Assembly (NCBI GenBank): GCA_030616165.1
Contig: JAUWXV010000008.1
Location: forward strand, 1 to 33,567
Length of the DNA stretch: 33,567 bases
Reading direction: 5' to 3'
Source: a bacterium
GTDB lineage: Bacteria; SM23-31; JAUVVT01
Both the position numbers and the translations under genes were made by a program. Below, piece after piece: positions 1 to 33,567 of the stretch. Numbering within the stretch: the stretch's first letter is position 1; each line of letters opens with the position of its first letter. A model generated the notes under the pieces. It worked only from the letters and a program-made list of their open reading frames with translations. It was not told where the DNA came from and ran no database searches.

Positions 1-1
1 T

Positions 2-643
2 AAGGATTTTGAAAATTTATATGACAAAATAATAGAAGATTCAAATGTAATAACTATATCCGGTAAACTTCCAAAAAATGCAAAAAAAGATTATTATAAC
101 AAATTTATTGAAAAAGCAAATAATTCCGACCTGTTTACCTCTGTCGATACGAGAGGTGAAACATTAAAAAAAGTCATTAACTCCCGACCATTTTTTATAA
201 AATGTAATCTCACAGAACTCGCATTTTTACTGAATAAAGACCGAATAAATTCTGCTGACGAAATATTAGAGGCTGAATACATATTCAATAATCTGGACAT
301 TCCTATTGCGGTAATATCGGGTGGAAAGAACGGGATATATGTTTTTTACAGGGGTAAGTTTCTGGCTCAGTATAAACTTTCTGAAGAAATATCAACAAGG
401 AGCACAACCGGTGCAGGCGACATTATTCTCGCATGTTTTTCTGTTTTATTTGATTATGTAAAAAGAGGTATTAAAAAACTAAATAAGGAGACCATTAATG
501 AAACGGCAATAAATTCAGTTGCATATGCGTCGGCAAGTACTTTAACATCTTCTCCTTCGGTTTTTGAAATAAAGATTGCAGAAAAATTCCTGAAAAAAGT
601 TGTTACTATTAAAAACATAAAAAAGGTAAGTTTCGTTAGATAA
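2..643 (+). CDS. PfkB-family sugar kinase, C-terminal part (1-phosphofructokinase/tagatose-6-phosphate kinase-like)
   Basis: The frame is open from the window edge to a TAA at 641-643, giving 213 residues with no start, so the N-terminal third lies outside the window. The sequence begins in the middle of the fold with an SGKLP segment (family SGSLP-type). It continues with an FIKCNLTEL segment, matching the usual KPNxxEL of the LacC/FruK subgroup but with Cys replacing Pro. The family signature TTGAGD is encoded at 404-421, and its Asp is the catalytic base that activates the sugar hydroxyl for ATP-dependent phosphorylation. The family is certain. The substrate is not: fructose-1-phosphate and tagatose-6-phosphate are the family's usual ones. 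The gene is followed by a cluster of palindromic repeats. Confidence 0.88.
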   Translation, partial: KDFENLYDKIIEDSNVITISGKLPKNAKKDYYNKFIEKANNSDLFTSVDTRGETLKKVINSRPFFIKCNLTELAFLLNKDRINSADEILEAEYIFNNLDIPIAVISGGKNGIYVFYRGKFLAQYKLSEEISTRSTTGAGDIILACFSVLFDYVKRGIKKLNKETINETAINSVAYASASTLTSSPSVFEIKIAEKFLKKVVTIKNIKKVSFVR

Positions 644-711
644 TAGCCGTTTATAAATATGGTTCTTCAGGAATTTTGTTTGAAATGAGTCTTGAGTGTA
701 AAGGCGCATTT

Positions 712-739
712 GTAGGGGCGGTTCGTGAACCGCCCCTAC
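712..739. repeat. REP-like 28-base palindrome
   Basis: A near-perfect inverted repeat with 13-base arms: GTAGGGGCGGTTC, a GT centre, then GAACCGCCCCTAC. One more T/A pair flanks it. It is the complete form of a repeat whose ends (GTAGGGG / CCCCTAC) recur at 769-794, 856-871 with 2730-2745, 2781-2806, 18172-18195, 19556-19577 and 19632-19653. It would form a strong hairpin in either strand. No T-tract follows, so it is not a typical terminator. Confidence 0.85.
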
Positions 740-762
740 AACGTCCATCAACCAAAGAAATA

Positions 763-797
763 GAGGAAGGGCGACCACAGTGAGTCGCCCCTACATA
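763..797. repeat. 35-base direct repeat, copy 1, carrying a REP-like hairpin
   Basis: This stretch is identical to 2775-2809. It holds a hairpin with stem GGGCGAC (769-775) / GTCGCCC (784-790) and ends with the conserved CCCCTAC of the REP family, while the GTAG at the other end is missing. The two copies lie outside the insertion sequence on either side. They look like two members of a pre-existing repeat cluster rather than a target-site duplication, because each is separated from the IS by unrelated sequence of different length. Confidence 0.8.
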
Positions 798-855
798 AAT
801 TGTATTGTGATATTGTTTTGCAGATTATCATGATTTTATATATTATTCTGATTTT

Positions 856-871
856 GTAGGGGTTCAATATA
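856..871. repeat. Left half of a REP-like palindrome interrupted by the IS
   Basis: GTAGGGGTTCAATATA lies directly outside the left IS end. Joined to 2730-2745 with one TATA removed, it rebuilds a perfect 28-base palindrome with arms GTAGGGGTTCAATA and TATTGAACCCCTAC. That is the same length and has the same end sequence as the intact repeat at 712-739. Confidence 0.7.
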
Positions 872-2729
872 TGAGTCCACTCTAAAAAGGTAGTAATACA
901 AAAAAAGTATTTTCAATAAGTATAAGATTTTTTTATAGACAATTTCGATTGAAATTTTAATGATAAAACATAATAGAAAAATTTAAATAAGAATAAAAAT
1001 TGTTCTTTGACAAATTGACCCAAAAAACAGGCCGTTTGAACAGATTTTCTGTTTAATTCAGGTAGATACCGAAAGACTCTTCCAAAGTTGATTGCAATTG
1101 CAGCGGTATAGGCAAAGATGGCTGTTTTGAAATATCCTCTTACTTTAAGTTTTTTATTAGGCATTTTCCTTATAAATTCCCAAGTAGTCGCCTCTATATT
1201 GTTCCTTAATTTTCTTCTTTCAACAGGTATTTTCTTTATGGAATTTAATCTCTTCTTTTGTAAGTAATCTGCTTTTGTAAAGTAATACACTCTTGAATTT
1301 TTTGCTTTTAGTGTGGTACATTCTGTTGATAGGGAACAAGTAGAACAGATTTTTAGATTATATTGTGCCTTTTCTCTTTTTCTGCAGGTTTTTGATAGGA
1401 CACTCTGTTTAGGACAACTGACTCTGTATTGATTTTCATTGAGCTTTTCAATTTGCATCACTACTTTAGGAGGTGGTCCTTTAATCCCTGTTTGAACCGG
1501 CGTGATTTGTGATTCCTCTAACTTATTGTCGTTTTCACTACTGCCATATCCAGCATCAAAATGCAATTCATCCAAATCAGGCGTTTTATCTTTTACCTTG
1601 TCTATACGATTATCTAATATCTTATCTTCGGTTACATTGTTCGCTTGAACTGATACATCCGCAATCAAATTGATTTGGTTTTCAGGATTTGCTGTTTCAA
1701 AAATATTAATCGATTGACCTTTGCTTTTTTTACCATTCTTGTTTTTATAGGTAGCTTCAATATCATCAGGAGATTGAATAGAACTGCTCTTTAATTCTTC
1801 TGGCTTCTTTACCGTTATCTTTTTATCTTTAAATTTGAAATGCTCTTTATATACACGCTCAAATATTTTAAATATCGAGTCCTCTGAATACTTTGCCTTC
1901 AGCTGTTCGTAGAGTCTATAGTAAATATCCCCTAACTTCTTTATATGATGAGGTATCTCTGAGGCTTTAATATTATAAATATAATTCTCTGATGTATTAT
2001 TCACATATGGTTCAAGCAAATCTCTGAAATACTCTTTATCAGTCTCGTCTAAGATTCGATAAAGACGAATTAACATCTCAACTAACAATTGCAATCGTGA
2101 ATAATTCCTTATGTTTGAAGCAGCAAAAAATAAATCTGTTCTTTGGATGTTTGTCTTTATCTTTAGTTCTTTTATTTGACCATCAGTCAAATCATCGAAT
2201 GCTATCTCCAGTAAATTTTCTCCGGTTTTTGAATAGTGTTTAGCTAATCTGTTTTGAAAATTAAATATCGTTGCAGGACAAAATGGAACTTCATCTATCT
2301 GTTTTAAACCAAAGGCTGTTTTGGTAAGTAAATTGAAATGTATATTCTTAAAAAGATCTTCATAGGTGTAATTTTCTTTTTGCATCAATATAAGTGAAGA
2401 TACCAATGCGTTTACAGCTGAATTGGGGCGACTATCGGTCTCTGAATACAAACATTCAAAGTCTTCTTCTTTAATGTTGCAAAAAATTAGTTCGTAAAAT
2501 TTGGATTCCTCTGATTTATCTAATTCCTTTTGTTGTTTATTTGGTAAATCGTTGCGAAATCCAAATAAATCCTTTTGTAAGTGCTTTGTGTTTTTCTTAA
2601 ACATTTCACCTGTTTTATGTTTGTTAGTAAATGTTTTAATACATAATAAATTTACATATTTTTAATAAAACATTCAACAGGTTTTTGCTTTTTTTTCATT
2701 AACATTTTAACCTTTTTAGAGTGGACTCA
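872..2729 (-). mobile_element. IS1182-family insertion sequence (complete)
   Basis: A single transposase gene (913-2604, minus) is bounded by perfect 20-base inverted repeats, TGAGTCCACTCTAAAAAGGT at 872-891 and its complement at 2710-2729. The inverted identity extends 16 bases further out on each side (856-2745). I read that extra part as the two halves of the REP palindrome the element entered, giving a 4-base TATA duplication (868-871 and 2730-2733). A one-base shift (ATAT duplication, ends at 871/2730) cannot be excluded, because the target is palindromic. Intact ORF plus perfect ends indicate a recent insertion. Confidence 0.85.
913..2604 (-). CDS. IS1182-family transposase
   Basis: A 563-residue transposase of the IS1182/DUF772 type. 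The N-terminal DUF772-like helical region (about 40-130) includes the SRPNSAVNALVSSLILMQ stretch that normally carries the PxxLL-like helix. The RNase H-fold catalytic acids are visible as D157 in QRTDLFF, D350 in HFDAGYGS and E471 in NNIEATTWEF. A Cys-rich insert (C397, C407, C420, C423, C429) before the last acid fits the zinc-ribbon-like part of this family. The length is normal and there is no frameshift. The ATG is used and the start lies about 125 bases inside the right end. It should catalyse cut-and-paste transposition at the 20-base ends. Confidence 0.92.
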   Translation of the reverse strand: MFKKNTKHLQKDLFGFRNDLPNKQQKELDKSEESKFYELIFCNIKEEDFECLYSETDSRPNSAVNALVSSLILMQKENYTYEDLFKNIHFNLLTKTAFGLKQIDEVPFCPATIFNFQNRLAKHYSKTGENLLEIAFDDLTDGQIKELKIKTNIQRTDLFFAASNIRNYSRLQLLVEMLIRLYRILDETDKEYFRDLLEPYVNNTSENYIYNIKASEIPHHIKKLGDIYYRLYEQLKAKYSEDSIFKIFERVYKEHFKFKDKKITVKKPEELKSSSIQSPDDIEATYKNKNGKKSKGQSINIFETANPENQINLIADVSVQANNVTEDKILDNRIDKVKDKTPDLDELHFDAGYGSSENDNKLEESQITPVQTGIKGPPPKVVMQIEKLNENQYRVSCPKQSVLSKTCRKREKAQYNLKICSTCSLSTECTTLKAKNSRVYYFTKADYLQKKRLNSIKKIPVERRKLRNNIEATTWEFIRKMPNKKLKVRGYFKTAIFAYTAAIAINFGRVFRYLPELNRKSVQTACFLGQFVKEQFLFLFKFFYYVLSLKFQSKLSIKKSYTY

Positions 2730-2745
2730 TATATTGAACCCCTAC
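2730..2745. repeat. Right half of the interrupted REP-like palindrome
   Basis: TATATTGAACCCCTAC lies directly outside the right IS end and is the partner of 856-871. Its TATA (2730-2733) duplicates 868-871. Confidence 0.7.
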
Positions 2746-2774
2746 GCATTCTATACGACTTCAATCGCCTAAAG

Positions 2775-2809
2775 GAGGAAGGGCGACCACAGTGAGTCGC
2801 CCCTACATA
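2775..2809. repeat. 35-base direct repeat, copy 2, carrying a REP-like hairpin
   Basis: Identical to 763-797. The hairpin is GGGCGAC (2781-2787) with GTCGCCC, followed by CTAC. It sits between the IS and the end of the FGGY kinase gene. Confidence 0.8.
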
Positions 2810-2839
2810 TTTCCTGATAAACCGTATTTTTCAAAAAGT

Positions 2840-4366
2840 TCAAAGATAATTAAAATAAACATCTTTTAAATTTTCAGGAATTTTTTTAAATATTTTCTTA
2901 TATAAATTTTCATACTTCTCTGTGTTTTCTTTATCTGGCTGGTAATTTTCAGTAGAGTAGTTAATTCTGTTAAAGGCGTCTTCAATATCCTTATATATGC
3001 CAACACCAATACCTGCTAATATTGCAGTTCCAAGCAGGGTAACCTCTTCAAGAGATATAATTTCAACCGGGATTCCAGTAACATCGGTTTTCAATTTCAA
3101 CCAGAACGGATTTTTCTGTGCACCACCAAGGACACGCAACTTGCTGCATTTTATACCGGAATGGCCTTCGATAATTTTTATCTGCTGGTGTAATTGATAA
3201 CATAAAGATTCAAAAACAGCCCTTATTATCTGACTTCTTGAGGTAGTAGTGGTCAGCCCCAAAAAAGTTCCCATTGTATTAAACTTGCGAAACGGACCCA
3301 TTTTTTCCATAAAACTTGGAATTATTACAACTCCCCCTGAACCTATTTCCTCTTTTTCTGCTTCGGCTATCATCCGATTATACGCGTCATCGGGCAAAAT
3401 TCCCGAATAGAAATTTTCCCTGATCCATTCGACAACTCCGCCTGCAATCATCAGACTCTGACACAAGTACTGCCCGGGAATGGTATGACATTCAAAGTCT
3501 ATTCCATAATCAAAAAGTTGTCGCTCAGGCAAAAATCTATCCATTATTGCTATAATCATCTCCCAGGTGCCGGTAATATCGACAAATGTCTCACCCATGC
3601 TAATTCCAGAGCCAACAACACCAATCTCACAGTCGTGCCCACCTGCCGCAACAGGGGTTCCAGAGGAGAGACCAGTCTCTTCAGACGCTTTTGAGGTAAC
3701 ATTACCAATAACAGTTCCCGGCGATGATAATTCGGGAAAAATATCTTCATCTATTTCTGCGATTTCGAGCAGTTTTTCCGACCATTTACGCATTCCCAAA
3801 TCCATACTCATCATTGTGGAAGCGATTGTATGCTCGGTAGTAAATTCCCCAGTTAATTTGTAAACAATATAATCCTGCATCATCAGCCACTTATAGGTTT
3901 TTTTCAGAACTTCCGGATGATTTTCCCTCAGCCACCTCAATTTGTTTATAGTATTTATATGATAGTTGTGATAGCCGGTAATTTTGTAAATTTCATAAGG
4001 GTCAATTTTTAAGTCGAACCAATCTCTCTGCGGTATAGTTCTATTATCGTGCCAACTTATGAATGGATAAAGTTGTCTTCCATCTTTATCCAAAGGCGTT
4101 CCGTCTGCTCCAAATCCTGTTACGGATAATGATTTTACCTGTGTATTTGACGAAATATTTTGAAGACTCTTTTTAATCAAAGAACATACCTTACTCCATA
4201 TTTTATCACCATTCCAGATTAACCAATCAGATTTTCCGTTATGCTGAGGTTCCGGTTCATTTCTATCTTGAAAAATAGAAATAATCTCACCCTTTAGAGA
4301 AAATATACCGGTCTTTATGCTGGTTGCTCCCACATCAATTCCTAATAATACTTCTTCTTTATACAT
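2840..4366 (-). CDS. FGGY-family carbohydrate kinase (xylulokinase-like)
   Basis: A full-length 508-residue FGGY kinase that transfers phosphate from ATP to a sugar or polyol. The N-terminal phosphate-binding segment is GIDVGATSIKTG (D11), the HDNRT motif is at about 106-110, and the catalytic Asp lies in AAGGHDCEIG (D245). The C-terminal ATP-domain motif reads LGGAQKNPFWLKLKTDVTG. The Asp in GGHD is the base that activates the substrate hydroxyl. The closest group by eye is xylulokinase/gluconokinase-like, but the substrate cannot be fixed from motifs. The ATG start places the DxGxT motif at the usual distance; no clear Shine-Dalgarno is visible. The gene converges on the PfkB kinase, and the IS and repeat cluster lie between them. 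Confidence 0.9.
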   Translation of the reverse strand: MYKEEVLLGIDVGATSIKTGIFSLKGEIISIFQDRNEPEPQHNGKSDWLIWNGDKIWSKVCSLIKKSLQNISSNTQVKSLSVTGFGADGTPLDKDGRQLYPFISWHDNRTIPQRDWFDLKIDPYEIYKITGYHNYHINTINKLRWLRENHPEVLKKTYKWLMMQDYIVYKLTGEFTTEHTIASTMMSMDLGMRKWSEKLLEIAEIDEDIFPELSSPGTVIGNVTSKASEETGLSSGTPVAAGGHDCEIGVVGSGISMGETFVDITGTWEMIIAIMDRFLPERQLFDYGIDFECHTIPGQYLCQSLMIAGGVVEWIRENFYSGILPDDAYNRMIAEAEKEEIGSGGVVIIPSFMEKMGPFRKFNTMGTFLGLTTTTSRSQIIRAVFESLCYQLHQQIKIIEGHSGIKCSKLRVLGGAQKNPFWLKLKTDVTGIPVEIISLEEVTLLGTAILAGIGVGIYKDIEDAFNRINYSTENYQPDKENTEKYENLYKKIFKKIPENLKDVYFNYL

Positions 4367-4439
4367 ATTTATATTAAGGTTAATAAATGTTAAAAACGAC
4401 TAAATTTCTATTGGTTATGAAAAGAACTATTATAAAGAT

Positions 4440-4544
4440 ACTGCTGAAAAAGTAGATTGACACGCCTGCGCAGGCGTCGTCCCGAGTACTCGGGACGTTG
4501 CAATCACTCCTCAAATTAACTGTTTATTTGCCTTTTTCAGCAGT
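4440..4544. mobile_element. MITE-like element of about 105 bases with internal palindromes
   Basis: Perfect 13-base terminal inverted repeats (ACTGCTGAAAAAG at 4440-4452, complement at 4532-4544) enclose two perfect palindromes: ACGCCTGCGCAGGCGT at 4462-4477 and GTCCCGAGTACTCGGGAC at 4479-4496. There is no ORF. The TGAAAAAG end resembles the TACTGAAAAA ends of the element at 19374-19727, so both may be moved by one unseen transposase. It lies between the PilZ gene and the FGGY kinase, both on the minus strand, and may also act as a transcription barrier. Confidence 0.6.
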
Positions 4545-4561
4545 CTCATAAAACAGGCGAT

Positions 4562-5665
4562 TTAGACTTCGATCTTTTCTCTTTGTTTAGTTACTACAAA
4601 TCTGACGATTATTTCTCTTTCTTTTTCAGTGATTAATAAAAATTCAAGGAATAATTTAAAACTATTTTCCGATATTTTTTTACTCCTGATGACTCTCCCA
4701 TAAATATTAGATATAATTTGAGACTCAGGTAGGATAATCTCAAGCCATAGGATTTCTCCTTTCGGAAATTGGACATCAGAAATAAAAGAAATTCCTCCTC
4801 CACTGATGCTTGTAATAATTCCTGAATATGGTTTTAATTCTTCCGGGAAGGCTATATTTCTATTTTTTTTTACAGTTGTTCTTTGTTCTTCGGTAAGTGG
4901 TCTAAAATAAAAAGGAAGGGATATATAAATACGGTAATAATGCCTTCTTTGAGTTCGTTCGATATCTTCTGAATGATCAACCTGCAAAATTCTGTGAGGT
5001 TCAGTTACAATATTATTAATTACGGTTGAAAACCTATACCCTGCATCTCCGAATCTCCAGAAATAAATTTCAAGGGGCTGTCCAACTTTAAAAAGGTCTT
5101 TATATTTCTCAGTCCTTGGCAAAAGAATATAAATGGAATCTTCTTTTACATTTAAAACAGTTGAACTGATGTAATGTTTTTCACCATCTATAGAAAATTC
5201 CATTCTAATTCTTTGCTTAAGAGTTATACCCCTTGTAGAGTTCAAGATTTCACCCGGAGGGAACCTATCGAAGTGCAGTTTTCTTCGGAGTTCAGATATT
5301 TCGTCTATATATTCTTCTTTTTCATCCTCTGTGAGATTCAATCTTTTGAATTCAAAATCAACACACCTGTCAAAAAGTTTAATAGACTTGAATACATTCA
5401 CAGGATTCTTTGCTTTTGATTTTTTAATCATTTCTCGAAGTATTTTCATTTCTTTCACTGAAAGGTCTTTTGCTTCGCTCATCCTGTAATACCAATCCCA
5501 TTGTTCAAGAATATATTTTTTCCGGCGATTCAGATAAAGGATAATATGCACCATAATAGAAATAAGTATTATAAATCCTATCGTTACCCCAAAGGCTATA
5601 GCAGTTTCCTTAGATGGGGGTTCAATCCTAAAAAGCCGAAGAATCGGTCTCCAACTTTCGTCCAT
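4562..5665 (-). CDS. Membrane-anchored PilZ-domain protein (YcgR-like)
   Basis: A 367-residue protein with one N-terminal membrane helix at about 22-45, followed by a basic stop (RRKK) and a charged helical stretch to about 130. A YcgR-N-like flagellar-brake/PilZN-type beta domain covers about 146-220, and a C-terminal PilZ domain about 236-350. The c-di-GMP-binding arginines are present as R241 and R245 (RHYYR). The second motif, normally [D/N]xSxxG, reads SISGGG (286-291), so Ser replaces Asp/Asn. The predicted role is a cytoplasmic c-di-GMP sensor at the inner membrane. It is the last gene of a minus-strand cluster; only 6 bases separate it from the 63-residue ORF upstream. Confidence 0.82.
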   Translation of the reverse strand: MDESWRPILRLFRIEPPSKETAIAFGVTIGFIILISIMVHIILYLNRRKKYILEQWDWYYRMSEAKDLSVKEMKILREMIKKSKAKNPVNVFKSIKLFDRCVDFEFKRLNLTEDEKEEYIDEISELRRKLHFDRFPPGEILNSTRGITLKQRIRMEFSIDGEKHYISSTVLNVKEDSIYILLPRTEKYKDLFKVGQPLEIYFWRFGDAGYRFSTVINNIVTEPHRILQVDHSEDIERTQRRHYYRIYISLPFYFRPLTEEQRTTVKKNRNIAFPEELKPYSGIITSISGGGISFISDVQFPKGEILWLEIILPESQIISNIYGRVIRSKKISENSFKLFLEFLLITEKEREIIVRFVVTKQREKIEV

Positions 5666-5671
5666 AAATTT

Positions 5672-5863
5672 TTATTTAATTTTTACCTTTTTAATTGATT
5701 GACCATCTTGTTTTTTGATTTTACTTTCTGTTATTCCTATGCCAGCGTCCAATATCACCCTTAAAAACAACAAAAACTCTTTGACAGTATTTAAAAAATG
5801 GGGAGATACTTCATCTATAAACTTTTTTACATCCTCACGGCAGTTGTCATTTTTTTCAGACAT
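5672..5863 (-). CDS. Small helical protein of unknown function (63 aa)
   Basis: A short ORF fitted exactly between the ArsA gene (28-base gap) and the PilZ gene (6-base gap). A plausible Shine-Dalgarno (AAGG) lies about ten bases before its ATG. The residues form an acidic N-terminus, an amphipathic/hydrophobic helix around FLNTVKEFLLFLRVILDAG (about 23-41), and a Lys-rich tail. There are no catalytic motifs, and I do not recognise the family. Position and spacing argue that it is a real translated member of the operon. The helix and basic tail could be a protein-protein or membrane-association element, which is inference only. Confidence 0.65.
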   Translation of the reverse strand: MSEKNDNCREDVKKFIDEVSPHFLNTVKEFLLFLRVILDAGIGITESKIKKQDGQSIKKVKIK

Positions 5864-5891
5864 TTTTTTACCTTATTTTTTATATATTATT

Positions 5892-7052
5892 TTATTTGAA
5901 GAATATAATTAATTTAAAATCTTCAAATTTTGCCTCCTTAAGTTCAAGTGAACTTAAAATTCTGGGAAGCATAATATTCCTTCTAAAACTCCCAAGTTGA
6001 CATATCAATTCATCCCCTTTTCTCCAAATATTAATGTCAGTTTTTTTAATGTTAGGAAGACTAATCTCATATCTATATCCATCATTATAAGGATAAATTT
6101 TTATCGGCTCTTTTATGCAAAATATTTCAGCAGGGTTCTTATTTCCATATATATCCTCTGCCATTTTCTCCAGTGAATTAAAGCCTACAACTTCATCTTT
6201 ATAAAGCGGAGAATTAAATATTGGAATTGGATAAAATGAGGAGACTGCTTCTTTCATATATTTTTTCTGTGTTTTTTTCCATCCATCAAAATAAGGGTCC
6301 TCGACCACTTCTGGGAGAATTTTATTTGCAATCACACAGTCAACAAGAAATCCGAAAAGATTGAGATAGCTGTATGCTCGTTGCGATTCTTTAATCACCA
6401 TCTTTTCAGGTTGAATGACCATTCTTATTGATGATATTTTGGGGTCAGTAAGAATTTGATACATCCCATCAATTTTTTGATAAAGTTCTTCGAAAGAAAA
6501 AAATACCTCGTCAGTTGGAAGTGGTATTTTGGCAAGTCTTTCAGCAAAAGGACGAACGGTTTTAATAATCCGCCTCTCTATATGAAAAAATTTTTCCATA
6601 TACCATCCTATAATATCCGGAAAACTCAACATCCTAACAGTGCTGGCTGTGGGTGCACAATCTATAATTGCAATGTCATATTCCTCTTTTTCATAATAAT
6701 CCTTAATTTTAAGAAGACTGAAGAGTTCTTCCATACCTGGAAATATTGAGAATTCCTCTGCAATAGATTTAGAAAATCCCCTTGCCATCAGGAATTGAGT
6801 AATAAAACTTTGGATTTTACCCCAGTTATTTTTGAGTTCTTCATTGACATTAATCTCCTGCCCGTAAAGATTTTTCATTAAAAATGTTGGATTTGCACCG
6901 ACACATTTGTCCATAGAATCAGCAACACTATGTGCAGGGTCTGTGCTGATTACAATAGTTTTATAACCCATGTTCGCACATTTTATTGCAGTCGCCGAAC
7001 TTATAGTTGTTTTACCGACGCCGCCCTTTCCAGTAAAAAGTATAACTCGCAT
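5892..7052 (-). CDS. ArsA/Get3-family ATPase with C-terminal HSP20-like domain
   Basis: A 386-residue ATPase of the ArsA/Get3 branch of the deviant Walker A (SIMIBI) NTPases. The P-loop is GKGGVGKT (8-15), Switch I is STDPAHSVADS (36-46), and the DxAPTASTVRML Switch II segment follows at about 130. The last ~70 residues (from about 318, EPIKIYPYNDG) look like the alpha-crystallin-type ArsA_HSP20 domain found at the end of many bacterial ArsA homologues. No Get3-type CxxC pair and no arsenite-binding cysteine triad are visible, so arsenite efflux is unlikely. A chaperone-like or client-targeting ATPase is more likely. It is the second gene of the minus-strand cluster, 39 bases after the solenoid gene. 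Confidence 0.88.
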   Translation of the reverse strand: MRVILFTGKGGVGKTTISSATAIKCANMGYKTIVISTDPAHSVADSMDKCVGANPTFLMKNLYGQEINVNEELKNNWGKIQSFITQFLMARGFSKSIAEEFSIFPGMEELFSLLKIKDYYEKEEYDIAIIDCAPTASTVRMLSFPDIIGWYMEKFFHIERRIIKTVRPFAERLAKIPLPTDEVFFSFEELYQKIDGMYQILTDPKISSIRMVIQPEKMVIKESQRAYSYLNLFGFLVDCVIANKILPEVVEDPYFDGWKKTQKKYMKEAVSSFYPIPIFNSPLYKDEVVGFNSLEKMAEDIYGNKNPAEIFCIKEPIKIYPYNDGYRYEISLPNIKKTDINIWRKGDELICQLGSFRRNIMLPRILSSLELKEAKFEDFKLIIFFK

Positions 7053-7091
7053 CTCTTTAAATATCCATCCTTGTTTTAAACTTGAAAATAT

Positions 7092-8717
7092 TTATTTTCT
7101 GAAAAAATACTTTTTAAAAAATTCTTTAATCAAATCAAAAAAATTATAATCTATTTCATATTCAGACCTAATTTTTTTTGCAATGTCAGTTCTTGAAATC
7201 TGCATATTGTAGTCATAAATTTCTCGGGCTACCTTTTTAACCCAAGGAGTAGGAATTTTGTAGTCTTTTTTAAACCGGGATGCCTTATCATATCTGGCAT
7301 TTCTTATATGCCTTTCCCATGCTTTATATGCAGATTCTTTTGTTTCTTTTATGTCAAGTTGAAAAATTCTCCCGATTTCAGCAGCGATCTCAAAGTGATT
7401 ATTCTTAATATTATCTGAAAACTGTTTTTGTGCTTCTGTTTTCAATGGTTCAAAAGAGAGATCAATTTTAAACTTACTAAGAATTAAAAAAGCATTTTCA
7501 AAGTCTAATTTATTTAACTTATCAATTACGATTTTTGTTGCAATTTCTGCGATTTTATCCTTAGGGATATTATATTCTTTTATAACTTCCATACCTGTAA
7601 TTAAGTCACCTTTTGATAATGCAGTCTCTAAAAATTCAAACGCTGCAGTTAGACCGCCTGTAATGGAGTCTGCAGGTACATTTTTATCAAAAAGACCGTA
7701 TTCCTTTTTTATATTTTTTGCTTCCTCAAACTGATACCTTTTTAAAAGAACATTATGATAAGAATATGCAGTCTCTACCACAGAAGCCTTCGCATCTATC
7801 GGAGCATCGGACCTTAAAAGTTCAAAGTGGTCTTTTATCTGGAGAGCATCTTTTTCATCACCTTTTGTAAGCAATAAATTATGAAGACGAGCTATTTCTA
7901 ACAATATATCATTCATTAATTCTTTCAAGATGGCTTCTGAGTATTTTCTGCTTAACATACCTGTAGATTCTAAAATATGAATGACAATTTCCCCCCTTCC
8001 TCTTTTAATGTTTTCCTGTATAGCATTTTTGAAAAAAACATCAACTGCAGACTCTCTTTCTCTTTCTTGAATATCATCAAAAGCGGAATCGCTGAGGATA
8101 TTAAATTCATTTTCTACTTCTATAAGACCATCCCAATTTTCTTTCAGAATTTGTCCTTTAAATGCATTAACAGCAGCCAAAAGAACTCTTTTTCTTGATA
8201 TATTGAATTCTTTCCCTAAAATAGCAGCAGATAGATAATCTTTCCTTCGATAGGCATCATTAAATGCAGAAGAGGCGGAATCAATTATTGAATTATGGGG
8301 AATATTATATCTCTCAACAGCCTGCAGAGCGCCTTTAATATCTTTTTTTGATATCAATTTATCGAAGATTCTTACTGTGGCTTTCAAGACTTCGGGGGGT
8401 GACAACTTATATTTCAATCCCCAATTAGCCGCCTTTTCATATTCGCCTCTAACAAGAAAGCAGCTAAAACCTTTCACGATTGCTTCATTAATCTTTTCAG
8501 ATGAAAGGGTATAGAGTTCAGCAAGTTCAATAGCACGCTCATATTTATTATGAGAACATAATTCATTAAATACAGTAGTTACTATAGATGTAATCTCGCT
8601 TATCGGGAGTTTTGAATTCCTTTGGAGCACTACCGCCTTTTCAAAGCTTCCCTCTATTAATTCCTTTTTAATATCGATAATTAAATCTTTTTTCTTATTC
8701 TTATCTATAAATTCCAT
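7092..8717 (-). CDS. Alpha-helical protein with 34-residue tandem repeats, function unknown
   Basis: A 541-residue, wholly helical protein without signal peptide or membrane helix. Repeats are visible with exact 34-residue spacing. The alanine (or equivalent) of the [Y/F]xxA motif falls at 28, 62, 96, 130, 164 and 198. The same 34-residue step recurs near the C-terminus (FEIA, YDKA, TDIA). A typical unit reads gdYekA, then a helix, YxIs, then IxxA. The length equals that of TPR, and the gdYxxA element resembles it, but the second helix lacks the usual TPR Pro-32 and A-27 pattern; PPR-like is the alternative. It probably forms an alpha-solenoid scaffold. It is the first gene of the cluster with the ArsA ATPase. 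The family is not one I can name. Confidence 0.72.
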   Translation of the reverse strand: MEFIDKNKKKDLIIDIKKELIEGSFEKAVVLQRNSKLPISEITSIVTTVFNELCSHNKYERAIELAELYTLSSEKINEAIVKGFSCFLVRGEYEKAANWGLKYKLSPPEVLKATVRIFDKLISKKDIKGALQAVERYNIPHNSIIDSASSAFNDAYRRKDYLSAAILGKEFNISRKRVLLAAVNAFKGQILKENWDGLIEVENEFNILSDSAFDDIQERERESAVDVFFKNAIQENIKRGRGEIVIHILESTGMLSRKYSEAILKELMNDILLEIARLHNLLLTKGDEKDALQIKDHFELLRSDAPIDAKASVVETAYSYHNVLLKRYQFEEAKNIKKEYGLFDKNVPADSITGGLTAAFEFLETALSKGDLITGMEVIKEYNIPKDKIAEIATKIVIDKLNKLDFENAFLILSKFKIDLSFEPLKTEAQKQFSDNIKNNHFEIAAEIGRIFQLDIKETKESAYKAWERHIRNARYDKASRFKKDYKIPTPWVKKVAREIYDYNMQISRTDIAKKIRSEYEIDYNFFDLIKEFFKKYFFRK

Positions 8718-9185
8718 ATATATCTATTTCTTTAATATTTGTAAATGGTAACTCTTTTAACAAATATAAAAATATAAATTAAAAATCTCAAAGGTTTTTT
8801 TCTCATAATAAAATTATTTATAAATATTGGTTCTGTTCAATTAAGATTGAAAAGTATATGGTTTAAATCCTAAATTCTAAATAATAAACAAATTCCTGTC
8901 TGCCGACAGGCAGGAAAATGAAAGAAATTCAAAATTCAAAACGACATAAATTTAAATTCACAACAGAAAAGTTAAAATATGTTTATAACCTTTGAAACTT
9001 GAATTTTGGATTTATTTAGATATCAGGATTCAGGATTTATTAAGTTGTGTGTATATTTTTCTTTATTTTTGTGGTAAAATGTAACAGGACGTAAATATTT
9101 TAAATGTAAATAATACGAAAAATGGCGAAAGAATAAACATTTCTAAAGACTTGACTTTTTTTTTAAAGTTAATTAAATTATTCAA
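8718..9185. other. Intergenic region between divergent genes, with one hairpin repeat
   Basis: This 468-base AT-rich gap between two divergently transcribed genes must hold both promoters. It contains no plausible ORF. It includes one GC-rich imperfect palindrome (8893-8916) embedded in low-complexity sequence rich in AAATTC-type words. TTGACT (9151) with TAAATT 17 bases later is a weak sigma-70-like match, but it lies too close to the 9186 start to be convincing. Confidence 0.5.
8893..8916. repeat. GC-rich hairpin repeat
   Basis: Imperfect palindrome TTCCTGTCTG / CAGGCAGGAA with a CCGA loop and one T-G wobble. It stands out from the AT-rich background and has the look of a dispersed repeat, but only one copy lies in this window. 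Confidence 0.55.
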
Positions 9186-10880
9186 ATGAAAATAAATAAT
9201 ATTATATTTTTATACTTTATATTATTGATAAGATGTGCAGTTCAGGGTCCTCCGGGTGGTGGACTCCAAGATAATATCCCGCCGGAAATTGTCGAGGTCT
9301 ATCCTCCTGCCAATTCAACAGAGATTAAACCTTTTACAGATATATACTTAAAGTTTAGTGAGAATATGGAGCAAATCTCCGCAGAAAGGTCGATTTTTAT
9401 TACCCCATCGCCCAAAGAGGAACTCAGGTTTAGATGGGAAGGAAAAAAACTTTATATCATAATTGAAAAAGAACTGCTTACAGGTGTTACTTATGTCATT
9501 AATGTGGGTACAGGTGCAAAAGACCTAAGAAATAACAATATGGAAAATTCTTATTCATGGGCTTTTTCCACAGGAGATAAAATTGACACAGGTGAAATTT
9601 CTGGTAATATTTTCGGTGAAGAAGATTTATCCGAAATACTAATATGGGCTTTCAGAATAGACGAAAATAAATTAATAAACCCATCGCAACAACTTCCTGA
9701 TTATACTTCTCAATCCAGTAAAAATGGTGCATTCAAATTGGGTTATTTATCCGAAGGATTATATAGATTTTTCGCTTTAAAAGACATTGATAATAATTAC
9801 AAATATGATATAGAAAAAGAAAATATAGGGATACCATGCTGTGATTTAAAACTTTCGGAGAAAAAGGATAAAATTGAAAACTTTTTTTTATTCTTATCAA
9901 AGGAAGATACAACTGCACCGGACATTGTTGCTATAAAAGCACCTGATAAAAATAATATAGTTATAAGATTTTCTGAAAAAATAAAAAAAGAAAGTATCAA
10001 AGGTCTCTCTGATTTTACAATATCTGTCCCTGATACAAACAGCAGTCAGGTTCGGATAAATGGATACAACCTGGATTTCCGAGAGAAATCAATCCTGCAA
10101 ATATTTACTTCTGACCAAACAGAAGGAATAAAATATTCACTGGATTTATCAGGAATAGAAGACCTGACCGGAAACAGAATATCCAAAAGAATGGGAACAA
10201 TTTCATTGATTGGAACCAGTCATTCCGATACTACTGTTCCCGAAATAGTATACTTCTCTCCAAATGATTCCTCAAAAAATCTACCACCAAATACTATTAT
10301 TGAAATTCAATTCAGCGAACCTGTTGATACCTCTTCTGTTGAAGAAGGGTTTTCTTTAAAAGATACTGATGAAAATTTAGTTTCCGGAAAAATCATTTGG
10401 AAAGACCTTTCATATTTTGTATTTTCTCCATTAAATACCTTTGAAGAGAAAAAGGGATATAATTTAACGCTTGAAAGTAAAATCATATCAGACCTTAACG
10501 GGAATAAAATAACCGAAGATTTCAATCTTTATTTTGAAATCGGTGCATCTCTATCTTTTGGTTCGGTTTCTGGTGAAATCAGGATTAAAAATATTACTAA
10601 AAACGGAAAGATTATTACCGTGCTTTATGATTCACAGACGATGAATGAAATATTAAGAAAGGAAATCCCCAAAACTAATAAATATACATTAAATTACATA
10701 AGACCTGGTAAATACACCATCTTCGCATTTGTTGATTCGGACCAAAATGGAATCTTGTCATTTGGAAGAGCGTTTCCATTTGAGCCTTCAGAAAGGTTTA
10801 CCTTTGTTTCGCAACCTGTTGTCGTCCGCCCGGGTTGGGATAATGAAGATATAGATATAATATTTTATGAATATGAATAA
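9186..10880 (+). CDS. Ig-like-domain surface lipoprotein (SbsA/Big_5 type)
   Basis: A 564-residue exported protein. The short N-terminal signal sequence ends in LLIRC, making C17 the lipidation site; Arg at -1 is unusual. The mature start CAVQGPPGGGLQDNIPPEIV closely follows the C-x-x-x-G-x-P-x-GG-x-x-D-x-x-PP pattern of Ig-like-domain lipoproteins common in Bacteroidota. Two SbsA-type Ig-like domains are recognisable from the openings IPPEIVEVYPPANS (about 31) and TVPEIVYFSPNDSSKNLPP (about 350), each followed by FSEPV/FSENM-type strands. A further domain starts near TTAPDIVAIKAP. Between and after them lie transthyretin-like segments with GxYxxFAFxDxDxNG patterns. The role is structural or adhesive at the cell surface; no enzyme motif is seen. 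It is monocistronic by spacing. Confidence 0.82.
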   Translation: MKINNIIFLYFILLIRCAVQGPPGGGLQDNIPPEIVEVYPPANSTEIKPFTDIYLKFSENMEQISAERSIFITPSPKEELRFRWEGKKLYIIIEKELLTGVTYVINVGTGAKDLRNNNMENSYSWAFSTGDKIDTGEISGNIFGEEDLSEILIWAFRIDENKLINPSQQLPDYTSQSSKNGAFKLGYLSEGLYRFFALKDIDNNYKYDIEKENIGIPCCDLKLSEKKDKIENFFLFLSKEDTTAPDIVAIKAPDKNNIVIRFSEKIKKESIKGLSDFTISVPDTNSSQVRINGYNLDFREKSILQIFTSDQTEGIKYSLDLSGIEDLTGNRISKRMGTISLIGTSHSDTTVPEIVYFSPNDSSKNLPPNTIIEIQFSEPVDTSSVEEGFSLKDTDENLVSGKIIWKDLSYFVFSPLNTFEEKKGYNLTLESKIISDLNGNKITEDFNLYFEIGASLSFGSVSGEIRIKNITKNGKIITVLYDSQTMNEILRKEIPKTNKYTLNYIRPGKYTIFAFVDSDQNGILSFGRAFPFEPSERFTFVSQPVVVRPGWDNEDIDIIFYEYE

Positions 10881-11088
10881 ATGTCTTGAAAATTTTAGTA
10901 AAATTCAAGATTTTAGTTATATTTGTAACTTTTTATTCAAAAGAAAATAAAGAAATTTATTCATCCTGATTATTCCGACAATTTTATGTTTTATTTGCTA
11001 CTTTCTTTTTCATAGGAGTATAATCATTAGTAAAAAAAATATAAATTTAACAAATTTCTGTTACTTAAAAAAATTTTTATAATTAAAA

Positions 11089-13218
11089 ATGAAATACATC
11101 GATAGTGATTTATACTGGGGTAAAGTAAAGGTCAAAGATATTGCAAAATTGGTGGGAACTCCTTTCTATCTTTATAAATACGATGTTATTAATAGAGCAT
11201 TTAAAAAAGTAGATAATGCCTTTGAAGGGATTGAACATATCTTATGTTATGCCCTGAAAGCGAATTCAAACTTATTCATTCTGAAGATGATATCCCAATG
11301 GGGATATGGAGCTGAGGTTGTTTCGGGAGGGGAACTACTTCTGGCTTTAAAAGGCGGCTTTAAGCCAGAAAAGATTGTCTTTTCTGGCTCCGGAAAGAGC
11401 GAAACCGAAATTGAATATGGAATAAAAAACAATATCTTATTATTTAATGCAGAATCGTGGAAAGAGATATTAATTATAAATAAAATTTCTAAAAAATACA
11501 AAAAAATCCAGAAGATACTTATCAGAATTAACCCAGATATAAATCCTGAAACTCATCGGTATACGACAACCGGTTTAAAAGGAGAGAAATTCGGGATTGA
11601 ATGGAAAAAGGTCCCAGAAGTATTAACAAAAACTAAACTTCTATCCAACGTAAAAACAGTGGGAATTCATATTCATCTGGGTTCACAGATTGTCAAAAAA
11701 GAGCCTTTTATTATGTGTGCTAACTTCATTAAAAAGTTTATAAAAACAGCCGAATCATCAGGAATAAAATTAAAATATATTAATATTGGCGGGGGCCTGG
11801 GAATTGATTACGAAAATGATTTTCCCATTTCAGATAAAGTGAGTGGTAAAAAAGAGAAAGCTTTAACCGCTAAAGAATGGGCAGATACATTTATATATAA
11901 AAATAACTGGAGGGACAAAATACTTATTATTGAACCAGGAAGGTTCGTCATGGCAAAAGGGGGTATAATTGTAACAAAGATTCTTTACAAAAAGAGGTCT
12001 TTTGGTAAAATTTTCTATATTGTTGATGCAGGGATGAATGATTTTATTCGTCCTTCATTATATAATGCATATCACAATATAATGCCGCTCCAAAAAAGGG
12101 GAGAAAAACAAATCAATGTGGATGTTGTTGGACCAATATGCGAATCTGGTGATTTCTTTGCCAAAAATAGAAACCTGCCAGTTCAGAAAAATGGTGACCT
12201 ATTGGCGATTTTGTCTGCCGGGGCTTATGGCAGGTGCTTTTCATCAAATTACAACTCAAGACTCCGAATCCCGGAAATCCTTATTAAAAACAATAAAACA
12301 GCGATAATCAGACATAAAGAAAGTGCAAATGAACTCATTAATAACCAGCCTATAGAAACTATTTGGATTGACCTTAAAGGAAAACAAACTACAAAATTTT
12401 TAAAAAACAAAAATTTATCAATACCTTTCGGCAAATTTTCGGCTACAGGTAATGACTTCATTATCATTGATAATAGAGAAAATATTCTGAAAGGGCTAAA
12501 TTTAAAGAATTTATTCAGTTATATATGTCAGAGAAAAACCTCCGCAGGTGCGGATGGTGTTATAGTTATTGAAAAAGGAGAAAAAAAATACAGAGTATCA
12601 TTCTATAATCCTGATGGAAGCACGGCAGAATCGTGCGGAAACGGATTAAGAGCATTAGCTTTATTCTTAATGAAACATAATACTCTATTTTCTGAGCAAA
12701 TTATTGAATCGAAGGATGGGATTCATGAAATCAAATTCCAAGGCAACAAACCAAAGGTGCAAATGTTCATATTTAAGAAAAGTTTCAAAGAAAAAACATT
12801 ACTTATTGATAATAAAAAGATAAAAGGATATATTATAAATTCAGGTGTTCCGCACTTTGTTATTTTGGGCAAAAATACTGAAGACCCCAAATTAATGGAT
12901 ACTGCAAAAAAGATCAGATTCAATAGTGTTTTTGAACCTTTCGGCACAAATGTCGATTTTATAAAGAAGATTAAAACTGATAAAATCATGATAAGAACTT
13001 ATGAAAGAGGTGTTGAAGCCGAAACATTATCCTGTGGAACAGGCGCTGTTGCCGCATATTATATCGCAAGAAAAATATTGAAACTAAAATCTCCTATTAA
13101 AGTTATTACTAAAGGAGGAGAATTAATTATTTCCGAAGAAAAGGGCAAAATCTTTCTATCCGGTGAAGTAAAAGAAGTTTACCAAGGAGTTTTCAATTTA
13201 GCAGATATTCAATTTTAA
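11089..13218 (+). CDS. lysA-dapF: Fused diaminopimelate decarboxylase - diaminopimelate epimerase
   Basis: A single 709-residue ORF joins the last two steps of the DAP/lysine pathway. Residues 1 to about 430 are a PLP-dependent decarboxylase: the PLP-lysine is K57 in YALKAN, followed by HIHLGSQ, GGGLGIDY, EPGR and the CESGD motif (C351). Residues from about 445 to 709 are a complete DapF: GNDF (454-457), NPDGSTAESCGNG with catalytic C516, and ERGVEAETLSCGTG with catalytic C649. DapF converts LL-DAP to meso-DAP, and LysA decarboxylates meso-DAP to lysine. Both active sites look intact. The linker is short and charged. No frameshift sits at the junction, so this is a genuine fusion. No clear Shine-Dalgarno precedes the ATG. 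Confidence 0.93.
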   Translation: MKYIDSDLYWGKVKVKDIAKLVGTPFYLYKYDVINRAFKKVDNAFEGIEHILCYALKANSNLFILKMISQWGYGAEVVSGGELLLALKGGFKPEKIVFSGSGKSETEIEYGIKNNILLFNAESWKEILIINKISKKYKKIQKILIRINPDINPETHRYTTTGLKGEKFGIEWKKVPEVLTKTKLLSNVKTVGIHIHLGSQIVKKEPFIMCANFIKKFIKTAESSGIKLKYINIGGGLGIDYENDFPISDKVSGKKEKALTAKEWADTFIYKNNWRDKILIIEPGRFVMAKGGIIVTKILYKKRSFGKIFYIVDAGMNDFIRPSLYNAYHNIMPLQKRGEKQINVDVVGPICESGDFFAKNRNLPVQKNGDLLAILSAGAYGRCFSSNYNSRLRIPEILIKNNKTAIIRHKESANELINNQPIETIWIDLKGKQTTKFLKNKNLSIPFGKFSATGNDFIIIDNRENILKGLNLKNLFSYICQRKTSAGADGVIVIEKGEKKYRVSFYNPDGSTAESCGNGLRALALFLMKHNTLFSEQIIESKDGIHEIKFQGNKPKVQMFIFKKSFKEKTLLIDNKKIKGYIINSGVPHFVILGKNTEDPKLMDTAKKIRFNSVFEPFGTNVDFIKKIKTDKIMIRTYERGVEAETLSCGTGAVAAYYIARKILKLKSPIKVITKGGELIISEEKGKIFLSGEVKEVYQGVFNLADIQF

Positions 13219-13307
13219 ATATATGATATATTATTAGAATTTTCACTTTCTTTTAAAAAAGAAAGGAAACCGTATATTTAACAAAAGAAACGGGAGGAGG
13301 GAAATAA

Positions 13308-14378
13308 ATGTATGCGTTAATAATGGCTGGTGGGGTAGGCAAAAGGTTTTGGCCCTGGAGCAGAGACAAAAATCCCAAGCAGTTTTTGAATATCTTTGGA
13401 GAAAAATCACTCCTTGAAGAGACAGTAAATCGACTCCAGTCAGTAGTAAAAAAAGAGGATATTTATATAATCACTACCAGTTCCCAGAAGAAAAAAATAA
13501 TGGAATTAATAAAAGATATCCCCAGAGAAAACATTGTGCCTGAACCCATTGGACGCGATACCGCTACCTGTATAGGACTGGGAGCGATATTTATGAATAA
13601 GAAAAATCCTGAAAGTGTGCAGACTGTACTTCCTTCAGACCATTTAATAAGTGATGTTGAAAATTTCAGAAAAGTTCTAAAAAAAGCAGCCAAATTAGCA
13701 AAAGAGAAGAGTTGTCTTGTCACTATTGGAATTAAGCCCACATATCCAAATACAGGATACGGGTATATCCAATATACTATTGGTAAAGAAGAAAAACTTG
13801 ATGAAGATATATATAGAGTTAAAACATTTGCAGAGAAACCAAATCTTGAGACTGCCCAGCGCTTTATCGAAAGCGGGGATTTCCTTTGGAACAGCGGAAT
13901 ATTTGTATGGAAAGTGAAAACTATATTGGAAGAAATCGAGAGGTCTCTCCCTGAATTGTATGATGGATTGATGGAAATAGAAAAAAATATCGACAAAAAA
14001 AATATTTATACTATCATAAGAAAAATATATAGCCGGATAAGAAGCATTTCAATTGATTACGGCGTAATGGAAAAAGCAAAAGATGTCTATGTAGTAAAGG
14101 CTGATTTCGGATGGAATGACGTTGGAAGCTGGGCTGAAGTCTACCGGCTCGGGGACAAAGATGAAAATCAAAATGTTATAATGGGAAACGTAGTTCTGAG
14201 AGATTCTAAGGAAAATCTCATCCACAGCAAAAAAAAGTTATTAACGGGAATAGGTATTAATAATATGATAATAATTGATACTAATGATGTTCTTCTAATC
14301 TGCCCTAAAGACCAGAGTCAGAATGTGAAAGAACTTGTCGACTACCTAAAAAGAAAAAATATGAAAGAATTCTTATGA
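13308..14378 (+). CDS. manC: Mannose-1-phosphate guanylyltransferase
   Basis: A 356-residue GDP-mannose pyrophosphorylase: GTP + mannose-1-phosphate to GDP-mannose + PPi. Visible motifs in order are the nucleotide loop MAGGVGKRFWPWSR with NPKQFL, EPIGRDTA, the PSDH metal-binding segment, NTGYGYIQ, FAEKP, WNSGIF, DYGVMEK and FGWNDVGSW. The isomerase cupin domain found in bifunctional ManC/AlgA is absent, so this is the short single-function form. A strong Shine-Dalgarno (GGGAGGAGGG) lies just before the ATG. The GH57 gene follows 95 bases later on the same strand. Confidence 0.93.
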   Translation: MYALIMAGGVGKRFWPWSRDKNPKQFLNIFGEKSLLEETVNRLQSVVKKEDIYIITTSSQKKKIMELIKDIPRENIVPEPIGRDTATCIGLGAIFMNKKNPESVQTVLPSDHLISDVENFRKVLKKAAKLAKEKSCLVTIGIKPTYPNTGYGYIQYTIGKEEKLDEDIYRVKTFAEKPNLETAQRFIESGDFLWNSGIFVWKVKTILEEIERSLPELYDGLMEIEKNIDKKNIYTIIRKIYSRIRSISIDYGVMEKAKDVYVVKADFGWNDVGSWAEVYRLGDKDENQNVIMGNVVLRDSKENLIHSKKKLLTGIGINNMIIIDTNDVLLICPKDQSQNVKELVDYLKRKNMKEFL

Positions 14379-14473
14379 TTATAAATTAATGTTTTTTTAA
14401 AACTTTTTTGAAAAAATAGCTGACAAGATTAACTTTGCCAAAATTTTATTATTAAAAGACACAATGTATTTTT

Positions 14474-16630
14474 ATGAAAAAGATATATCTTTCAATTTTA
14501 TGGCATTTTCATCAGCCCTATTATAAAGAGAGTGTCGATGGCGATTTTAAAATGGCGTGGGTGAGGCTTCACAGTGTTAAAGACTATATCAGTATGGCTA
14601 ATCTTTTGCTTGAATTTCCGGAAATGAAAGCAACTTTTAACTTTACTCCCTCCCTAATTGAACAGATTTCCGATTATGTTGAAGGAAGAGGAGAAGACGA
14701 TGTCCAAAAATTGTGTAAAAAAAATGTATCTGATTTGACTCATAATGAAAAATGTTTCATATTAGATAAATTTTTCCAGACAAACTGGAACAATATGATA
14801 AGAGTCTGGCACAGATATGAACAACTGTATAGAAAAAGAAGGATAAATATAAAAAAATCAGAAGAGGTAATAGGCAATTTTTCCGAACAAGATATACTCG
14901 ACCTTGAAACCTGGTATAATCTTACCTGGATACATCAGAGTGAAATAGAAAAGGACCAGTTTCTAATCAACCTTCAGAAAAAAGGAAAAGGATTCACTAA
15001 ATCGGAACTTGATATACTTATGAAGAAACATCTACAAATAATGTCGAGGATAATACCACTTTACAAGGAACTTAAAGAAAAGGGGCAAGTGGAATTAACT
15101 ACCAGTCCGTTTCATCATCCCATTCTGCCGCTTTTATTCAATATGGAGTCAGCCCTAAAGGCAATGCCAAATAAAGTTCTTCCCAAAAGAAGTGAAGAAT
15201 TGATTGAAGATGGAATTATCCAAATAAAAGAAGGTATTGAATATTTTATAAAACAGTTTGGTTTCTCACCCCTTGGTATGTGGCCATCAGAGGGTTCGGT
15301 TTCAACGGATATTATTCCTGCACTGGCAGAAAACGGTATAAAATGGATTGCTACAGATGAAGAAATACTTGGGAAATCCTTGAATAGAGATATTAAGAAC
15401 TCACAAGAGAGATTTGAATTGCTTTACAGACCTTATAAATTGAAGGTCAATGAAAAAGAGATTAACATTATATTCAGAGACCATTTCTTATCCGACCTCA
15501 TTGGATTCAAATATCAAAGTTGGGACTCCGAAATTGCTGCCGATGACCTAGTAAATAAAATCATTCAAATATCAAAAAATTCACCGGAGAACCCCATAGT
15601 CAACATTATTCTTGATGGTGAAAATGCATGGGAATACTATCCAAACAATGGCATTACATTTTTAAAAAACCTATATAAAAAGATAACAGAAAATGATTTT
15701 ATTATACCCATTACTGTGAGTGAATATCTTGACAAATTTCATCCGGATATGACTATAGATAATCTTTTTCCGGGGTCCTGGATAGACCATAACTTTTATA
15801 TCTGGGTTGGACATAATGAGGATGTCAAAGGCTGGGAATATCTTTACAAAACCAGAGAATCGTTAAAAAGATATAATTTAACTGAAGAAGACAAAATTGA
15901 TAGAGAAAAACTTTATAAAGCATGGAAAGAATTGTATATTGCCGAGGGGAGCGATTGGTTTTGGTGGTTTGGAGACGACCACAATTCTGGTGAGGATGAT
16001 ATTTATGACTTCTTATTCAGGGAACATCTGAAGAATGTATTCAGACATATAGAAAAACCTATACCTGAATATCTAAATATACCAGTAATAGCGACTGAAA
16101 AGAAAGCAATATTTAAAGCACCCATAGAATTATTGAAGGTCAAAATCGACGGAAAAATCACAAGTTTCTTTGAATGGTCCGGTGCAGGAATTTACAGTTC
16201 AAAAAACGAAAAAGTGGCGATGAATTTTGATATAGAAAAAATAGTAAAAGAAATACACTTTGGATTCGACCTTAAAAACTTATTTCTTCGAATCGATATT
16301 TTTAAAAATCCTATTAATTTGTTAGATAAAGATAAAAAGATTTTGATTCAATTTATATCTCCTAAAAATATTAAAATTGAGGTCTTTAAAAACCTAAATA
16401 ATGAAATTAAAGCAGCAGTCAACGGTAATATAATTGATTCTATTAACATTGATAAAATTATTGAGATAGGTATAAGTTTTGAAACTCTTGGATTTTCAGA
16501 AAGAGAAGTAGTGCAATTTTATACAGAAATTTATGAAAAAGAGAATGTTTTAGAGCGGATTCCTCTTGCAGGTCTTATTACATTTGAGGTCCCAGATAAA
16601 GAATTTGAGATTAAATATTGGAATGTATAA
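14474..16630 (+). CDS. Glycoside hydrolase family 57 protein (alpha-amylase/glucanotransferase-like)
   Basis: A 718-residue GH57 enzyme without a signal peptide, so probably cytoplasmic. The N-terminus LSILWHFHQPYYKE is the first conserved GH57 region. TTSPFHHPILPLL carries the HP metal or substrate motif. GMWPSEGSVS places the nucleophile at E273, and LDGENAWEYY gives the acid/base D381. A C-terminal beta-rich domain follows from about residue 540. The family retains anomeric configuration and acts on alpha-glucans; amylase, 4-alpha-glucanotransferase and amylopullulanase activities cannot be separated here. Its neighbours, GDP-mannose synthesis and a GalT-like transferase, suggest cytoplasmic storage-glucan or glycan metabolism. 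Confidence 0.9.
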   Translation: MKKIYLSILWHFHQPYYKESVDGDFKMAWVRLHSVKDYISMANLLLEFPEMKATFNFTPSLIEQISDYVEGRGEDDVQKLCKKNVSDLTHNEKCFILDKFFQTNWNNMIRVWHRYEQLYRKRRINIKKSEEVIGNFSEQDILDLETWYNLTWIHQSEIEKDQFLINLQKKGKGFTKSELDILMKKHLQIMSRIIPLYKELKEKGQVELTTSPFHHPILPLLFNMESALKAMPNKVLPKRSEELIEDGIIQIKEGIEYFIKQFGFSPLGMWPSEGSVSTDIIPALAENGIKWIATDEEILGKSLNRDIKNSQERFELLYRPYKLKVNEKEINIIFRDHFLSDLIGFKYQSWDSEIAADDLVNKIIQISKNSPENPIVNIILDGENAWEYYPNNGITFLKNLYKKITENDFIIPITVSEYLDKFHPDMTIDNLFPGSWIDHNFYIWVGHNEDVKGWEYLYKTRESLKRYNLTEEDKIDREKLYKAWKELYIAEGSDWFWWFGDDHNSGEDDIYDFLFREHLKNVFRHIEKPIPEYLNIPVIATEKKAIFKAPIELLKVKIDGKITSFFEWSGAGIYSSKNEKVAMNFDIEKIVKEIHFGFDLKNLFLRIDIFKNPINLLDKDKKILIQFISPKNIKIEVFKNLNNEIKAAVNGNIIDSINIDKIIEIGISFETLGFSEREVVQFYTEIYEKENVLERIPLAGLITFEVPDKEFEIKYWNV

Positions 16631-16993
16631 ACTGATAAACTTAAATCTTAATTAAATTTTGAAAACAATAAATTTTCATAATGTAAAAACATTTTAGTAA
16701 ATTATAATATTAATAACCTTTAAGTAAAAAATGTTGCATATCCACCAAAGGTAAAAATTTAACTTAATTTCATACTTTTTTTGAAATATATTTATAATTT
16801 AATTGTATTATTATAAATATGACAAGAATGCCTGATTGTTTTTCCTTAATAGAGGAGAAATTTAAGCATTCAGAATATTCAGGATAATTTTAAGTTTTAT
16901 TTTCCGCCTGAGGCGGAAACGTTTTATCAGAGAATATTTTCTTTTTCAAAATAGATTATTACTATTAACTAAAAATAAATTCAAAGGAGGTAA
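16631..16993. other. AT-rich intergenic region with one hairpin
   Basis: 363 bases between the GH57 gene and the GalT-like gene. No supported ORF is present; a 22-codon frame near 16819 has no ribosome site and was not called. The only structure is the palindrome at 16901-16919. The promoter for the downstream gene is presumably here, but I see no convincing match. Confidence 0.5.
16901..16919. repeat. Perfect short palindrome
   Basis: TTTCCGCCT-G-AGGCGGAAA has 9-base arms, about 75 bases before the GalT-like start codon. A related but degenerate TTTTCCGCCTCAGG occurs at 18046-18058, just after the same gene. It may be a repeat unit, or a hairpin or operator in the leader. Confidence 0.5.
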
Positions 16994-17992
16994 ATGTCAC
17001 AACTTCGCAAAGACCCGATACTTGGCAGATGGGTGATAATTGCAGAAGAACGCGCTCGCCGCCCAACCGATTTTACACCTCTCCCTGAGACACCTTCAAA
17101 AGGAGCATGCCCATTCTGTGAAGGCAACGAACATATGACTCCAAAAGAAATCTTTGCATACCGCAATCCTGGTAGTTCACCCAACGGTCCGGGCTGGAAA
17201 ATCAGAGTAGTTTCAAATAAATATCCTGCATTAAGAGTAGAAGGTAATCTTGACAAAAGAGGAGATGGAATATACGATAGAATGAATGGAATCGGAGCAC
17301 ATGAGGTGATTATCGAAACCCCTGAACATGTGACTTCTATTACTGATATACCAGATGAACATGTAGCGGATATCATAAATATTTACAAAGAAAGAATGCT
17401 TGACTTGAAAAAGGATAAAAGGTTTTTATCCGGGATGTTATTTAAAAACGTCGGGGCTGCATCAGGCGCATCCTTAGAACATACTCATTCGCAGCTCATA
17501 ATTCTTCCATCTGTTCCAATCAGAGTGAAACAGGAAATGGACGGTTCCATGGAATTCTTCAAATACAGAGGAAGGTGCGTTTATTGTGATATTATAAGGC
17601 AGGAGAGTGAACAAAAAGAAAGAGTTGTTTGTGAAATAGATAGTTTTATTGCTATTGCTCCTTATGCATCAAGGTTTCCATTTGAAGTATGGATACTGCC
17701 AAAACAGCATCAATCCCACTTTGAAGATATTACCGAATCCGATTTGTGGGGGATTGTAAAATGTCTTAAAACTGTGCTTATAAAACTCGAAAGCACCCTT
17801 GAACGTCCGCCGTATAACTATATGATACATACATCCCCATTTAATACCAATAATATGGAATATTATCACTGGCACATTGAAATCACACCAAGACTGACAA
17901 GAGTTGCGGGCTTTGAATGGGGAACAGGTTTCTATATAAATCCTGTATTACCTGAACAAGCAGCAAAATTTTTAAGAGAAGTGCAATTATAA
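16994..17992 (+). CDS. galT: Galactose-1-phosphate uridylyltransferase family protein
   Basis: A 332-residue HIT-superfamily nucleotidylyltransferase. The N-terminal RKDPILGRWVII and the CPFC zinc pair (C39, C42) are typical. The active site reads LEHTHSQ: catalytic His H165 and Q167 are kept, but the usual HPH has Thr in place of Pro. A second CVYC pair (C195, C198) and a C-terminal HWHIE motif complete the two-domain fold. It transfers a nucleotidyl group between sugar phosphates through a His-linked intermediate. UDP-glucose/galactose-1-phosphate is the default reading; ADP-glucose-type activity in the same family is possible. An excellent Shine-Dalgarno (AAAGGAGG) fixes the ATG. Confidence 0.88.
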   Translation: MSQLRKDPILGRWVIIAEERARRPTDFTPLPETPSKGACPFCEGNEHMTPKEIFAYRNPGSSPNGPGWKIRVVSNKYPALRVEGNLDKRGDGIYDRMNGIGAHEVIIETPEHVTSITDIPDEHVADIINIYKERMLDLKKDKRFLSGMLFKNVGAASGASLEHTHSQLIILPSVPIRVKQEMDGSMEFFKYRGRCVYCDIIRQESEQKERVVCEIDSFIAIAPYASRFPFEVWILPKQHQSHFEDITESDLWGIVKCLKTVLIKLESTLERPPYNYMIHTSPFNTNNMEYYHWHIEITPRLTRVAGFEWGTGFYINPVLPEQAAKFLREVQL

Positions 17993-18075
17993 ATAAATTA
18001 CTCTGCCACTATTTTGAAAAAGAGGAAAATGGACAAAAAGTTTCTTTTCCGCCTCAGGCTTATTTGTGGCGGAGA

Positions 18076-18105
18076 CCACTTTCTTTGAAAAGAAAGTGGG
18101 TTTTT
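18076..18105 (+). terminator. Rho-independent-type terminator after the GalT-like gene
   Basis: A perfect 11-base stem CCACTTTCTTT / AAAGAAAGTGG with a 2-base loop is followed by GTTTTT. It lies 84 bases after the stop codon. The stem is partly AT-rich, so its efficiency is uncertain. Confidence 0.6.
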
Positions 18106-18171
18106 AAAAAAAATTAGAATTTTTTAACACATTTTACTAAAACTTTCTCAAATTATTATGCATAAATGCAA

Positions 18172-18195
18172 GGGCAATTAATGAATTGCCCCTAC
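18172..18195. repeat. REP-like hairpin
   Basis: GGGCAATT-AATG-AATTGCCC followed by CTAC. It has the same end as the repeats at 712-739 but a different matching stem. It lies in the 327-base gap between the GalT-like and prenyltransferase genes, which otherwise shows only the terminator. Confidence 0.65.
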
Positions 18196-18319
18196 AAAAT
18201 AAAATCTGGGTTCATTATATTTAGTTAAGCAAAACATATTTTATGTATAATATCTGCCATTGATAGAAACACAAAATCACACAAATAAAAAATAGAACAT
18301 TCAAAAAAAAAGGATAGTT

Positions 18320-19216
18320 ATGAAAATAAAGACCTATTTAATTGAAACTCGCCCACATTTTCTTATTCTCACATTTGTTCTGATATTTTTAAGTGCTTCA
18401 ATGAGTTGGTATTCTGGATATTTTAACCTCGTTTATACCATACTGGCATTTTTAGGGCTCCTCTTCTTGCATACAAGTACCAATGTCCTGAACGACTATT
18501 ACGATTACAGAAGCGGGATTGACCTTAACACAGAACCCACACCTTTCAGCGGAGGAAGCGGTATGCTTGTATCCGGTCAGCTTTCCGCAAAGGAAACTTT
18601 TTGGATGGGAATTATATCATTCATTCTCGCTGTGCCGATTGGGGCATACTTTGTCTTTATCAAAGGATGGGAAATCCTGCCGATATTTATTATTGGTTCA
18701 ATTCTTGTGCTATTCTACACAAGTCACATCACAAAAGTGGGGGTGGGAGTCAGTGAAATATCCGCTGGGTTAGGACTTGGCACTCTTCCAGTATTGGGAG
18801 TATATATTATCCTTAATCAAGGATATTCTTTACCAGCAGTATACGCATCTATACCATCAGGTATTCTTGTATGCAACCTTTTATTCTTGAATGAATTTCC
18901 TGATGTTGATGCAGACAAGAAAGGCGGAAGAAAAAATCTTCCCATAATCCTTGGAAAAGATAAAGCTGCAATTCTTTATTCCATACTAACATCTATGGTC
19001 TATATCTGGATTATCCTGGGTTGTGTTCTAAGGATGATGCCTTCATTCACATTAATTGCCCTGCTTACAATACCTTTTGCTGTTAAAGCAATTAAAGGCT
19101 CAATCGCTCACTCGAATAAGGAAAAGTTGGTACCCGCATTGGGTGCTAATGTTATTGTGGTTTTAGCCACGCAATTTCTTATGGGTGTTGGCTATATACT
19201 GGCAAAATTGATTTAA
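18320..19216 (+). CDS. UbiA-superfamily prenyltransferase (MenA-like)
   Basis: A 298-residue integral membrane prenyltransferase with about eight or nine hydrophobic segments. The first Asp-rich Mg-diphosphate motif is NDYYDYRSGID (N58-D68) and the second is DVDAD (D195-D199) followed by KKGGRKNLP. The order and spacing match 1,4-dihydroxy-2-naphthoate polyprenyltransferase, which attaches an isoprenoid tail in menaquinone synthesis at the inner membrane. No other quinone gene is nearby, so the aromatic acceptor is inferred. The ATG follows AAAAGGA with suitable spacing. Confidence 0.85.
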   Translation: MKIKTYLIETRPHFLILTFVLIFLSASMSWYSGYFNLVYTILAFLGLLFLHTSTNVLNDYYDYRSGIDLNTEPTPFSGGSGMLVSGQLSAKETFWMGIISFILAVPIGAYFVFIKGWEILPIFIIGSILVLFYTSHITKVGVGVSEISAGLGLGTLPVLGVYIILNQGYSLPAVYASIPSGILVCNLLFLNEFPDVDADKKGGRKNLPIILGKDKAAILYSILTSMVYIWIILGCVLRMMPSFTLIALLTIPFAVKAIKGSIAHSNKEKLVPALGANVIVVLATQFLMGVGYILAKLI

Positions 19217-19555
19217 TAACCGAATGCTGATAAATTTTTATTTTTCATAATAAATTCTACTTTACTCCAGCATTTCATGTCTCTTAATAAAATTTAAATA
19301 TCTCTATAAAGTGAGAAACAACTGTTCTAATTTTGGTAGTATGAAGATTTTTTTATATCAATAATCAAGTTATATAATTGGGGTCTACTGAAAAAGTTTC
19401 AGAAACTATATAAGTACTTGATATTATGATAATTATTTATTATAATGAAGCAATTCAAAAGGTTAAAAATGCACATAAATTTCAAATTATCCTGAAAAAA
19501 GCTTGCACTTTAACATAAAAATTACTCCAATTTTTAGTTGACCCTAATTAAGATC

Positions 19556-19577
19556 GTAGGGGCGGATTTATCCGCCC
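19556..19577. repeat. REP-like hairpin (forward unit of a pair)
   Basis: GTAGGGGCGGAT-TT-ATCCGCCC: 8-base stem with the conserved GTAG head. It is paired with the oppositely oriented unit at 19632-19653. Confidence 0.65.
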
Positions 19578-19631
19578 GAATTCATTGTGCTGTTACTGCT
19601 TAAGACTGTATTCATTAATTATTCAACAAGA

Positions 19632-19653
19632 GGGCGGGTAAACCCGCCCCTAC
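19632..19653. repeat. REP-like hairpin (reverse unit of a pair)
   Basis: GGGCGGGT-AA-ACCCGCCC followed by CTAC: 8-base stem with the conserved end in opposite orientation to 19556-19577. The two could pair over the 54 bases between them. Confidence 0.65.
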
Positions 19654-19741
19654 GGATTTGGAATTGATAATTTGTGCGAAAAGGCATTTAATATATATAA
19701 TTTCTTTTTTCAGTAGACCCTAATTATATTTAGACAAAAAT

Positions 19742-20737
19742 ATGAACTCATCCGAAAGAATAGATAACCTGCTCAACGGTAAACCTGTTGACAGAAAACC
19801 CGTAGTTCCCCTGATTATGAGGTATGCTGCAAAACTGATTGGGAAGCCTTATTCAGAATACTGTAGAGATTATAGAGTGCTTGTTTCGGCTGATATGAAA
19901 AGCTGGGAAATATTACAATATGATATGTTAAGCCCCATATCTGATGCCTTCAGAGAGGCTTATGATTTTGGCGAGAAAGTTGAATTTCCTTATGATGGTA
20001 TCCCATACTGCAAAGACTTTCTAATAAAAGAATACAGTGATATAAGCAAAATCAAAATCCCTGAACAACGCTCGTCTGAAAGGATGTTAGACCGTATAAA
20101 AGCGGTGGAATTATTCAAAGAAGAGGTAGGTGACGAAGTCCCAATTTTGGGATGGGTTGAGGGAGCACTCGCTGAAGCATGTGACTTAAGAGGAGTACAA
20201 ACAACTATGATGGATGTTTATGATAATCCACAATTTTTATTTGAACTTCTTGAAATAATCACCAGAGTTGAAATAGAATTTGCTAAAGAACAGATAAAAG
20301 CAGGTGCTACATTTATCGGTATTGGAGAATCAGTCGGTTCATTAGTTTCCGCAAAAACATACAGAGAATTCGCTCTCCCTTATATGAAAAGAATAATTAG
20401 CGAAATTCATAAAATGAAAGCAAAAGCAAGACTGCATATCTGCGGGAACATAACACATATTCTTGAACTTATACCGGAAACCGACGCTGATATTGTTGAC
20501 CTTGATTGGATGGTTAGTATAAAAGAAGCAAGAGAAAAATTCGGACCAGATATTTGTATAACTGGCAACTTCGACCCTGTTGCTGTTCTTCTCGAAGGAA
20601 CACCTGACGATATAAAAAGGCACATCGAGGAGGAAGAAAAAGAGGGGGGAGATAAATATATGATATGTCCGGGCTGTGAAGTGCCTCCAGATACACCACT
20701 TGAAAATATGCTTGCCTTTTGTCCGGGCAGGCAATAA
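19742..20737 (+). CDS. Uroporphyrinogen decarboxylase-like methyltransferase (MtaA/CmuA type)
   Basis: A 331-residue TIM-barrel protein of the UroD/MtaA family. The zinc-site motif of the corrinoid:CoM-type methyltransferases is present: LHICGN (H232, C234) and CPGCEVPPDTP (C312). True UroD lacks these cysteines, so haem synthesis is unlikely. Methyl transfer between a methyl-corrinoid protein and a thiol or other acceptor is the family role. The C-terminus stops 11 residues after PPDTPL in AFCPGRQ, shorter than usual, and a hairpin repeat begins 11 bases after the stop. The symporter follows 59 bases downstream, suggesting a shared transcript. No corrinoid protein is encoded here. Confidence 0.82.
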   Translation: MNSSERIDNLLNGKPVDRKPVVPLIMRYAAKLIGKPYSEYCRDYRVLVSADMKSWEILQYDMLSPISDAFREAYDFGEKVEFPYDGIPYCKDFLIKEYSDISKIKIPEQRSSERMLDRIKAVELFKEEVGDEVPILGWVEGALAEACDLRGVQTTMMDVYDNPQFLFELLEIITRVEIEFAKEQIKAGATFIGIGESVGSLVSAKTYREFALPYMKRIISEIHKMKAKARLHICGNITHILELIPETDADIVDLDWMVSIKEAREKFGPDICITGNFDPVAVLLEGTPDDIKRHIEEEEKEGGDKYMICPGCEVPPDTPLENMLAFCPGRQ

Positions 20738-20748
20738 AATGATTGGTA

Positions 20749-20770
20749 GGACGGACATTCTTGTCTGTCC
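20749..20770. repeat. Hairpin repeat in the methyltransferase-symporter junction
   Basis: GGACGGACA-TTCT-TGTCTGTCC: 9-base stem with one G-T wobble. A similar unit (GGTCAGACA / TGTCTGACC) lies at 22432-22453, so this is a second dispersed hairpin family. It lies before the symporter's likely ATG and could modulate downstream expression. Confidence 0.6.
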
Positions 20771-20796
20771 AAAGAAATGTAACACAAGGAAATTTT

Positions 20797-22194
20797 ATGA
20801 TTTATTTCTGGGTAATAATAATATATTTGATTTTTCTGATTGGGGTTGGATTATACCGCAGCGGTTCCGTAAAAACGCAGGAAGATTTTATGGTAGCGGG
20901 GAGAAAACTCGGAGCAGGGGTATTAGTCGGGACACTTCTTGCTACCTGGATTGGTTCGGGAAGCATAATCGCAAGCGCCGGTTTAGCATATAATAAAGGA
21001 TTCCCGGCATTATGGTTTGATGCTGGTGTATGGGCTGCGATAATCATCCTTTATCTTATAGCGGGAAGAGTCAGATTATTTGCTATGTACACAGTCCCTG
21101 ACATTCTTGAAGCAAGATATAATAAATATGCAAGGATTCTTGGAACAATCACTACCATAGTTGCTTACACGGCAATTGCCAGTTATCAGTTCAAAGCCGG
21201 AGGAATGATTCTCAATATAGTCGCAGATGTTCCTACTGACATAGGAATCCTTATCACCGCGGCGTTTGTCATTGGATATACTGTTATTTCCGGATTGATA
21301 TCTGTTGCCTATACCGGGGTGGTTAACGGTGTGGTAATGCTCATCGGGATTTTCGTTTGTTTACCATTTCTAATAGACAAAGCAGGAGGATGGGGTGAAA
21401 TAGTAAATATTCTTCCTAAAGACAGGTTTCAGGTTCTTGGGTCAATGTCCATTATGGAAGCCTTAGGTTATTCACTCCCGACTATGCTGCTTCTTTTGGG
21501 CGAATCAAATATGTATCAGAGATTTTTCTCTGCAAAGGATGCGAACACCGCAAAAAAATCGGTTGTGGGATGGTTTTTCGGAACTATTATCATCGAAACA
21601 ATCATCGTAGTGATTGCAATTATTGGCAGCAGTATATTTTTAGATATAAATCCTGAAATGGTAATTCTTCATTCTGCACGTTATGGTCTTCCGGTTATCG
21701 TTGGATGTGCCCTTCTTGCCGGCGCGGTTTCAATCATTATCTCAACGGGTACTTCATTTCTTCTTGTTCCCTCGATTAACATTATAAGAGACATTTACCA
21801 GCGGTTCATTAATCCCAATGCACCCCAGAAAAAAATACTTCTCTATTCAAGAATTACAGTTGTACTGCTCGGTATATTTGCATTTATGCAGGTGAAATTT
21901 TTTGAAACAATTCTCGAGATGGCTCTCTATGCATACACAATGTATGGAGTCGGCATAACACCAGCAGTAATGGCAGTATTCTTCTGGAAAAGGGTTACAC
22001 CTGCGGGAGGAACTGCTTCTATTGGAGGCGGGATGATTGTTACCGTCATCTGGGAAACGCTCTCAAAACCTTTCGGTATTCCAACAGTTTATCCGGCACT
22101 TTTAACATCACTTTTGCTTTTAATAACGGTAAGTCTTTTAACAAAACCATCCGATGAGGAAAAATGGAAACCATTTTTCAGGAAAGAAGGTTAA
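20797..22194 (+). CDS. Sodium:solute symporter (SSS family)
   Basis: A 465-residue polytopic membrane protein with about 13 hydrophobic helices. It opens with an out-facing short helix (MIYFWVIIIYLIFLIGVGLY) and the family segment EDFMVAGRKLG, then a WIGSGSIIASAGLAY segment in the TM2 region and TVPDILEARYNKYARILG. ATG 20797 is chosen over an in-frame TTG 54 bases upstream for two reasons. AAGGA sits at proper distance before it, and the longer form would translate a hairpin repeat into polar residues absent from the family. It should import a small solute with Na+. The substrate cannot be read from sequence; the methyltransferase upstream hints at a methylated compound, which is inference. 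Confidence 0.87.
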   Translation: MIYFWVIIIYLIFLIGVGLYRSGSVKTQEDFMVAGRKLGAGVLVGTLLATWIGSGSIIASAGLAYNKGFPALWFDAGVWAAIIILYLIAGRVRLFAMYTVPDILEARYNKYARILGTITTIVAYTAIASYQFKAGGMILNIVADVPTDIGILITAAFVIGYTVISGLISVAYTGVVNGVVMLIGIFVCLPFLIDKAGGWGEIVNILPKDRFQVLGSMSIMEALGYSLPTMLLLLGESNMYQRFFSAKDANTAKKSVVGWFFGTIIIETIIVVIAIIGSSIFLDINPEMVILHSARYGLPVIVGCALLAGAVSIIISTGTSFLLVPSINIIRDIYQRFINPNAPQKKILLYSRITVVLLGIFAFMQVKFFETILEMALYAYTMYGVGITPAVMAVFFWKRVTPAGGTASIGGGMIVTVIWETLSKPFGIPTVYPALLTSLLLLITVSLLTKPSDEEKWKPFFRKEG

Positions 22195-22573
22195 AGTTTT
22201 TTACACAAATTTTTTTATTAAAAATTTGCGAATATAAAAATATATCAATTTTTCCCCTTCTAAAAAGATTAAATTATAAGGATCTTTCTGACTTTTTGTG
22301 ATAACTTTTTAATGAAAGCACTAATAGATTAAAAATTAACATAAGGACATATTGTAAAGTGTATATATGTTGACATATTTTGGTAAGACAGACATTCCTG
22401 CTTGCCTTGTGGTCTGTCCTTTAATTATTATGGTCAGACAAGAATGTCTGACCTACTGCCGTTATTAGTTTTCTACAATAATTATGTGAAGCTGTTTTTT
22501 TCTGATTAAAATAACATATACATTCTATTCAAAAATTTAATTATTACAAAATTATAGAAAGAATCAACTATAA
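22195..22573. other. Intergenic region with two hairpin repeats
   Basis: 379 AT-rich bases with no ORF. The only structures are two neighbouring hairpins of the GACAGAC type at 22387-22418 and 22432-22453. No terminator with a T-tract is seen after the symporter. Confidence 0.5.
22387..22453. repeat. Pair of GACAGAC-type hairpin repeats
   Basis: The first unit has stem GACAGAC (22387-22393) / GTCTGTC (22412-22418). The second is a perfect palindrome, GGTCAGACA-AGAA-TGTCTGACC (22432-22453), followed by TAC. It shares the (T)GTCTG(A/T)CC arm with 20749-20770. Confidence 0.55.
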
Positions 22574-22855
22574 ATGCCAAAGTTATTTTCAGAAGAGATA
22601 GAAGTTATATGCGAAGGTAAATTAAAAGAACCTGTCTGTTTTATATGGAGGGATAAAAAATATAAAATCATAAAAATAATTGATACATGGCAGGATTATG
22701 GATTCGGAGCAGGTGCACCGAAAAGAAAAACATGGAGATTGAGAAGACACAGAAACTATTACCGTCTCCTTGCTGATAACGGCAAAAATTATGAAATTTA
22801 TCTCGACAGGAAAAATATATTTAATAAAAAATGGATTTTATATAGAGAATTATGA
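22574..22855 (+). CDS. Small DUF6504-like protein
   Basis: A 93-residue soluble protein. The FIWRDKKYKIIKIIDTWQDYG segment (about 23-43) and KTWRLRRHRNYYRLL resemble the FxWRGRxYxVxxVLxxW...WRV pattern of DUF6504 proteins, with a final WILYREL. It is basic and rich in aromatics, and no enzyme motif is seen. In some bacteria this domain accompanies DNA-repair polymerase genes, but no such neighbour exists here, and function is unknown. It is flanked by repeat-bearing gaps and converges on the RND gene. Confidence 0.65.
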   Translation: MPKLFSEEIEVICEGKLKEPVCFIWRDKKYKIIKIIDTWQDYGFGAGAPKRKTWRLRRHRNYYRLLADNGKNYEIYLDRKNIFNKKWILYREL

Positions 22856-22905
22856 TAAATTAAGATTTGAAAAGAAGTGAACTAATCATACGGACAAGGT
22901 TAAAA

Positions 22906-25900
22906 TCAAAATTCTGTTTCCTGCAATAGAACTTTATATTTTTCAGCCTCATCAGGCAACTTTTTAAAGATTTTATATTTAATATCATCTACTATAGCAT
23001 AAACACATGGTATAACCACAAGAGTAAGTGTAGAGGAGAATATCAATCCCCAGACAATAGTATTAGCCAATGAAGCCCATTGTTCAGACTTGCCTCCCAA
23101 GCCCAATGCCATAGGCAGTAAACCGCCAACAGTCGTGGCTGTGGTCAAAAATATAGGTCTTAATCTAATATGACAGGATTGAATAATCGCTCTCCACTTT
23201 GGATACCCTTTTTGTCTGGACCTGTTTATAAAATCTACCAAAACAATAGAACTGTTTACCGCCACACCAGCCAGAGCAACAATTCCGTAAAGGGTAATAA
23301 TGCTAAATGGACTACCGTCGATTAAAAGACCGAATGTAGCACCTATAAAAGCAAGAGGAATAGTGAATATAATTATAAAAGGCTGAACAAATGACTGGAA
23401 CTGACCACCCAGTATAATATATATCAAAATAATCCCGAAGATAAACAATATTCCTAAACTGTTAAAAGATTCCATATATTCCTCGAATTCACCTCTAAAA
23501 TCGAGTTTATATCCGGGAAATTCTTTGGTGATATCTTTAAATTTTTCTATTAATTCATTATTCACCTTAATAGCAGAAGTAACACTATTGTCAATATCAG
23601 CAGTAACCGTTATAGCCCTTTCACCATCAAACCTGTTTATAGTCGAATATCCTTTTTCAATCTCCAGTTCAGCAATATCTTTTAAAGGAATATACCTGCC
23701 GTCAAAAGTCGCAACTTTAATATTTCTAAAATCCTCGATATTATCCCGTGCATCACTATTAAATTTAACAATCACGTCTATTTCTTCGTCAGCATCTCTA
23801 AGAACTGACGCTTTAATTCCCAAATATGCATTTCTCACAGAAGATGCAATACCCAGAGTATTCATACCGAAAAAGGCTGCTTTTTCTTCATCAATTTTTA
23901 TCCGTAATTCTTTTTTGCCCTGTTCAAAGTCGTCCTTTATATCCTTTACACCTTCCATTTTTGCTAATTCTTCTTTTACCAGTTCGACTACTTCTTCCAA
24001 TTCATCCAGGTATTTTCCTTTCACTTTTACTTCCACCGGGGCTCCTACTGGCGGACCGCCAGAAAATTTGAAAAATTCTAATTTCTTAACCCCAGCAATA
24101 TTTCCAATCTTTCCTCTTAATTCTTCAATAATTTCATCAACTTTTCTCTCTCTATATTTTTCTTCCACCAAATCAACTAATACCTGCCCGACACTTGATT
24201 TATAAATTACATCTGTCTCCGTTTGCAAGAATCCTATAGATGTTATTATTGCATTACGCTCTTTATCCGGTAGCTGCATTGCAATATTTTCAATATGCTT
24301 CATCACTTCATCTGTTTCTTCCAATTTGTTATCTTCCGGCATTTCAACCTGGATAATAAATTGAGGGAACTCATCTCCTTCGAACAATGCTACTCCGATT
24401 ACAGGTATCATTAATAACGAAATTATAAACAAACCAAAAACACCCGCAACTACCCAATATCGTTTTCTCAGGGCTTTTTTCAAAATCTTCAAATATACAA
24501 TCCTGATTCTCTCAAATCTACTTTTTCTTTTCTTCAATTTATTAGTATTTGCCTTACCCCAATCTCCAATATGAGCCGGAAGAATAAAAAATGCTTCAAA
24601 TAGTGATGCAGCAAGCACCAGAGAGACGATAATCGGAATAATTCTCATAAACCTCCCCATAACTCCGGGCATCAATACTAGCGGTAAGAATGCTGCAATA
24701 GTGGTGGCTATCGATGCAAAAATTGGTCTCCCGACTTCACAGGCACCGACAATCGCTGCCCTTTTGGGGTGAAATCCTTTCTGTATATATCGGTGACAAT
24801 TTTCAATTACAACAATAGCATCATCAACAACCATACCCAAAACTAAAACAAGTCCAAAAATAGAATTCCCGTTTAAAGACCTACCGGTTATATACATATA
24901 TAAAAATGTAAACAAAAATGTTACCGGGATTCCGATAGCAGCCATTATTGCATTTCTTTTACCTAAAAACACCCATAAAAGTATGATTACTAAAATTAAT
25001 CCCATCAGTGCATTGGATTGTAAAATGTTCAATATGTCTTTAATATAAATAGACGAATCGTTGGTTATTGTAAATTTGATATCCCTTTCATATCTTTCCT
25101 GATATTGAGCAACAATCTCTTTAATCTGGCCTATAATTTCAATCGAATTTCCTTTCTCTTTTTTTGACATTGAAAGAGATACCACCGGTTTTTCGTCCAA
25201 CCTGGATTTTACCCTGTAGTCTTTATATGTATCCAGAACACGAGCGACATTTTCAATCTTTATATATCCCCCTTTTGGATTTATTCTCACTATAATATTT
25301 TCTATTTCACTGGGGTCTTCGATTTCTCCGATAGTTCTTATTAAAAATTCTGATTTCGCAGACTTTAATGTTCCTCCTGGAACATTCATATTTCTTGACC
25401 CGATTGCATTCACAATCTCATCGAAAGTTATATTAAAGGCATTCATTCTGCCCGGGTCAACCTCAATCCAGATTTCTCTGTCTCTGAGCCCGCTGATTTC
25501 AACTCTACTCACGTTTTTAATTTGTATGACATCATCTTTAAAACTCTCCACTATTTTTTTAATCTCTCTTTCAGGCAAATCACTGCTCAGATTAACAGAA
25601 ATCATAGGCATAAAATCTGTCGAACTGAAGCTCATTGCATATGGGTCATTAGCATCTTGGGGGAGTGTTCTGGCAACTGCATCAATTTCTGCGCGTAAGT
25701 CCATAAAACGTTTGTCGAATTCATCAGAATCAATATTTTCAAACTTAACAGCTATAAACGACTGTCCCTCTGAAGACCCGGATGATATAAAATCTATCCT
25801 ATCTACACTTTCAATGGCATCTTCAATTGGTTTGGTGATTAATTCCTCCATTTCCTCAGGGGAAACACCAGGATAAATTGAAGTTATGAAAACCCAGTTC

Positions 25901-26025
25901 ATGTCTATTTTAGGCATTAACTCCCTTGGCAAGCCGATTAAAGCAAATAGTCCGGCTAAGATCATTAAAATCATTATCAAATTAACGAGAACTGAATTCC
26001 TGACAGAAAACTTAGGTATATTCAT
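22906..26025 (-). CDS. RND-family efflux transporter (AcrB/MdtB-type permease)
   Basis: A proton-driven inner-membrane pump subunit of about 1039 residues from the chosen start. The N-terminus MNIPKFSVRNSVLVNLIMI leads into TM1. Two large periplasmic loops follow TM1 and TM7. The TM4 segment GMVVDDAIVVIEN carries the acidic pair of the proton relay, preceded by GIPVTFLFTFLYM. The duplicated C-terminal half has GVAVNSSIVLVDFIN. The start at 26025 is chosen over an ATG at 26070: AAAAGGGA precedes it at proper distance, and it leaves a 13-base gap after the adaptor gene instead of a 32-base overlap. It is co-transcribed with the adaptor. No TolC-like outer-membrane gene is present; the exported substrate is unknown. 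Confidence 0.92.
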   Translation of the reverse strand: MNIPKFSVRNSVLVNLIMILMILAGLFALIGLPRELMPKIDMNWVFITSIYPGVSPEEMEELITKPIEDAIESVDRIDFISSGSSEGQSFIAVKFENIDSDEFDKRFMDLRAEIDAVARTLPQDANDPYAMSFSSTDFMPMISVNLSSDLPEREIKKIVESFKDDVIQIKNVSRVEISGLRDREIWIEVDPGRMNAFNITFDEIVNAIGSRNMNVPGGTLKSAKSEFLIRTIGEIEDPSEIENIIVRINPKGGYIKIENVARVLDTYKDYRVKSRLDEKPVVSLSMSKKEKGNSIEIIGQIKEIVAQYQERYERDIKFTITNDSSIYIKDILNILQSNALMGLILVIILLWVFLGKRNAIMAAIGIPVTFLFTFLYMYITGRSLNGNSIFGLVLVLGMVVDDAIVVIENCHRYIQKGFHPKRAAIVGACEVGRPIFASIATTIAAFLPLVLMPGVMGRFMRIIPIIVSLVLAASLFEAFFILPAHIGDWGKANTNKLKKRKSRFERIRIVYLKILKKALRKRYWVVAGVFGLFIISLLMIPVIGVALFEGDEFPQFIIQVEMPEDNKLEETDEVMKHIENIAMQLPDKERNAIITSIGFLQTETDVIYKSSVGQVLVDLVEEKYRERKVDEIIEELRGKIGNIAGVKKLEFFKFSGGPPVGAPVEVKVKGKYLDELEEVVELVKEELAKMEGVKDIKDDFEQGKKELRIKIDEEKAAFFGMNTLGIASSVRNAYLGIKASVLRDADEEIDVIVKFNSDARDNIEDFRNIKVATFDGRYIPLKDIAELEIEKGYSTINRFDGERAITVTADIDNSVTSAIKVNNELIEKFKDITKEFPGYKLDFRGEFEEYMESFNSLGILFIFGIILIYIILGGQFQSFVQPFIIIFTIPLAFIGATFGLLIDGSPFSIITLYGIVALAGVAVNSSIVLVDFINRSRQKGYPKWRAIIQSCHIRLRPIFLTTATTVGGLLPMALGLGGKSEQWASLANTIVWGLIFSSTLTLVVIPCVYAIVDDIKYKIFKKLPDEAEKYKVLLQETEF

Positions 26026-26038
26026 TAAAAAATCCCTT

Positions 26039-27148
26039 TTATTTTTGAACCTGGATTCTAACACCATCACTCAAAAATTCACTGCCTGTAACTATTACCC
26101 TATCATTAATGCTTAATCCATTTTTAACTTCAATCATATTATTATATGTTCTTCCCACTTCTACTATATTCTTCACAGCTTTATCGCCTTCGTTTAAAAA
26201 TACGAAATGTGTTCCATCTTTTTCGATAATTACATCCTGAGACAGTAAAAATGTATTTTCGGAAACTTCTGTAATGATTTTCCCTTTTGCCACCATACCT
26301 GGTTTTAATTTAAAATCATCTGTATTTTTTGATTTAATTTCTACAGGAAAAGTGTTTGTTTGCATATTTGCTTCGGGTGAAACAGCAGTAACTTTCCCAA
26401 GAAATTCTTCATCAGAATATACATCAACACTTATCTTCACCAAATCCCCAACTTTAATGTAGATTATATCTTTTTCAGCAAGCTCAACACTCAATTTTAC
26501 CTGCCGAATATCAATAATCCTTGCAATAGGTGTCCCAATACCTGCCATGTTTCCTTCTTCAACCATTTTTTGCGAAATAAATCCACTAAATGGAGATTTG
26601 ATTTCTGTATCATCAAGTTGTCTCTTGGCTGTCTTATACATAGATTCTGCAGTTAAAAAATTTGCTCTGGATACATCCCTTTTCAACCTTACATTGTCCA
26701 GTTCATACTCGGAAACATCGTTTGTTTCAAATAAATTCTGGTATCTTTTCAAATCGAGTTCTGATTTTTCCAGATCAGCCTCAGCACTCTTAAGCTGTGC
26801 CTCTGCACGAATTAAATCATACCTTTTGTATTCATCATCCAGTTTAATCAGAATTTTACCTTTTTTCACATAGTCACCCATATTAAAATAGACATTTAAT
26901 ACCTTACCCCCTACTTCCGATAAAATCTCTATTCCCTTATCTGGCATTATAATTCCCACAACCTTTATCCCCCATTCTACCTTCTCAGGTTTTATCTCAA
27001 CCACGCGCACAGGAATTATACCGCTCTCACTTTCAATATCATTAAAATTATCATTATTGGTATTTTCTGAACATTTTATTATCAATATCCAGAATAAAAC
27101 GACTAAAATAACTAATGTTGTATTAATTAAATTATTTTTTAAATGCAT
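26039..27148 (-). CDS. RND membrane-fusion (HlyD/AcrA-type) periplasmic adaptor lipoprotein
   Basis: A 369-residue adaptor that links the RND pump to an outer-membrane channel. The N-terminal hydrophobic segment ends in LIIKC (C26), consistent with a lipoprotein anchor, although Lys at -1 is atypical. The order of domains is normal: a lipoyl half-motif (GGKVLNVYFNMGDYVKKGKILIKLD, about 82-107), a helical hairpin (about 112-170), the second lipoyl half (DTEIKSPFSGFISQKMVEEGNMAG), and a beta-barrel followed by a membrane-proximal domain with VGRTYNNMIEVKNGLSINDRVIV. It lies directly before the pump gene on the minus strand. Confidence 0.9.
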   Translation of the reverse strand: MHLKNNLINTTLVILVVLFWILIIKCSENTNNDNFNDIESESGIIPVRVVEIKPEKVEWGIKVVGIIMPDKGIEILSEVGGKVLNVYFNMGDYVKKGKILIKLDDEYKRYDLIRAEAQLKSAEADLEKSELDLKRYQNLFETNDVSEYELDNVRLKRDVSRANFLTAESMYKTAKRQLDDTEIKSPFSGFISQKMVEEGNMAGIGTPIARIIDIRQVKLSVELAEKDIIYIKVGDLVKISVDVYSDEEFLGKVTAVSPEANMQTNTFPVEIKSKNTDDFKLKPGMVAKGKIITEVSENTFLLSQDVIIEKDGTHFVFLNEGDKAVKNIVEVGRTYNNMIEVKNGLSINDRVIVTGSEFLSDGVRIQVQK

Positions 27149-27607
27149 AGTATTGTCCTTTTAAATTAACTTCCTGTTAAAATTTTTTCCAATTAATTTT
27201 GTGGATATAACCCATATTTTCTTTGAATGTATTGTTTTGTCTTTCTGTTTAAACTTTTCTATTTATTACAAATACTATAATAAATATCTTAATAAAAAAG
27301 AGATTCCGACCCTGAAGTATCGGGAGACAACTCTTCTTATCATAAATGTTAAACACAACCTGAAAATAACATAGTTCCATTAATTTAATCTTTTATAAAA
27401 TATAAATCAACAATATTATAAAAATTAATTAAAATCATTTAAGATTTTACATAACAAATGCTTTACTTTTTCATATTATGTAAATTGTTATATTTTAAAA
27501 TAAAAAACCCCAAATTACTTGTTGAATAGGCAATTTGGGGAATGTAAAATATGGTTAATTAAATTTCTATTGAGTTTTATTTTAAATTTAAAAAATTCGT
27601 ACTTTCT
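27149..27607. other. Gene-free region between the peptidase and adaptor genes
   Basis: 459 AT-rich bases. The minus-strand terminator at 27501-27540 ends the permease-peptidase transcript, and the remaining part must contain the promoter for the efflux operon. No ORF, repeat or binding site is recognisable. Confidence 0.5.
27501..27540 (-). terminator. Rho-independent terminator of the permease-peptidase unit
   Basis: Read on the minus strand, CCCCAAATT and AATTTGGGG form a perfect 9-base stem. TTTTTT (complement of 27502-27507) follows immediately. It lies 67 bases after the peptidase stop codon and is the clearest terminator in the window. Confidence 0.85.
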
Positions 27608-28876
27608 TTAAGATTTCTGACAAAATTTCAAGATAATATGGTATAGCAATTCAATACCATTGTAAAATTCTTCAACAGCAATTTTCTCATTGTCGCTGTG
27701 CATAAGGGACAGGTCTTCTTTTGTGGTAACAGTTGGCGTAAAGCCATAGCAGACAAATCCTTTGTTCCGAAGATAACGAGAATCTGTGGCATAAGGGGTA
27801 AGTATAGCAACAATAACTGAAGATGGATATTTTTTACTTACTGCCTTTTCAATAATCTGAAAAAGTTCGGTATCATAAGGACTGACAGGGACATCCTCTG
27901 GAATTTTTACAGGTTTTATCTTTACTCTATCGTCATCAATAATTTTTCCTAAATTTTCAATAAATTCATAAGGATTTATATCTGGCAGAAGTCGGCAGTC
28001 CAATGATGCTGTGCTGAGTGACGGTATGACATTTTCCATCGGTGGTTCCCCGACACCTGCCTTGAGAGTGGTTACAGTAACTGTATTTTTAGTCATAGAA
28101 TTTACAAATTTATTATCTGGCAGTTTTCCAAGTTTTCTGATTGTTTCCTCAACAAGGGAAATTACTGCCTCATCTTGTTTATATTCTAAAACTCTATTAA
28201 GTGCTTTGACGAGTAACTCATTCGGATTATTCTTATGTGGTTGTGAACCGTGACCTGCTTCACCTTTAACCTCCAGATGCAGAAATAGAGGTTTCTTTTC
28301 CCCGACACCAATTCCCCATATAACCCTGTCATCTTCAGTAAAGACACCTCTTGTTCCACCTCCACCTTCTGTAATAACATACCCCGGAGTAAAAACATCT
28401 GGAATATCCTCAATAAGTTGTACAATACCTAAAATACTTTCTTTTTCTTCATCAGCAGAGGCTATAAAATATACGTCCCTGTTAAGGCTCAAATTTTCAC
28501 GCTTCAACAAAATAAAAACCATCAATTGGACTACAGCCATAGACTTCATATCTTGTGTGCCCCTTCCGCATATATAACCATCCCTTATCTCTCCGCCAAA
28601 AGGCTCAAACTCCCATTTTTCTCTATCCACAGGAACAACATCTATATGATTTAATAAATATAACGGCTTCTCTCCTTTATTTCCTTCTATCTTTGCAATC
28701 AAATTTCCCCTTCGAGGCGATGTCTCGTAAATTCTTGTACTTATATTCTCCTTATCCAGAATTCCTTTCAGAAATAATGCCCCCTTTATCTCATTTCCCG
28801 GTGGATTCGAGGTGTCTATTTTCAAATAATCCTGCAAATATTTTAAAGCCTCATCCTTCATTTTATCCCAATTCAT
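27608..28876 (-). CDS. M20-family metallopeptidase (dipeptidase/deacylase)
   Basis: A 422-residue zinc aminoacylase/dipeptidase of the M20 family. Metal ligands and catalytic residues are in place: H77 with D79 in NHIDVVPVD, D109 in GRGTQDMKS, the EE pair at 143-144, E170 in VITEGGGG, and the C-terminal His in LMHSDNE. The inserted dimerisation domain begins near LFLHLEVKGEAGHGSQPH. There is no signal peptide, so it is cytosolic. It hydrolyses an amide or peptide bond; DapE/ArgE-like, dipeptidase and carnosinase-like substrates are not distinguishable. The purine permease lies 61 bases upstream on the same strand and may share its transcript. Confidence 0.9.
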   Translation of the reverse strand: MNWDKMKDEALKYLQDYLKIDTSNPPGNEIKGALFLKGILDKENISTRIYETSPRRGNLIAKIEGNKGEKPLYLLNHIDVVPVDREKWEFEPFGGEIRDGYICGRGTQDMKSMAVVQLMVFILLKRENLSLNRDVYFIASADEEKESILGIVQLIEDIPDVFTPGYVITEGGGGTRGVFTEDDRVIWGIGVGEKKPLFLHLEVKGEAGHGSQPHKNNPNELLVKALNRVLEYKQDEAVISLVEETIRKLGKLPDNKFVNSMTKNTVTVTTLKAGVGEPPMENVIPSLSTASLDCRLLPDINPYEFIENLGKIIDDDRVKIKPVKIPEDVPVSPYDTELFQIIEKAVSKKYPSSVIVAILTPYATDSRYLRNKGFVCYGFTPTVTTKEDLSLMHSDNEKIAVEEFYNGIELLYHIILKFCQKS

Positions 28877-28937
28877 AATTTATTTCCTTAACAAGTTAAT
28901 ATAATTTTTGTTTGCAACCTTTTTATAAAGAAGTAAC

Positions 28938-30224
28938 TTATACATAAATATATCTGATAATAAACAAAATTGCCAGTATCCAGGTGAGTAAACTGACTTC
29001 TTTAATTTTTCCACCAAATCCTTTAACTATGGGGTATGTAATAAATCCGATTGCTATTCCATTAGCGATGCTGTATGTCAACGGCATAAGAATAATGGTC
29101 AGAAAGGCAGGTATCGCTTCGGTAACATCATCCCACCTGATTTTTCTTATGACACCTATCATAAAACTCCCAACAACGATTAATGCTGGTGCAGTAGCAG
29201 AAGGGGGTATAATACTTGCAATGGGGGATAAAAATACTGAACCTATAAAAAGAATACCAACAATAATCCCGGTCAGGCCTGTTCTTCCTCCTTCAACAAT
29301 ACCGGATGAACTCTCTATATAACTTGTAACAGTTGATGTTCCTGTCAGAGAACCTACAACAGTTCCGACAGAATCAGCAAGAAGAGCACGATTCATTTTG
29401 GGCAGCCTTCCCTCCTTCAAAAAACCACCATACTCACTTACACCAAGAAGTGTCCCAAGAGTATCGAATATATCTATAAAAAGAAATATAAAAATTATAT
29501 ATAAAAATCCCATTTTAAAAGCACTTACTATATCTAATTTAAGAAATGTATTTCCAAAATCTGGAACTTTGATAAAAGAATCTGGCATTTTTGCCTGACC
29601 AATTATTATCGCAAGTAGAGTAGTCCCAAGAATGCCAATCAAAATACTCCCCTTTATCCTTCTTGCAAGTAGAATTCCAGTTAAAAATAGTCCGAAAAAA
29701 GTCAGACCAACCTGGGGCTTCACTAAATCTCCAATTGTTACAAGTGAAAGGTCACTGTCTGCGACTATTCCACCATTCTGAAGACCAATAAATGCAAGAA
29801 AAATTCCTATTCCCGCTCCAGTGGAAAATTTTATTGAATTTGGTATAGAATCAACAATATATTTCCAAACCTTAAAAACAGTTAAAAGAATAAACAACAT
29901 TCCGGATAAAAATACAGCTCCAAGAGCAGTCTGCCAGGGAATGTTTAATCCTAAACAAACTGTGTATGTAAAATATGCATTTAAGCCCATCCCGGGTGCT
30001 AAAGCAAATGGATAATTCGTCAACAAACTCATAAGTATAGTCGCTGTTGCTGCTGATACACAAGTTGCAAAAAGAACACCCTCAAATGGCATCCCTGTCT
30101 GCTGGAGTATACTCGGATTTACAAAAATTATGTATGCCATCGACATAAATGTGGTGAATCCCGCTGTTATCTCTATCCTTAAACTTGTGCCATTTTCTCG
30201 AAGTTTGAAATATCTCTCTAACAT
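28938..30224 (-). CDS. NCS2-family nucleobase permease (AzgA-type adenine/guanine/hypoxanthine)
   Basis: A 428-residue integral membrane transporter with 12-14 hydrophobic segments. The PFALAPGMGLNAYFTYTV segment, FDTLGTLLGVSEYGG and TSTVTSYIESSSGIVEGGRTGLT are signatures of the AzgA-like branch of the nucleobase:cation symporters, where the Glu and Asp in these segments bind substrate. It takes up purines with a proton. The start is fixed by GAGGGGAG a few bases before the ATG. No purine riboswitch-like leader is visible upstream. It is probably the first gene of a unit with the M20 peptidase. Confidence 0.9.
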   Translation of the reverse strand: MLERYFKLRENGTSLRIEITAGFTTFMSMAYIIFVNPSILQQTGMPFEGVLFATCVSAATATILMSLLTNYPFALAPGMGLNAYFTYTVCLGLNIPWQTALGAVFLSGMLFILLTVFKVWKYIVDSIPNSIKFSTGAGIGIFLAFIGLQNGGIVADSDLSLVTIGDLVKPQVGLTFFGLFLTGILLARRIKGSILIGILGTTLLAIIIGQAKMPDSFIKVPDFGNTFLKLDIVSAFKMGFLYIIFIFLFIDIFDTLGTLLGVSEYGGFLKEGRLPKMNRALLADSVGTVVGSLTGTSTVTSYIESSSGIVEGGRTGLTGIIVGILFIGSVFLSPIASIIPPSATAPALIVVGSFMIGVIRKIRWDDVTEAIPAFLTIILMPLTYSIANGIAIGFITYPIVKGFGGKIKEVSLLTWILAILFIIRYIYV

Positions 30225-30609
30225 ATACTCCCCTCTAATAAATCATTTGTGAATATTTATTTATTAAAACAATAATATAAAATTTTTTTTAATTTTATTC
30301 AAATAATTTATTTAAATATTACAATATTTTGATTTTTTTAATATATTATTATAAATTAATCGATTATTTTCAAGTTGTGTTTACACATTTATAATAAACT
30401 TAGTATGAGGAGTTTGCCGCTCCTCCAAAGCTTCAGTATTTGCAATCTATGTACATGATTATATATGATTACAATGTTTTAAATCCTGAAATAAATTCAG
30501 GATGACACAAAGACAATAATAAATCATGTCACACACAATTTGTCATTCCGAACTTGTTTCGGAATCTATTTTTTATTAAATTTATAAATATAGTAATTTT
30601 TTAGTAATA
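30225..30609. other. Intergenic region between divergent genes, with hairpin repeats
   Basis: 385 bases. The part next to the permease is extremely AT-rich and featureless. The part next to the comF-like gene has a small GAGGAG / CTCCTC hairpin (30407-30425) and the repeat pair at 30483-30565. It holds no ORF. Confidence 0.5.
30483..30565. repeat. Inverted pair of hairpin repeats (BIME-like)
   Basis: Unit 1 is ATCCTGAA-ATAAA-TTCAGGAT (30483-30503), followed by GACA. Unit 2, preceded by TGTC, is ATTCCGAA-CTTGT-TTCGGAAT (30545-30565). The GATGACA / TGTCATTC flanks face each other, so the two hairpins form a larger inverted arrangement. Stems differ in sequence but share design and flanks. Confidence 0.65.
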
Positions 30610-31353
30610 ATGAAAAAAAATGAAATGTTTTCAAAATCACTGACATTTATGAAAATTCAGGAAAGTTTAAAATATCTATACAAGAGTTTTTTTGATTTTA
30701 TTTATCCACCATTTTGCTATACCTGTGACGAAAGATTAAAAGAGAGTGAAAGATTGGTATGCGAAAAATGCTGGAACAGTTTTAAACCTTATGAAGGTGG
30801 AATAAAAATCGAAAAAAAGGAATTAAACATACCAGGAAAAACCAATTTCTCTGAATGTTATTTGACATATAATTATAATGAAAAGACTTTAAAATTGATT
30901 CACATTTTTAAATATTCTAAAAAGAGCTCTCTCTCGATTAGAATGGGAAAAAAATTAGGAGAAGTAATTAAAAAAAATAACTTCGAAAAGAAATTTGACA
31001 TGATAATACCTGTTCCACTTCATAAATCCAGAGAAAGAGAAAGAGGATTCAATCAGAGCGATTTACTTTCCAGATTTGCATCATCGGAATCCGGAATACC
31101 TTTATTTAAAAATATTGTTATAAGAACAAAGAATAACAAATCACAAAGTCAGTTATCTTATAAAGAAAGAATTGAAAATGTAAAAAATATATTTAGAGTA
31201 AAACAACCAGAAATGATTAAAGACAAAGAAATTATTCTGATAGATGATATAATAACAACGGGATTGACAGTAAATTCGTGCTGTGGTGAATTGAAAAAGC
31301 ATGGAGCAAAAGAGATTATTTGTATGGCTGTTATACACCCTGTTGAAAAATAA
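30610..31353 (+). CDS. comF: ComF-family phosphoribosyltransferase-like protein
   Basis: A 247-residue ComF/GntX-type protein. An N-terminal zinc ribbon (C36, C39, C51, C54) precedes a type I phosphoribosyltransferase fold with VPLHKSRERERGFNQS and the PRPP-binding loop ILIDDIITTG (209-218). In naturally competent bacteria, ComF-family proteins act in uptake or processing of transforming DNA; elsewhere the biochemical role is unclear. In-frame ATGs at codons 6 and 14 are alternative starts, and no strong ribosome site separates them. It heads a plus-strand run with the YigZ gene. Confidence 0.85.
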   Translation: MKKNEMFSKSLTFMKIQESLKYLYKSFFDFIYPPFCYTCDERLKESERLVCEKCWNSFKPYEGGIKIEKKELNIPGKTNFSECYLTYNYNEKTLKLIHIFKYSKKSSLSIRMGKKLGEVIKKNNFEKKFDMIIPVPLHKSRERERGFNQSDLLSRFASSESGIPLFKNIVIRTKNNKSQSQLSYKERIENVKNIFRVKQPEMIKDKEIILIDDIITTGLTVNSCCGELKKHGAKEIICMAVIHPVEK

Positions 31354-31485
31354 TTTTTTTTACATTGATAAAATTATAAATATTTTATAAATTTCATATA
31401 ATACTTAAATAAATCATAAAACGCATTATTTTAGTTGATAAACTATTGATATTATTAATAATGCTGCATTAATCTATAATAAAAA

Positions 31486-32097
31486 TTGATAAAAGACACT
31501 TTTTTAACCATAGAATCAGGAGCCACAGGAGAACTGAAGATACTTGGCTCACATTTTATAGGAAACGCTGTGCCAGTCTCTGAAAAAGAGGACGCTGAAG
31601 AATTTATTCACGGTATTATAAAACAGTACCACGATGCAAGTCATAATCCATTTGCCTACAAACTAATAAATGAACAGAGTGAAATTATCCGAACAAGCGA
31701 TGACAGAGAACCTTCTGGAACTGCTGGAAAACCAATCCTTTCAGCAATTGAAAAACAAAATCTTTATAACGTTGCTGTCGTAATTACAAGGTATTTCGGT
31801 GGAAAAAAATTGGGAAAAGGAAGACTTATGAGGGCTTATCGAGACTGCGCAGAAATAACACTCAACAATGCAAAAATTATACAGAAAGTATTATATAAAA
31901 AGGTATTTCTTGAGTTCCCTTATGATAAAACCGGTAACATTATGAAAATCATAACAGATTTTAATGGAAAAATAAATAATCATGTATATAAAGACAAATA
32001 CAGCCTCGAGGCTGAAATACCAATAAATCTTGTGGAAGAGTTTAAAAATAAAATTTTCGACATCGCTGGAAAGAGTGAAATATTAATAAAATTATAG
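31486..32097 (+). CDS. yigZ: YigZ/IMPACT-family protein
   Basis: A 203-residue two-domain protein: an N-terminal UPF0029/IMPACT domain with REPSGTAGKPIL and VVITRYFGGKKLGKGRLMRAY, then a DUF1949-type ferredoxin-like domain from about 135. The family is linked to ribosome or translation control in eukaryotes and is poorly defined in bacteria. A stop codon at 31480-31482 lies two codons upstream and no ATG is available, so translation most likely begins at TTG 31486, without a visible Shine-Dalgarno. This start fits the family N-terminus (xxTFLTI). The next gene starts 31 bases later. Confidence 0.87.
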   Translation: MIKDTFLTIESGATGELKILGSHFIGNAVPVSEKEDAEEFIHGIIKQYHDASHNPFAYKLINEQSEIIRTSDDREPSGTAGKPILSAIEKQNLYNVAVVITRYFGGKKLGKGRLMRAYRDCAEITLNNAKIIQKVLYKKVFLEFPYDKTGNIMKIITDFNGKINNHVYKDKYSLEAEIPINLVEEFKNKIFDIAGKSEILIKL

Positions 32098-32127
32098 AAT
32101 AATTAATAAAAAAAGGAGTTAATATCT

Positions 32128-33567
32128 ATGCAGGGAATAGTAATGGCAGGCGGATTTGGAGTAAGGCTTAGACCTTTAACAATTAATATCCCAAAACCAA
32201 TGATTCCCCTTACAAATATTCCTGTCCTGGGTCATATAATAAACTTGCTTAAAAAGCACGGAATTGATGACCTTATAGTTCTGCTGTATTTTCAGCCAGA
32301 AATAATCAAAGATTACCTTGGAGACGGTTCAAAGTTTGGAGTAAGTATAAAGTATCTTCTGCCTGAAGAAGATTTGGGAACAGCAGGAGCAGTAAAATAT
32401 GCACAAAAATATATTAAAGAGACATTTTTTGTTATCAGTGCAGATTTAGTAACAGATATAGATTTAAAAAAGGCATACAACCACCATAAAAATACAAACT
32501 CATTTACCACAATAGTATTATACCAAGTTAGAGACCCCCTTCATTATGGAGTGGTCATAACTGATAAAAAGGGCAGGATAACCAGATTTCTCGAAAAACC
32601 AACCTGGGGGGAGGTGTTCAGCGATAAAATAAATGCAGGAATTTATATAATCGAACCCGAAGCTTTAAACATGATCCCCTCTGACAAAAACTACGACTTC
32701 AGCAAAAACCTCTTCCCAAAAATGCTTGATGAAAAAGTCAACTTACGTGGATACAGCGCTGAAGGATACTGGAGGGATATCGGCACTATTGAAGAATATC
32801 TTTATGCTAATAAAGACTTTTCACAAGGAAAAGTTAAACTTTATTTTCCCGAATTAATAGAAAAAAATATATGTATAGGTGAAAATTCTAAAATTGATCC
32901 ATCTGTTGAATTAAAAGGAAAATGTGTAATCGACAAAAATTGCATTATAGAAAAAAATGCGAAAATAAAAGACTCATCTATTGGGAATAACTGTTATATT
33001 GGTGAAGGAGTGACCATTATCGATTCTATTATTTGGGACAATGTAAAATTGTACGATGGAGTATCAATATCAGAGGACATCATAGGAAAAGGAACCACAA
33101 TTGGACGAGAAGCCTACCTTTTAAGCCGCGTATATATCGGAGACAACTGCAAAATAGGAGAAAAAGCCAGACTGGGTGCAAATATAAAAATATGGCCTGA
33201 TAAAATTATTGAAAGCGAATCAATACTATCAAACAGCCTTGTTTGGGGCGACAGATGGATGCGAGAGCTTTTCACAGAATCGAGAATATCTGGCCTCGCT
33301 AACACAGAAATTTCCCCTGAATTCGGAGCAAGACTCGGCTCAGCATTTGGAGCTTTTTTAGGAAAAAATAGTTCGGTTGTGATAAGTATGGATTCCAGCA
33401 GAGCAGCAAGGATGATAGCAAGAACAATTGTAGGTGGATTGATGTCTGTGGGTGTTGATATTATTGATAATAGAATTTCACCCCCACCATTAATAAGGAA
33501 CTATCTCCGAGCAGAAAATCACAAAGGTGGCATTCATGTCAGACAATCTCCTTATTATAGAAAAAAT
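32128..33567 (+). CDS. Sugar-nucleotidyltransferase - phosphomannomutase fusion, 3' end missing
   Basis: The frame runs from an ATG with AAAAGGAG to the window edge (480 codons, incomplete). Residues 1 to about 230 are a nucleotidyltransferase: MAGGFGVRLRPLT, PKPMIPL, LGTAGAV, SADLVTDID, FLEKP, NAGIYI and YWRDIGT. Residues about 250-370 form a left-handed beta-helix of hexapeptide repeats (VELKGKCVIDKNCIIEK and similar). From about 385, a phosphohexomutase domain I begins (ISPEFGARLGSAFGAFL, MDSSRAARMIARTIVGG). Where phosphomannomutases have the catalytic TASHNP loop, this protein has GGIHVRQSPYY. It probably makes a GDP- or other NDP-sugar from the sugar-1-phosphate; the mutase half may be inactive or altered. 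Confidence 0.87.
   Translation, partial: MQGIVMAGGFGVRLRPLTINIPKPMIPLTNIPVLGHIINLLKKHGIDDLIVLLYFQPEIIKDYLGDGSKFGVSIKYLLPEEDLGTAGAVKYAQKYIKETFFVISADLVTDIDLKKAYNHHKNTNSFTTIVLYQVRDPLHYGVVITDKKGRITRFLEKPTWGEVFSDKINAGIYIIEPEALNMIPSDKNYDFSKNLFPKMLDEKVNLRGYSAEGYWRDIGTIEEYLYANKDFSQGKVKLYFPELIEKNICIGENSKIDPSVELKGKCVIDKNCIIEKNAKIKDSSIGNNCYIGEGVTIIDSIIWDNVKLYDGVSISEDIIGKGTTIGREAYLLSRVYIGDNCKIGEKARLGANIKIWPDKIIESESILSNSLVWGDRWMRELFTESRISGLANTEISPEFGARLGSAFGAFLGKNSSVVISMDSSRAARMIARTIVGGLMSVGVDIIDNRISPPPLIRNYLRAENHKGGIHVRQSPYYRKN

Follow-up and report, generated by a model that had tools for sequence, protein, structure and literature searches.

An IS1182-like insertion sequence at the centre of a REP-like palindrome in a draft bacterial genome

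In a 33,567-nucleotide stretch of bacterial DNA (hereafter the window), an insertion sequence (IS) lies in the exact centre of a REP-like palindrome, and the TATA at that centre is present on both sides of it (Table 1). When the flanks were joined without the IS and without one TATA copy, they gave a perfect 28-bp palindrome, GTAGGGGTTCAATATATTGAACCCCTAC, which is its own reverse complement and has TTCAATATATTGAA as its central core; both arms are intact around the IS. We consider it very probable that a divergent element of the IS1182 branch, with a preference for A-TWWA-T, inserted at the TATA of this palindrome by a 4-bp staggered cut. An earlier note on this DNA had placed an 1858-base element at the centre of such a palindrome with TATA duplicated, which proved correct to the base, and the nearby intact 28-bp repeat with GTAGGGG/CCCCTAC ends that it described is present as well.

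Table 1. Features of the insertion site and related palindromes; positions are those of the window unless a contig (C) of the host genome (G000) is given
Feature	Position	Strand	Detail
Intact 28-bp palindrome	712-739		GTAGGGG/CCCCTAC ends; GTAGGGGCGGTTCGTGAACCGCCCCTAC
REP-like hairpin unit	763-797	+	GAGGAAGGGCGACCACAGTGAGTCGCCCCTACATA; 35-bp exact direct repeat, identical to 2775-2809
Left half of split REP-like palindrome, with central TATA	856-871	+	GTAGGGGTTCAATATA
Target-site duplication	868-871		TATA; eight MITEs of the genome likewise show 4-bp duplications
IS1182-like insertion sequence	872-2729	-	1858 bp; limits from 20-bp inverted ends common to MITEs and relatives with differing flanks
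Left terminal inverted repeat (window coordinates), 3' of transposase gene	872-891	+	TGAGTCCACTCTAAAAAGGT
Transposase	913-2604	-	563 aa; DUF772 and DDE_Tnp_1_6; best NCBIfam model IS1182
Right terminal inverted repeat (window coordinates), upstream of transposase	2710-2729	-	ACCTTTTTAGAGTGGACTCA; perfect reverse complement of 872-891
Target-site duplication	2730-2733		TATA
Right half of split REP-like palindrome, with second TATA	2730-2745	+	TATATTGAACCCCTAC
Second copy of REP-like hairpin unit	2775-2809	+	identical to 763-797
GTAGGGG/CCCCTAC palindromes in the host genome	C42:712-739, C56:15350-15375, C108:3137-3164, C204:119-147, C228:8729-8756, C261:25056-25084, C294:6099-6126

The transposase gene is the only long ORF of the element, and its product has domain matches to PF13751 (3.3e-08) and PF05598 (3.1e-05), with the DDE_Tnp_1_6 match scoring above its gathering score. 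The best NCBIfam model was NF033551 (IS1182; E 3.9e-24), which aligned over nearly its full length (38-487 of 488) and was matched by all eight relatives too. Elements of the IS1182 family range from about 1.3 to 1.95 kb and carry one transposase ORF that encodes a DDE domain; the same layout is present here, with one DDE-domain ORF, inverted ends, and a 4-bp duplication. Since the match scored 85 bits, with the curated cut-off at 270, despite covering nearly the whole model, the transposase either belongs to the IS1182 family as a divergent member or is closely allied to it. The label "IS1182-type" given by the earlier note needs this qualification: the best model and its full-length alignment point to IS1182, but the score stays below the cut-off.

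Relatives of the transposase, at 37-63% identity, were found in MAGs labelled Bacteroidetes, Ignavibacteriaceae, Cloacimonadota, Chloroflexi, and Thermoplasmatales archaeon. The relative in the archaeal record (L041, CP070724.1) is 53% identical and has recognisable ends, which suggests either inter-domain transfer or a mistake in binning. The IS relatives in other genomes begin TGAGTY or TGACTY and have unrelated flanks; one of them (L039) shows a duplicated TTCA, and some (L037, L041, and L042) lack a clear target duplication. Viral contigs yielded no relatives of the transposase, and among plasmids the matches were confined to distant transposases of haloarchaea and a single one in Microvirga, at 21-31% identity. 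The host genome, a draft of 343 contigs, holds one full copy of the IS; neither an empty site nor further copies were found in two genomes of the family or six of the phylum, and the transposase was absent from the other five of the six phylum genomes examined.

Together with the intact palindrome and the two hairpin units, the split repeat makes up a small cluster of REPs that surrounds the IS (712-2809), outside the long host ORFs. Unoccupied repeats resembling the reconstructed site occur elsewhere in the genome: TCAGGGGTTCAATATATTGAATCCCTAC (L072) differs from it at 3 positions, GTAGGGGCTTAATATATTAAGCCCCTAC (L083), itself a perfect palindrome, at 4, and about 20 further unoccupied copies, of the TTCGA type, have a GGGTTCGATAAATCGAACCCCTAC core, some of them in an array; none of these repeats lies within a tRNA predicted by ARAGORN. 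These host repeats match the traits of REP and BIME sequences in being short, extragenic, palindromic, multi-copy, and clustered. Perfect GTAGGGG-ended palindromes numbered seven genome-wide, and a reversed control pattern also gave six, so hairpins are common in this genome generally. The 26-29-bp palindromes all have GTAGGGG/CCCCTAC ends, while their inner arms vary yet remain complementary.

Several further observations concern these repeats. An array of REP-like hairpins (L060, 1430-2070, on contig C92) has TTCGATAAATCGAA palindromes that follow one another at intervals of about 220 and 325 bp, and the host genome has seven Y1_Tnp (RAYT-like) matches (L106-L112), with GTAGGGG or CCCCTAC at five of the seven loci. 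At 19380-19720 the window contains a MITE-like element with inverted ends GGGGTCTACTGAAAAA and TTTTTTCAGTAGACCC about 340 bp apart and TAATT on both sides, enclosing two opposed REP units of the GTAGGGGCGG type. We also considered TCGAACCCCTAC repeats as possible tRNA T-arms and rejected this; ARAGORN predicts no tRNA there.

The same genome contains MITEs of about 123 bp with TGAGTC/GACTCA ends like those of the IS, 12 of them with both ends recognisable. Exact 4-bp duplications (TAAA, TTTA, TATA, or TAGA) border eight of these in varied flanks, and a matching duplication is missing in the other four. All nine clean sites (the IS and eight MITEs) read A-TNNA-T, most with a TTCRA/TYGAA shoulder; with one full IS copy, the target habit of the IS is drawn mostly from MITEs, which we assume to be mobilised by the IS transposase since ends and duplication length are common to both. 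GTAGGGG-armed sites hold 4-6 of the 13 insertions (IS and MITEs), as opposed to 0.7-3.4% of comparable ATNNAT sites, in a small set of sites and by an arm criterion picked after the sites had been seen. With one GTAGGGG-like arm matching at least 6/7 bases, the share was 4/13 versus 0.7% (p 1.5e-6); with both arms at least 5/7, it was 3/13 versus 0.03% (p 7e-9). Palindromy at the insertion sites exceeded that of cross-paired flanks over the central five positions (p 0.004), and no excess over cross-paired flanks was seen at positions 6-12 (p 0.20).

Three other genomes with a related IS and many MITEs provided 29 clean insertions, with 4-bp duplications at A-TWWA-T and no excess palindromy (p 0.24); the pairing of ends in these genomes favoured pairs with a duplication, making the share of clean sites a biased estimate. 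We had considered whether elements of this type target hairpins as a rule, and these MITE sites did not support it; because the 29 insertions lack excess palindromy, targeting of hairpins in the manner of IS1272 is likewise unsupported. The link between IS1182 elements and palindromic targets implied by the earlier note does not extend to a general habit of this type of element, nor was there any stem replacement of the IS1272 kind. Two genomes from other host groups (G006 and G009, those of relatives L037 and L040) have more than 50 matches each to the IS end motif, many of which pair into MITE-like units of 70-300 bp in several size classes.

The 36 bases at either edge of the insertion are perfectly inverted (of 25 inverted repeats listed in the window, 856-891/2710-2745 is the longest and alone is 100% complementary), as they would be if the true IS ends were 36 bp long, GTAGGGGTTCAATATA belonged to the IS, and no REP had been split. 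This is highly improbable, as the MITEs with the same ends and the IS relatives, such as the one with the duplicated TTCA, have unrelated flanks, and near-identical intact palindromes exist without any IS. The outer 16 bases are thus target DNA, and comparison of the sequences supports reading the apparent 36-bp terminal repeats as perfect 20-bp IS ends (TGAGTC...GACTCA) plus REP half-sites. The earlier note had proposed this division and had named beforehand, as what would refute it, other copies with the same bases beyond their 20-base ends; the 12 MITEs and the relatives have other flanks, which fails to refute it, and what could have become an annotation trap is corrected. The palindrome might also be an accident, with complementary bases lying by chance on both sides of the AT-rich TATA that the IS entered; elements of this type indeed have in general no more than A-TWWA-T as their target. 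We regard this as the least credible reading of all: in the 318 kb of the genome that were sampled for background frequencies, palindromic arms of at least 12 perfect bases occur at just 3 of 13,659 TWWA sites, and a GTAGGGG-like heptamer (at least 5/7) on both arms occurs at 0.03% of 3,482 ATNNAT sites, rarities that argue against chance. The arms also match host REP ends, and further MITEs lie in similar sites.

Recognition of structure deserves more weight. Folded as single-stranded DNA, the empty site forms a stem of 12 bp, and the duplicated TATA makes up exactly its 4-nt loop, so the transposase might recognise the REP hairpin or cruciform and cut at the borders of the loop, whose length would set the 4-bp duplication. 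Hairpin targets are known from IS1272, a member of the same family (PMC5678879, PMC4923244), and the insertion site fits, short of proof, the outcome of the loop-only duplication pathway drawn by Wan et al. 2017; if hairpin recognition were true, the site would be a natural case of a pathway so far only proposed for IS1182-family elements. We nevertheless think it unlikely, because most MITE sites here and the 29 clean sites elsewhere duplicate 4 bp without a comparable stem, palindromy beyond the central core at the element's own sites is no better than in cross-paired flanks, and the stem is lost, with no duplication, when IS1272 inserts. The simplest reading is instead a preference for a short symmetrical core supplied by host REPs, and we infer that the element is drawn to them by their sequence and not by a hairpin. 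By the staggered-cut mechanism that we infer, the DDE transposase would make a 4-bp staggered cut at the TATA, which is the centre of the host palindrome's dyad as well as its 4-nt loop, and repair would then duplicate it. An element type preferring A-TWWA-T would find at the centre of the host REP-like repeats a symmetrical core, TTCRA-TWWA-TYGAA; REP loops in this host probably carry this favoured core, which may be why the repeats are frequent targets of the IS and the MITEs.

The literature already describes IS elements inserted at the dyads of REPs, and likewise IS1182-family elements that duplicate 4 bp. ISRm22 and ISPsy8 inserted at the axis of REP palindromy with short direct repeats, and removal of the IS recovers the REP, as in the window; they belong, however, to the IS4 and IS3 families, have 6-bp and 3-bp repeats, and have all copies in REPs (10/10 and 5/5), whereas the association here is partial (PMC1525189). 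ISPse1, an IS1182-family element of Paracoccus, is 1653 bp long with a 4-bp direct repeat and perfect inverted ends (16/16), and is by description similar to our element in length class, duplication, and short perfect ends; its host is different, and the available part of its description mentions no palindromic target (PMC3281130). IS1272/TnSha1, IS1182-family elements of staphylococci, delete or replace a stem-loop without target duplication or primary sequence preference (PMC5678879, PMC4923244); among the IS1182-family cases that we found, IS1272 is the one studied best. Our element resembles IS1272 in its transposase family (by best NCBIfam model) and in its inverted-repeat target, but it leaves both arms in place, generates a 4-bp duplication, and has a preference for A-TWWA-T; removal of the stem-loop without duplication was not seen at the window site. 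The window thus provides a clean example, with MITEs as an internal control, of how a modest preference for a symmetrical target can lead an IS into host REPs, and the contrast with the stem-replacing IS1272 suggests that palindrome targeting in the IS1182 family involves more than one mechanism.
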